A stretch of DNA of 64,000 bases, from assembly GCA_015832175.1 (NCBI GenBank), contig WJXW01000007.1, forward strand, positions 124,001 through 188,000, read 5' to 3'. Below, one piece after another: positions 1 through 64,000 of the stretch (its first letter is position 1; each line of letters starts with the position of its first letter). The notes under the pieces are model-generated. The model saw nothing but the letters and a program-made list of their open reading frames with translations, ran no database searches and was not told the origin of the DNA. Source of the DNA: Paraphaeosphaeria minitans (lineage: Eukaryota; Ascomycota; Dothideomycetes; Pleosporales; Didymosphaeriaceae). The translations under genes and the position numbers were made by a program.

Positions 1-3000
1 ATAGCAACGCATCGTGGCTCAGGGATGATCAAGAACGCTCTTCACTATGGTGGGCCGCTGGTGCGGGTAACGAAGAAGTTGTGAAAGAATTTTTGAAGAG
101 TTCTGATTTGAAGGAAAAGATCGCGAGCGATTTCCGGCAAGAGGCTTACCCCATGGACTCCAGCACGCTTTCCGAGGCTTGCCCAATTACCATTGCCTGT
201 AAGGGTAGACATATCGAGGTCACAAGATTACTCGTTGAGAAAGCTGTTCAGAGTCTGTGTTCCTCCGATGATCCCAGCTCCAATGCTATTTCCCAACCTT
301 TCGATTACTGGTTGAGAATAGTAGCAGCTTATGGCATTGTGCCTTTGATGGAAACGTTACTAAGGACGGGTTACATTTCCCACCCGGAGACCACCCTCAG
401 CACGCCACTTTGTACAGCTGCAGCTTTCGGATGGGTGGATGCAGTAGCCTTTCTCTTGCTAGAAGGCGCGGACCGAAATTCACGTGACTTACAAGGCGAA
501 ACAGCGTTACTCCTGAGCATTAAAAATCGAAATGCTAGAGTTGTCGAATTACTGATCAATGCAGGAGCGGACATACAACTCTGCAGTATATCAGGAGACA
601 GTTCGGTTGGACTGGCCAATAAGGCGGGTAGCGTGGCAATCCTAGGGATGCTTTCCCGGGCAGGTGACGAAGGTCCACTTGCTGAACGTCTAGAGGATGT
701 CAAGGAAGAAGTGGATCGCCAATTTAAAGCAACCGTCGTTTTATTCAAGAACACGATTACCGCCCCGGTTTTCCACCTTGTACCGATGGACGAGTTGTTA
801 CATAAACCAAATTTGCCAGCGATTGAGAGAACGAAATCCTCCATTAGCTGGATACATCTTCCGGCCAACAATATGCGATGGGTGGAGTTGCTTATGGTGA
901 CGATCTATAAGAAGCCTACAAAAGCTCACAACATCTTGAGTGCTGAACGATGGGTGCGCCGGCAACATCTTGGCGCAAGTGGGAAGCCCTACGCTAGATT
1001 CATGCATCCACATTGTCAATTTTTTTACAAAACGGATGTTTCATCAGAAGGCGATCCTCAACAGATGGCACCGTCGTCCCAAGACTTGGTATTATTCATC
1101 CCCTACCTCCACTGGGATTTCAATCGGTCAGAACCACAACCAAATGGCGATTTGGGATCACACAAATATCCGACCAGTCTAGCCACAACGGAGCATGAGG
1201 AGCTGAAGCGTGTATACCTAAGTAAGTCACACCACTCACTGCATGTTCGACGCACGCTCAGCTACTACTACCACTACCACTCCACCGATGCCGCCGACAC
1301 CCACAACCTCAATCAAGTTGCCTCGATTTTCCAGACAAACAAGAGACTTCCGGTCAACATCGTCAGTATGGTAGACCAGCTGTGGCTATGGGTCTTGAAA
1401 GATGAACCAGGCACCCCAGAAATCGTGATCTCCTGTTTCCCCAACGTCCAAAACGGCCCCAAAACGATTGATCACGCAGATCGATATGACCGTACTGATG
1501 TACTCGAGAACATCAAAAGGTACCTGCTGAGAAACCCTGGGATTATCACTTGCGCGTATGATCTCGCAGGCATAATCGCTGCGAAGTTCTCCCATAACTA
1601 TTTTAATTCGTCCAGTACGCTTGATTTCAGCAAACTACACAAGGACATACAGATCTCAGAGATGTATGAGGAGGTGATTAGAGACCTAGTAAGTCACTCA
1701 TGTTCTTCATCTGTGGACTTCGAGCGGACTATTTGCTTTGAGTCTACCTTGATGTGGCACACTCCGATCGCTCAGTGTCCTGATATCCCCATACCTACTA
1801 AATATGGTTGCCAGACACAAAAAGAAAGCGCAGCTTTCGAACTTTTCCGCTCCAAGTTGAGGAGCAAACACGACAAAGATGAGATAGCCGAAATCACGAG
1901 CGAGATCCAATTAATGTCTCAAGCCAAGCTTGTACTCGACGAGCTAAACATGATGAAGTTTCTGTTTGAGACACAGAAAAAGGAATTTCGTTATTTACGC
2001 GACAAGTTGCCGCCAACGGACTCTGGATCAGGTATTCTATCACATCCGCCAGAGACCACGGCAAACGAAGAAAACCATACGGTGACTGCTGACCTGCGCG
2101 GTATGGACGTGAAAGCTGGTAATAATTTGGTCTCGGATTTGAACGGCCAGAAGGTGGGCGGTGTTGAGGATTCAGTATGCTCACCAAATGTCGATAGTGT
2201 TCAGGCAAGTAACGATGTTGGAGACGATTATGATGCGCATTTGGGGAGAACTACCACGAACTACAGCAGATCCTTTTTGAATTGGCGTCCAAGAGATGTA
2301 CGACTTGGTGCAATATGGACGCAGCGCCGAGACGGTTTATTGCTTAACTATGTCTACCGTAGCATCGAAGACATCAACGGGATGATGGACCGTACAAACC
2401 GAGCGTACAAGTCGGTAAGTGCTTCATCCGCGTTTCTCATCAACAAGAAAACTTACCAGGCATAGTTGAATGCGCTCGTTGATCTAAAACTCAAGCACAA
2501 TACTGTTATCGAGTCTCGGAAAACTTTGAACTTGACACATAGCATAAATGAGTCCACAGCACAAACACAGAGCTCGATCGAGCAGACGACCAAGTTGGCC
2601 GAGAAAGCCGACAAGGAAGGCAGCACCATACTGGTGTTCACCATTGTGACGATAATCTTTGTGAGTGCATCTACTCCGAGTTAGTATATCAGTATGTTGA
2701 CTTGACTCGCAGCTCCCGATGTCTTTCATGGCCACTATGTTCCAGATAGATATTCGCCAGTACAAAAAGTCTGGAGGTCAACTAGATCTTGGCTACGTCG
2801 CTGCAATCATATGTAAGGGACTCTTCTTTTCCGACAGGCCGCCATGCTCAAAGAGACTCAGTCCCAATATCCATCTCCATTTCAGCTCTGCTCATCTGGG
2901 CTGCGCTCAAGGCCAGTTATGTTGAACGAATTCTGTCACGTATATATGGCAAGAGTGACTTTCATGCGGTCGAGAGAGCCGTAACCACGTCTTACGCTGC

Positions 3001-3058
3001 ATCGACATTGGCAGCCGCCCCGGCCCAACGCCAACTGAAAGAGCTGAAAGAAGTGTAA
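1..3058 (+). CDS. Ankyrin-repeat protein with C-terminal CorA-like membrane domain (5' partial)
   Basis: The frame is open at the left edge, so the start lies outside the window. Exons by splice signals are <3-2414, 2466-2660, 2713-2812 and 2862-3058, and all phases agree. The visible N-terminal third has ankyrin-type helices (for example TPLCTAAAFGWVDAVAFLLL and GETALLLSIKNRNARVVELL). The middle has the block LHVRRTLSYYYHYH and then MVDQLWLWVL with ISCFPNVQ, which I associate with fungal CorA-like proteins. A helical, coiled-coil-prone stretch around LDELNMMKFLFETQKKEFRYL leads into two membrane segments, ILVFTIVTIIFLPMSFMATMF and the ISISISALLIWAALKASY region, near the C-terminus as in CorA/ZntB proteins. 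Fungal ankyrin-CorA proteins are common but uncharacterised. The GMN selectivity motif of true Mg2+ channels is absent: LPMSFMATMF occupies that place. Metal transport should therefore not be assumed. Confidence 0.85.
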
Positions 3059-4118
3059 TTTTCGTTGAGAATACACCGGTAACCGTCTGGAGATCGTTGT
3101 TTTGTATCAGTATTACTTGGGTGGAGGTCATCCTACGCAGATCATGCTCTCATAGATATATATATTCAAATTTCACGTGTTCAGTAGTTGCACGGGTGGA
3201 GCCCTTGCCCGCAAATTCCTCGTACTGACTTGGGGAATCGTTTCGAGATTTCATCAATTCCAGCAAGAGGTAAACTCGTCTCCAAGAGAAGAAATCTGGG
3301 CTCTTCGCTGTGCAGGGCAAAATGGTACAGAAGTGTAAGACAGACGCCCAAAAGCGCCTTCCAAGGCCTTGTTCAAGCACATAATCAGGGTATTTTAAAA
3401 CGTTACCCCTCGTTGTCGCGGGTTCGTAGGTAGAAAAACGTTCACACCAAACGACCCAACACCTCTCTAGGAGGAGTCACAAATTCGGGAGAACCAGCAT
3501 GAAACCCGTCTATCCTCATCGATAACCCGTCATTAAGAGCTTGCTTTTGGTCGTCGTATCTCACAGTAGAAAAACGGTCATAGCGACACAGTAGGTAGGT
3601 AGGTACACCGTTGCGGCCTAGCGTTCTTCAAAATCTCCGAGAATCTCCGAGTTTCATCGCCTCGCGCGAAGAGCACACGACCTCCGACCACACTTATTTA
3701 TCTCCTCAGACTCACGACGACACCCCTCCCGAATGACTCACGCTCCCTAAACATGCAAAAAGCGCCCTGTTCACACTCACAGCACTCGGTGTTGCGTTTG
3801 GCGCTTCAGCAATGACGTATGATTTCAAAGCAACGATTACAAAACGTCCGTGCGCACTCCACCAAAGGTTGGTGTAAGCAGACGTTGTGCATAATGCTGG
3901 TCTGGTTTTGTAAGTCTGATGAGAATGGATGAAAGGATTCAATCATGGGGTTGTATAAAAGGGAAAGGACGTGGCGGGCGAAAAAGGCATTGTCGACGAC
4001 ATTCGCAAAAGACTGGACTGAACACACAGCTTTCTGACAACGATTACGAATATTTTGATCCTCCAGCTTAAATCTGTTTTCGCAGGCCTCACTTCAACGA
4101 AAGAAATATAATTTCAAG
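3059..4118. other. Intergenic, no gene seen
   Basis: This holds the 3' flank of the ankyrin/CorA gene and the presumed promoter and leader of the SRR1-like gene. A short run of TAGG units lies at about 3593-3606. I found no convincing ORF, tRNA or inverted repeat. Confidence 0.6.
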
Positions 4119-4862
4119 ATGTCAATGGCTGTGGCAGAACCCAACACCGCACTCCCCTCAAGACCTCGTCGGCAAACCCAAGCAAAACCATCGCGAGATT
4201 TGTACCGTCTGATGGCCCAACTTGCCGACTTGGAGTCCAGCTATGCCACCTCCAATTTCGCGAAGAACATCGAAAAGCAACTCTTGTTTCTCACAAAATC
4301 CACCACAACCTCGTTCGGACGCATCGTCTCTCTCGGCCTCGGTTCCCTTTCCAGCACCGAAAGAGGCCAAACACGGCGTCTGAAACAACTTGCTCTCCTC
4401 CTTGCGATACAAAACACACTGCAAAAACAAACAAAAGCACCAATAGAAGTCTACGCCCAGGATCCCACCTTCACGAAGCAGGACGAAGCACTATTGAGGA
4501 GCCTCGGCATTCAAATATTACGAACAGCATCTGGATCGTCTCTCGGCGAAGCCGCAGACGTGATTGATGCGTCCACGCTGATATACTCGCCCTTCCTGAC
4601 GCTGGAAGCATACGAAAAACTGCTAGTAGAGTCGAGACGGCCGGTGCAGTATGTGATCGGAGACGACTTTAACGCGCTGTTGGACAAGTGGCCGAAGTAC
4701 AGCGCGGAGCGGACGCAGGTGCAGAAAGTGGCGAAGGCGGCGCTGGGGCGGTATCGGAGGAAAGCCATCATGGGAGATGGGTTCTGGGAGGAAAGCGATG
4801 GCGCGTTCCCTATGGCAGTGTATGCGGCACAGAGTAGGGTAAATGAGAAGGCGAGGATATAG
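4119..4862 (+). CDS. SRR1-like domain protein
   Basis: Single-exon gene of 247 aa. The core matches the SRR1-like pattern in order: a glycine-rich strand IVSLGLGSLSSTERGQTRRLKQLALLL (residues about 69-95, here in parts), then DPTFTKQDEALLRSLGIQIL (about 113-132), then DASTLIYSPFLTLEAYEKLL (about 147-166). Plant SRR1 acts in light and clock signalling, and yeast and animal relatives have been linked to heme regulation. What the filamentous-fungal proteins do is not settled, so only the family is claimed. The ATG at 4119 follows an A-rich leader (TTTCAAG) and gives a basic, Pro/Arg-containing N-terminus of about 25 residues before the domain. An ATG six bases downstream is an equally good alternative start. 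Confidence 0.8.
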   Translation: MSMAVAEPNTALPSRPRRQTQAKPSRDLYRLMAQLADLESSYATSNFAKNIEKQLLFLTKSTTTSFGRIVSLGLGSLSSTERGQTRRLKQLALLLAIQNTLQKQTKAPIEVYAQDPTFTKQDEALLRSLGIQILRTASGSSLGEAADVIDASTLIYSPFLTLEAYEKLLVESRRPVQYVIGDDFNALLDKWPKYSAERTQVQKVAKAALGRYRRKAIMGDGFWEESDGAFPMAVYAAQSRVNEKARI

Positions 4863-5325
4863 AAGGTGCTGGCTGTGTGGTGTGATTTGAATTCGGAATA
4901 CCCAATAGAGCGAGATTTAATGTCAACTTTTTCAGTCCAGAAAAAATTGATGAACTGTCATGTAATGCTCTCGCGCGCATTTAATCGTGTTGCGGAGGTT
5001 TGGGATATAGGATGCAGTGTGAACGGAGTCCAAGAGATTAATGGAACAAGCCTATCACGTTCGACAAGAAATCAAGCCTCCTCGATAACGTTGGCGATCC
5101 AACAGAGTTGTTTTCCTACTGGTAACTGGCCAGAAAGGATTCCGTCGCGACGCCCACGCTGGCCGTCGTAACCTCGAACTGACAACTGAACCTGCCCACC
5201 TCCTAGCACTTTGAATTCTGAACACAGAACGATTCACTAGATCAGTAGGACCGAGTAAAAATGTCAGTCTCAGTCGCTTGAGAGCCGACTCCACTCACAT
5301 CCAGAGCAAGGCCTAGGAAAATGCC
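4863..5325. other. Intergenic, no gene seen
   Basis: Downstream flank of the SRR1-like gene and 3' flank of the minus-strand tRNA-Pro. Nothing else is recognisable. Confidence 0.5.
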
Positions 5326-5330
5326 AAAAA
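5326..5330 (-). terminator. Pol III terminator of tRNA-Pro
   Basis: On the minus strand a run of five T follows the tRNA 3' end after three bases, as expected for RNA polymerase III termination. Confidence 0.7.
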
Positions 5331-5369
5331 GATGGGTCTTACCGCGATTCGAACGCGGGGCCTCTCGCA

Positions 5370-5387
5370 AATGTGCTCAGGTAACAG
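5370..5387 (-). other. Canonical tRNA intron (after position 37)
   Basis: An 18-nt insertion between G37 and T38 of the anticodon loop, CTGTTACCTGAGCACATT. This is the normal position for eukaryotic tRNA introns cut by the tRNA splicing endonuclease. Confidence 0.85.
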
Positions 5388-5403
5388 CCCTAAGCGAGAA
5401 TCA

Positions 5404-5452
5404 CTGAACAATTGTTAGTTAATGTTGAGCTTATTGAAGCTGATGTACTTAC
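5404..5452 (-). other. Spliceosomal-type intron inside the tRNA-Pro D arm
   Basis: The 49-nt insert starts GTAAGTACAT, has AACTAACAATTGTTCAG at its 3' end (branch-like CTAAC about 10 nt before a CAG acceptor), and lies between nucleotides 21 and 22 of the tRNA. Its length equals that of mRNA introns elsewhere in this window (49 nt in the Zn2Cys6 gene, 49 and 51 nt in the ankyrin gene). A weak internal hairpin, AGCTT/AAGCT, is present. That the spliceosome removes it is inference; the motifs and their exact placement are directly visible. Confidence 0.75.
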
Positions 5453-5472
5453 TACCACTAGACCATAAGACC

Positions 5473-6145
5473 GGTGATCAGAAGATCTGATTGGTTGATG
5501 TTGAGAGAGATTAACGTGAAATACATATACCAGTGCAAAATGTAGAAAGGATTTGCGACGCAATCGGGGCTTTGGTCCTGCCGTGAAAATCTTGGTGCGT
5601 GGTGCGCGTGGTGGGCCGGCGCGGGAATTTACCCACACAACGGTGCGAGATATAGAAATAAACGGGTCCTCTAGCTTCAGCGACGCGCCACAACTTCCAC
5701 AATGGTTATTGCGTGGACGTGTGCACGCGGAAAGAGAACTGCTCAATCCGGATCGTAGACAGTATATTCAGTTGAATTATCTCCTGGTTAGCAACCGTGA
5801 ATTGCGGCTGCTGGGGCTTAGTGCCAATGGTCGCCCTTCCTGATAATACAAGACACCTTGTGTACCAGCAGGTTGCATGATTTCATGCTTTGCTTACTAT
5901 TCTCGACGTGAACTGAATCGCTTGACAAGTACACTGATTGCCTGAGTCCAAGTGTCGGAGCATGAGACGCTGGCCCGTGTCGCGTGAAGTTTCTGCACCC
6001 GGCCTTGACAGCGCCTTTTGTGGTAAATTTGCTTGACCAGATCATGTGAAAACATTTCGATGGACAGTATGAGTATGCTTTCAAAGTAAACTGCCAGCTA
6101 TATGTACAGCATGTTGCTCGGAAACGCTCATCAAATCACCGACTA
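5473..6145. other. Spacer between the two tRNA genes
   Basis: No ORF of interest and no repeat found. It contains the upstream flanks of both tRNA genes (divergent). Confidence 0.5.
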
Positions 6146-6249
6146 GCCCGGCTAGCTCAATCGGTAGAGCGTGAGACTCTTAAGTACACGATCTAACATC
6201 TCGATTACTCGGTATCTCAAGGTTGTGGGTTCGACCCCCACGTCGGGCT
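6146..6249 (+). tRNA. tRNA-Lys(CTT) with intron
   Basis: Acceptor GCCCGGC (6146-6152) pairs with GTCGGGC (6242-6248). D arm is GCTC-AATCGGTA-GAGC, anticodon stem TGAGA/TCTCA, anticodon CTT at 6179-6181, and T arm GTGGG-TTCGACC-CCCAC. A 31-nt intron (6183-6213) sits at the canonical place after position 37. The gene runs directly into a T-run. Confidence 0.93.
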
Positions 6250-6257
6250 TTTTTTTT
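6249..6257 (+). terminator. Pol III terminator of tRNA-Lys
   Basis: Run of nine T immediately after the acceptor stem; the first T serves as the discriminator position. Confidence 0.75.
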
Positions 6258-6509
6258 CTCTGCTGATGGTCAAATTCCTTGTTGTACACCAGACATGGAT
6301 TTCTCGGCTGTACGTTAGGACGAAGTTTTTGTGTCGCTGACTTGCGCACGCAAGACCGGTAGTGGGCATGCATCGAAACCAAGTATACGCCAATAAGCAT
6401 CACTGACCAGTGCTTGCCCACTCGCGGCCAAACAAAGTGTTGAAAATCGCATCCACCTCATTTTTTGACGCGAATTTGCAGACTCTCAATCTGAAATATT
6501 GTATGACAT

Positions 6510-7220
6510 CTAGATGTCCCATTCATCGTCGCTGCAATTCTCGTCCACGTCTTCCATAGATATTTTCAAAACATCTGCCTGGTAACATGAGCTCACTGCC
6601 AACACTTCGCGCCATTTCATCAAGTAGGGCTGTTTCCACAAATCCAGGTCCCAGTAGAAGATGTCGTCCTGTCGATCGACCGCATCTTTGAATTCGGCCA
6701 AGCAGGGCAGAAGTTCTTCTGTTGCCCACGCATCAGCGAAATTTGGGCTGCCTGCCTCAACGTCATATGGAGTGATCTTGTAATTCAGCTCTTGCTCTGA
6801 GAGGTCCCATACGTAAGGTTCCTCGCCTTCAAACAGTAGATTTGGGTTTCGGTATAGCCGGACCATGAATTGATTAGCTTCCTCAATCGCTCCTGGTAAA
6901 GCGCCTGTCGGTTCCATGGCTTCGCCATAAGTTCCGGGTTCACACGGCTCTAGGTGTGATTTCCTGTTTCGCGATTGCAACTTCGTTCAGCACGCCTTAA
7001 AAAATTCATCTTGGCGATGTCCTATCGCAACTGGGTCTGTTGGGCCCATTGCTTGCCCAGGAAATAACGCATATCTTGACTGTACTTCCATTCTTCGGCA
7101 TTTTGGTGAATACAGTCGCACTTCTCGCGGAGATGTACTGCCAGTAGGTTGAACTTGTTTGATTAAACGTCGAACCAATGTTTCTGCTGTGACAAAAGAA
7201 TGGCAGAGCAGGTACAAATG
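6510..7220 (-). CDS. Hypothetical protein, structure uncertain
   Basis: The safest coding part is 6510-6917 (ATG at 6917 in a good context, 135 aa). It is acidic, contains NQFMVRLYRNPNLLFEGEEP and WREVLAVSSCYQADVLKI, and ends in a D/E-rich tail DDEWDI. The same frame is also open upstream (7220-6990) with a plausible sequence, interrupted only by a TGA at 6989-6987. A 51-nt in-frame intron from about 7032 to 6981 (GTTGCG donor, ACGAAG acceptor, GCTGAAC as a poor branch site) would remove that stop, but its signals are weak. No family recognised. Alternatives are a 135-aa protein alone, or a gene broken by a stop. Confidence 0.4.
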
Positions 7221-9027
7221 CTATCGGCAGCTCATGCATTCAAGAGTACAGTTGGCCTCTCAAACTCGATACACGAAATCGGATCAAAAGTGTTACAGAA
7301 AATGAACGCATAAACTGCGATGTCGAATGGTTCCTAGTGCTGATTTGTGGCAAACCTGAGGCCATCTACCTATAGGTATACAGGCGGTGCATCTACAAAT
7401 GTGCGGCAAGCTGAGGCAGTGGCAAAACAGTGGTTGGGATCTTCGTTACTCCTGACGATTGTTGTGCATCAGAGCCTCGGTTAGGTAGAAGCGAATGTGG
7501 AATCCGGATCCCACGACCATGGAGTATGGGCGCGAACGTGTTGGGATATGGAGAAGATTTCGACGATTGACCCCACTGGGCTGCCGTAATCGAGGCGGGA
7601 TGCGACTCGCGCGTATGCGTCCCGGGAGCGCGGAGCCATAACCCAAGGAAGGCATATCGACGCTACGTAGGGTCTGTCGCTGGCAGACATACCCACCAAG
7701 GTGAAACTGTTCATACATTCGAGAAACCGTTCGCGAGCAGTTCATGCACGTCCGGACAAAGATGGGAGGTCCATTTGTTGGATGGAATCGCTGCGTCATC
7801 CCACATGGAAGGAGCAACCCTCTGCGCCTTCCTGCCCAGCGGGACGGACGCTGGTAGCCGACAACGAACACCTGACACGTACACCAACACCAACACCAAC
7901 ACCTACACCGACACCAGCACGTATACATACACCTACACCTACGCCTACGCCTGCGCTGTTGGCCTCTTGGGCCTCGCTCTCCGCGCCCCCTCCTCGCTCT
8001 GCCTTTGCGCCGTTCACTTCCTCTCGCTCACGCTTCTCTGCGATGTGAAGCTCAACGCCTCTCGAGCCGCGGCTGCATGCCCGATCGCTATTGGTCCATT
8101 AGACCCCGAGATGCGCGGCGGCAGAACCGCGTAATTCCAAATCGCATCAAGCCCGCGTTTTCGCTCAAGCCCCAGGATCGGAGACACGGTGGAGCTCATC
8201 GGAGACCGCCAGTCGCCTTTTCACCGGTCCGCAGCAGCCTTGCACACGCCTGTGTGTGTGCGTGTCACGACTCACTCTGTGAATGCCATCGCAGGGCGCG
8301 CTGTCTGGCCCATTCGTACCACTCTCGGACCATGATTGCGCGACATCGCTCGCGGCTATGTAGTATGTACGATGCGGCTGCACATCAGTCCGAGTGATCA
8401 GCCAGCCCCGGACGGGAGCGGGGATTAACGGCATAATGTGTACCTACCGACGAGCCTGCTCTGTCGGTGCGCGGCGCAGATGACGATGAACAAAACAGGG
8501 CTGTCTCCTGCAGCATCTGACCTGTTCTGCCCACGCCAGGTTGCACGCCCATACAGCTATGTGTGCTCTCCATAAACACTACCGCCCATCGTTGCCCAAG
8601 CAGGTCAGTTGCAAGCATTCGTTGTCTCACGACTTCCGACCACCCCATATTATAGGCCCCGCTAGGGTTATCGACTGTATTTCGGCGGCCGATTGTTCAT
8701 CTGCCGGCTACCCGATGTTTACAAAGTGACATCGGCGGTGCTGTACGCTAAGCTTCTTTTCGGGCGGAACCATACTGCCGAATCCTCGGGTAGCAGGCGT
8801 GCCATCCAAGATCCTGTTTGTCGTATGCGCTTTTCTGACACTGCATGGAACCTTTCAGACTGCTTAGTGTATTTGTGTCCTACCTAGCTGGTACGCCTAC
8901 GCGTCTTCCATACTTGGTGGCCATTCATCACGCGTTGTCCTCACAAATCCGACTCCGTCTTGGCATCATCGGACTTCCCCACCAGTCCGCGGCGGGCGAT
9001 TCCACGCCTTCCCACTCCATCATCACA
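7221..9027. other. Gene-poor stretch, simple repeats
   Basis: Apart from the hexamer-like repeat at 7879-7955 there is no recognisable feature. Short ORFs on both strands across 7450-8650 are Arg/Ser/Cys-rich and look like chance frames in C-rich DNA. The right end is presumably the promoter and leader of the Zn2Cys6 gene. Confidence 0.5.
7879..7955. repeat. ACCAAC/ACCTAC microsatellite
   Basis: Degenerate tandem units of six bases (ACCAAC, ACCTAC, GCCTAC) on the plus strand. Confidence 0.85.
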
Positions 9028-10990
9028 ATGGAGGCAAGAGAGGGAAGGATAGGGAACGCGTTCGCCTGTGAACGCTGTCGAAAACACAAGGTTCGATGCG
9101 TGCCGTCCGAAGCTGCAGGCATCTGCCAAAGGTTTGTACTACTGGTACCTCTCGTATACTTCCGAATTGACACGTGCTAGATGCCAAAAGGCTCGCGTCG
9201 AATGTATCGAACATGTTGCTCGACGGAGACCAGCAAAACCAAAGATGGTGGTACAACCGACGAACAAGGTTGTTGAGATGGAAAAGAGGATTGAGAAGCT
9301 ACACGCCATCGTCACGTCCACTACAGCACCAAGCGTGGCGAGTTCTACGCCGTCGTCTACCTTACCACCTACAGCGACCATCCCATCCCAGTCCGTAGAG
9401 CTTTCGCGACGCACCTCAACGCCGGCACCCATCGTCTCATCTGCACCTCCCTTGCCAATCGTCAAAACACCAATCCTCCCGAACCCTGGCTCCACGCCCG
9501 AATCAGCATTGTCCTTCTGGGAGTCTATGAATGATGCTGTGACCGGCCTCGGACGCCTGGATCCTGTTATTTGGTCCATCAGCATCATCCACATGCAATC
9601 ATTATTGGAAACGTACCGGTCGATGACCGAGTTTTTCCCGTTTGTACTACTGCCTAGAGAATGCTTCTGTGGCGACTTGATCCAGCAAAGGCCGATCTTC
9701 CTGTTTGCGGTACTTACTGTCGCGTCTTTTGACTCGTCTCAACTACAAGTCTCGCTCAGCAGAGAGTTTCGTAAGGTAGTCATGGTCAAGATGATGAAAG
9801 GAGAAAAGAGTCTTGATCTCCTGCAAGGTCTTCTTGTTTTCATAGCGTGGCATCATCACTATATGGACACACAAGCTGCTTCGGTGCACTTGCTTCTCCA
9901 GATATGTGTCGGTATCGCGGGCGACCTTGGCCTCGACAATATCCCATCTCGTTCGCGAAGTCCAGTGCAGAAAGATGATGTATGGCACAGAGAGGCGAAG
10001 AGAGCTTACTTGGGATGCTACTATCTCACATCAAGCCTCAGCCTGCTGGAGTCTGGCAGAACACGGAGCATGTCACATTCAAGTACCTTGCATATTTTTG
10101 CGAGAGAAATCGCCGACGCCTGGGAGTATCGATCTGATGCCATTGTGCCCATCCTTGTCGATATGTGCCAGTTCATGGAGGATGTGGAAGATACTTTCGG
10201 CCATCATTCGGAGCCTGCGCTTGTCACCAAGGCTCAGTTGAAGCGCCTGAGTGAGAAGTGGGATCATATGCAATCTGCGACCAAAGCGCAGGCAAACGAC
10301 TACCGTGAGCTTATTCCTCCCATTTATGCATCACGCTAATATAGTCCAGGAACGCTGCGATGGATCCAGCTAGTAGCCCGAACACACTTATACAAAGCCA
10401 CGGCCTCCCTCGACATATACGACCGAGACAGCATGCCATGGGTATCTGGATTTCAACTGTCGCAACGTATCACATGTCTCCGGTGCGTCGAGCAGTTCTT
10501 GGAGTACAGCCTCCAGCTTTCCAGTAGCGAGTATGAGCTATTGTCGATTACGGACTGGCTCGCACTGGTGGCTGGCTTGACCACGCTGGCCAAACTCGTT
10601 CTCCATACATCGGCAATGCCAGGATGGGACCCCATAGAGCTGCAGATCTCAAAGACTTTCGAGTACTTTCGCGATCAACTATCGACTCAGATGCCACGAC
10701 AAGACTCGCAAGATCACGGCGAGGATCTTTTTGAGCGATTTCGGCGCAATACAGCAATCATGAAAATGGCAGTCAAGGCCTCACCGGAAAGAAACAGCCC
10801 AAACGGGTCTACTTTCGAGCTGGCCACTGGCTCTGGAAGAACAGTTTCTCTTCTGCAAGAGTTGCCTCCGCTGAAACCTAATGGTGTATCGAATGACTCT
10901 GATCCGCTTCCTGCACCCTGGAAAGTCAGCCCGCAATTCGACATAAGCAGCCAGGAATTTCTTTGGAGGTTCATCAAGGGCTCCCTTTGA
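9028..10990 (+). CDS. Zn2Cys6 fungal transcription factor
   Basis: Exons 9028-9131, 9181-10304 and 10350-10990 (about 622 aa); the 49- and 45-nt introns keep phase. The first intron splits the binuclear zinc cluster: CERCRKHKVRC is in exon 1 and the second half, ICQRCQKARVEC, is completed by exon 2. This gives the C-x2-C-x6-C ... C-x2-C-x6-C arrangement with all six cysteines. A basic linker, then VVEMEKRIEKLHAIV as a short dimerising helix, then a Ser/Thr/Pro-rich stretch follow. The central region (LLQGLLVFIAWHHHYM, LLLQICVGIAGDLGLD, EAKRAYLGCYYLTSS) resembles the fungal transcription factor middle-homology region. It acts in the nucleus. Target genes cannot be inferred; no metabolic cluster adjoins it. 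Confidence 0.9.
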
Positions 10991-11982
10991 GCAACCCCGG
11001 CAGCTTCCACCAATCACAATTCCAATGTTTCTCTCGCTTGGATGATCACACCCATTCCGACCACCATGGCGCCATGTGTTTCGGCTCAGCGACAAGCAGC
11101 CTCCGAGCCCAGCGCCCAAATGCAGGGTGGCCAAACTGGCATTCTACAATCGAGCTTACCGAACATTAACCGCAAACCCGCAACAACGATTTGTCGCTCG
11201 CTTTACCGAGATTTGGTGTACCACGAGTCGACGGGCCCAATGTCTTAGCTCGGCATACTCATTCCGGTCGATCTCGCTCAATATTAAAAAAAGCATGCAG
11301 AGTCGATTTGGCTCGTTCCGTGTGCACTTGAACGATGGCGTTTCCTGCTGAACGCTTGCTATCCTACATCCCATCTCTCCATGCATCCTTGTTTGCTGTT
11401 TTGTTTTTGTCAAGTCACGAATTATGTCGCATTGTATACCCTGTTCTTCCTTCGAAGTCGCTGTATTCGCTAGTCTCGCCTCTGTTATTTTGTTTACCTG
11501 CAATTGAGCGTTCCTGGTTTGTTCTACTACCCCGCAAGCCTCGGAGCTGCTGAAAGAACAGCCGCTCCTGTTCTTTGTTCCGCGGATAATCTCCTCTGCG
11601 AGCCTGTCACTCGCGAATCTACCAACTCAATAATATAATTTGACCGGTGTCTCGTATACTAATAGGAGGCTGACCTGCTGTCTCGCGACCTTCACCATGT
11701 GACCGTGCACAGCCCGCCTACAGTGGAGGACTGTAAGGGCCACGCAACTCATACTTCGACGACAAAACCTGCTCCTCCTCCTCCACCACCATCGCAAACA
11801 GCCAGCGGAGTCAGCATAGATCCCGTCGGAGCGAAGAGAGCCTTCCGACAAGAGAATCTCCGGTCTGCTCGCCAGCAACGCCACGGTAACTTCACCATCC
11901 ATCTTGCGCGCTCACCTCCAAGAGCACATCGCTCACCGTCACGACAGCGCGACCGCGCTCAGCACACCTCACCCCGGGAGCT
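10991..11982. other. Intergenic / long leader of the small MGC protein
   Basis: No convincing gene. The plus-strand frame from 11699 is Pro/Arg/Thr-rich and lacks any domain. The stretch before 11983 reads like a transcribed leader. Confidence 0.45.
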
Positions 11983-12195
11983 ATGGGCTGCTTCAACAGC
12001 AAGCCGTCGTCGACTGACCCCGACGATCGTGCCAGATACTACCCCGGCGTGGTCGCTGGAGACGCTGGCGGAGCAACAAGTCACGGACACCACGCTACCG
12101 CGGGTGGCGGACATGGTCACCATACACACGCGGGCGATGGAGGGGGCGGGTTTGGAGGGGATGGCGGCGGCGGGGGTGGGGGAGGAGGGGGCTGA
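11983..12195 (+). CDS. Small Gly/His-rich protein with N-terminal acylation signal
   Basis: 70-aa ORF starting MGCFNSKPSS. Gly2 and Cys3 followed by Ser6 fit the consensus for N-myristoylation plus palmitoylation, so membrane anchoring is likely. The rest is low complexity: a His-rich centre (HGHHATAGGGHGHH) and a run of ten glycines at the C-terminus. There is no signal peptide or membrane span. The ATG context GGAGCTATGGGC is acceptable. Function is unknown; the His-rich part could bind metal. The short length and low-complexity tail make a chance ORF possible, but the textbook lipidation start argues for a real gene. Confidence 0.55.
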   Translation: MGCFNSKPSSTDPDDRARYYPGVVAGDAGGATSHGHHATAGGGHGHHTHAGDGGGGFGGDGGGGGGGGGG

Positions 12196-13130
12196 TGTCC
12201 AGGCTGCACGTGAGGTGCATATCTATCGCCTCAGTGTCTACATCTGTATCTGCACCTGTACCTGTACCTGTACCTATTTGCATCCGCAATACCACAGACC
12301 AGCGCAGCAAAACCACAAGCCCCAAACACACGCTTACCCGCGGCCCATGGTATCGCATCCAGCGCATTCCGCCCAAGAGTGCCCACATCGCGCTGGATGC
12401 ATCGCGTTCCCGTGACACGGGCGGTCGAACGGCTGCCGACCTACCTACCTACCCAACCTAGATAGCGTTCCCACGTTCTCGCTTTGCGCCGTTGGTTGGT
12501 TGCGTGGTCGTAGGTCCTCGAACCGTAGGGTAAGGTACCTAGGGTAGGCACCAGTTTTCACGGGGATCTCGCTTTGCGGGGATGGCTGGTGCGGGGCGCC
12601 ATCTTAGGTAGGTACCGGTAGGCATCTACCTACGGTACGGTACGGTACGGTACGGTGCGGTGCGGTGCGGTGCGGTGCGAGGACCGGGGCAGCCGTCTTT
12701 CGGCGCGTACAACGCCCTCGCCTACCTACGGGACGCGTTCGCCGCAGGGGCATGGGCATGCGGCAGCTGGCGGTTGGTTTCTATATCCAGGGCAGGGAAC
12801 AAATGGGAGGCGTGGGAGAGGTTGTCTTGTTTGTGGGGAAGAGAGCGTGGGCATTTGATAGCGTCTGGTATACCGTCATGATCCATAGTCAGCGAGCACG
12901 CCAGCAACACCAACGCCAATAGAAGAGTGTGTTTGCAATCGTTCATTGATCATATCTCATTCTATTCGTAAGTGGACATGGCAGAGACTCCGTCTGTGCT
13001 GTCAAAGATCCGGCCCGGCCTTTCACCGTGTATTACATATCTAGCCACCACACTCTTGAAAGGGGTTGTTTTTGAAAGTAATCAGCTGCTCCCCTTGAGG
13101 CTACGAGCAATCGCCTCACAAGCGGGGCCT
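12196..13130. other. Repeat-rich intergenic DNA
   Basis: Contains TACC and TAGG tracts (around 12440-12470 and 12530-12625) and the GGTAC/GGTGC array at 12631-12679. No gene seen on either strand. Confidence 0.55.
12631..12679. repeat. Pentanucleotide array, GGTAC changing to GGTGC
   Basis: About five TACGG units followed by five TGCGG units in register: a single A-to-G difference spread along half the array. Confidence 0.85.
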
Positions 13131-14315
13131 TCATGCACCTTGCACCTTCTTCACGACCGCCACAACGCGCTCGTACAGCGGGTGGTCCTTGTCCAGGCCG
13201 GTGATGTGCGATGCGGCATCCTCGGCCGACTTCTCCTTGAGGATCTTGGCGAGCTCGACGGACTCCTCGTCACCTTCGACGTTCTGGAAGCGGAAGGCCT
13301 GCTCGGCGGCGCCAAGAAGCGCGTCGACTGGGAGATCCATCTCGGCGAGCTGGGCGGCGGGGCCGATGAAGCGCTCCTTGCGGGAGAGCTTGCGGAGCGG
13401 GGCACGGCCGACACGCTCCACGTTGTCCTTGAGGGTGGGGTTGGAGATGCGCGAGATGATAGTCTCGACGTACTTGTCCTGCTCGTCCTGGGAGATGCCG
13501 TGCTTCTTAACGATGAGTGCAGCCGTCTCCTTGACGGCCGCACGCACCGTGTCGTGGAGCTTCTGGTCCGTCAGGACCTCGTGGATGTAGGGGATCTTGG
13601 CCTGGTGGCCGTAGTAGGCAGCAGTTGCGTGGGAGGTGTTGACGGTGAAGAGCTTGCGCTCAATGTAAGGCTCGAGGTCGTCAACGTAGTGGATGCCCTC
13701 GATGGCGGGCTTGTTGCCGCCGTTCTCAAAGGGCTTCTGCTCGACGCACCACTCGTAAAACTTCTCAATCTTGACGTTCAGGCCGGCACCCTCGTCCTGC
13801 TGGGGCACAATCCGGTCAATAGCCGAGTTGGCATAGCGGGCACGCTTCTCGATGGTGTTGAGCGTCTCTGCGTTGAGCTTGTCCTTGATGTAGGTCTCTA
13901 TGTGGCCCTTCCATGCGGTTGTGGCGTTGATCATGTTCTCGCAGGCAATGACAGCGAGCGGGGGCAGGTCGGAGGAGCGGGCCTCGATGGCCTTGGCCAC
14001 GGGCTCGGCGACGAACTTGAGGATGTTGGGGCCGACGGCGCAGGTGACGACCTCGGCGGTCGCAATCTCGTTGACGACCTCGGGCATGTTGTACTTTGAG
14101 TTGATGGCGCGGTAGTTGTCGATGGTGAAGGATCGCTGGCCGTCGGCGCCAATCTCGGTGACGGTGTACGACTTTGCGTCGTTGAGGGAGTTGATGATGG
14201 CGTCCATGACGTCGACGAAGACGACCTCGTAGCCGGAGTTGTGGAGGAACTCGGCGACGAAGCCACGGCCGATGTTGCCGCCGCCGAAGTGGACTGCCTT
14301 CTTGGTGGGAGCCAT
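13131..14315 (-). CDS. mpdA: Mannitol-1-phosphate 5-dehydrogenase
   Basis: Single exon, 394 aa, the usual length for the family. It interconverts fructose 6-phosphate and mannitol 1-phosphate with NAD(H) in the cytosol, the reductive arm of fungal mannitol metabolism (EC 1.1.1.17). The N-terminal Rossmann motif is at residues 7-18 ([12 protein letters not shown]). [13 protein letters not shown] follows a conserved PPLAVIACE strand. The catalytic-domain stretch [17 protein letters not shown] and the helix block [16 protein letters not shown] are characteristic of polyol-specific long-chain dehydrogenases. The ATG at 14315 is preceded on the minus strand by a CT-rich tract, typical of a strongly expressed fungal gene. 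The long open frame on the opposite strand is a by-product of codon usage. The symbol is by homology. Confidence 0.96.
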
Positions 14316-14382
14316 TGTGTCTGCCGTGTGTCAGCCAAGCGCGGCGTGGTAGGTGCCAGGGCCAGACGAACCTGGCAGTGTT

Positions 14383-14411
14383 GAGAGAGAGAGGGAGGGA
14401 GGAGGAGAGAG
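14383..14411 (-). promoter_or_regulatory. CT-rich tract upstream of mpdA
   Basis: Almost pure GA on the plus strand (CT on the coding strand), 70-95 bp upstream of the ATG. Such pyrimidine tracts often mark transcription start regions of highly expressed filamentous-fungal genes. Confidence 0.45.
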
Positions 14412-14424
14412 TTGTTTATGGGGC

Positions 14425-14480
14425 GCAGTGTGGTCGGCAAAGGTCAATTGGTGACGAGTCGCAGTGTGGTCGGCAAAGGT
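14425..14480. repeat. Perfect 20-bp direct repeat in the mpdA upstream region
   Basis: GCAGTGTGGTCGGCAAAGGT occurs at 14425-14444 and again at 14461-14480. The copies are identical and start 36 bp apart, about 110-165 bp upstream of the ATG. Confidence 0.85.
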
Positions 14481-14990
14481 ATAGTGAGGATAAGGAAGGC
14501 AAGGTGGAAAAATAAGAGGGGACGGGAGGCTTTATAGGCCAGACGCAGGTGAAGGCTTGGTGTGGAGGAACAGGCGTTGGCGGGGTACATGGGATATTGA
14601 CAGCGGGCAGGAGCGAGGGGCCGCGGGGGCAGGACGAACGGCACGACTGGGATGGATGTTGGTCACTTACGTTGCGAGCAGGTGTTCCTGGGCGGAGAGG
14701 GGCGGTGTGCTCTGGGGTGCATGCAGCAAGGCAGCAAGGCTGATGCCGATGAGAGGAATGGGCAATGTTGGGGATTGGGGTTTTGCAGGGAGGGGAGAGG
14801 AAGGGAAGGGAAGCGAAGCGAAGGGGGGCGCCGTGGTGAGCTCAGAGCTGTCGACAACAAAAGGCGAGGCCCGCGCTAGAGCGGTGACGTTGCAGTGCGG
14901 GCAGCGGCAGCAGGGGGCGCGGTCGGACGCGGCTTCCTTGTGTAATGCGAGAGGAGCGTGAGAGGCAGTCGCGATGCGTGTGACTGCCAG

Positions 14991-15066
14991 CGACTGCCCA
15001 CTAGACATCAATGCGACTGCCCCCTAGACATCCATTGCGACTGCCTACTAGACATCCATTGCGACT
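14991..15066. repeat. About 24-bp tandem array
   Basis: Three to four copies of GCGACTGCC-xx-CTAGACATCCATT with small changes. The half-unit CCATTGCGACT is shared with the neighbouring 23-bp array. Confidence 0.75.
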
Positions 15067-15110
15067 TGGCGCCTGTGACTGTGGAAGGAGCAATGGCCAG
15101 GTACTGTCTA

Positions 15111-15260
15111 TTGCGACTTGGTGATGTTGTCCATTACGACTCGGTGATACTGTCCATTGCGACTCGGTGATGCTATCCATTGCGACTCGGTGATGCTATC
15201 CATTGCGACTCGGTGATGCTATCCATTGCGACTCGGTGATGCTATCCATTGCAACTTGGT
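15111..15260. repeat. 23-bp tandem array, about 6.5 copies
   Basis: Unit TTGCGACTCGGTGATGCTAT plus CCA, starting at 15111, 15134, 15157, 15180, 15203, 15226 and 15249. Inner copies are identical; the outer ones are diverged. Confidence 0.9.
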
Positions 15261-15834
15261 GCGTGCTACCGAGACGCTACAGCGGTTGTAGTCTGTTTGG
15301 GTCAGATATCGATGCAAACACAGCCCCTCCTTGGCCTTTCCCCCCACCATCGCCCGTTCCTTTTGATTAATCGCTCATGCCTGCAGCCCAACGGCGCCCA
15401 TTCCTCGGCCGTCAAGGCACCCACACGGCCGCCCGCCCCGTCCAGGCCAGAGTGAAACCATCTGCTTCTCCCAATGCCTACCTAGTAGATAGCTACCTAC
15501 TGTGTCGCGGGGGCATGTAGGTACCTAGTTAGTAGATGGCTACTGTGTCGCGGGAGCCCATGTACTGCGACGTCATTCCGACCTTTTAGCTCCCCAATGG
15601 TTTCCGCAGCCGCAGACTAGATAGACCCACCAAACGCACCAGACACTGCGCAATCAGAGTCTGCCTTCCGATTGGTGGCATGCGATCCGATTGTTGTTTC
15701 TGCCATCATCGTCGTGTTTCTGCCATCATCTCCGTGTTTCTGCCATCATCTCCGTGTTTCTGTCCATTCTCTCACCGCCACCGAACAACAACTTCAACAC
15801 CCCCACCGTCTCCTCTCCCTACGCACGACGCCCG

Positions 15835-17698
15835 CTACGCATGAATCGCCTGCTGAACATGCGGGTATACGCCAATCATCTGCTGGTACAGGTCTGCATG
15901 GTCCCGCATCAGCACCTCCGGGTCCCAAGCCATCGCGACGAACAACGTGTCCAACCCGCTGCTCAGCGGCGTGGTGAAGATTTGACAGATTTGCAGGCCG
16001 ATGACGAATGCGAACGCGACCACGACCGGCGTGTACGCCCCCGTGCTGTTGTAGGCCGGCGACGTGAACAGCAGGTAGAGATATGCGAGCAGCGCACACG
16101 AGTACCCCACGAACATGGCTCCCATGCTCAGCACCGGTCCGATGAGGCATTCGTTGACGAGCGCGTCGATACCGCGGTCTTTGATCATCCTTGGTCGCGT
16201 TAGCACCTGCAAAACATGCCCAACCCAGACGGGGCCCAGACGGGGCCGACACTTACTTCCACGTGTCCTTGGCTGCTGCAATGTACGACTTGCCGTACAG
16301 AGCAATGTACGAGAACGCGTAGCGATTTAGGAATTGCACCGCCCAGTCCAGCATCCCAATCAGACACTGCAGGCAGCAGAAGATGACCGCTCCGACAATG
16401 TTGCCGTCTTGCGATGCGCTGTTCTGTGCGGCCGAGCAGATCTGCCGCAGCATCTGGATAATGGCCACGATGAGACTCCCGAGGCTGATGCTGCCGAAGC
16501 TGTACGTAAGGGATCGCTTGAGCGCACCGCGGGTGGCTCCCTTGGGGAACTGGTTCTTGTTGAAATACCACGAGCCGTACACGCCTGAGATCGTAACGTG
16601 GATGGTGTTCTTGAGCCACCTATCCCGCTGTTAGCAGTGTCGCCTTTGAGATCCGGACATGTGACCTACTCAGAGATCCAGTACATCGCGAACGTAACAA
16701 AGACGAGCAGCCCGATCACTTTGGCTGAGCTACAACCTCCAGCACCAGTGTTGCACGCCGGGTTCCTTCCTGGTTCGTATTTGACGTACACGGCTGTCAA
16801 CGTGACGGAATACCATGCTGCGAACGCGGCGGCGAGGATGCCTCCAATGAGAGAAACAACGTAGACGTGGCCAAACTTCTTGGACACATCGATGGTCGTC
16901 TTGAGCATGAGCACCGAGAACGGAATGCGCGGGATCCAGCTGATGAAGCAGAAGACGTAGAAGACGGAGAAGATGAGAAATACAATGCCGCCGGACCAGT
17001 ACTTCCGCGAGAGCATGTAGATGGCAGTAACAAAACCGAAGACGATGTTCAGAATGCCCGTAATCCCTGTCCGATATCAGTACTTCGCTGTCCTATGCGC
17101 TTCCAACATGCAACATACAGATGAATTGCTTGGTGAACGCGCGCGCGCACCACATGTAGGCATAGCTGAGAATCGACGCCTGCGCATCACGTCAGCGCGT
17201 GAGTACGAGTGAGAAGGATATTGCGCCCATCGAACGGACTCACCATAACCAGAACAAACGCGAACAGGATGATCGTGTTGCTGTCCAACCCGAACGTGTT
17301 CCTGCTCCCGTAGATTCCACCGTTGAAGTCGATCGTCTCCGAATAGCCATGGATCACGATGCCCGAGACCGCCGTGTAGCCTAGGAAAACTGCGATGAGC
17401 TGCGCATGTTAGCGACTCTTCTGACGTGGAATCGGATCCTGCGCGCGCGTACCAAAAGGCCGGCCCAAATGTCGTTGAACCTAGGTTTTTCAATCTTGAA
17501 CGCCTGGTCGAAAGTGGGCTTCTCTGCTCCCCACTGCTGCCCGTTGGGCGGTGGAGGGCCAGACGGCGGGCCGTACTTTGCATTGTTGTCGTACTGCGGA
17601 GGCTGCTGTGGGTAGCCTGCCGGTTCTTGCATCTGGTAATAGTTGCTGTGCTGGGGCGCGCCATTGTAGTAGTCCGAGGCCTCTCCTCGGTGGGCCAT
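15835..17698 (-). CDS. PNS1: Choline transporter-like (CTL/PNS1 family) membrane protein
   Basis: Six exons read on the minus strand: 17698-17453, 17399-17244, 17179-17119, 17066-16670, 16619-16257 and 16189-15835. All five introns have GT..AG ends and fit phase, giving 525 aa. The N-terminal 75 residues are a Pro/Gln/Tyr-rich cytosolic tail (QMQEPAGYPQQPPQY). About ten hydrophobic spans follow, for example IYMLSRKYWSGGIVFLIFSV, VVSLIGGILAAAFAAWYSV and VIGLLVFVTFAMYWISEW. The block WLKNTIHVTISGVYGSWYF and later SFGSISLGSLIVAIIQMLR are typical of the CTL domain, as is the cysteine-containing AVIFCCLQCLIGMLDWAVQF. The end MIGVYPHVQQAIHA is cytosolic. Yeast Pns1 sits in the plasma membrane but has no proven choline transport, so the substrate remains open. 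Confidence 0.93.
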
Positions 17699-18643
17699 GA
17701 TTGCAGGCGAACACGGCGCAGCGCAGCGCAGAGTCGACTGTATTTGGAGGTCGAAGGGAGCTGTGGCAAGTCGCTCTTGGAAAAAGATTCCCTTGCGGCG
17801 GTGACAGATGGGTGATGCGCGCGCCTCAGCTGGCTCTATTTAGTGGGCCCCGATGTAGACGTCACCGGGCGCGAGGGCTAGCCGTGTGGTTCGTTCTCCG
17901 CTTGTTGATCACCCGCATTCGTGGGACTGCGTGCGCATGTGCTTTGTTGTCTGCCAAGCTGCGGAGGAGGACGAGGCAGATGCGAAGATGGATTATTGAT
18001 GCTGGGAGCAGGTGGGCGGCACATTCCAGATAAACAATACATTTGAGGCGGGTGGAGTCGGTCCTGTGGCGCATTGCTGCTGTGGCGCGTTGCTGTGGCG
18101 CTTGCGATGCGATGCGACGCTTATCCCTTCAAACCTTGGCTGGGCGAGTGCAGCTCCTTGGACGGCATCACTTCCGTGCCGGAACCCGTCTTGGGCACCG
18201 CGCATACTCTGCGCTGCTTACCTGGTCGATGGAGTAGTATACACAGTAGGTACCGGTAGGGTAGGAGCGTAGAGCATTGTGTAAGTCACGGAAACACCAA
18301 AAGTGAGTACATACGGTAGGTATCCCATAGGCTATCCAACACCGCAGGCAACCCAACTTTCCAAATAATACGCTGGCTATTATCGACTTCAACCCTCGCC
18401 GAACGCCCGCTGTAAAATCTCGGAGGGCGCATAGCGTGCACCTCACCGTAATTGCACCCCTGTACAGCACACGTACGATACATATGAGTCACCGAGTTGC
18501 TGACCGTTGCATGTTGCGTGTTGCGTCTTCAGGCATCCATCCTGTGATATCAAAACTCATACATACAGTAGGGAACATTGCATGCCGAAGCATATGCAGA
18601 GCTACTCCAAGTTGACTACTCTTTCGACTATTTCTCACACATT
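17699..18643. other. Divergent intergenic region (PNS1-like / methyltransferase)
   Basis: Shared upstream region of two divergently transcribed genes. No repeats beyond short GGTAGG tracts near 18245-18265. A 5' exon of the methyltransferase may lie in its right part. Confidence 0.45.
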
Positions 18644-19501
18644 ATGAACGAGCCAATGCCGCTCCATGAACAAGCACAGAGGTACGGTCTCCTACCTTCG
18701 CAGCACGAGCACCGAGTCAAACTCTTGCGTGAGATGAACATCCACGACGGTGACAGCATACTGGAGATTGGATGCGGCCAAGGCGATTGCACTGCCGCGC
18801 TCGCATTGCTCTATCCCAGCTCGCGCATCACCGCCATCGACCCAGCGCCATCGGACTACGGAGGCCCAGAAACTTTAGGCCAGGCGCAGACACGCATCAA
18901 GACGTATGACATCGGGAGTCGCATCGACTTTGTCCAGGCTGCACCCGTAGCGCATCTGAGCAACGTGGAGGACGGCGCGTACGATGTCGCACTCATGTGT
19001 CACTCGCTCTGGTACTTCGCCAACAGCGCGGAGGTGGTTTCCACAATGGAAGCGCTCAAGGGCAAGGCAGAGAAGCTGTGCATCGCGGAATGGGCATTGA
19101 AGAGCGACAGCCGCGAAGGCGATGTCCACGTTCAGGTTGCTTTCGCGAGGGCGACGTGCGAGGCGCATGTCCCGGATACGACGCAGAATATCCGGTCGCT
19201 GCTATCGCCGGGTCGGATCAAGCAATGCGCTCTGGAATCGGGGTGGGCGTTGCAGCGGGAAATGTCCATGCCTTCGAGTCCTCGACTTGAAGATGCCAAG
19301 TGGGAACTCGATATGCTTCTCGGCACGAAGTTTGGCAACGAACGTTTGTTTATGAAGAGGGTGAAAGAGCACGTTCAGGAAGAGCGGATTCACTTGGTGC
19401 TCGAGGGTATGCTCGAGAGCGTGAAGAACAGTGTTGAGGCAATCGGTGGAGAAGAGCATGTCAGATGTATGGATGTGTGGATTGGCTCGTTTGCACGGTA
19501 G
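18644..19501 (+). CDS. SAM-dependent class I methyltransferase
   Basis: 286 aa from the first in-frame ATG (MNEPMPLHEQAQRYGLLPSQ). The core has motif I, ILEIGCGQGDCTAALALLYP; an acidic loop after strand 2, ITAIDPAP; and motif post-II/III, YDVALMCHSLWYF. This is the class I Rossmann fold binding S-adenosylmethionine. The substrate cannot be told. The same frame stays open upstream to 18572 with a sensible sequence (YAELLQVDYSFDYFSHI) but no ATG. The true N-terminus may therefore lie in an upstream exon whose acceptor is near 18571; I could not fix it. The C-terminal third is helical (VKEHVQEERIHLVLEGMLES) and does not identify a subfamily. Confidence 0.8.
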   Translation: MNEPMPLHEQAQRYGLLPSQHEHRVKLLREMNIHDGDSILEIGCGQGDCTAALALLYPSSRITAIDPAPSDYGGPETLGQAQTRIKTYDIGSRIDFVQAAPVAHLSNVEDGAYDVALMCHSLWYFANSAEVVSTMEALKGKAEKLCIAEWALKSDSREGDVHVQVAFARATCEAHVPDTTQNIRSLLSPGRIKQCALESGWALQREMSMPSSPRLEDAKWELDMLLGTKFGNERLFMKRVKEHVQEERIHLVLEGMLESVKNSVEAIGGEEHVRCMDVWIGSFAR

Positions 19502-22017
19502 TAGACGTGATGTTATGTTGCTCGGAGATATTGATTCGTGAATATAGGACTGCTGCGGTAGGTACAAAGCTATGGGCAGGGGAACCGATCATCACTATTT
19601 TCTTCTCTTCCAGTATCCTCCTCAGGTACATGGACATCTGTGGAAACAAGGGTCCATGGTATATAGATCATCTATCGCGTTCGTGTGATAGAGTTCTCTT
19701 TTGCACATGCGCCTGCACGCCACAACATCACATCTCACCATCACAAGACCTGCAACCAAGTCCCCAGCGAATACAAATCCACGAGACCAAGTGAGCGACG
19801 GAAAGTCCGTCCCGCGTTCCAGAGAACCACATACTCTACGGTCCAAATCGGCTTCCGAGTGATGGCTCTGAGCGACCGTTCGCTCCGCTATCCTTTACAC
19901 TTTTCCTAACAGCAACGCACATCAAACTCAACCCTTCGCCATCACCACGATCGTCATCCTCGTCGTCGTCATCATCAGCGCAGTAGTCGTGTACACCGCC
20001 CAAAAGCACAGCTGCGACCGCGGCCTCGTCAAGCAGGGCAAATCCAGCTCGGTAAAAGAAAGAGTTAGACATCGGAAAGCAACGCGGCAAACCCGCCATA
20101 TCTCGGCGCTAGTGTGCCAACCCGCCAACAGCCTCAGACGCTGTACGCAGTACGCATCGAACAAACAGTCTCGACGGAAACCAGGGGCGCATCCTCAACG
20201 AGACCAACAGCCGTTCTACCCACCGTACCCTCCGCACTGCACTCGTTCGCCCAGCGATTTGTACTCGGAGGGCTACCCAGCGCGGTCGCAAGCATGTACC
20301 AGGGACACGGTAGTGCCATTAGCCACGACAGCAACGACGACGACGGCCTTGCATCGCGCCGTGAAATATGCGCCATCGGCCTACCATGTGCGCCTAAGCT
20401 TGCGCACGTGGCTGGCAGAATACCTAAGTATCCTCAACACGGAGGTGATTCTGTGCAGTAAGATGTTGGGTGTATCCCAGGTTCGAGTGGAGGCTCTGCG
20501 TCAGATCGTCCGTGACAACGACGCATGGATCAATCTCGTCTCTGGATGAGTCTTGGACGTGAGGGCATTAGTTTTTTCGAGGTTCCAGATGCTGTTCTGT
20601 CGTGACGGCCAAGTCTACGGTAGGTGAATGGTCACTATGCATGTGCATGGCGATGGTGGATCGCGAAGGGTGGCAGGGGTGTGTTGTTGGCAGTGCGTTC
20701 GTAGAGGGAGGAGATGCCTGTGGCTTGCATGGAGGTCGTGCCAACCGCACACATGCCTAGGCCTTGTCGAGATGATGGGCGTATGGTGGTGTCGAATGTT
20801 TCGCAGGTCGTCGTGTTGGGGGCAGCTTGATCCCCTGGGGCGGTCGTGGGCGCTAGCTATCTAGCCGTTTTAGTCCGTGTACAGAGTGGATTCGTGTCGG
20901 CGGAGGTCTCCTCCACATCCCTTTTCCTCGCCAACGTAACCGATGTTGATTGCACGAAAGATTGGCCGGAAGCATCTCGGTTCAAGCCCATTGCGATATC
21001 GCGAATGGCTGAAGGATCTGCGATCTGTATCTGCGTAGCAAAGACTGGCCTGGGCATCCCCCGGTTTCACATGTGCCGAGCGCAAACTAAAACTCTATCA
21101 TTCTGTCAAACCCTTGGTCCGCAACCTTCGGAGCGAACGCCATGCCCGTAGCGTACCCTCATCTCCCCCGGATAGATGACAGCTCGCTTCGACCGCGAAC
21201 ATGCCTCCACGTGGATCGGAGCGCTGTCATCTCAACAGTGAAAAGACTCGCCCCGCGAGCATACTCCTGGGAAAAGATTAATTGAATTGCAACCTCTTTG
21301 AGTTGCTTTGAGGAACCCCTTCTGCAAAGGAGGGACGATCCGGGAGGTATCGGCAGAGGCGATCTCACTAGCGAACCATACTTTGCGCAGATTGGCTACC
21401 ACTGTGATCTTCGTCTCGAAGTAGAACGCTTGGGAACGGTCAAGCACATCGTTGTCCTGTTGATCGTCAACTAGCCGCGAGGCAGAAGACTGCAAGAGGC
21501 GTATTTTGAACGGTTTCACGCACAACGTTGCCCAAAACGTCGTGAGTGGAGAGCTTGGGCGGCAACCCTATTGAAAGTAAGCCTGGCCCTAAGCCGGATA
21601 TCTTACCTTGCAACTATGCGGCCCATCTCCCCGCCAAACTCTAATCGACCAGCAACTGGATTTTCACATTGGCTCATCTACGCATTCTCGACAAGGGACG
21701 TCCAAGAAATGATCGCGATGTGAAAGGGTTGTACCTAGCATCTCCACCTCGGACACTTGAATAGGACCGACACGCTTGCCATGTTCATTGATCAGCCCAC
21801 AAACTCACGGTCTCGCCCCAAACGCGCTAGGGTATTTTTCGGATCTGCATGACAAGGGAGTTTGATCTGCATGCACATGCATGACAGTGGACACAATGGT
21901 CGAACCGCGTCGCGGATATTAACGTATTCCCAGCCCGCCTAGCATGCTCACTCTTCCTCAATCATCGTTCATCGTTCCCGTGATTGTTCACCCACCAGCA
22001 GTGCCACTGCAGTACCC
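19502..22017. other. Gene-poor stretch with one possible gene
   Basis: Apart from the candidate membrane-protein frame listed at 19914-20549 I see no supported gene. The right part is presumably the promoter of the Pth11-like gene. Confidence 0.4.
19914..20549 (+). CDS. Possible single-span membrane protein (incomplete model)
   Basis: The frame is open from 19872 and, after a plausible splice acceptor (CTAACAG, 19907-19913), encodes a strong membrane segment FAITTIVILVVVVIISAVVV. A polar tail containing QQPFYPPYPPHC follows, running to a stop at 20549. No ATG precedes the span in this frame, so a 5' exon must exist if the gene is real; I could not locate it. An intron starting at GTAAAAG (about 20052) may also shorten the tail. 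It is included because the hydrophobic span with its short basic/Cys flank looks coding. No family recognised. Confidence 0.3.
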   Translation, partial: NAHQTQPFAITTIVILVVVIISAVVVYTAQKHSCDRGLVKQGKSSSVKERVRHRKATRQTRHISALVCQPANSLRRCTQYASNKQSRRKPGAHPQRDQQPFYPPYPPHCTRSPSDLYSEGYPARSQACTRDTVVPLATTATTTTALHRAVKYAPSAYHVRLSLRTWLAEYLSILNTEVILCSKMLGVSQVRVEALRQIVRDNDAWINLVSG

Positions 22018-23500
22018 ATGGCCGGCGTTGCACTCCTAGGGAGGCGTGCGGACCGCTTCCGACGCGGGGGAGGATTGGACGCACCACCGGAGGTTATTCT
22101 ATCCTGGCCGACCCCAAACTATGTCAATCCGGAGAGACACAGTGACTCCGGGCCCATCACCGTGATCGTTTTTTTGGTGTTGTCCATCCTAGTCTACTTC
22201 GCGCGGATGTGGGCAAGGGTGGTCATGACGAAGACTGCCGGACTCGATGATTGGATCATGACCAGCTCCATCATATCACTGATCGCAGCGGCTATTGCGG
22301 TCGTGCTTGGTGAGTGGTGTCTCTATCCCTCGTGGTGAACACAGCTGACAGTCTCGCAGCCTGCCGGGAATATGGCTTCCAATGGCACATATGGGATCAG
22401 ACATCGGAGACACTGATTGCCGCCAGGAAGGCAAGTCTTCATCTTCTTCTGGAAGGACATACTGACATGCTAACTTTCAAAAGATTATTTTGGTCATCGA
22501 AGTCTTGTACCTGCTGACTACAAGTCTGATCAAAATATCGATTCTGTGCTTCTACAAGCGGATCACGAACGGGTCGATATCCAAAACCTTCATTTACTGG
22601 ATCTGGGGCTCCATCGCATTCGTCATCGTGTACTTTTTTGCCTTTAGCCTTTCGATAATCTTCACATGTTCGCCGATCGAGGGATTTTGGCACTATTTCG
22701 ATATTAACTGGAGGCTCTCGCATCAACTGAAGTGCAACGACGAAGGTGCTTTGATTGTGGTCGTCGTGGTCATCAGCACGCTACAAGACTTCTTCCTCTG
22801 CGCATTACCGGTCATTCTTATCTGGAATCTCCAAATCTCGAGGCGACGGAAGGCTGCGCTATGCGGCATCTTTGGTTTAGGCCTTTTGTAAGTACCTCGG
22901 CCATACAGGCTTTTGGTCCCTTGTGCGAAACAAACTGACAGCATCAGGACCTGCGTGTGCGGCGTAATGCGAGCCTACTACGCAGTTTCCGTTTACTTCA
23001 CCACATACGATGTCACTTGGTACGCGTGGTATGGCTGGGTGTGGACGGCTTTGGAGGCGCAACTTGGTGTGATATGTGCCTGCGCCCCAGCCCTCAAAGG
23101 GTTCTTCATGCGCTACTTCAATTTCAGCACCGTCCGCAGCAATACATACGGTTATGGCACGAGGGGACAGAACTTAAGCGGCAGAGCCACTGGGTACGGA
23201 AAGCTCAGTGTCGGAAATTCTCTCTCGACCTCTTCGCATGCCGAGCAGCCTGTGCCACTGAATCGCATCAAAGTCAGCATAACGACGAATATTGTCGAAG
23301 ATAGGGACGACACCGTAAGCGTTGAGAGCACTGAGAGCACCAGACACTTGACGGCGCTTCCGACCACCACTCTCCCGTTGCCCATCCACCACAGCGAGAG
23401 AGTCACCAGTCCCGCGATCTGGAACGGCAATCGCACAGTCATCACAGCCTATCGGGAAGAGCACGAAATCGACATTGAGAAGAACATACGAGATGCTTGA
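22018..23500 (+). CDS. Pth11-like fungal rhodopsin-type membrane receptor
   Basis: Exons 22018-22309, 22360-22430, 22484-22887 and 22948-23500 (439 aa). The second intron (22431-22483) begins GC rather than GT (AAG|GCAAGT), with branch TGCTAAC and acceptor AAAAG, so it is a GC-AG intron. Seven hydrophobic spans begin with VIVFLVLSILVYFARMWARV. The block LLTTSLIKISILCFYKRIT and a loop TCSPIEGFWHYFD are hallmarks of the fungal rhodopsin/Pth11-like family. CAPALKGFF after the last span and a Ser/Thr-rich cytosolic tail are also typical. There is no CFEM domain at the N-terminus. Relatives sense surface or nutrient cues at the plasma membrane upstream of G proteins; the ligand is unknown. Confidence 0.9.
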
Positions 23501-23571
23501 ACGGCCTGGGCCTCCTCTGTACGAAACACATACGAGCAAGAATGGGACAGTGGTCATCAACAACGATTGAA

Positions 23572-24150
23572 CTACTTCTTCGGACCGCTAGTCAACGCGA
23601 GTCCGCCTCCCAGACCCGAAATCATACCGAGCCCGGACGAGAAGTCGCCGGCGTAATGCTGCTTCCCGAACGCAACCTTGTGAACCTGCTGCAGCAGATC
23701 ATCAGGCGTGCTCTTCGACAGGACAAACACCAATCCTGCATCCACCGCGGGCTTCTCCGTCCCGACGTAGTTGCCCTCGACATCTTTCGCATAATGCTTC
23801 AGATACCACTCGCGCGGCATCTTGCGCACGATGACAGAGTGCGTGATTACTTTGCGATCCTTCGCCCACAGCTTCTTCCAGTTGATGTTCTCCACGCTGT
23901 GCACCATGGGCACGGAGATGGTCTCCCGGGGATCACCCTCGCTGAGACTCGCCATGTCAGCGCTGACATCTTCGACCAAGGAACGGTGGTTCACGGTGAG
24001 GGGGCCGGTGTAGAGAGGCGGTGGGGCGCTGGGGCTCGGTTAGCGACACTGTCTGCTGCGCGCAGAGTCATTAGGGGCGTCGCGGCCTCACTCTGCCTCA
24101 GGATTTATGGAGCCATTGGCTCGGGCTTCTTGCTGTTTGGAGAGGCCCAT
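23572..24150 (-). CDS. Conserved fungal hypothetical protein, about 171 aa
   Basis: Two exons: 24150-24092 (MGLSKQQEARANGSINPEA) and 24028-23572. The 63-nt intron has branch CGCTAAC and acceptor CCCCAG, and the phase fits. The C-terminal half is glycine-rich (GDFSSGLGMISGLGGGLALT). No enzyme motif or membrane span was identified. It lies tail-to-tail with the receptor gene, with 71 bp between the stop codons. I have the impression of a conserved fungal family but cannot name it. Confidence 0.75.
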
Positions 24151-24984
24151 GGTCGGTATCTATTTGAGATTGCGAAGAATTCGAGGTGGCGATGCTGGCG
24201 GTGAGGGGAAATTCGGTTGCAGAGGCTAGAAATGTACTTTGGAAGCTTGAGCTCGCAGCGGGATAGATATTTCCACTCGGTTGCCGTTGCAGGGCGTTCG
24301 CGATATTTAACTAGATACATAGCTGGGTACACGCAGGGCCACCAGGGCTGAGCGTCGATACGATCGATCGTGGCGCAGAGCACACCGGGGCTGGAGGCGA
24401 AGCGCACACTTGTCCTCTCTTTGATCACGCCCCCAATGGTGTATGTAACTGTTGGACTGCAATTGCACACGGCATACGAGCGTGTCACCATGTACTTTTC
24501 GGACAACTCGATCCGTATTTCCCACCAGATTCATGGACTTCGAGCGACAACTCGATCCGTATTCCCTACCAGATTCATAGACTCCGAGCGACAACTTGCC
24601 AATCGTACCTCGGCATCCGTTGACTATCTTCTGCGCCCCCAATCCGAACCAGCACGAGGCCCAGCGTGTCGTGAAAGAGAGCATTCCATCTTCGGCAGGA
24701 CTTGGGAGCCTACAACCATCGCCCGTAGCCCCGGATGATCGCGTTATCACATGATGCGACTTGCCTGTCTTGGTTGACCGCAATTGATTCCCCGCAGCGG
24801 GGAAATGGCGGACCACATGGATGTAGCGGCAGACAGCTTTGGGATCAGATCATGAACAGCTTCCAACATCACAGTTACGCACCTAGCGAGCACTCCGTCG
24901 TGTCCAGCGAGCCATTCCTTCTATTTGGTGTGCTTTATTCTCCAATATAGGTACGGTACCTACCTACCGCATTGATCGTCCACC
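24151..24984. other. Divergent promoter region (hypothetical / nitrilase)
   Basis: Holds the 44-bp tandem duplication at 24502-24589 and a short GGTACGGTACCTACCTACC tract just before the nitrilase ATG. No gene seen. Confidence 0.5.
24502..24589. repeat. 44-bp tandem duplication
   Basis: Two adjacent copies beginning GACAACTCGATCCGTATT (24502 and 24546). The few differences are all transitions. Confidence 0.85.
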
Positions 24985-26277
24985 ATGCCACAGAAGTTGA
25001 AGCTCGCATCCGCGCAAAGCCGCACCCTTTCCACCACGAGGGAGACGCTCCACGCACTTGAAGCCACCACACGCAAAGCCGCATCCCAAGGCGTTGACAT
25101 CATCCTCTTCCCGGAGGCGTATCTAGGCGGTTACCCACGCACCTGCACCTTTGGCAATGCGGTGGGAGGACGAACGACCGAGGGCCGCGACCAGTTCCTC
25201 TCCTACTTCCATGCCGCCGTCGACCTGGGCGACACGCCGTCTGGCGCGGGAGACGCCTGGGTGGAGCGACGTCTCGAGCTGCCCAAGGGCAAGAAGTACC
25301 GCGGCGACGGCACCCGCGAGGAACTCGAGCGCATCGCCCACGAGACTGGCGTCTTCCTCGTCACGGGACTGGTCGAAAGGTGCGCGGGTACGCTCTACTG
25401 CGGTGCGCTCTACGTGTGTCCCAAAGCCGGCGTGATGGGCAAGCGACGCAAGGTCATGCCCACGGGCAGCGAGCGCATGATATGGGGGCAGGGGTCGCCG
25501 TCCACGCTGCGCGCTGTTACTGCGGAGATCAAGGGCGTGAGGCTGTGCATGGCGGCTGCCATCTGCTGGGAGAATTACATGCCGCTGCTGAGGCAGGCGC
25601 TGTACAGCCAGAATGTCAATCTGTGGTTTGCGCCGACGGCGGATGCGAGGGATAGCTGGGCGAGCTTGATGAGGACGGTGGGGATCGAGGGGAGGTGTGT
25701 AGTGGTTAGTGCGAATCAATGTGTTAAGAAGAGTCAATTGCCGGAGTGGGTCGCCGGGGGGCCTGCGACGAAGAGCACGGCGCATGGAAATGGGAAAGGA
25801 AATGGAAACGGGAGTGCAACCGCAGAGCCTGGGCACAACAGGTCGAGGAGGAGAAGCACGATCACCGTGACCGAGGACAAGCACGAGATATGCTGGCCCA
25901 TCGTCGAGGAGAATGCGAATGGGGCTTCCCAACCCAACGGCGACAGCTCGGCCATCGAAGACGAGCCCCCGACAGCGATCCGGGCCGCTGCTCCCAAAAG
26001 CAAACTCTCCCAGTCCATGACCCACTCCGCACCTCAGACAGAGGCTGACACAAGCGCCGACGAATTCGTCTCCCGCGGTGGCTCTTGCATCATCTCACCC
26101 TTCGGCGAGGTCATTTCGGGCCCACTGTGGGAGGTCGAAGACGAGATGCTGATCCAGGAAGTCGATTTCGAAGACTGCGAGAGGGGGCGCTTGGATCTCG
26201 ATGTAGCGGGGAGCTATGGGAGGTTGGATAGCTTCCATCTATCCGTAGAAGGGTTAGATCTCAACCCGCCGCCGTAG
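24985..26277 (+). CDS. Nitrilase-family carbon-nitrogen hydrolase
   Basis: Single exon, 430 aa. The catalytic triad is visible: Glu in [13 protein letters not shown] (residue about 44), Lys in [13 protein letters not shown] (about 155), and Cys in [16 protein letters not shown] (about 194). The Cys context [10 protein letters not shown] is that of true nitrilases (EC 3.5.5.1), which hydrolyse nitriles to acids plus ammonia, rather than amidases. The conserved [11 protein letters not shown] and [16 protein letters not shown] blocks support this. Residues about 255-350 are an extra low-complexity segment (KGNGNGS, Ser/Glu-rich) splitting the last core strand ([17 protein letters not shown]) from the rest. 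The physiological substrate is unknown. Confidence 0.92.
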
Positions 26278-26605
26278 TGGGTGTGAAGATGCATATTTGA
26301 AGGGACAGAGTTCTGTGGGACTGTTGAATGAGTGGCATCGCACGTAAATCATCTTAAACCTGAACTTGTACATGTATGGAAGCTCTGGGAGTTCCGTTCC
26401 ACTAAAAGATTCATCATCCATGTAGGTTACGTATAATTATAAAACGTAAATTGGAAATGATGCTGAACGGATGCAGAGGCCCACTGCCTATAAACGAGTT
26501 GATAACCCATGCGCAATCTGCACCTCGCGCCTTTGAAGCATGTAAAAGCAATGCCATAGCGTCGAAGTTGGAAGACAAAAAAAAACAAGCCAAACGATTA
26601 GGTAA
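26278..26605. other. Intergenic, no gene seen
   Basis: AT-richer convergent intergenic region between the nitrilase and the minus-strand hypothetical. Confidence 0.5.
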
Positions 26606-27658
26606 CTAACAATTCTCACGGGTGATCCTCCTCGCCTTGTGTCCCTCCGAAGCAGGCAGACCTCCTCCATCCCAAACATTCTCTTCATAATGCTTCCATT
26701 CCTGAGCCTCATCATCTGGCTCATCGTTCTGGAACCCCTCCCACTGTCGCGTCCGCTCCGCCTCCTCTAGCTCCTAGCTCCTGGCTTGCTCTTGGGCTTC
26801 AAATTCTTGATTTCCTTTTTCGAAACCGAAATGTGCCTCACGAATCGGCCGAGAGACAGTCTGCGAGATTCTGCTTGGAAGGTTGACTGTGTAATTCCCA
26901 GAGCATTCCAGACCCTCGATACATCAGAGTACCACCCTGCACGCCCCCATTACAGCCTTCAGAAACAGCGCGCGGAAACTGAACGGCAAGGGGTATTCCT
27001 CGACGATAGGAGCGACCCGCGGTGATGGATCTGGCTTGATCTCCGGCATGCTCGGTACATCCCGATCGAGAAGGACGATGAGGTCGGACAGCTCGTCCTT
27101 GATCAACGGTATGTGTGCAGCGATTGCCGTGTCCCAGAACTTGCCCGCGTTGAAAGGGTCTCGGTGGGGTAGTTCTGCAAAGTGGTCTTCGCGGAATACA
27201 GGTGGCTGATACCAGCACCGTGTGCGGTTGCGTTGGGCAGCAAATGGAGCTCCCTGTCCTCGGAGAGCGGAGAATTCGTCCATCTCCTTATCTGCGGGAA
27301 CCGGTTTGAGCATGGCGCTCGACTGCGGCCCGGACTGGAAGCTGTGGTGCAGGTTCCGCGAAAAGGTCTCGTAGATCATCTCGTATGACTTGCATCTGAT
27401 GTGTGCTGCAAAAGTCATCTCTGGATTCCGAAGATCGAATGCCGCGATGAAGTCCTCCCGCTCGATATTGTGGAGGCTGATGGCGGATTCTATCGTGAAG
27501 ACCAACTTTGCGATTCTCTTTGCTTGTGATAGCATGTACTTTGCCCACTCGCGCCCATGGAACGAGAAGGAGAAATCCGATCCGATGAGAACCTGGTTGT
27601 TGATCCGATTCTGCAGGTCGGACTTCTTGACATACTTGGGCACCGGGTAGTATGGCAT
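26606..27658 (-). CDS. Hypothetical protein with doubtful 3' end (possible nonsense codon)
   Basis: Exon 1 runs 27658-26936 (241 aa, starting MPYYPVPKYVKKSDLQNRIN) and ends AGG before a GTGGTA donor. Two acceptors keep phase. The acceptor at 26887 (49-nt intron) gives a basic 39-residue tail ending at 26767. The acceptor further on (CTCGCAG, ending 26862) gives TVSRPIREAHFGFEKGNQEF and stops at TAG 26776-26774. In this second frame the DNA stays open beyond that TAG for 55 codons to 26606, and the sequence still looks coding: acidic, with RTRQWEGFQNDEPDDE and EEWKHYEEN-like segments. The stop may thus be a recent nonsense change (CAG to TAG would restore Gln). No family recognised for exon 1. 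Confidence 0.55.
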
Positions 27659-30569
27659 CTTGGATGATTGAGAAGGTTGTTCGAAGATCAAGCGCTTTGT
27701 CTGCGCTGAGAATGTGTTGTTTGTATGTTGTGTGGGTGGAGAGCACACGAAGATCAAAACAACATCGAGACTATATGGCCCTGCTGCCCCACATCACGGA
27801 AGGCTACAGCAAACGGAAGGCGCAGGAGCCTCACAACAAACAACACGCGCGATGCGTTTGCGACGCGCACACCTATGGACACTCTTTTCCTTTCCCACAG
27901 GGTGAAAAACCTCTGTGAAAACGATATTCTTTATCTTAAAATAAGGATTAAAACATGCTCTGAAGTATGCCCTTCGATTCTGTTGGGGTACCAAAGACAA
28001 CAGACGGGACTTCGAGCGGTTGAGTAGCTACCGTATGGTTAGCGGCAGGGATATTGGCTGGAGCCTGAGTTGACACAGTGCTTGTTACTAAGACTGTGCA
28101 TGCAACTATGTTAGACAACTTAGTCTCCATCTTGTATACTAGTATATATTTGACTCGGTGATCGAGATGTGCGGTCGGATGGTGTTGAGTAGAGATAAGA
28201 GGTAGTCCGGTGGTCGTCTATTCGAATACCCGTTGGTCAATAGGACTTAAAAGGCCAAGACTTTTCTAGAAGTGCGGGATGAAAGTGTGGACGATGATGC
28301 TATTTCAGTGGACCGGGGCGGGGGTTTGAATACTCGACGCATGTTTTCTACGAGCCTTGATGGGACAAAAATTGAATTCTGCAGCGTTTTAGTAAGTCGT
28401 TGAAGACGGGTCCAGACGGTAAGAGAATGGGACGTTGAGTTGAGAATATAATGGGTGGAACCAGAACCATAAAACGCTCATGCCCCACAACGAGATAATG
28501 GTTGACACAGACAGTTTGGATGTAAGGACTTCTATATATACGTAACCATTGTCAAACATCGGCAACGGGTAAACTGCCCTGTGCATCCACGAACATTGGC
28601 AGTGGGATTGCCTGCCATCAATTGCTATTATAATACTTATCCCTATATTCCCGTTTTAAAATTGCAGGTCTTGCAAAACGTGACAGGAAGCAGTGCTCCA
28701 TTAGATGACAGTCACTTCACTACCCCGTTTTCCATCGGCCCACTACGTTACCTACCGGGACGGCATTGCCAACGACCCAACGTTCGGACACACCACGCCG
28801 TTGCACTAAGGGGCAGCCTCACCGGGTACACTAAGCCCAACAACTACCCGGCAACTTTGCATGGCCAACTTCACTCGAGACCCGGGGCTATTGGTCATGG
28901 GACAAACGTGAAGAGAGTGGAGTCTCACTAGAAGCAGATGCTATGCCAAACATCAAAACTCCTACAATGCTGTGTTTGCTAGACGCAGATCGTGCAAAAT
29001 TTGTCTCCTGTGCTGAACTTGTCAATCAGCTTGCATGTTGTTGCATTTCGCACAAACCAGAAGGAGACTGTGCTACTTTCCAAACTCCCATTTTATTTAA
29101 TTATTAACCGAGCCCTATACATGGAATTGCGCATGTCGCGTTGGTGGCCGTAGAGGTGATACTTGGTGAGTGTAACGTCCAGTACCTAATGGGGTTGACA
29201 GAACATGGTATTGTTGTCCTCAATGAATCTTCTCAATCTAATCGTGTTTTGGAGTTCCCATACAGTGCCCACTTAGCCAGGGTTCTTGAGTAGAGACACC
29301 GGGGACCGAAACCTGGCTAGATAAGCTATACCGTAATTCCACTAAACGGCTTCACCCTGATGTGTGCGGCGCTATGGCCCTAGGACATATCGCCCGATAC
29401 TACCCGCCTTGTGGCCTTTACCCTGGCTCCTTCGCACTGCATAATTGGGCCAGATATCTCTTTAAATTATATTATTCGACTACATCGCGGCCTTCAAAGC
29501 GAATTCCACCCGAAACACACAATCGTCACTATCGGCGTCACAGTGGCGGGCTAACTGATTTGATGGGCCAATGCCCACTTCTTAGAGCTGTAAGGTAAGA
29601 TAATGCCTCGCGATGAATCTGTGAACAACGCAACAAGTGTGCATGGATGAACTTCCACCAGCCGATATAATAGTTGCCTATTGAGGCCCCGCACCAAAAA
29701 AAGCCATGTTTTCCTCTAAGACTACATGTTCTCAGTCTGTGAGTCTTTATAGAACTTCTAGGAATTAGCATAATCACCTACTTTACCCTTCGTGCACCGA
29801 ACCACACCACACTGGTATGTGAGTCTCATAGTACGGGCACTTAGACGGGTACTCGCATGGCCTTCTACCGTCATTTTGATGGTTCTTAGCTCCGAGAACG
29901 ATTACTTCGACGCTGGCTATTAACAAGGGAATGAAATCCTCGGTGAGCTCATGGAGGAACACAGCGTCCGGTAGTAGCAGATCAAAGATCTAGAACAACT
30001 GGTGGGGCAGCTTGGGACGAACTAGCAGGACAACGCAGCCTTTCCCAATAAAATCGATCGCAGTCTGAGTCGGAATACGAACAATGAGTTTGATGTCGCC
30101 TAGACTAGATCGAGCACGCGAACTAGGGACGAGGCGACAGGTGATGTTAACACGAAAGACACCGCTGCGCATCGCCGCTTTCCATCACTCCTTCCACGCA
30201 TTGGATGGCCATCCTACCTTGCACACTTATTTTGGCCGCAGCACAAAACCACTGGGAAACGATAAGTATCGCCAGAGTGTCAGAAAGACAAGAGTGATGG
30301 AGCAGCAGCAAGTCGTTGGCGCGGCAAATGTGGAGCTTACCTAGGTACCCTACCTACCTACTCGTACCTACCCCACGAGTCGCGGAGCGATCTCCACACT
30401 CTCCATGTGGGCTTGATGATCAACGACGCACCCACGCCGGATCCGCACCATGACGCCTCCGCTAGGTACCGTAGCCAAGGAAATCGGAGAATCATATCAA
30501 ACACCTGTTTTCGTGTCGCCTGTGCAACCCTAAGAATCAAAAATCCTAACTGACGCTAGGTAGCTAGGT
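27659..30569. other. Gene-poor, AT-richer stretch
   Basis: About 2.9 kb with no recognised gene except the small secreted-protein candidate at 27948-28130. Many short frames are interrupted on both strands. I found no transposase or polymerase motif, so a decayed element is only a guess. TACC tracts lie at 30337-30375, near the right end. Confidence 0.45.
27948..28130 (-). CDS. Possible small secreted protein (60 aa)
   Basis: ATG at 28130 with a TATATACTAGTATA-like sequence close upstream. The N-terminus METKLSNIVACTVLVTSTVS is weakly signal-peptide-like with possible cleavage after STQA, and the remainder is Pro/Thr/Ser-rich with one NHT glycosylation site. Only one Cys occurs, inside the presumed signal. 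Chance is a real possibility. Confidence 0.28.
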   Translation of the reverse strand: METKLSNIVACTVLVTSTVSTQAPANIPAANHTVATQPLEVPSVVFGTPTESKGILQSMF

Positions 30570-31928
30570 ATGGCGCAGAAGCAACGATGCCCCAGTCTCC
30601 TCATCATCGGCGCCGGCACGTTCGGCACCTCCCTCGCCGTGCACGCCTCCAAATCTTATCCTGACGCTTCCAACATCGCGATAGTCGACCGCTGGTGCCC
30701 GGATGCTGCTCTCGAAGACAAGGATGCGGCTGCGATAGACGTCAACCGCATCATCCGGACGGATTACACGTCGTCTCTGTACTGCAACCTCGCCAATGAA
30801 GCCATACACTTTTGGTTCTGGAACATGGAGGTCCAGGGACACTTTCGCAAGGCTGGGTGGACGGTGTTCGATGGACCGAGACAGGGGAGGGAGTTTAGCG
30901 ATGGGGTGCGGAAGACGTTTGAGGAGAGGGGGTCGCACGTGATTAGGCATGTCGATGCGGATGAGTTGGTCAAAGAGCATGATGTGTTGAGGGGCTTGAA
31001 GGGCGCAGATTTGGGGAACGGGTATTTCAATCCTGAGGCGGGGTGGGTCAATGCGGCCAAGGCGACGAAAGCGTATCTGAGAGTTGCTGAAAGTCGAGGC
31101 GTCAAGCGCATCACAGGAGAGGTCGAGGAGCTCTTGTTTCGAGACGGCGACACAGGCTTGAGGGGGGTGCGGCTGCAGGACGGAACTATGCTGGAGGCAG
31201 ACAAGGTCGTAATTGCGGCCGGAGCCTGGACGAGCAGCCTACTCTCGCCGGTCGAAGACAAACTCAACATCGCGGAAAAGGATCGGATGGAGCGGCAGGT
31301 CACAGCCGTCGGACGATTATCCGCGTACTACGATCTCAGCGAAGAGGAAACGCACCACATGATGGACACCAAGCTCCCCATCGTAGTCATTGGTGGCGAG
31401 GTTGATATTATCCCACCCTACTACCACATCCCTACCCTCAAGGTTAACGACCTGAGAACCGAGTTCATTAACACCATCACCACACCCACTGGGCGCAAAG
31501 TCACCTCCCCAAGTAAAAAGAACCAGATGCACGTACCGCGGAAACTCATCCAAGAGAGCGAAAAAGTCATCCAGAGCAGCATGCCAGAGTGGACCAAGAC
31601 CCGAAGTCCTGATCGCTGGCGGATGTGCTACGACGCCGTCACGCCCACCGAAGACTGGGTTCTATCGCGACATCCAGACGATCGCTTGAGTAACTTATAC
31701 ATCGCCGTCGGCGGAAGTTTCCACTCGTACAAGTTCATGCCCAACGCGGGGAAGTACCTTTTGAATATTTTGAACGGGCAGAGCAACGGCGAAGAGAAGG
31801 ACAGGGCTTGGAGATGGAAGAGTGAAGAGGAGTTGAAAGAGCGAGGGGCAAAGGAGTTTGGCGACAGCCCGAGGAACGCGAACAGAAGGGCGTTGAGAGA
31901 CTCTGAGGAAAAGACGGCGAAGCTGTAG
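30570..31928 (+). CDS. FAD-dependent amine oxidase, sarcosine / fructosyl-amino-acid oxidase type
   Basis: Single exon, 452 aa. The FAD-binding dinucleotide fold is at residues about 10-20 (LLIIGAGTFGTSLAVHA), with the acidic end of strand 2 at IVDR. The NGYFNPEAGWVNAAKA block and VVIAAGAWTSSLL match the DAO/monomeric sarcosine oxidase family. Near the C-terminus RWRMCYDAVTPTEDW carries the cysteine that holds FAD covalently in fructosyl amine oxidases, and LYIAVGGSFHSYKFMPNAGK is the final FAD contact. The family oxidises secondary amines such as sarcosine, N-methyl amino acids, saccharopine-like or glycated amino acids, releasing H2O2. The substrate cannot be fixed. No clear C-terminal PTS1 is present (ends TAKL). 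The ATG sits just after a TAGCTAGGT tract. Confidence 0.9.
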   Translation: MAQKQRCPSLLIIGAGTFGTSLAVHASKSYPDASNIAIVDRWCPDAALEDKDAAAIDVNRIIRTDYTSSLYCNLANEAIHFWFWNMEVQGHFRKAGWTVFDGPRQGREFSDGVRKTFEERGSHVIRHVDADELVKEHDVLRGLKGADLGNGYFNPEAGWVNAAKATKAYLRVAESRGVKRITGEVEELLFRDGDTGLRGVRLQDGTMLEADKVVIAAGAWTSSLLSPVEDKLNIAEKDRMERQVTAVGRLSAYYDLSEEETHHMMDTKLPIVVIGGEVDIIPPYYHIPTLKVNDLRTEFINTITTPTGRKVTSPSKKNQMHVPRKLIQESEKVIQSSMPEWTKTRSPDRWRMCYDAVTPTEDWVLSRHPDDRLSNLYIAVGGSFHSYKFMPNAGKYLLNILNGQSNGEEKDRAWRWKSEEELKERGAKEFGDSPRNANRRALRDSEEKTAKL

Positions 31929-33882
31929 ATAATAAGTCTGTGGTTGGGCTGTAGCCGAGATCTTTCCAGAATGTTAGCCTAGGTCTTTAACCGTTGCGTT
32001 TCTTCGCAAATCAACTCTGAATGACATAGCGAGTCTCGTCTAACTTCGAACAACTCTAAAAGAGTACCCTAAAGGTTGCATCGTGTGCCTGGCCATGGAG
32101 AGCCCCCCATGCCCACCATCATAAGAAAATAAAATCGTACAAATGCAGAGACAAGCAAGCTGAAGACGTCCACTAACTATCTGACTTATTATTAGGAATC
32201 TTAGAAATGCATTAGCAGAACCGAAACATCAAATATGCCGCATTTTCTTGTTAAGAAGCCGGTTGATCTCGCAAAGAAACAATAGGAGGCTGCACCGGCG
32301 AGGCTGACGGCTGACGGCTGAACGAAATACACCGAAGATGCCTAGCACATTGTTATTACCAATGAGAAGCCGTGCCTAGCGTTCTCTTCTTTTAACACTT
32401 AACATTAGTGCCTGCATGTGTGGCGCGTCAGCATCTTGTTGCCTTCTTCCTCCAGGGCACCCTCCGCGAGCGATACCTTGAAACGCCAGAAGCTAATCCG
32501 CATCTCCCGTCACGTAGCTTGTGTTGCTATTGCGGCCCCCCAAACCAACCGTCCCGGGCCGAGCCAGCTAGGTACGCGCCGCCAACGCATTCGAGCGGCG
32601 AAGTTAGGCAGCTCCAACCAACGAAAGATACGCCATCCTGAGGGCGTCTGTGCTCTAAAAGTGAGGCGGAGCACTGCGTAAAGGATCTCTAGGGGTATTC
32701 AATTAGTGCATGTATAAGAGTGTGAGTTGCCACGAGAAAGCGAAGACTCAAGCCATGAGAGCTAGGTAGGCAGACTAGGCAGACTACCTACCTAGCCCTC
32801 TCTAGGCCAACGTTGCCTGCGACCAGAAATGTACGAAAGCTGCAATTGCACACAGACTCTTGTAGGTACCGGCTTCGAATACGCCAACAGGTAAATTGAA
32901 TAGGATTGCAATGGCGTAATAGCAAGACGCAGTGTTGAGTACCTAGCGGTTTCGTGCGTCCGCAGCGGGTGTCTGGGATGGCAGCGCTCTCTCTTTGTAG
33001 GCAGGGCCCAAAAAGATACCAAAGGATACGGTCACGGTTACGGATACGGATATGGATACGGTACTATGGATACCATACATGCCGTATTTTTGATGCCCTG
33101 TATGCATGGCAAGGCGGGTACCTAAATGATGCCGAAGCCATGTAGATATTCACCTACCTAGCCAAGAATTTGGCCAAAGAAAAAAAAAACGTAGGACTTT
33201 AGTATCTTACTTACGCCTCTAGACTTCTCTAGCATTTTCTGCACAGTGTTTGTGTTATTCGTATGTTTGCTAATTGAAGAGTCAGTCAGCTATTTTGACG
33301 TTGACGCTAAGATGGGTACGGTACCTACCTACCGAAGACTGCCGGCAAACTTTTACGTCTTTGAGGTGCTAGAAATGATAGACAACGCCAACAACAACAA
33401 GGACCTACATGTTAATTCTAACTCTAGACCACAGGAAGACGTCCTAAGGGAGGACGCACAGGGGCTCCCATTGGCTTAATTCACTGCCTGAGGACGATGA
33501 CGAGGCCAAGCATACGAAATCAGCCTGTATATACGGTATAGATACAAGATACGGTATATAACGTATATTTCTGAAAAATTGACGGTATCCGGCCATCCCT
33601 GGCTCCTTGTGAGGGGGTACGGATGCGGCTTCTCGACACTGAGCAGCGACAATGGCTACGCATGGACAGTTGACCGATGCCCTACGAGCATAAACTTGAA
33701 ACCAGGTTCGACAGTCAACCGATGTCCTACGAGCATAGATTTGAAACCAGTTTCATACATCCATTTGCTAGTCCTAGACCATCGAGCTGTGATTATGCCA
33801 AGCACAAGTGACCAAATCACATCAACTTCCAGCACTTGACCCGAGAGACCTATTCCCTGCCTAGCATGGCCCTAACTCTCGT
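31929..33882. other. Repeat-rich intergenic DNA
   Basis: TAGG/TACC tracts near 32762-32800 and 33318-33335, a GGTTACGGATACGG run near 33031-33075, and the 45-bp duplication at 33665-33754. No supported gene. Confidence 0.5.
33665..33754. repeat. 45-bp tandem duplication
   Basis: Two copies starting GACAGTTGACCGATG and GACAGTCAACCGATG. Differences are nearly all transitions. Confidence 0.8.
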
Positions 33883-34673
33883 CTAACTTTCAAAAGGTAC
33901 CACGGACACCTTCACCTCGTTGTGCACGTTGGCCGCGTCCGACTTCCACACTATGCGCCATCCCAGACCTTCCTTCGTCTTCACCGCGTCCCAAGCACCG
34001 CTGTTCTGATCAGCAGGCTTCAGGAGCTTCAGGCCGCCCTCTTCGCGGATGTCCCAGCCGAGTGGATCGCAACTCACGCGCTTCGGACAGGGTTGGTCGA
34101 AGAGCGTGGACCAGCCGATGGCGACGATGTTGTTCGGCTCGTGGAAGATGAACTCGGTGGCGAAGTTGGCGGTCTTCCAGCTCTCGTTGGTCAAAGTCAC
34201 GCTGATCCGGGTCAGTCCAGGGTATCGAGATAGGCGTCATGGGAAATAAAGGTAGACTTACTTGGTGAGGCTGTAGCGAGTACTGTTTTGACCACCCACG
34301 CGGGTGAGGGTGAAGGGCGCGGGCGTAGACGGAGGGTGAGAAGTGAAATTCTCTAGCCCGAAGGAGGGCGGGAGGTGCACTTGTGTCGGGAGAGCGTGGT
34401 TCTGCGACACGCCATCAATCGTGCCCTCACCGAGGGCGACGATGGGGCGGTTCTTGAACATCCGCGGGTTGCCAAAGCTATCCGGTTTTTAGCCAAGGAT
34501 GAAGCTCGTGCGGAGTATGTGACTTACACTGAGTTGGCACGCAAGACCCATCTGTCTCCAGATCCAGCTGGCGGCTGGGAAGAGCTTAGGGCCTCCCCAT
34601 ACTGAATTGCTGGAGCTGCTAACACAACGCCAATGGCTGCGAGGCAGAACGGCAAGATGGCTGTCGTCTTCAT
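33883..34673 (-). CDS. Secreted protein of unknown function
   Basis: Exons on the minus strand: 34673-34528, 34477-34262 and 34201-33883. Introns of 50 and 60 nt have CTAAA/CTGAC branch sites and fit phase, giving 226 aa. A clear signal peptide, MKTTAILPFCLAAIGVVLAA, is cleaved near residue 20. The mature part has several N-glycosylation sites (NFTS, NSTR, NVTL, NESW) and one cysteine pair, PCPKRVSCDPLGW. The end is VKVSVVPFES. No catalytic motif recognised; it is too large and Cys-poor for a typical effector. Confidence 0.8.
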
Positions 34674-35435
34674 GCTGATCAATTTAGCTTCGCAGTGTCC
34701 TTGTAGGTGGTCGAAGGCCGTTGAGCTTCGTTGAGCTAAGGCGAGCGTGCGAAGAGTTCTGACTGAGGCCTGACGCTGCAATGGAAGGTGCTGTTGATAG
34801 ACTCGTTGCGTTGACTAAGCATGCAATTTCCCGTGACGGTCTTTGCGTTTGTTCATTACCTCCCCTCCTTTAGCGTGGTCGTTGCGTTTTCCCAATCAAT
34901 TCGAGAAAAGTATTCACTTGAGTCGCAATCACGTCTTTCGATGGTGAGGCCAATGCACGGCAACCTATGGAAAAGTGGAGTCAGCAAAGGTTAGTGAGTT
35001 GGAATGCATCGAGAATTTGGAATGGACTCGACTGCGTGTCAGTGTAATCAGGCCCGGTCGAGAGCATCACGGTTGCAGGACGTAAAGAAAGTTGCGTCTT
35101 ACAAACTGTATTCAAGATGCGGTATCATCATTCGGCGCTATACCCAAGTGACCGCAAAGGCATGCAGGATCCAGACCCGCAGATCAAACTTCCAATGACT
35201 ACGTGAATTGCAAAATCGAGGATAGCTCCACCGGCCCCTTCTTCTAGATGAAATCTCAAGGCAAATGTTAGTTGAAAGGCCAGATCATGATGTCTCCCTC
35301 CCTTGCATGCGACACGCGCCACCCACGCACGGCCGCACTGCACCGCGGTCAGACATACGTCCCCCAAATTCTATCGACATGTGGATCGCTTCTTCTAGAA
35401 TCAGAAGTACACTCAAGCTCCTGTTCGGTGAGCGA
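34674..35435. other. Intergenic, no gene seen
   Basis: Upstream flank of the secreted-protein gene and 3' flank of the CHORD-like gene. No repeats. Confidence 0.5.
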
Positions 35436-36449
35436 CTAGACCAATCTGGGCTTTTTGGGCCCGGTTGATGTGGGGACAGGCTCGTCGTTGCTTTCTCGCA
35501 GGGGGATGTGGTCTCCGTTGCAGCATCCAGCAGCGCTTACTGTTTTGTTGCAGCAGGTCCACAGTTGGATCTTCTGACTACCTCGCGTGGACATCTTCGG
35601 ACGTCCCAGATGGTAAAGGCAATTTGTTCCCGGTTGTATCATCTTATTGCATTGCATGCATAGCGGTGCGGTGGCCTTTAGCTCCGGTTTAACCCTGACA
35701 GACAACGCGGGCTGAGATGGATGCATTGATGATGTTGGGGTTTGACCGTGCGCAACACGATGGAGAGAGGAGGACGACCCGGCAACGGCTTTGCCTTTTG
35801 ACGAACGGCTGGGTTGCGTAAAGATCATCTCCAGATCGCTCAGACTGTCATCAGAGTCCGCCTCGAGGTTGTCTACCTTAGATTTGACAGAAGCAATCGA
35901 ATACGGTGTCCTAGGCGATTCGTAGCTCCGATGCTCAAACGATCGTCCTGGATTGGCTGCTGAGGATGACGATGGCTTTGCCACCTCTGACTTCACTTGT
36001 GGCACTGCGGTCCTCCGCTGATAGTCTTTGATGGTGTTCTGAGCCCAGACCGAGTGGGGGGCTAGGCCGCGCGCAACTGCCCCGGACAGCGCAGGAGACG
36101 ACTTGCAGAGGTTAAGTAAGAGCTCGGTGACTCTTTGAGGTGAGCTCGTGTTGATGATGTGACGAAGGTGCTCCGCAGAGACTGAGGGCAGGGGATCTGA
36201 AATGTTGGCGGCGGCGTTGTGGTGCCATGAGCTGGTCGACGATGCACCGTTTGCCCTGATCGGCGTCCGTTTGGGCTCTTTCTTAGGGTAGCTCGAGAGT
36301 CGCTGCTGGCCTGGGTATCGATCAAGTTGCCGTTGTGGGTGCGGCTGCTTGGGCTGAGGTTCCGGCTCCGGCGAGGAGGAGAATGTGAGGTCCACCGTCT
36401 CGACCTCAGTAACGGGCGCTTTGCCGTTTGAGGGCCGGTACGACGACAT
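35436..36449 (-). CDS. Basic, disordered protein with a C-terminal CHORD-like zinc motif
   Basis: Single exon, 337 aa, starting MSSYRPSNGK. The first 260 residues are Ser/Pro/Lys-rich and probably unstructured, apart from a short helical region EHLRHIINTSSPQRVTELLL. Near the C-terminus CMQCNKMI...NCLYHLGRP...WTCCNKTVSAAGCC-NGDH gives C-x2-C, C-x2-H, W-x-C-C, C-C and H in the order seen in CHORD domains, although shorter. Zinc binding is therefore likely. The ELLLNLCKSSPALSGAVARGL segment could be a protein-interaction helix. It is probably nuclear or cytosolic. The CHORD resemblance is by eye and may be convergent. Confidence 0.75.
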   Translation of the reverse strand: MSSYRPSNGKAPVTEVETVDLTFSSSPEPEPQPKQPHPQRQLDRYPGQQRLSSYPKKEPKRTPIRANGASSTSSWHHNAAANISDPLPSVSAEHLRHIINTSSPQRVTELLLNLCKSSPALSGAVARGLAPHSVWAQNTIKDYQRRTAVPQVKSEVAKPSSSSAANPGRSFEHRSYESPRTPYSIASVKSKVDNLEADSDDSLSDLEMIFTQPSRSSKGKAVAGSSSSLHRVAHGQTPTSSMHPSQPALSVRVKPELKATAPLCMQCNKMIQPGTNCLYHLGRPKMSTRGSQKIQLWTCCNKTVSAAGCCNGDHIPLRESNDEPVPTSTGPKKPRLV

Positions 36450-37808
36450 GTTGCGCGGTGGCGAAAGCTTAAGAAATCCCCACAGCTGGGGGAGTGGGGT
36501 TGAGGGTGAGGAGGACTTGGCGGCCGCAGTAGCGCGTTCGCGACGCGCGTACCTCGCTCAACAGAACGCGTCGTAGGAGCCAGGCCACGTGCGCTTCTTT
36601 CACCCATGTTTTGCGTGCAAGCACCTTTCGCTGTCGCCTACAGCCAGGCCGAACGGCCTGATTCCATTCTAGCCCAATCACGAGTATGCCTCCCTGAAAG
36701 TATCACCCCAGCTTCATTGCTGCGTAAGCCAGGGACGGCAGTCCGGCGGCGCAGTCAAAGGAACATCAAGTAGGTAAACAGGCTTGCCTTTGTGCGATGC
36801 AGCATAGGTATCATTGACTCCAACTTTGGCATGTTAGAGCACAACATAGCTACCTGCCAAAAGATCAAGAGGACTAGGCTGAGCAAATGATTGGCGAAAC
36901 CCTGCATTACTATGCTCACGAACTGGGGTGCGGTAGAGCAAAGGGACGTACGTCGGCAGCGGATGGAATGGGCTCGGGACGAATTTCGATTGCCATGCCG
37001 AGGGCGGCGAACGTTGGCTATCTGTATGGTAGGTTTGTCGTGCAGGAGGGCAACATGCTGGGTCTCCCTGAGGTGACTGATCAAGTTCCGCCATGTATTA
37101 CTGCTCGACCAAGTAGGTAGGTAGCGATGGCCCGGTAGCGATGGCCCGGTAGCGATGACCATGGCCCTGACGTGGTACGCGCAATGGCGACGGAGATGGA
37201 GATGGAGACGGTTGAGTAGCAGACATTGCAAATACGCGCCAATACCTACCGGTAGGTACCTATCCCATCCAACTGCGGAGGTCTCGAACTTATCCGAAAG
37301 GGCTCCCAGATGAGGGTCGCGTTCCTACCTATCCTAGAGCACCTACCTACATTGACCACACGTGAACCTTGTACTGAATACAGTCCACTGCCTGTGAAAT
37401 GTCGTATCAAACACGGACGACAAGACAAGCCCCTGTCACCTATTGATTGCCTCGACATGGGTCGAGTGCGAGCTTTGGAACCTGCCTATTCCTGCAACTG
37501 CGTCAATGGCAGCGGAAGCCCGAGCCCGCGCCCGCGCCAGCCTGTGCACCACCAGGACCAGGGCCGCAGCTCGGTGGGTCTAGGAAGGTAGTAGACTAGT
37601 AGGTACTTGGTGCAATGTCGCCACAGCGGTTCCAACGAGGCCCGCTGGCAATGGCCATCTCTCGTTTATCGTGGCCGCGTACTATGTATACACAGTGCAG
37701 CTCTTGATCAAGCGCCATCATGGACAGGGCAGCGCGAGGAGGATGCACGCACCGAGGCTGTCGGACGGCGTCTTCGTTTCTGGCTCTGTCGCGGGCAGGT
37801 CACCAGCA

Positions 37809-37912
37809 GCACCAGCACCCATCACCAGCACCCATCACCAGCACCCATCACCAGCACCCATCACCAGCACCCATCGCCAGCACCCATCACCAGCACCCAT
37901 CACCAGCACCCT
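37809..37912. repeat. 13-bp tandem array
   Basis: Eight or so copies of ATCACCAGCACCC, nearly identical. Confidence 0.9.
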
Positions 37913-37998
37913 TCGAGCAGCACCCTAGGTACCTAGCTCCCAGCACCTAGGTAGGTAGGTAGGTAGCACCTAGCACCTGGGTAGGTAAGCACCTAGCA

Positions 37999-38078
37999 CC
38001 CACCCAGCACACCCACCCAGCACACCCACCCAGCACACCCACCCAGCACACCCACCCTGCACACCCACCCTGCACCAC
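37999..38078. repeat. 13-bp tandem array (second family)
   Basis: About six copies of ACCCACCCAGCAC, the last ones changed to ACCCACCCTGCAC. Confidence 0.85.
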
Positions 38079-38429
38079 CCATCTAGGTATCCATCTACCC
38101 AGCCAACGAACATCCCCCTCCTCCCTTGCAGCAACAGGCCTAGCGCACACATCTGCCGCAAGTGCTCAGTCGCGCTGCGGTCATCGAATCTACCTAGTCT
38201 ACCTACGTGCACCACCGTCCAACGAACAGCGCCCCATCGCTTGGCCTTGGCCCACCGTCCCCCATTTCCGCCTGCCCCCTGCGCCCGCGCTCGCCGCCGA
38301 CTCCACCACCATCACCACCGCCACCACCACTACTACCACCAATAGATGCCACCTCCACTACTACCACCACCACCACCACCATCGTCCATCCGCCTATCCA
38401 CCCACCCGTCCACCCATCGTTGACGGTGT

Positions 38430-38500
38430 CGACCCTCGACCCTCGACCCTCGACCCTCGACCCTCGAACCCTCGACCCTCGACCCTCGACCCTCGATCAA
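38430..38500. repeat. 7-bp tandem array
   Basis: About ten units of GACCCTC with one GAACCCTC variant. Confidence 0.9.
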
Positions 38501-39041
38501 CCCCCCCCCCCTGTCGGCATCGCCACCCGCTTACGCCATCCCACCTCCGTCGCGCTCCAGCGCTGACCCTCCCGCCGCTCGTCGCCAGACCCTGCGACCA
38601 TCAAACGCGCTAGGACTCGGCGCCCTCTGCGGAATCATCAGCCTTGCCTCAACCTTGGGTTCGCACAGGGATCCTGCCTCTCGACACCGGCGCTCAACCT
38701 CCTCTGCGATCACGGCGCAATTTAGCTTCTTCTACCGTCTTTCTAGAAGATTATGCGCTGCTTCCTGATGATGTGATATAACAGCCTGGTCGCACCAACA
38801 GGAGCTTACGGAGCTCGTAGCCCTTTACCGGAAACACCTTCATCCACTCCGTCACCCCTATATCCCCCAACACGGTGCGCGCATGCCACTTCAGCCCTTC
38901 CTTAGCCCAGTGTAGCGCTCGACTCGCTTTCCACCACCCCGCAGCGCCAGCTGGTCCATCCAGGCAGCACTTGGCAAGGAATGCGCAGCCCCATCGCTCC
39001 CGCCCACCCGCCATCGGTAGACCACTGTCGCGCTCGCCAAC

Positions 39042-41199
39042 ATGGACGACAACATGGACATCCCAGAGGAGTCCATGCGACACATAGAGGCCTTGTTGGC
39101 GAGACATCGCCCAGACATGATCCACAGGATGTTCCAGCAGGCAATGGAGAGCCGTACGTTGCGCTCCTCGGCCTCGCCCGCCCAGCAGCTGACCCACTCC
39201 AGGACGCAGCTCCGTCGCATCCTCTCACACCGCGTCGTCGATATCGACGACTGCCTCGACGGGCTCGTCGTTTCGCTCCCCAGCCCCGTCATTTCGCACC
39301 TCGACAACGACATCGTATCATTCGCGCTTATCTATGCAGTCTAACCTGTCGACGTCCACGCTGTCTTCTACCATGTCTAGCATGGCCCCGTCCATAGCCT
39401 CGTCGACCTCGTCCATGTCGTCGCGTTCTCGAGCGACACCAAGGCGGACAGAGCCTCGATCTTACCCTGCCTCTCTCGATCACAGACAGCCGTTGGACCC
39501 AACCCGTCCAGTGCCGTCGATGCTCACCCCATCATCCGAGACGGAAAGCCCCATTGACCCAAAGCAGGAGCATGCCTACACTCCCACGGACGAGGATATG
39601 AGCATCGCGTCCTTCCCAACGGACCGAGGAACGAGTCTATCCGGAGATTCCTTCATGTTCTGCACGTATTGCGCCGAAGCGAAAACCCTGAAGACGTTCA
39701 AGGCAAAGTCGGACTGGAAAAAGCACGAGATGAGGATGCACGAAACAGGGGAGGATTGGCCATGTCTAGTCAACGGTTGCAGCCGAATCTTCGATCGACA
39801 AAAGGACTTCGTAAAGCACCACCAGCGCTACCATTCAGGGAGACCGCTGCCATCCTTGACGGATATCGGTATCCAGCTGCTGCCGAGGAGAGTCTTCGGC
39901 TGCGGGTTCGACAAGTGTAAAGAGGTTAGCATAGGATGGGACGAGCGCTGCGATCATGTTGCGAAGCACATGAAGAATGGTTCAACCTTCGACCAGTGGA
40001 AGTATTCGAATGTCATCCGTAATCTGATTCGTCAAGAAGCATTGCACGATACGTGGAAGGAGATGATTGCATGTTTAGACGAGCGATTGCGAGAGAGTCG
40101 ATCCCAGATCAGCTGGTGCCCTGACAACACACGAATCCTGCGACAGAAGCTTCAGTGCTGTGACCTGCGACCCAGTCGAGAAGAGGTGCTTATAACCGCG
40201 TTGAGCCTACGATCCGACATCTCCTTGAACCCAAGCCAACAGCAACCGCCACCAGGTTTTGTCGTCCCCAGCAGGGATTCGGTCCCAAACGTCGATGGAT
40301 TATCACGCGAACAACGCATGCACATCCTCATAGGGAATCCGAATGCGACCATTTCACGAGGTCGCCTTGCCGCTGTGAATGCTGCGCTGCTCCGGGCTAG
40401 CAACGCGTCCCCCAACGACACAAACTTTGACTGTGGCGCTTCGCCTTTCGACGATGGGCCCGGTGCCGACCCCGATGCAAGCTCGCGCCGCATAAGCTAC
40501 ATGGACATTGACACCTCGGAACCGTACATGGACATGCCACAGCAGCCTATGCAGCAACCTATTCCGACTTTGCAGATGCCAACTCCCAGTCACCATCATC
40601 AGCAACCACCGCACACGCAGCCGCAGGCGCCACCTCCCATGATGGCAACCGAACAAGCGGAAGAGCATGCGTATGTGGACGGAGCGAAACCAACAAACCC
40701 GCTGAATCTGTTCTACCCCAGCTACTTCGACGCGCCTCCGCAGATCGAAGAGAGCAATTACTACGAACGGCCCTCGCTTGGGCAGATGATTTCCAAGCCG
40801 CTACAAAGGATCGGAAGTCGCTTGAGCAGACACGGTACACCTGGCTCGCGTCCGGTGTCGTCCCAGCCAGACCATCGTATGATACATGCAGACATGACTC
40901 CCGAGTTCCAGATCCAGAGCCCTGCCCAGGTGGGTAGGGGTTTTCCACACCACCATCACCATCAAGCGAGCATGCACGTGCAACAGTACCCTCTGAGCGC
41001 AGGCACCCAGCATCAACATCAGCAGCAACAGCAACATCACCAGCAACAGCAACATCACCAGCAACAGCAACATCACCAGCAACAGCAACATCACCAGCAA
41101 CAGCAACATCACCAGCAACAGCAACATCACCAGCAACAGCAACATCACCAGCAACAGCAACATCACGACCCGCAACTTCTCTTTACGTCTTCTGTTTGA
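39042..41199 (+). CDS. C2H2 zinc-finger regulator with His/Gln repeat tail
   Basis: Exons 39042-39153 and 39203-41199 (702 aa). The 49-nt intron has a GTACGT donor, branch GCTGACC and acceptor CTCCAG. Residues 1-37 are acidic/helical (MDDNMDIPEESMRHIEALLA), and a long Ser/Thr-rich stretch follows. Around residues 190-285 lie three zinc-finger-like units: FCTYC...KKHEMRMHE, PCLVNGCSRIFDRQKDFVKHHQRYH (C2H2, visible in parts), and FGCGFDKCKE...CDHVAKHMK. The C-terminal half is Gln/Pro/His-rich. The last 50 residues are eight HHQQQQ units encoded by a nearly perfect 18-bp repeat. It is most likely a nuclear DNA-binding protein; the targets are unknown. Without the splice, a second frame would start at 39334, losing the conserved-looking N-terminus. 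Confidence 0.88.
41035..41166. repeat. 18-bp coding repeat (HHQQQQ)n
   Basis: CATCAC starts at 41035, 41053, 41071, 41089, 41107, 41125, 41143 and 41161 with an identical CAGCAACAGCAA spacer, so eight copies. Such uniformity at DNA level points to recent expansion. Confidence 0.95.
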
Positions 41200-44100
41200 A
41201 TTGATTCTACTGTATGCTTTCATGCCGTTGGATGTCCAGCACGACGGGTTCGTCGCATATAGAGCTTTCGTTTGTCTTCGGTTACTTTCATTCTTGATAC
41301 CCGTGCTTTTCGCACACCTGTCCAGAAGCATGTACGATACCACCCGCACGCATAGATAATGGGCCAAGCGGCGAATGAGAATAGAGACACGTATCACGAC
41401 TCCCATCTCGGGGGGCATGCCCATCGCATCGATGGCTCTGACTTCGCGGCCGCCGCTCGTATACCCCGAGGGCGTTGGCGCGCGATGCCGCATCGACTGG
41501 TCGCGGACTTGGATGAGGGACGACTTTCTGTCTCGGGCCTAGCGCGGGAGTCCAGACGACACGTGCCCTCGGGCGCTCGTTCGCTCGCTAGACACTGGCT
41601 CACGCCCTCATTCTCATTGCCATCCACCCCCGTCAACCCCCCACAGCAGCGCCGTCGCAGACTTTCCTCTTCGATCCCCTTTATCCGTGCCGCACGCGCA
41701 GTGCCATGGACAAACCCTCCGCCGCGACGGCGCCTGGCACACCTGGCACACGCAGCTGTCCCCGCCGGCTACCTAGCAGCGCACTCACCCCCTCGAACCT
41801 CTGTTTCATCTACAGTGCCCGTGTACCGTGGAAGCTGACAGGAGTCCACGGTACCTGAGCCCCGGCGAGGCGTCTCCATCTCGAGCAGCTCCGTACAGGC
41901 CGTCCAGCCCGTGAAGCAATACAGCCAAAGCTTAACATGTGGGGCCCGATAAGGCACCACAGCAGACTCGTCCAGCCCAGCCGCGGCGCATGCTGCACAG
42001 GAGAGGAGGGCGTGTGTCTGCGGCGTACCTACCGATCGGGTATGCATGTCACAACCCTCCAACGTCACCACGTCCGGAAGAATGCCCACCCAAGCCAAGG
42101 TGTAGGTAGGTAATAATAGCACGCCTATACATCCGCCGCCTCGCTTACCCGCTGCCACCACGCCCACAACGGCAGGTCGTCGTATGCACAGCGGCCGCGG
42201 TCAATCCTCCTGCCCCCTCCGGCAGCGTCCCGCGGACGGGGTCCCGGATTGCGGGTTCGCCTGCGTCGTGTGTGTTTCGCGTATCGACAGTAGGTACCTA
42301 GACTGCATCACCACCCACCACGTCGTCGTCGTCTCGGAGGACGGTGTTTGTTTTGGGGGAGCGACCGATGCCGTGGGTTGGGCGCGTGGGCTAGGTGCTG
42401 ATCACGACGATCGGTAGCGTGACTGTGTGCGTTGGCGAGACTGGAGGGCGGGCGGACACGTGCTGGGCGAGGTGGGCGGAAGCGCGGGTGGGCGAGCGAG
42501 CGGCTCCATGGGTAGGTATCGGTGGCATCGTGGTGTCTCCAACGGGGAATGGAATTGTCCACCTCCTCTTCTGGGTCTAGTCTGCGTCGTCTTTTCCCAA
42601 GCGACGCTGTGGTAGGTAGGTAGATACTTGCCTAGGTACGAGACTCGTGTTGCGCAGTCCCGGCTCAGAGCCAGCAAGGTCCCGCTGGAGTGGAGTGGTG
42701 GGTAGACTCGTAGGTACCTACCATACCGTACCTTTTCGCTCAGCTTCTTACCTCGGATTTTTTTTTCACCGTGGATGGCACGGGTAGGTACGTACGTACG
42801 TACGTACGTACGTACGTAAGTAGGTATCAAGCAGATCTACCGCCAGAGTAGGTAGCAGTGCAGCACTCAGCAAAGAAACCCCAGTCTCGTGCAGTCTGTC
42901 TTTGCTGCGCATATCGTACTGTACACAAGACTCCTTCGTGGCGGCGGGGCATTCATCTCCCCAGGTAGAGACTGTATGAGGGCTTTGCTCGTGGGAGCGA
43001 GGTTGTGGGTGATACGGTACTACTGGCACTATTATCACCTACCTAAAGTAAGCAGGTACGGTGTCGCCTCGGGAAGGGTTACCTAGCAGCCAACATGCCA
43101 GCGGTTATCTGCTTTGAGAGAAATGCGTATGGGCTCGTTTACCTGCTGTACGGGACGGGACGGGACGGTACGGTTGTTTACCACTAATCGTAGACATTTT
43201 GGTGGAGAGGTTGGTATATGTATATGTAGGGCTACCAACCTGTAGGTACGTAGGTAGGTACACGATTCTTTTCTTTTAAGTACCTACCCGAAGATTTGAT
43301 TTGACACGTCGAAATCAACCTCGCCTACTACCTACCTACCTACCCGTCAGACTCTCGCAGTGGTGTCCAGGTCCAGCTAATCCACCGTGTACAACACGGC
43401 CCCGTAGTCCGTCAGACTGGATCTGCAAACGTTTTCATCACACCCTGGCTAGGTAGGTGGGTGGGTAGGTAGTGCAAACCAGACCAGACGGCGGGGGTAG
43501 TTGGTTCCACCCAAAGATGGAATTCTTCTGCGTGGCGAGGAGGACGGCTAACTTACCTACCGTATCCGTCCCATTCTTCCCACGGTGCTGCTTCCATAAG
43601 ACACTTTGTGAAGCGTCGGCGTCGACGTCGGAGCATGTAGAGAAGGAGACTGATTGTCTCTGCTGCCGAGGACGCGGGATGATGGATATTGTCGGCTGGT
43701 AAGTAGAAGTAAGCGATGGTTATACATAACTGGAGTGTCGTGATGAGTAGTTTGGGGTAGGGAGTGTGACTTTGTGTTGGGGATCTATGGGGGTATAAGC
43801 TGAGGAGAGGCGGTCTGATAAGATAAACCCCGGTTTTCGAGGTTTTGTAGACGTTTTAATTTTAAAAAAATTTTTTTCCTTCTTTTTTGTTGCATTTCTC
43901 TCGCTGGCTAGGTTAGCTGTGTTTGATGGAAACTACTGTCTCCTTTCTCTGCTTTTGAGTATCGCATCGCCCCCACCCCATTGTGTCTAGTCAAGGACAA
44001 GAATCATTCGCCGTTTCGCAATAGAGATACGGTGATAGCTTCCCGGTCGGCGTCTAAAAGCTCTCGGACCGCTGGAACTGTTACAAGAATGCGAGCCCTG

Positions 44101-45867
44101 CCATGCCAGACCAGCTGCAACAATCCCAGCGCCACTGCCCGACGGTGCTACTGTAGGCTTATCCACACAGACTTGCTTGAAAGTAGCATGATTCTCTTCG
44201 GAAATGTGGTGTATACTTTCTGCAAACTTTGTATACCTTGATAGCATAGACATTTGTCAGTGGACGCAATTCTACGCGCTTCTCTGCCATTGTACAAAGT
44301 TAGGCTCGTACTCACTACGCAGACACCTCCGTATAGACAGTCTCAGCCAGTCCATCCAGATTGCTGTGCGAATCGAGACCGCTGTCTGTGTAGCCAGGGA
44401 GTCTATCATATCCAATCCCGCTTCGATGAAGCTGCTCGCCCTCTTGATCTGTTGGAGCGGAGAAAGGGCCTTAGTTGTAGCGACTCATGTAGCTAGCGTA
44501 GTAGCCTAGCTGAGACTGTGGTCTTTGTAAGGGAAGGTATAGTAAATTCCACGCTGTCGGTATTGACGAAGAAGCCGCGTTTGGCTTTGATGACGGGGGT
44601 GGAGGCTGTGGAGCAAGGCGAAATTTTGCAGTGATGCCACTGACAGCTAGACATGACCTTGATAGGACAGCTTATTGAATAAGCATCTTCGTTCGAACGC
44701 TACGCTGTTAGAACTCTATAATCATCTCTTCGAGCTTGCTACCTCCATGCGCTCCATTGCGTTTTACGCCTAGGGTGGATATTCTAAGATAGTTACTTCA
44801 TTTGATGTTAACCCCGCGCATAGTGATAATTCCAATTATTAGACTATGAATTCTTTCCGTGGAACTAAGCCCAGGTAAGGCAGCTACAGCTGTCTTTAGG
44901 AAGGCTGAAACGTTCCAGCGCAGCTGACGATGTAGACCGCACGTCGTACCCGCATCGCGTGAATTGGACAAAATGGCAGCGGACGTCGCTCCTTTCAGCT
45001 TAGATGAAGTATATCATACTCTTACCCACCTCCAGTGTCGAAATACAATGTATGTGTCCGAACTTCTCGGGTCTGTCTGGTGTTGAGCAGCTACGGTGGC
45101 AGTTCCAAAAACATTGCAAGGCTCCAGTACATATCTGGTAACATATCCAAAAAGCAGCTCTGCAGGTTGAGTATGTTCGGACCGATTGGCTCTCAAATAC
45201 TCTCACAAGCCTCGCACCTCAAAAACGAGGTGGTTCATAGACGTGTGCACCCTCGGGCCAGTCGCGCGGTAGCTGCCGGTCCACCGTTGTCAACGTCCAA
45301 CTAACGCGCTTCGAGCAAATTCGAATACTAAATCTACACAATAGCATGAATGAAATACCGAATTTACCGTGCCGAGTCAGGCGTTGCATTGGCGCATTGC
45401 GAGCCTCAAGCCTGCTTGGGGGCTGGAACCCTGGGATCCCATTCCCAGCATTCCCCGATCCAGCAACCATCGTTTCAAGCGCAATAACGACACATTATAC
45501 AGCGGCCTAGCTACAACGCAAAGACTTCTCCAATCCCACTTCTCACACTTAGCATTATTCACATTGAAGTCACGTTGGAACCCGCCCGGGCTCCGCATGC
45601 AAATCATGCGAATCAGAAACCCCTCCGACGAATCACGACGCTCGTCACATCGCTCAAACATCAGCCACCTCACCATCCCACCCGCCTAGTACAAATGTTA
45701 CAAGTCCTCGAAAATGCTCAAACGTCATGTTACGTGCCCGACAGCCCTCTCGCGGACTTGCAACGACCCGCATATTCATGTGTGCCTGGTTCATAACACC
45801 CGCGGCTGCTCTCACGCGCTGAGGGCATCCTACAGGCCGGTCCTCACACAACGTTGATGTTAGAGTT
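41200..45867. other. 4.7 kb without a supported gene
   Basis: Contains many TAGGTA/TACCTA tracts (about 42105, 42610, 42715, 43245, 43330 and 43450), a CGTA microsatellite, a GGGAC run near 43150, and an A/T-rich spot near 43858-43890. ORFs in 41.3-42.6 kb are Arg/Pro/Ala-rich chance frames. A minus-strand 53-codon frame at 44493-44654 is the only one with mildly coding-like content. No tRNA found. Confidence 0.5.
42787..42818. repeat. (CGTA)n microsatellite
   Basis: About eight tandem GTAC/CGTA units, a self-complementary tract, flanked on both sides by TAGGTA. Confidence 0.95.
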
Positions 45868-47670
45868 ATGCTTCTCGGTAAATCCACCTTCGAACTTGCG
45901 CTCATAAAAGCGTTCGTATACTTTTACAGCTACTTGGGCCTTCTTTGCCTGGCGTACTTCTACGTCGCGCTGTCGATCGGCGGCGTTAGGGCGGTCACGC
46001 ATCCCGTTTCTATTGCGATCGAAGTCCTCGGCGCGGTCGAGATTTTGTTTTACTTGTGCTGGTTTCTACCGTACCGCTCGTATCTGCGGAAGCAGAAGGC
46101 GGTGTTTCCGCCGCCGTTGAATAGGAGGCAGCGGCAGGATCTTTGGAATAGGTGTTTGGCGGTGACGCCGGATATTGAGCTGTACGTCAAGAAATGGATG
46201 TGCGGGGGGAGCTTGGAAGATCTCAGAAGGGAAAATATGAAGGAATGGTAAGCACATCCTAGTTCGCTGATGAAGACCTACCAATAGTTCGCTAATTCCG
46301 GGTGCAGGTTACTGTGGGCATTGTTTGATAGGGAGGGCCCGCCAGGAGATGATGACGACGAGCTCGAGGAATACGTAGAAGCGGTCGAAGAGATGTTAGG
46401 GAAGAACATCAGGCCCGGATGGGGACCGGCGGCGTGTCTGCGACTGAACTTCAGGACCTTCGCAGTGTCGCACCGAAGTCTGACGTACTACATGGTTGGT
46501 CTGTTATCCCACATCATGGTTTAGATACTGACCATCACCTAGATTATCGGTACCATCGACTTCTTGGTATCAATGATCCTTCTCGTCTCAGGCTTCACCT
46601 TCTACCGCCAACCGCGCAACAAATTTCTCAAAACTTTTCCACTCCGTCTCCTCACCCTCCTCGCACCCAAAGAGTCGGCAGCCCCCAACTTCAGCTACTT
46701 TTACCGCCCACACAAATCCACCACACACCGTCCCATCGTCCTCATCCACGGCATCGGCATCGGCCTAGCGTCCTACCTTCCCCTCCTCCTCATGCTCCCA
46801 AAAGACATCGGCATCCTCGCAATCGAAATCCTCCCCATCTCCTCGCGCATCACAGAAGCGCTACCCCTTCCCGCCGACCAAGTCCGCGAAATCGGCTACA
46901 TATTCGCGCAGCAAAACCTCGACTCCTTCGTCTTCATCGGCCACTCTTACGGCACCTTCTTCGCGAAACTGATGCTCGAAACGCCCTTCCTCGCCGCCCG
47001 CATGGAGCGCATGGTCCTCGTCGACCCCGTGGCCATCCTGCTGCACGTCCCAGACGTAGCCTACAATATCACGAGCAGGAAGCCCAAAGACGCGAATGAG
47101 ATCGAGATCGCGTGGGCGGCGACCAAGGAGCCGGACATCGCGTTCACGATCGCGAAACGGTTTTGCTGGCGCAAGCACATCATCTGGCAGGAGGATCTAC
47201 TTCGGTGTCCTACGACTGTCGTGGTGGGTAGTGACGACTGTCTCGTAAACGCAGAGGCCATCGCGGCATATGTTACAAAAGGCCCCCCGCAGCCTGATCC
47301 TGCATCCGTGGTATCGAAGCCGGATCTGCGCTGGTCGTGGACAGATCGGAAATCCTGGGAGACGAATTTCTGGAGCGGGGAGGGGTTGGAGCTGTATTGG
47401 CTGGCTGGGTACGACCACGGGCAGTCGTTCTTCTCGGCGCCGGTTCTACGGAATTTAGTCAAGCTTGTGGAGCAGTACTGCGCGCAAGATGGAGCGGCAG
47501 CGGTGATGGAGAAGGCGCTGCCTCGAACGCCGAGTGAGGGCGATGCTAGGCCACCGCCGTCTCCAGGATCTCAAGGCATCGGGCTGGTTTCGAAGCTGAG
47601 AGGGAAGAGTGAAGGGGGTCACTCGAGAAAAGACTCGGGGACAACCAAGTCATGCTTTGAGCGGGACTGA
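45868..47670 (+). CDS. Membrane-anchored alpha/beta hydrolase
   Basis: Exons 45868-46247, 46308-46494 and 46543-47670 (564 aa); phases agree. The N-terminus has two hydrophobic spans (FVYFYSYLGLLCLAYFYVAL and VLGAVEILFYLCWFLPY). A cytosolic stretch with an acidic patch GPPGDDDDELEEY follows, then another span, TIDFLVSMILLVSGFTF. The hydrolase core begins PIVLIHGIGIGLASYLPLLL with the oxyanion HG. The nucleophile elbow is FIGHSYGTFFAKL (G-H-S-Y-G), and a strand CPTTVVVGSDDCLV carries a candidate acidic residue. The catalytic His is probably that in YDHGQSFF. It acts at a membrane. Substrate unknown; an ester or lipid hydrolase is plausible. The tail is low complexity. Confidence 0.88.
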
Positions 47671-48405
47671 TTTCAGATTGCGGAGCAACGGTAGTTGATA
47701 ATCATAATTATAATCAACACAGTTAGCAGGATCTTCACAGTTTGCTGGAGAGACAGCGGGGAGAGGCAAGTTAGCGCGAGCAACGGAAGGTGAGGCCGGT
47801 ATATATACCCTAGGTAAGGAAAGCTTCCCCACCAAAGTCGTTAGCGCGGGCACTTGCATCATCCCGACCTACTTCAAGGAACGCTAGGAACCAGAAATAA
47901 GACGCAATTCTTTGTAGATGTCTTGTCTTGTAGGAAGCGGCAGCAATTTCATACATGATCGGGCGAAAACTTCCCCAAACAAATTGATTGTGATGCTGAG
48001 CACAGCCCAGTGGGACGTAAGCATCCACTTTTGACACCATCTCAGGCGAGGTAATATCGAAAAGAGTTCGCGTCTAATCGCCTTGTACACATTGAAAGTA
48101 CTCGAGTATCTCTGGAAGCGTGTGTTGGGGTACTAGTCCCGTAAAACGCAACCGGACCCGAACCCGAGATCCTCACCGGCAGCCATCCCGATCACGACAG
48201 ATGATAGCATGGCATCTCCACCCCTCGAGCTAGCCCCGCAGTACTTTGGCATGAACCCTATAAGTACACCGCGAGCTGCTGATTCCACAGCATCTACATT
48301 GACCTTTCTCCCCGTCCCAAGCCCAAACATCCCACACCATCATCTCTCCAGCCAACCACTCCCATCCCATCCCGTCCCACCCACCCACCCAGCAACAATC
48401 ACACA
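47671..48405. other. Intergenic, no gene seen
   Basis: 3' flank of the hydrolase and leader of the cupin gene; CCCATCCC runs lie near 48355-48390. Confidence 0.5.
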
Positions 48406-48929
48406 ATGTCCAACCTCGTCCCCCTCACAATCATCAAAGGCGCCGGCTTCGAGCACATCCCCCTCCCCGCCGGCGAAAACGCAACAGTAGCAGACTTCCA
48501 CACCACCCTCACCAAAACAACCGCCACCCCGGCACCCATCACATCCGGCTTCTACAAGATCGTCGCCGGCCCCGCGCGCCCGGCATCCTACACCTTCGAG
48601 GAGGCAAAGTACGTGCTACAGGGCCAGATCGACGTCCTGGACGAAGCGACGGGCATAACGCATCACCTCGTACCGGGCGACTATGCTTTCTTCCCCGTGG
48701 GGTCCCAGGTCAAGGTACGTCTCCTGTTCCTGTTGGGAAGAAGAAAAATAGAGAAGAGAAAAGGAAAAAAAAAAACAAAAAACAAAGGCTCAGTGTGGCT
48801 AACGCGTGCCAGTTTTCGACAAAGTCTGCAGGGTTTGCGTTCTATGTCGTGACGCGGCCAGTGAAGACGGCTCATCCGAATCTAGAGGGGCGGGAAGAAG
48901 GCGCTGCTGGGGCGAAGGCGAAGCTGTGA
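48406..48929 (+). CDS. EutQ-like cupin protein
   Basis: Exons 48406-48714 and 48813-48929 (141 aa). The 98-nt intron is purine-rich, with branch GGCTAACG and acceptor GCCAG. One cupin barrel is visible: SGFYKIVAGPARPASYTFEE, then EAKYVLQGQIDVLDEATG, then HHLVPGDYAFFPVGSQVKF, continued in exon 2 by KSAGFAFYVVTRPV. This is the pattern of the EutQ/ethanolamine-utilisation cupin family. The strict metal-binding HxH motif is not evident, so enzymatic activity is uncertain. It is cytosolic, with no signal peptide. Without splicing the frame would run into lysine-rich intron sequence, which supports the two-exon model. Confidence 0.87.
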
Positions 48930-49458
48930 GCGGGCTGTGCGGGATGGGGGCGAGCGTTGTTCATGCAAAGAACGTGATTCTGGATTGTATGTATGATGCA
49001 GATGGACAAGAGTGGTGCAGAGTTATGAGAACGTCCAGTGTCTAGAAGTACAACATTGGAACTATTCACGACGGCAGGGAGATCCACTTCGACGTTGCTG
49101 TGCCGTTAGAAACACCTCTGGTGCCTCAGTCCCCGGATGAATTGTATTCAACTGCGCAGTTCCCAGATAGACCAACGAGTTCGGACTTCGGTTCATTTTT
49201 TGCTACCTCCAAGACAATGCTTATGCATGGGTCATCTCGTCTCGGCCAAATACTCAAGTGAAAGTGAAAGTGACAGTGAAAGTGGAAGTGGAAGGGGAAG
49301 GGAAGGGAAAGTGAAAGTAAAAGTAAAAGTGAAGGCAATGCGTGTATAGAGAGACTAGAACAAAAAGGGTACAACTAGGCAAAAGGGGCCTAGTTAGAAG
49401 AAAACAAGTGCAAATGTGAAAGTAAAGGTGGAAAGAGCGAAGGTGGAAGTAAGATCGA
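48930..49458. other. Intergenic with GTGAAA-type simple repeat
   Basis: Simple repeat of GTGAAA/GTGGAA/GTAAAA units at about 49258-49335 and again near 49415-49450. No gene. Confidence 0.55.
49258..49335. repeat. Degenerate GTGAAA hexamer repeat
   Basis: Purine-rich tandem hexamers on the plus strand with drift between GTGAAA, GTGGAA, GGGAAG and GTAAAA. Confidence 0.85.
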
Positions 49459-50818
49459 ATGGAGCAGTACCGGGTAAGGTTTTGAAAGGAGGTAAGAGCA
49501 CCCGCGTGCTGCGCGGTCCCTGCAAACACGCGTAGCGGGTTACATTGTCTCCAACACTCACCGTCCAACAGAGTACATTCTTCCGCGATTGATCGTATCC
49601 ACATCATGTTGTACTAGCAGCACAACTACCCCGGCCCATCCGTAAGTCATCCACCTCATGTGCGTATTGTAGCTAGCACTTCACTGACACCAGCAAGCTC
49701 CACCACCTCCCCCTCCACCACCTCCACCGCACGAAGTGTCGCTCGCTCCGTTTCCCGACGACGTCGAGTTCTTGTTCTCCCATGAAAGCCTCCTCGAACA
49801 GGACATGCTCACATGCGGTGCCACCCCTCCCGACCCAAATCCCCTCGTCGAAGCTTGGATACACCTCGTGCGAGACACATATCTTCAGCACATATGCAGG
49901 CGTTGGATCGCGATTCAATCACACAACAAGCCACGCCTCATCTACGAAATGGACATGCTCTGCATCGCCTACTCGCCATACTTTGGAAGACAGGAGACAG
50001 GCAATCAAGCCTTTCGAACCGCTCACACGGTGGCTCGATCACTGGACGACGTCGCTTGCAAACGAGAAAAATTCCGATAAACGACCGGCTCTTAGCGGGA
50101 AAGGAGCATCCTAAAGACTTGCAATGTGCGATACTACTCCGGTCAACAGGTGGTTTCGAAAGTGTTGAAAGACCAGGCATTCAGAAAGGAAATGAGGTTG
50201 CGCGAAAGGACAGATACACAGAAGGCATGGGTGAAGGTAATGGTAGAGGAGAAGGTGGTCGCGATGCGAACGATTGTGCAGAGGGTGTGGAGGGAACGAT
50301 ATGAGAAAGAGTTTGAGGCCGTGGAGAAGTATCTGGGAGTGATGGACGAGGACGTTCAGAGCCTTCCGACAGGCGGTCCTCCGGGGGTGGCAGAGGGTAA
50401 TACTATCATCCAAGACGACGATAGTGTGGCGACGATCACAGAACCAGAGGTAGAGGGTCATGATATCGAAGGCGATGGCAACGAGGGCAATGGCAGCGAG
50501 GGCTATGACAACGAGGGCTATGACAACGAGGGCTATGGCAGCGAGGGTCCTGAGGGGCATGATGCAGAAGTAGGTGATACTGGCGAGTCTCCAGATGATG
50601 GCAACGACGATGGTGGTGCGTGGCATGCTCCGCCAGTTGGTGATATTGGCCTGTCTCCAGATGGTAACGACGAACATGTGACGTGGGTCGAGCTTGGCGG
50701 ACACCTTTTTCCTGTCAGATCCCCTCGCCATGATAGCGAGGACGATGATAGGGAGGGTCGTGATGGAGAGAGTCGTGATATGGAGGGTCGTGATGGGGAG
50801 GGTCGTGATAGCAGTTGA
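49459..50818 (+). CDS. Hypothetical protein with Gly/Asp/Glu repeat tail (tentative model)
   Basis: The best model joins 49459-49473, 49618-49641, 49694-50029 and 50096-50818 (365 aa). It gives MEQYR-QHNYPGPS-QAPPPP and then FPDDVEFLFSHESLLEQDML and WIHLVRDTYLQHICRRWIAI. The intron at 49642-49693 has strong signals (GTAAGT, CTGACACCAG). The two others are weaker: the first microexon is speculative, and the intron at 50030-50095 is needed to pass in-frame stops. The last exon has a charged helical region (RLRERTDTQKAWVKVMVEEK). An acidic repeat tail follows, with NEGY/GSEG units and EGRDGE units (50453-50560 and 50745-50815). No family recognised. Confidence 0.45.
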
Positions 50819-51136
50819 TCATGATGGGACCTTTTCGTACGGAAGTCAGTGTCCTGAGGCAGCGAAGGGTTTTTCGCGGGGCTGTAGTGTTATATAGCAT
50901 AGCGAATAGGTAGCCCATCCAGATCCGTCAGGCGAGCGGGAGAAAAGGTGAATAGGAAGATGTTTCAATGCGTGCTTGCGAGCAGCGCGACTTGGCCAGG
51001 TCATTTATTTTACCCGATGTTGCCCACTTTCCCGCATGAAGCAGGAACGAGCCGCGAACGAAGAGGTGCAGTTGCCCTGCATCCGCAGCCGAGCTTGCAT
51101 GTGCTTGTGCCGAAATTCGTCGCGCGAATGCTCTGA

Positions 51137-51500
51137 TGACAGATGCTGGCGAGTAAACAGGTATGCGGAGGTTGAGGTTGTAGATGCTGCCGAGTAAGTA
51201 GGCAATGCAGGTTCCATCGAGGTCTAGTTCGTAGATGGTGGCGAGTAAGTAGGTGATGCAGGTTCTATAAGGTTTAGTTCGTAGATGCTGGCAAGTAAAC
51301 AGGTTTGCGGAGGTGGAGGTTGTAGATGCTGGCGAGTAAGTAGGTGGTGCGGATTAAGGTGGTCGTAGATGCTGGCGAGTAAGTAGGTGATGCGGGTTCC
51401 ATCGAGGTCTAGTTCGTAGATGCTCGCGAGTCAATAGGTTATGCGGGTCAAGGTGGTCGTAGATGCTGGCGAGTCAATAGGTAATGCGAATGTCGAGGTC
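51137..51500. repeat. Degenerate minisatellite with GATGCTGGCGAGTAAGTAGG core
   Basis: Seven or more irregular copies, about 40-60 bp apart, of a unit containing GTAGATGCTGGCGAGTAAGT and GATGCAGGTT. Some carry an extra TCCATCGAGGTCTAGTTC segment. Confidence 0.85.
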
Positions 51501-51896
51501 GTATTCGGCCCGCAAGTGGTACTTAGGATACGGTAGGTAGGTATCGCTCGTGCCGTGCCGTGCCAAGGGCTTTCAGCTTGTCCCAACGGCAGGCCGTCCA
51601 CCATGGAAGGCGTCGGTGGAAAGTGCAGCTGCAAGGCAGAAGTGAAGACGTGACGCGCCCGACAAGGCCGCGGGTGGGCAAATGTGCGATGAGCAGAGAA
51701 TAAGTGAGCTGTCGGAAGATTTCCGGTCCAAGACGAAGTTGGATGATGGACTACCTGCCATAGGTAGATGGGGCAGCCATACCCCACTCCACACCCACAC
51801 CGGTACCCACACCCACTGACAGGCTGCAGACGCGCCACCGGTCGGACATTTTTCGATGCACAGGGAGTCATGTCGGTGTCGCCTGTGGCCCAGCCG

Positions 51897-52020
51897 TCCT
51901 TTTTCCGCCGTGCTCTTTCCGCCGTCCTTTTTCCGCCGTCCTTTTTCCGCCGTCCTCTTTCCGCCGTCCTCTTTCCGCCGTCCTTTTTCCGCCGTCCTCT
52001 TTCCTCCGCTCTTTCCGCTG
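51897..52020. repeat. 14-bp tandem array
   Basis: About eight copies of CCGCCGTCCTYTTT with one variant. Pyrimidine-rich on the plus strand. Confidence 0.9.
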
Positions 52021-52565
52021 TCCTCCAGAACCTGCGTTGTTGGAGCGCTTGAGATGCAAGCGATGGACACTTCCCACGCGTATGCAGTCCCGTAGAAGAT
52101 AGACGCACTGCACACAACCGACACCTGCAGGCAGGCCTAGACGACAAGGCCTCTGGACTCGTCGGGAGGCTCCTCGCTTGCTGTGATCGCCTTTTCGCCG
52201 CTTAGCGTGAGGTACCACGGCGGGCCGCATCGTCCAGGACAAGCAGCAATTTTGGATATCCACACGCCATCCGCCGCCCGCTCTCAAAATTCGCCAGCCC
52301 CAGGCCCCAAAGGATTCACGGCCCACGGCTCGCGGCTCACGGCCCTCAACCTTCAGAAGCATCCGCCGCCCGCTGCCTCCGACTCGCGTAGCGTACTGCA
52401 GTACCGCAAAGGACAAAACCGCTGCTGCCCCGCGCTGCCTCGCCCCTCTCCCACCTTTCGACTCGACCCCGAAACACGGTTGGGCCTCCACGAGTCTCCT
52501 ATAAGAAGACGACACACAACACTCTCCCCACACTTGCTTGCGCTTACCCGCACCTCTCCTCCACA

Positions 52566-53772
52566 ATGGTCAACTCGATGGCTGCCACCACCTACCGCGA
52601 GCGCGCCACCCATGCGTCGAGCGGGCCTCTCGCTTCCTTCCTCTTGCGCCTGATGTCCATAAAGCAGACCAACCTCTGCCTGTCTGCCGACGTCGAGACC
52701 TCGGCCGCGCTGCTGGATCTGGCCGAGGAGTGCGGAGACCACATCTGCATCCTCAAGACCCACTGCGACATCGTCACCGACTGGAGCGACCGCACCGCCA
52801 GGGCACTCAAGGAGATTGCACGCCGCAAGTGCTTCGTCATATTCGAGGACCGCAAATTCGCAGACATCGGCGGTACGTTGGGCCACCTCTCCCACTCCGT
52901 GAGGGACCCCTGCTGATATACAACCCGCAGAGACGGTGCAGAAGCAGTACACCTCTGGCGTCTACAAGATCGCTAGCTGGGCTGAGATCACAAACGCACA
53001 CGTCCTCCCCGGTCCCGCCATCGTCACCGCCCTCCACAAAGCCGCCGACGCTACCATTGCCAAGTACAACACAGGCGTACACACTGACATTTATTCCGAC
53101 GCACCGCGACGAAAGCCCGACGAGGAAGACGACGAAGAAGAGCTCGACGACATGAAAAGAAAGAACGCCGTTACTCCCCAGAGAAACGGCGACGATGAGG
53201 ATACGCGCCTAGGCATCAAGCCTCTGGATAGGAAACAGAGCGTTGTCAGCATTGGCACCTCCATCTCCCAACGCACAGAGAGCATATCTCCTCGCCCAGA
53301 CCCGACCTTCCATCCCGAGGAGGTCTTCAATATCGATAGCGTCGCCATGCTGACACGCCTTGGCGAAGTGCCCTTCGTTCGCTCGCTCCTCCTGCTGGCC
53401 GAGATGAGCTCCGAAGGTCATCTGATGACGCCCGAGTACCAACAAAAGACGCTGGAGATTGCGCGAGCCAACCGAGACTTTGTCATGGGTTTCATTGCGC
53501 AGCGCAGCTTGAACTCGGACCCAGAGGACAACTTCCTCACCATGACACCAGGTTGCCAGCTGCCGCCCCCAGGCCAGGAAGGTCAGAAACTGGGAGACTC
53601 TCTGGGCCAGCAGTACAACACGCCGCGGAAACTCATCTTCGAGCAAAAGTGCGACGTCATCATTGTGGGTCGTGGTATCGTACGAGCATCCGATCGAGCA
53701 TTTGAGGCAGCACGTTATCGGGCCGAGGGGTGGCGGGCGTACGAGGAAAGAGTGGGCGTTTCCAAAGGGTAA
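52566..53772 (+). CDS. pyrG: Orotidine 5'-phosphate decarboxylase
   Basis: Exons 52566-52872 and 52931-53772 (382 aa). It catalyses the last step of UMP synthesis, OMP to UMP plus CO2 (EC 4.1.1.23), in the cytosol. Conserved parts in order: NLCLSADVETSAALLDLAEE with the first substrate contacts; CILKTHCDIVTDW; the catalytic motif FVIFEDRKFADIG (the D-x-K-x2-D array); SWAEITNAHVLPGPAIVTAL; the TPGCQL phosphate loop; and CDVIIVGRGIVRA at the end. Compared with the yeast enzyme of about 267 aa there is an extra acidic, Lys-containing segment (residues about 165-245), a known feature of Pezizomycotina enzymes. The intron interrupts the protein just after the catalytic motif, a usual place for filamentous-fungal pyrG. 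Symbol by homology. Confidence 0.97.
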
Positions 53773-54721
53773 AGAACGTGCGTACATGTTCTTGCCCTGC
53801 CCCTCTCCCTTCGATCGACCTTGCAGGCGTCGAAGTGCTAAATGGCCACACAGCTTCGACGGGTGCGATTACACAAAGTTCCTGCGCCGCTCAACCAGTG
53901 ACAGCGTTCGGCATAGTCCACGCGAAGTGTCAGAACCACGGGCAATCTTCTTACAACCACTTCATGATCAGAGTTTCCTTCTACGCATCGACGGAGTTGA
54001 CGGACGTCACGGCATCGGATGGTGGGATATTTTCGAGCATCAGGAACCCTCAACGGGTGACGAAGGCACTTGCTACCTTCATAGGGTTTCGTTGGCACAC
54101 GCCCCGGGTTATGCATAGCGACGGCAGTTTAGTCCCATCACGGGAACACGAATCGAACGGTTTTTCTTCTCGCTCATGACATCGTAATGCTTCGGTTGTA
54201 GTTGTTTCAGCCCATGGTCAATGGTTCGGTCTCGGGCTGGAGAAGTGATGCCAGTATGAAATTGTTCTCCGTTCTACCCGTTTGCATCGTGGACAGCGCG
54301 CGCATTGGCTTGCGCTTTTGTAGCACCTCGTATTTGCAGAACCGCTTCAATCCGACAAGTATTCAGTTCCCAGCTCTCGCCTCGACGAAGTCATGAGGAT
54401 TTCGCTTTTCTGCCCGACTCACCACGTGTTACATCCGGCACAGACCGACGGAACCCGCGTGAGATTGTCCTTCACTCCAGGGCGCCTTCTCCAGGAATCA
54501 GATCTGGTTCACCGGGAAACGGGTCGCCCACGACAATGTGCCTTCACTTCAGCAACGCTGGCTCACGGCGTATATAAACAAAATCTTGAGCGAGGCGTCG
54601 ACTTCCCCCCTCTTTCCTGTACGATCATTACCCACCTAGCAGTATCTTTGCGCAGTCTCCGGACAGTACCTTGACTTTCATCGACAGCTCAATTTTCTCG
54701 AGCACCGCACCCTGCGCCAGG
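53773..54721. other. Intergenic, no gene seen
   Basis: 3' flank of pyrG and upstream region of the Lys-rich protein gene. No repeat or RNA gene recognised. Confidence 0.5.
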
Positions 54722-55374
54722 ATGCCTCCCAAGAAAGACGAATCCGCCGCCACTGTCGGCGATACTATCACCGGCTTTACGTCCAAGGAGTCGAAGATGA
54801 TCGCCGCTGCCTTCGTCGCCTCCACCGGCGCTGACAAGGTGCATTCATACCTCCACACTTCCTACGGTCTTGCTAACCGTGCCACCAAGTACGACTACGA
54901 GCTGTTCGCTACCCTCACTGGCAACACTGTCGGCTCCCTCAAGAAGATGTGGCCTCCGGTCAAGCGCAAGGTGATTGAGGCACATACGTCCTTTGGCGTG
55001 TTCCTGGGTGCTGCGACTGCCGGTGAGGAGGCCACGGGCGAAGCGAAGGCGAAGCCAGCCCCCAAGGTCAAGGCCAAGAACGGCAAGAAGCGCAAGGCGA
55101 CGTCGACTGAGCCTGAGAATGAGGACGAGGATGGCGCTAAGGACGGGGCTGGGGTCGAGGATGCCGGCAAGAAGAAGCCGGGTCCCAAGGGCCGCAAGAA
55201 GAAAGCCGACAGCGCGGATGCGGAGGGCGAGGGCGAGAAGAAGGCGCCTGCGAAGAAGGGCCGCAAGAAAGTCAAGAGTGAGGAGGACGTTGCTGGTATG
55301 GTGTTCTTGTCTTGGGTGTGGGAGCTGGACTTTGCTAATGTGATACAGATGACGAGGCCAAAGAGGAGGTCTAG
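54722..55374 (+). CDS. Lys-rich nuclear protein with AT-hook-like tail
   Basis: Exons 54722-55295 and 55349-55374; 199 aa, ending DDEAKEEV. The start MPPKKDESAATV at 54722 has an A-rich context. Residues about 15-95 form a compact helical domain (SKESKMIAAAFVASTGADKV, YELFATLTGNTVGSLKKMWP) of a type I do not recognise. Residues 100-190 are Lys/Ala/Pro-rich like the tail of histone H1. They contain two GRKK clusters, KKPGPKGRKKK and KKGRKKVK, which resemble AT-hooks. A chromatin or DNA-binding role is likely. The last exon encodes nine residues; without splicing the frame runs on into non-conserved sequence. Confidence 0.82.
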
Positions 55375-56069
55375 ATGTCTCCTTCTCGACGTCTTCTACT
55401 CTTCTGACTCTGCTATCTGGCGTCTCGCATGTAGGCGTCGACTGACTTTTCATGATGGTTGGTTATACAATCGCCTTCGCCGCTGATTCTCTTGTTGAGT
55501 GATCAGCTCGGATAGGTAGGAAGTAGGTACCTTTGGCCCACGAACGCGCGGGTGTTCACGTCACGGTTGGTATAGTACCACGGCATCGTGGTTGGAGTTC
55601 TTTGTTTCATTGCTCTTCTGATAGTGGACCTGACTTGAGCCTCGTTATGAGCAATCGATCACTGAATCCATGATGTACAGCTCTTACGACGTGCATTTCC
55701 CGCGAATGCTGCGTGACAGCTTGTCTGGACTGAGACGCGGCAGTTCGTAATGCAAAATATACGTCTCGCACGACGTGCAGTTGTTCTGTGAAGTTCGCGC
55801 GACATGTGCAAGCCCGTTCTATCAGGTACAGCACATCCAGAACTTCCTGAAAGCATCAGGTCGTGATCCTAAATGTTTGTTCGGTAACGCGCCTCGCTTA
55901 CGCGAGCGTTGCGCCCGATCCCGTGACCGGGAATCCCATCTGCCGGTCCGAACGGCACAATTCCGCTCTTACGCAACGCCGCCGAGAGCGCATCACCGTG
56001 CTTGCAAACCCTCCTCGCAAACAAAATGGATATACACCTCCTCATCATCGTCGCACTGCTCGACGGATC
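55375..56069. other. Intergenic / leader of the dioxygenase gene
   Basis: A short TAGG tract at about 55515-55528. The dioxygenase frame is open upstream of the ATG at 56070 (from at least 55863), but the sequence there is not domain-like. Confidence 0.45.
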
Positions 56070-57118
56070 ATGAAACCGCGCTCCTTCCTGGCCCTCGCAC
56101 ACCTCACCGCCACAGTCCACGGCCTAAACTTCTCCCTCAACCCCCTCCGCGGCATCCAGCAGTTCCCCCTCTCCTTCTACTCCAACACAGAAAAGATAGC
56201 GGGAAACATGTCACGTCGCGCCCCCGTCATTTCAGTCTCGCACGGTGGCGGGCCCTTGCCTCTGCTCGGCGACCCCTCGCAAGCCGCCCTCACGCACAGC
56301 ATGAAGACGAAGGTGCCCGAGATACTGAGGCTGGGCACGGCCGATGCGCCGCGCGCGATCGTGCTGGTTACTGCGCACTGGAGCGAGGATGTGGTCGCGA
56401 TCAGCAGCGCGGAGAAGCACGAGCTGTACTATGACTACTATGGGTTTCCGGATGAGGCGTACAAGCTGCGGTATGATGCGCCCGGGAGTCCGGAGGTTGC
56501 GGAGCTCGTCCGCCGACAGTTGGAGGAAGCGGGCATCAAGTCAAAGAAAGATGGGAAGAGAGGTACGTTACACGCTGTCCTGGCAGTGGCAGTAGTAAGG
56601 AGATGTGCTAACGCGTACGGGAAACAGGCTGGGACCACGGCGTCTTCGTCCCCATGACCCTCATCCACCCCTCAGCCTCCACCCCCATCGTCCAACTCTC
56701 CGTCCTCGCCTCGGAAGATCCTACCGCCCACTACGCCATCGGGCGCGCGCTGGCCCCGCTCCGCGACCAAAACATCGCCATCATCGGCTCCGGCTTCGCT
56801 AGCATGCACAACCTCCGCGCCATGTTCTCGGGACAGTCGCGCACGCCGGCTTACAAGGCGCTCAACGAGGCGTGGAGCGCGGCCGTTGCCGACGCCGTGG
56901 CGACGACCGATGCGCAGGCACAAAAGGAAAAGTTTGCAGCATGGAGAAGTTGGCCTGGCAGCTACGACATGCATCCGCGGGGCGGGGCGGAGCACTTTCT
57001 ACCGCTGGTGGTGTGCGCAGGGGCGGGTGGAGGGGAAAAGTCGAGGGCGTACGGGGATGAGATGGTGGGGTTGCAGATGTGGAGTTACTACTGGGATGGC
57101 GAGGGCGCGCAGTTGTAG
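56070..57118 (+). CDS. LigB-family extradiol dioxygenase (4,5-DOPA dioxygenase type)
   Basis: Exons 56070-56562 and 56628-57118 (327 aa). Zn/Fe-binding and catalytic positions are visible: ISVSHGGGPLPLLGD, VLVTAHWSEDVVAIS, and GWDHGVFVPMTLIHP, split by the intron. IAIIGSGFASMHNLRAMF and the closing LPLVVCAGAGG complete the DODA/LigB fold. Members open catechol rings (for example DOPA) between carbons 4 and 5. If the ATG at 56070 is used there is a 46-residue N-terminal extension (MKPRSFLALAHLTATVHG) that resembles a signal or targeting peptide. A second ATG at 56208 (MSRRAPVIS) would give the usual cytosolic protein. The physiological substrate is unknown. Confidence 0.9.
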
Positions 57119-57678
57119 GGTTGGGTGGACAGACTTACTTCCCCGAGAGGAATCGACGAGCCGTTTGAGATACAGCGGGCTTTGGCTGCGTTTGTATGCT
57201 TGCATTCGCCGCATCACGGAACGAATGAATGATATAAATAAACAGATGTCAGTGCCGGGCAGGACGGTGGGATTCTTGGCGCAACTATGTGTCGCGTGGG
57301 AAGTCGATGGGATGTATATATACAGCATGAATTAAAGTCAATGAAACAGTACGATTCGGACATTCGCAGGCCAACCAAAAAAAAATAAAAAAACACCCCT
57401 ATTCCCGCGCCGTGCGTCGACAATCCCGTGATGGATGGATGGCAGGTCTCTTTGTCTTGCTACTCTCCTCTCCTGGCTGGCTGGCTGGCTGTTTTCTCCG
57501 CACCACTTCCCCCCCACAAGTGGACCCACTGCTCGAGATAACTGGCAACAGGTTTCCACGGAGCCATGTTCTCGACGCGCTACAACATCAACAGCAGACC
57601 GAGCTGGTAGGTACCGCGAACAAAAATCCCTCCAAAGGTTCTCTAAGTCAAGAAAACTACCGCCGCCAGCGGCTGACC
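57119..57678. other. Convergent intergenic region
   Basis: 3' flanks of the dioxygenase gene and the minus-strand unknown gene. A-rich tract at 57378-57392. No gene seen. Confidence 0.5.
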
Positions 57679-59354
57679 TTACAACTCCTCGTTCACACCA
57701 TCATCCACGAACCCCTGCCCAGTCCCATACGCCAACTCAAGATCCTCCGTATCAAACATGAAAGGCGATCCACGTGCACTCATGACATACTTCACGTTGT
57801 TCCTGACGTCAAGAAACCGCTTCCGAACCTGCCCTTCCCAATACAACGGACGCACCAAACACTTCGCCCCAAGAAGCTCTTTGAGCCCCTCCTCCGCCCC
57901 GCTCTGGAGCCGTCTAGCACCACACTGACTGACCCAATAGCCATCCTTCGAAATCTTGGGCCGCGTGTACTCTTGTCCGGCGCCACGCTTGCACCACGCG
58001 ATCCACTTGTCCAGGTACCTCGCGAGCGGCGGGAAGGGCGATATCGCACCTGCTTCGTAGAACTTTGCGAGGAGGTTCAGATGTGCTTGGAGTAAGGCGT
58101 CGTCTTCTTCGCGCTGGATGCGCCACCAGAAATGCACTGCGACCATCATGTGGACGCGTGCAAGCGTGAGGCAGTGCTCGACTAGAGGATCCTTGTGCGT
58201 CTGGATGTCGGTGATGTCCTCTTTTGAGAAGTGGCGGGGGTCGAAGACACAGTCTATGAGCATGCGCGAGGGCAGGTCAAGATCGGTCAGTGGGTAGCCG
58301 TGGAGAGAGGGGTTCCACTCCTGAAGAGGGTTGTTGATAGGGCGGGGGCGGATCTTCTTGCGTGAGGTGCCGATGGCTAGGTTCCAATTGTCGATGAAAA
58401 TTTGAATGATTTCTTCAGGGGCCTTGTTTTCGATATACAACTCCCAGGCAGACTTCAGACGTTTGGGGATCTGGGCAGTCGGTTCGATAGCAGGGATTCG
58501 TGCGGTGGGATTGATATGATGAACAGGAACATTGGGCTCGACATCAGGCATCCCAATCGTCGCCTCGATTTCAGGGACGAGCATGGTCGGTTGGATTTCA
58601 GGAATATTCACAGTCGGCTGGACGCTGATTAGGGAGACTCGACGCTTAGTCTTCTTTGTACCCGAGCCCTTGCTGGATGTACCAGAGAAAGTCCTCGGCT
58701 TTTTTGCAGGCTTCTAGCTTCGGTACTGTCCTCTAGAGGAACCGGCCGGGCATCGACAGACGAGATCGATCGCTTGAGAGCCGCTCGAACGTTGGGCGGC
58801 GGGTAATCTTCCGAACGTATACGAGACATTACAGGAATCTGCATACCATGCATTCGGGATGGAGCCATCGGACTCATCAGATAGTACCCGTCAGTAGAAG
58901 GAGTCGACGGTTGGTAGTTCAGATTCAAGTTGTGCAAATGCCGAACAAACGCCATCCTAGGAGCAGTAGAGCGGTGAAAGCCTTGCGGCGGCATCGAAGG
59001 GTAGCGGCGCGGTTCCGGGAAGTAGGGTTCGAAAGCTCCGTTCGTTATTGGAAGCTCTGATAAGAGTGGGATCCGAGGCGGCATCCCTGCGCGCGAAGTC
59101 ATCGAAGATGGAGAGATGATGTTGGCATACGAAGGTCTATCGGCCCAGAGGCTGCGTCTACGTTCCCCCTGGATGAGTGTATTCATCAGGTTTTCGTTGA
59201 AGATCATTCGCTGTCTTTCGAGCATGAACTCCTGTGCAGTGTTCTCATCCAATGGGGAAGCATCCGACGCGAGTGCCTCTTCGAGCGTGTCTGTTGAAGA
59301 AGGATACAACCAAGGGTCCTGGTCACCGAGGTAGTGTGATGCAGGATGAGACAT
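57679..59354 (-). CDS. Hypothetical protein, 536 aa, intact member of a local family
   Basis: Exon 1 runs 59354-58683 (starting MSHPASHYLGDQDPWLYPSS) and exon 2 runs 58617-57679. The 65-nt intron (GTACAT donor, CCCTAAT branch-like site, GTCCAG acceptor) is phase 0 on both sides. Read without it, two long frames would be separated by a frame change. Residues 1-224 are Pro/Ser/Met-rich and look disordered. A stretch of imperfect repeats, IPEIQPT / VPEIEAT / IPAIEPT, follows. The C-terminal 230 residues are helical, with SRMLIDCVFDPRHFSKEDIT, CLTLARVHMMVAVHFWW and LNLLAKFYEAGAISPFPPL. No known domain recognised. A broken relative of this C-terminal part lies 1.2 kb upstream (60504-61250). Confidence 0.7.
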
Positions 59355-60503
59355 TCTTGTTATCTCAAGCAAAGCTGTGAAGGGGTTTTCGGAGGCTGAC
59401 GAATCCAGTGGTGGTTTTCGCCTTCCTCTGTAGTGGTGGGCGGTGCTACAGCAGTGGGAGGAACCATATCTACATAGGCATGGGGTCTGGTCATGTACAT
59501 TACGAGATCAAAGATTCACCTGCTTCAACTAGTTCGCCGCGTGCATGAGCCCCGAAGGTGCAGGTATCAGCGCAGCATGACAGTCCGTGCATATGCAGCT
59601 CTTGTGGGGGATACAGACGTTGTTCAAATTTATTCCGTTCTCTTCTTGATCATTTCCTCGTCTCGCCTGGTGCACTTGTGTGCGCCACGCTTAGGCCGAG
59701 ACGCATGACTTGATCTACATTGGTTGATTCAAAGTCTTGATGAGCTTGGGTTTTCGAGCGGAAAACAGGCAGCGTAAAAAATTTGGTATGGTACGCTTAC
59801 TGTACCGATAAAATATCAGTACAGTACATACGGCCCAAAACAAAGTACGGGCCGTGAGGTACGGGCCGTATTACGGACTGTTGCACACGCTAAAAACAGG
59901 CTTCGCGTCATGCGTGAGACAGTGCTTCGACGGAAGGATAGCGGTGGTATCTTCATTGACTCTAGAGTACTATAGCTTGTCAGCAATCAGCTGCTCCGTT
60001 CGATGTGAGACCGTGAGGATCTTCGTGCCATATCGGTTTCATTGGTGTAGGCAATCTTGCCCTGGACCGGTGCGGTCGATGTTTGCACAGTGCACTTCGA
60101 TGTTGCCTAGGGACGAGAACAATGGTTGGGATCATTGATTCAAGTACATAGCCTAGATCTTCTGAAAGCCTCTCGTTCGGAACTTGAATAAAATCATCTT
60201 CACACGTGCATGAATTTGCTGAAGAAACGTTGGCAAATAATAGCAAGGACAGCTTACCAAGTTACAAAACTTTCCACATTCACGTCCATTCGTGGGCCAC
60301 AAGTTCGTGTAGGTGAGTTCTCTTACGCTGCCATTATGATTTTGTTATTCCAGAAGAAAACAAGTTAGATCTATACTAGAATGTGCAATAACCCTAGCAC
60401 CCAAACTATGCCATTGACCGCTATCACATCCAAAACCATATTACCACATTTTCTTCCAACTATTGATTATGATCGGCCTCAAAAATCTCTGAGCTTTCAA
60501 CGT
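59355..60503. other. Intergenic, decayed-looking
   Basis: No gene recognised. A repeated GTACGGGCCGT occurs near 59846-59870. It lies between the intact gene and its broken relative. Confidence 0.45.
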
Positions 60504-61250
60504 CTAAAATAATGGGAGGGGAGGCCTGTCACTCTTTGCAGACGGCCGTGATCTGTTTTTTACCTCCGCGAGACGCCGATTGATCTCGCGCTCCCAATTG
60601 TGAACAAATCCCCTTTCCTTCAGCAAATTCTTGAGCTCCTTTTCCACAAGCTCCCCTATCCCTAAAGCGCCCAAGATTTTGAACCACGTTCGGTTCATGT
60701 CGATCTTCAGACGGGCGTGACTCCCCTCCTCATCTTGGCCAGTGCCACCAACGAGCTCATAGCACGTCCGCCACTCGGTCCAATCATCCAAGAAGAAGCG
60801 AGCAAGGAGAGGAAAGTGGCTTTATTGCAGCTATCGTGTCCAAGTTTGCAAGGAGATCGAGACTCTTGCGGAGGCTCGCGTGCTCGCTCGAGCGGAGATC
60901 CTTCCAGTGGCTACGGGCTGCGGTACAGTTGCAGGAAGCGATCTGAACCGGTATCGGCATCGAAGTTGATAATTTCTTCCGTCTCGAGAAGGTGCGCATC
61001 AATGATGCAGTCCAGGAGCATGGTCGTGGGTCGGTCTAGGTCGATCAGCTCATGTCCCTATTGCGCAGAGTTTCACTCCATCGTCACTGGTATGTCGCTG
61101 CATGCCCCACGTTTCATATTTGCTGAGGTAAATTCGAGCTATATCGCGATTGGTTGTCTTCTGCACCTCCGTCAGAGGCGCTGAAATGATGGAGTTCTGA
61201 AGGGAAGACTCGGATGGAGTGGCTGCTGGGTCGGAATGGCGCACGCGCTT
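60504..61250 (-). pseudogene. Frame-broken relative of the 57.7-59.4 kb gene
   Basis: Three minus-strand frames together mirror the C-terminal half of the intact neighbour. GHELIDLDRPTTMLLDCIID (about 61065-60965) matches GYPLTDLDLPSRMLIDCVFD. In another frame HASLRKSLDLLANLDTIAAI (within 61002-60784) matches ALLQAHLNLLAKFYEAGAIS. In a third, LDDWTEWRTC (60791 onward) and ELVEKELKNLLKERGFVHNW (to 60504) match LDKWIAWCKR and EEGLKELLGAKCLVRPLYWE. The frame changes and stops make an intact protein impossible. The Pro/Ser-rich N-terminal half of the neighbour is not found. A tandem duplicate that decayed is the simplest reading. Confidence 0.7.
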
Positions 61251-61299
61251 TCCTTCTTTTCGCTGTGGCTTATTTCACGAATCACTAGGCAATTTGCGC

Positions 61300-62170
61300 C
61301 TTATTTTTCTCTCTAGTTTCGTTGACGGTAAGGAGGCACTCAGCCTTGCCAAATTGTTAGGAAGAGATATACCGTCATTGGCAGTTCTCTCGCATCCCTG
61401 GGGCGCAGAACACGAAGAATTTTTTTTTCGAGACCTTAAAGGCCGTTCACCGGGCCTCAAGCAGAAGGCTGTTACTACAAGCTGCTGTTCTTCATTCGGA
61501 AAGCGATGAAAGATGGTTGGAGATACGCTTGGGGGTAGGCTACGTCGAACAATATATCGCCAATAGTATGGATGAGTTATCTCACGCTAAGAACATGTTC
61601 AAACCCCTCCTCGAATGAGTTTTAGAAGCGAAAATGATTCTGGTATGCTTCTCAGTCGACACCTGCCCTACGGACAAATCAAATTCCGTGGAGCTTTTAG
61701 AGGCGATGATTTCCATGTCCCGCTCTCTTGCTAATCACGTTTTCATAAGACGACTTACGCTTTTCGACTAGGCACTATACTAAATGTACTAATCGTAGAT
61801 CCGCTACTACGTTGGAAATGGACTAGCAACAATTCTGATGAGACAGCAGGTACGGCCGTTAGCTACCATCAAAATATTTTAGAATTTAACGAGGACCTCT
61901 GGGCAATTGCGCATCACTTCCAACCACCCAATCCGTTTGTGGGTGTGAAGATGAGAACCCTGAGCATCGAATTTCTCGCGAGCAGAGACTCACCTCTCAA
62001 CACCCACGGTGATGACACCATCCTTGTAATGGTGACGGGGGATATCTTGGACAAGAACTCAAAACTCGCTCACCTCAAGCAGAACTTTACGCTTCAACGA
62101 CCTCTAGATAATTTGGACGGCACCATGCTCGGGCAAAGTGGTTTCATTTGCAGGGAATCTTGCGCATGAA
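61300..62170 (+). pseudogene. HET-domain gene relic
   Basis: The frame at 61219-61509 contains LAVLSHPWGAEHEEFFFRDL, matching the first HET motif (Y-x-x-L-S-x-x-W-G). Further on, after a stop and in another frame, SVDTCPTDKSNSVELLEAMI (about 61650-61715) matches the second motif (W-I-D-x-x-C-I-D-K-x-x-x-x-E-L). Key positions are changed, and a TGA at about 61618 and a TAG at about 61770 interrupt it. A later open frame (61939-62169) may be the decayed C-terminal part. HET proteins trigger incompatibility cell death in filamentous ascomycetes; this copy appears dead. The boundaries are approximate. Confidence 0.6.
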
Positions 62171-62202
62171 GTATTGGGCCCCATGAGCGGGTCAACTGGC
62201 AC

Positions 62203-63535
62203 CTATGTCTCGATCTCTCGAACCTCCGCGCGAGGAGCTCCAGCCGCTCCCTTCTTCTCCACAACGCCAGCGCTGCTCTCGCTCTCATCGTCTCTCGTAG
62301 CCACAGGCTTGGCCTTCTGGAATGGGTAACGGTCGTTCCTCTCCTTGAAACCCAAGACCAGAAATCCAATGATGACGACAAGCCAGTACAAATTATACGA
62401 AATGACCGAGCCATACGTAGCACTGTTTTGCCACCCGAACAACGAGTTGAAGATGCCCCAACCTCCATCACCATTTGAACCGGGCGTGCAACAATTGACG
62501 TGCCACACACTTTGGCGAATATCGTAGCTGCCAGGACCAGCGCCTGCTTCCGCTGCTCCTTCGCCTGCGATCTTTACCCAAGCATTTGTCTCGAGGTCCC
62601 AGACACCTTTGGAGAAGAGCCCCGCGGCTACCAGGTATAGAAAGCATGTCGATGCCACGAGGAAAATTTGCAGAGAGGTTCTGTGCCCACCCAGGTAGAT
62701 GAGGTAGCCGATCAGAATACCAGCTCCGAGGCCACAGATCACGGCTAGAGGGAAGGACGTAGCGGGTAGACCAAGGCCGACGCCTGAGATGAACCTTGAT
62801 GTTGTCAGCCGCAGTCGCACAAGAGAACCCGAGCCAAAGGACTTACAGCACGGCTTCGATGCCTTCGCGCAAGACAGTGACGAACGGGAGGAGGAACATC
62901 GCATATTTCTCGGACCACTGTTTCATCTGTCCTTTTCCAAAACCAATGCTATCTTTCTGCTCTAGCACTTTTGCGATCTTGACTCTCCACTTGTCCTGCA
63001 ATTTACTCACACGTAGGAGCGCAGCGCCCATTAGTGTGATGATGACCGCGGCAACCAACGAGAATACACCTTCGTAGATGTATTCTGCCGACTCGTAGGC
63101 ATTACGGCCAACAGTGTAGAACGTGCCGATGATGCCTGCGGCTATGACGAGACAGACGAAAACACCGAGACCGATGCCCCACCAAATCTGCGCGGTCGTT
63201 AGATGACTTACATTGAACGATGTACAGCACAGGGAATTGAAACGCACCTGAAGGACCAGCCTTTTGCGTATCTGAGCATCATGATCAGGACCCAGGGTCT
63301 GCTTGAGGAACGCAAGTAGGACAGAGACGATGATGCTACACTCAAGGGTCTCGCGGAAGCAGATGAAAAATACTGCATGCCATTGTTAGCAAGACTATTA
63401 TGGGATCTGTTCATGCAAGTAGCGACGTGATTGTTCGTTGTCGCAAAGGTTACGAGCGGCGGCTTCTTAGGCAGGTGATATGTATCAATCGTGAAATTCA
63501 AGACACATACCCGGGACAGCGAAAACGTTCACCAT
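62203..63535 (-). CDS. ftrA: High-affinity iron permease (FTR1 family)
   Basis: Exons on the minus strand: 63535-63511, 63372-63248, 63187-62847 and 62794-62203 (360 aa); all phases agree. The tiny first exon encodes MVNVFAVP. Two R-E-x-x-E iron-binding motifs are present, FFICFRETLECSIIVSVLL in the first span and FVTVLREGIEAVLF in the fourth, both essential in yeast Ftr1. Other spans include IWWGIGLGVFVCLVIAAG and SYNLYWLVVIIGFLVLGF. The acidic tail is cytosolic. The protein works in the plasma membrane with a multicopper ferroxidase (Fet3/FetC) to import iron. That partner is often the divergent neighbour and would lie beyond 64 kb. GATA-type iron-response sites precede the gene. Confidence 0.95.
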
Positions 63536-63634
63536 TGTGATGAGCGCTCACAGAGCAAGCGATTGATGCTTTCAGGCTTTTTTTTGGGGGGGTTTCAATC
63601 CTCGGAGGTGCGGGTAAAAGGAAGGTAGGCGGCT

Positions 63635-63643
63635 TTATCAGAT
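63635..63643 (-). promoter_or_regulatory. Candidate iron-GATA (SreA/Sre1-type) site
   Basis: TTATCAGAT on the plus strand, i.e. ATCTGATAA on the coding strand, about 100 bp upstream of the ftrA ATG. It matches the ATCWGATAA consensus of fungal siderophore/iron GATA repressors. Confidence 0.6.
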
Positions 63644-63656
63644 GCGGAAAGATCTG

Positions 63657-63665
63657 ATCTGATAA
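63657..63665 (+). promoter_or_regulatory. Candidate iron-GATA site (inverted partner)
   Basis: ATCTGATAA preceded by G, the full extended consensus. It faces the site at 63635-63643 with a 13-bp gap. Confidence 0.6.
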
Positions 63666-63986
63666 GCAAGTGCAAGCGAGGCCGGCTGTCACAATGCACC
63701 CGTGCTCTTTAATCAATACGAGAATCATGCCATCCGCAGCTATGGTTTCTCTGTTCTGCTCCACTTGCAGTACCAGGTCACCGCAGACACTGGCGTGGCG
63801 TTTGAATCGAAAAACCACACTTCTCGGACGATCTGATTAGCATGTCCCCTTGTCCCTCTCCGTGGTCTCCAGTATCCGTGTATGGAGGCAAACTTGTATT
63901 GATCGCTGCCAAGCTTCAGCCAGTTTCGGTAGCGTCTGCGCCGTCTATCCCAGCCGTGTGTCGATCAGTCTAGACTTGTTGCCTCG

Positions 63987-63995
63987 TTATCAGAT
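63987..63995 (-). promoter_or_regulatory. Candidate iron-GATA site at the window edge
   Basis: TTATCAGAT followed by C, giving GATCTGATAA on the minus strand. Its position about 450 bp upstream of ftrA could serve ftrA or a divergent gene beyond the window. Confidence 0.5.
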
Positions 63996-64000
63996 CATCA

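Follow-up and report, generated by a model that had tools for sequence, protein, structure and literature searches.

Putative spliceosomal-type introns at non-canonical positions in tRNA genes of the fungus Paraphaeosphaeria minitans

The window analysed here, a stretch of 64,000 nucleotides from the genome of Paraphaeosphaeria minitans, carries a tRNA-Pro(AGG) gene that is interrupted twice. Its features are listed below in window coordinates; promoter boxes were scored against consensus sequences.

5334..5472, minus strand: tRNA-Pro(AGG) gene with two introns; exons equal to the insert-free paralogue C5:815936-816025
5453..5472, minus strand: 5' exon, positions 1-21, 20 nt, GGTCTTATGGTCTAGTGGTA; 20/20 identical to the copies on contigs C1 and C5
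5455..5465, minus strand: A box TGGTCTAGTGG, entirely upstream of the insert; 8/8 specified letters in unspliced DNA
5404..5452, minus strand: 49-nt putative ectopic intron of spliceosomal type between positions 21 and 22; absent from the C5 paralogue, with a diverged 51-nt counterpart in the C1 paralogue
5447..5452, minus strand: 5' splice-site hexamer GTAAGT
5414..5418, minus strand: branch-point motif CTAAC, with 11 nt from the branch A to the intron end
5404..5406, minus strand: 3' splice site CAG
5388..5403, minus strand: middle exon TGATTCTCGCTTAGGG, position 22 to 37, with the anticodon AGG
5370..5387, minus strand: canonical tRNA intron, 18 nt, after position 37; the same in C1, one base different in C5
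5334..5369, minus strand: 3' exon, 36 nt, with the T arm and the 3' strand of the acceptor; 7/7 acceptor and 5/5 T-stem pairs
5345..5355, minus strand: B box CGTTCGAATCG, downstream of the insert; 7/9 specified letters, spliced and unspliced alike
5326..5330, minus strand: Pol III-type terminator TTTTT, beginning 4 nt downstream of the gene

An earlier sequence-only reading had placed a 49-nt insert running GTAAGT...CTAAC...CAG at 21/22, and this was confirmed when the minus strand was read and compared with the empty site on contig C5. Its further statements also held: removal of the insert restores a tRNA-Pro with exons equal to the C5 paralogue and fully paired acceptor and T stems, the A box precedes and the B box follows the insert, and an 18-nt canonical intron after position 37 is shared with the C1 and C5 copies. 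When all equivalent placements of the insert borders were tested in this gene, a single placement yielded the spliced product. Gene finders handled the locus poorly. ARAGORN in bacterial mode detected no tRNA in the window and, with introns allowed, labelled the Pro gene tRNA-Pyl; Rfam at its gathering score reported only the neighbouring tRNA in the window and missed the Pro gene. Some 700 bp away from the tRNA-Pro gene, the opposite strand carries a tRNA-Lys(CTT) gene with a canonical intron (window 6146-6249, plus strand), and five more copies of it occur elsewhere in the genome. The window also encodes a mannitol-1-phosphate dehydrogenase with 94% identity to a Didymosphaeria variabile protein and 88% identity to a Kalmusia protein, matches that indicate an origin in the Didymosphaeriaceae (Pleosporales).

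When the 47.45-Mb genome was searched at the DNA level, three copies of tRNA-Pro(AGG) emerged, namely the window gene on contig C7 and one copy each on C1 and C5. The C5 copy (C5:815936-816025) is an exact empty site, in which nucleotides 1-20 and 70-139 of the window gene align back to back; for this copy ARAGORN reported the canonical intron, i(37,18). In the C1 copy (C1:1088673-1088813), the insertion site of the window gene is occupied by a 51-nt insert. Between the C7 and C1 copies, exons and canonical intron are identical (20/20 and 70/70 nt), and the inserts have diverged.

The sequence-only reading had also proposed a scan of the genome's tRNA genes for inserts at non-canonical places. 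In an incomplete survey of this genome, inserts of GT..AG design were found in 18 tRNA genes and were lacking from 64 (18/82 found). They fall at 12 positions of the cloverleaf and affect ten isoacceptor types, with none at 37/38. Positions are given below in a numbering of our own that follows the spliced product and takes the GT..AG placement.

21/22, Pro(AGG): C7:129334 (the window gene) and C1:1088673
38/39, initiator Met: C1:568622
46/47, initiator Met: C17:1062495 and C9:583196
60/61, Gly(GCC): C5:756067, C13:831011, C12:1511304, C8:2194090 and C3:2398220
23/24, Leu(AAG): C2:1331638
24/25, Leu(CAG): C2:4313256
10/11, Leu(CAG): C10:238894
52/53, Arg(ACG): C16:818308
18/19, Arg(TCG): C3:3287788
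5/6, Thr(CGT): C10:341208
25/26, Ala(CGC): C7:96028
3/4, Ser(CGA): C4:3088709

Both Leu(CAG) genes that were found (L115 and L148) are insert-bearing, at different positions. By reading, a canonical intron accompanies the insert in 14 of the 18 genes, the exceptions being the three initiator-Met genes and Leu(CAG) on C10; canonical introns were common among the tRNA genes of this genome that were read.

The census draws on at least 52 Rfam tRNA matches in the genome (62 of 1307 first-look candidates scored). The 64 insert-free nuclear genes, assigned with ARAGORN and by eye, comprise 45 of these 52 matches and 19 others, and two of the DNA searches for further tRNA genes scored 40 of 79 and 40 of 50 candidates. 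Such a census is biased and incomplete, since inserts impair matching to the Rfam model and DNA queries detect close copies only. Among the matches listed there was no nuclear gene for Phe, Tyr, Trp, His, Asp, Val or elongator Met (anticodons by reading), and some of the isoacceptors lacking from the survey may be hidden by further inserts. ARAGORN labels also deviated for some intron-bearing genes (Trp for L052, Tyr for L027 and L032, Val for L035). As for other small RNA genes, no insert was present in U6 (one full-length match; 47 of 2663 first-look candidates scored) or in 28 matches to 5S rRNA, each 120-121 bases long and spanning the model from end to end (47 of 2502 candidates scored).

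The inserts are uniform in design. They are 49-68 nt long (n = 18), and all 18 read GT..AG, where mononucleotide shuffles of the same inserts lead one to expect 0.04, or 0.06 of 18 when all equivalent border placements are allowed. A GTRNGT start is present in 15/18 (shuffle expectation 0.01), the exceptions being Arg(TCG), Thr and Ala. CTAAC with its branch A followed by the intron end after 9-13 nt is likewise present in 15/18 (shuffle expectation 0.17); the other three have CTTAC (Leu(AAG) and Arg(TCG)) or CTGAT (Leu(CAG) on C2), all at 11-13 nt. In three pairs of inserts that share a position (Pro; initiator Met on C17 and C9; Gly on C5 and C13), 45 of 48 signal positions are identical, compared with 55 of 109 other positions. 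None of the 18 contains TTTT, which is weak evidence given that only one of the 16 mRNA introns predicted in the window does.

Those 16 introns are predictions rather than mapped transcripts (45-84 nt, median 56.5), and they bear on the claim that the Pro insert matches the mRNA introns of the window in length and signals. The likeness in length stands, with 49 nt for the Pro insert and 49-68 nt for the whole set falling within 45-84 nt. The likeness in signals does not, because the prediction itself demanded GT, CTRAY and YAG, which makes the agreement circular.

The insert borders have a single placement in 8/18 genes and can slide by at least one base, with the same product, in the other 10. 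In each of those 10 exactly one placement reads GT..AG, so that there the GT..AG borders are picked among equivalents. Insert-free paralogues fix the borders, up to sliding, for Pro, Gly(GCC), Leu(AAG), Arg(ACG), Arg(TCG), Ala(CGC) (L138 against L144) and Thr(CGT) (L137), and the initiator-Met genes provide reciprocal empty sites for one another (38/39 in C1; 46/47 in C17 and C9). The borders for Ser and for Leu(CAG) on C10 are less independent, having been set from signals and pairing. Stem pairing as a border criterion was rejected, as shifted removals often pair equally well; the borders therefore rest on paralogues and partly on signals.

In all 18 genes, the spliced product has 7/7 acceptor pairs and 5/5 T-stem pairs. 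With the insert retained, pairs of the T stem or acceptor are lost wherever the insert sits there (the five Gly genes, Arg(ACG), Thr and Ser). A run of at least four T starts 1-38 nt downstream of each gene. Even in unspliced DNA, 7-8 of the 8 A-box letters and 6-9 of the 9 B-box letters of the consensus are present; by that consensus the initiator-Met B box scores 6/9 with the insert in or out, and the B boxes of the five Gly genes drop from 9 to 7 when unspliced.

The initiator tRNA is indispensable to the cell. In a DNA search of the genome, all three candidate initiator-Met genes were insert-bearing, at two alternative positions, and none of the three was insert-free. The inserts in these genes must thus be excisable, barring a copy that is absent from the assembly or out of reach of the search.

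Taken together, these data suggest that the inserts represent spliceosomal introns of the U2 type within Pol III-transcribed tRNA genes, a reading to which we assign a probability of roughly 0.88 on the strength of sequence comparison. The sequence-only reading had held that the Pro insert is a spliceosomal-type intron and that its tRNA would depend on two machineries, the spliceosome and the tRNA endonuclease. This is still the best-fitting reading, and it is strengthened by 17 more cases, by the empty sites, by drift that spares the signals and by the initiator-Met candidates, none of which is insert-free. Most of the 18 tRNAs would need both machineries. In the proposed sequence of events, Pol III would transcribe the gene from internal boxes, largely intact despite the inserts, to the T-run terminator. 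The nuclear precursor would be bound by the ordinary spliceosome, with U1 at the GTRNGT end, U2 at CTAAC and an AG 9-13 nt further on, and the insert would be released as a lariat. The cloverleaf could then fold and its ends be processed, after which the canonical intron, where present, would be cut by the tRNA endonuclease. Such introns would have been gained at many positions and would since have drifted outside their splice signals.

How they were gained is a separate question. The inserts might be recent copies of a mobile, introner-like intron family, a proposal that concerns their origin and not their splicing. The many positions occupied in one genome fit this idea, and introner-like elements have been reported in fungi (van der Burgt 2012, as cited in the accessible part of PMC11889510). 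However, 11 of the 18 inserts (Pro on C7, initiator Met on C1 and nine others) gave no copy beyond their own gene or the same-position Pro paralogue in a DNA search that was not exhaustive and in which a sequence without matches need not be rare; these queries thus show no sign of identical introners having spread in a recent burst. Also, an all-against-all comparison of 17 inserts gave just three short common stretches, of 11-16 nt. We consider a recent introner-like origin improbable, and the earlier suggestion that the Pro intron arose by reverse splicing or intron transposition gained no support from the same 11 queries, which found no copies elsewhere in the genome.

Junction sequences were also used as queries against other sequence collections. 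The Pro and initiator-Met junctions gave no match in viral contigs, nor did the Gly T-loop junction. The latter had one match in a prokaryote contig (L150, a bacterial MAG record) without an Rfam match there, which was judged to be due to chance.

With regard to removal, the tRNA endonuclease could instead excise the inserts at a bulge-helix-bulge, the route taken in archaea and the red alga Cyanidioschyzon. Ectopic tRNA introns at comparable sites are present in archaea, in nucleomorphs and in a red alga, according to the accessible portions of PMC4090602 and PMC3978253, and the endonuclease presumably processes the canonical introns of this fungus. Folding was uninformative in either direction: a strict bulge-helix-bulge central helix was found in 0 of the 12 ectopic inserts tested (of 18) and also in 0 of 9 canonical introns, the positive control, and a relaxed placement requiring four pairs was found in 5/12 and 4/9, respectively, neither better than shuffles. 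What this route leaves unexplained is the uniform GT..CTAAC..AG design and its conservation amid drift. Uniform splice signals would serve no role under endonuclease cleavage, which makes it the less likely route, and we regard it as very unlikely.

Insert-bearing genes could also be pseudogenes broken by a short sequence, their function being supplied by insert-free copies, of which there are one for Pro, two for Gly(GCC), three for Leu(AAG) and four for Arg(ACG). Degenerate loci do exist in this genome, such as the tRNA-Ala locus L139 (C9:1488050-1488260). Against this, all 18 genes have kept complete acceptor and T stems and a downstream T run, splice signals are conserved between diverged inserts, and no insert-free copy stands in for initiator Met among the three candidates. 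In addition, one Gly(GCC) copy (C8:2194090) has a compensatory acceptor pair, 5:68 being T-A compared with C-G in the other Gly copies, with the intron lying between the two halves. We find this explanation barely credible. As to L139 itself, it has kept the 5' part and the acceptor end, and its T arm is replaced by an unrelated stretch that is not of GT..AG design. Self-splicing introns of group I or II were rejected, as their catalytic cores span hundreds of nucleotides and the inserts measure 49-68 nt.

The reading of the inserts as spliceosomal introns can be set beside known systems. Spliceosomal introns in tRNA genes had no precedent in the titles and abstracts searched, a coverage from which most subscription papers and all preprints were absent, and the lack of precedent for tRNA hosts in that literature is not proof of novelty. 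The nearest parallels are the mRNA-type introns of fungal U6 snRNA and U3 snoRNA, likewise short, of spliceosomal type and inside a small structured RNA. In the accessible text of PMC5832005 (2017), fungal U3 introns are described as removed by the pre-mRNA splicing machinery, and U3 and U6 as so far the sole small structured RNAs for which frequent interruption by an intron is known; U6 is a Pol III transcript (PMC10484740, part of the text). The present hosts differ in being tRNA genes, with another internal promoter and maturation path, and in spanning ten isoacceptor types and 12 positions. Spliceosomal introns are also known in ascomycete rRNA genes (Bhattacharya 2000 and Cubero 2000, both as cited in the accessible part of PMC11889510), again in a structural RNA not made by Pol II, the host there being rRNA and not tRNA.

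Among tRNA introns, those of eukaryotic nuclear genes lie mostly or only at 37/38, according to the available sections of PMC3978253 and PMC4090602. These canonical introns, cut by the tRNA endonuclease, occupy the same gene class as the ectopic inserts, and 14/18 genes carry both kinds; the ectopic inserts sit elsewhere and bear pre-mRNA splice signals. Archaea, nucleomorphs and Cyanidioschyzon merolae also have introns at non-canonical cloverleaf positions, at times two or three per gene, and the same sections attribute ectopic introns of archaea, nucleomorphs and red algae to the endonuclease or leave them unexplained. From what is available of PMC4090602, those of archaea and C. merolae are tied to bulge-helix-bulge structures and those of the Guillardia nucleomorph measure 3-24 nt with an unexplained mechanism, whereas the fungal inserts measure 49-68 nt and have a uniform GT..AG and mostly CTAAC; in that text no word begins with spliceosom-.

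By the usual division, the tRNA endonuclease handles nuclear tRNA introns and the spliceosome handles GT-AG introns. In this fungus, Pol III tRNA transcripts of many genes appear to be substrates of the spliceosome, without a cap, polyadenylation or the Pol II tail, which would make testable both the need for Pol II in spliceosome recruitment and the ordering of two splicing systems on one precursor. It seems quite likely from the gene sequences that a whole set of nuclear tRNAs in this fungal lineage, including all initiator tRNA, is obligatorily dependent on the spliceosome, in many cases in combination with the tRNA endonuclease. If so, splicing capacity would directly gate translation initiation, and the tRNA genes would form a naturally kept record of how spliceosomal introns are gained, as the genome also holds their empty-site paralogues. 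How new introns arise would become testable too, since tRNAs are constrained as well as short and the empty sites are found alongside them. In such fungi, tRNA gene finders could miss or misname essential genes, for example initiator Met.

Several other tRNA-like loci were noted. Four mitochondrial-looking tRNAs (C3:2840xxx and C3:2853xxx) were left out of the tRNA count, as were the degenerate loci L136, L139, L143 and L145 and the tRNA-Thr-like fragments L119-L122. The mitochondrial-looking genes (C3:2840217-2840669 and C3:2853038-2853194; L015 and L018) are AT-rich and lie within a large contig, and may reflect a nuclear mitochondrial insertion or a chimeric assembly. L119-L122 (C20:308986, C15:1596554, C15:619094 and C19:355268) are four near-alike repeats holding a degenerate 3' part of tRNA-Thr; two of the four lie less than 10 kb from a contig end, and they are perhaps a tRNA-derived repeat. 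Included among the 64 insert-free genes was an odd tRNA-like gene at C10:840122-840236 (L029), with a good acceptor and D arm, an odd long insert in the anticodon loop that contains two similar segments and, by reading, no T33. Finally, C3:286483-286673 (L124) holds a tandem pair of seemingly identical tRNA-Thr(AGT) genes with 109 bp between them.
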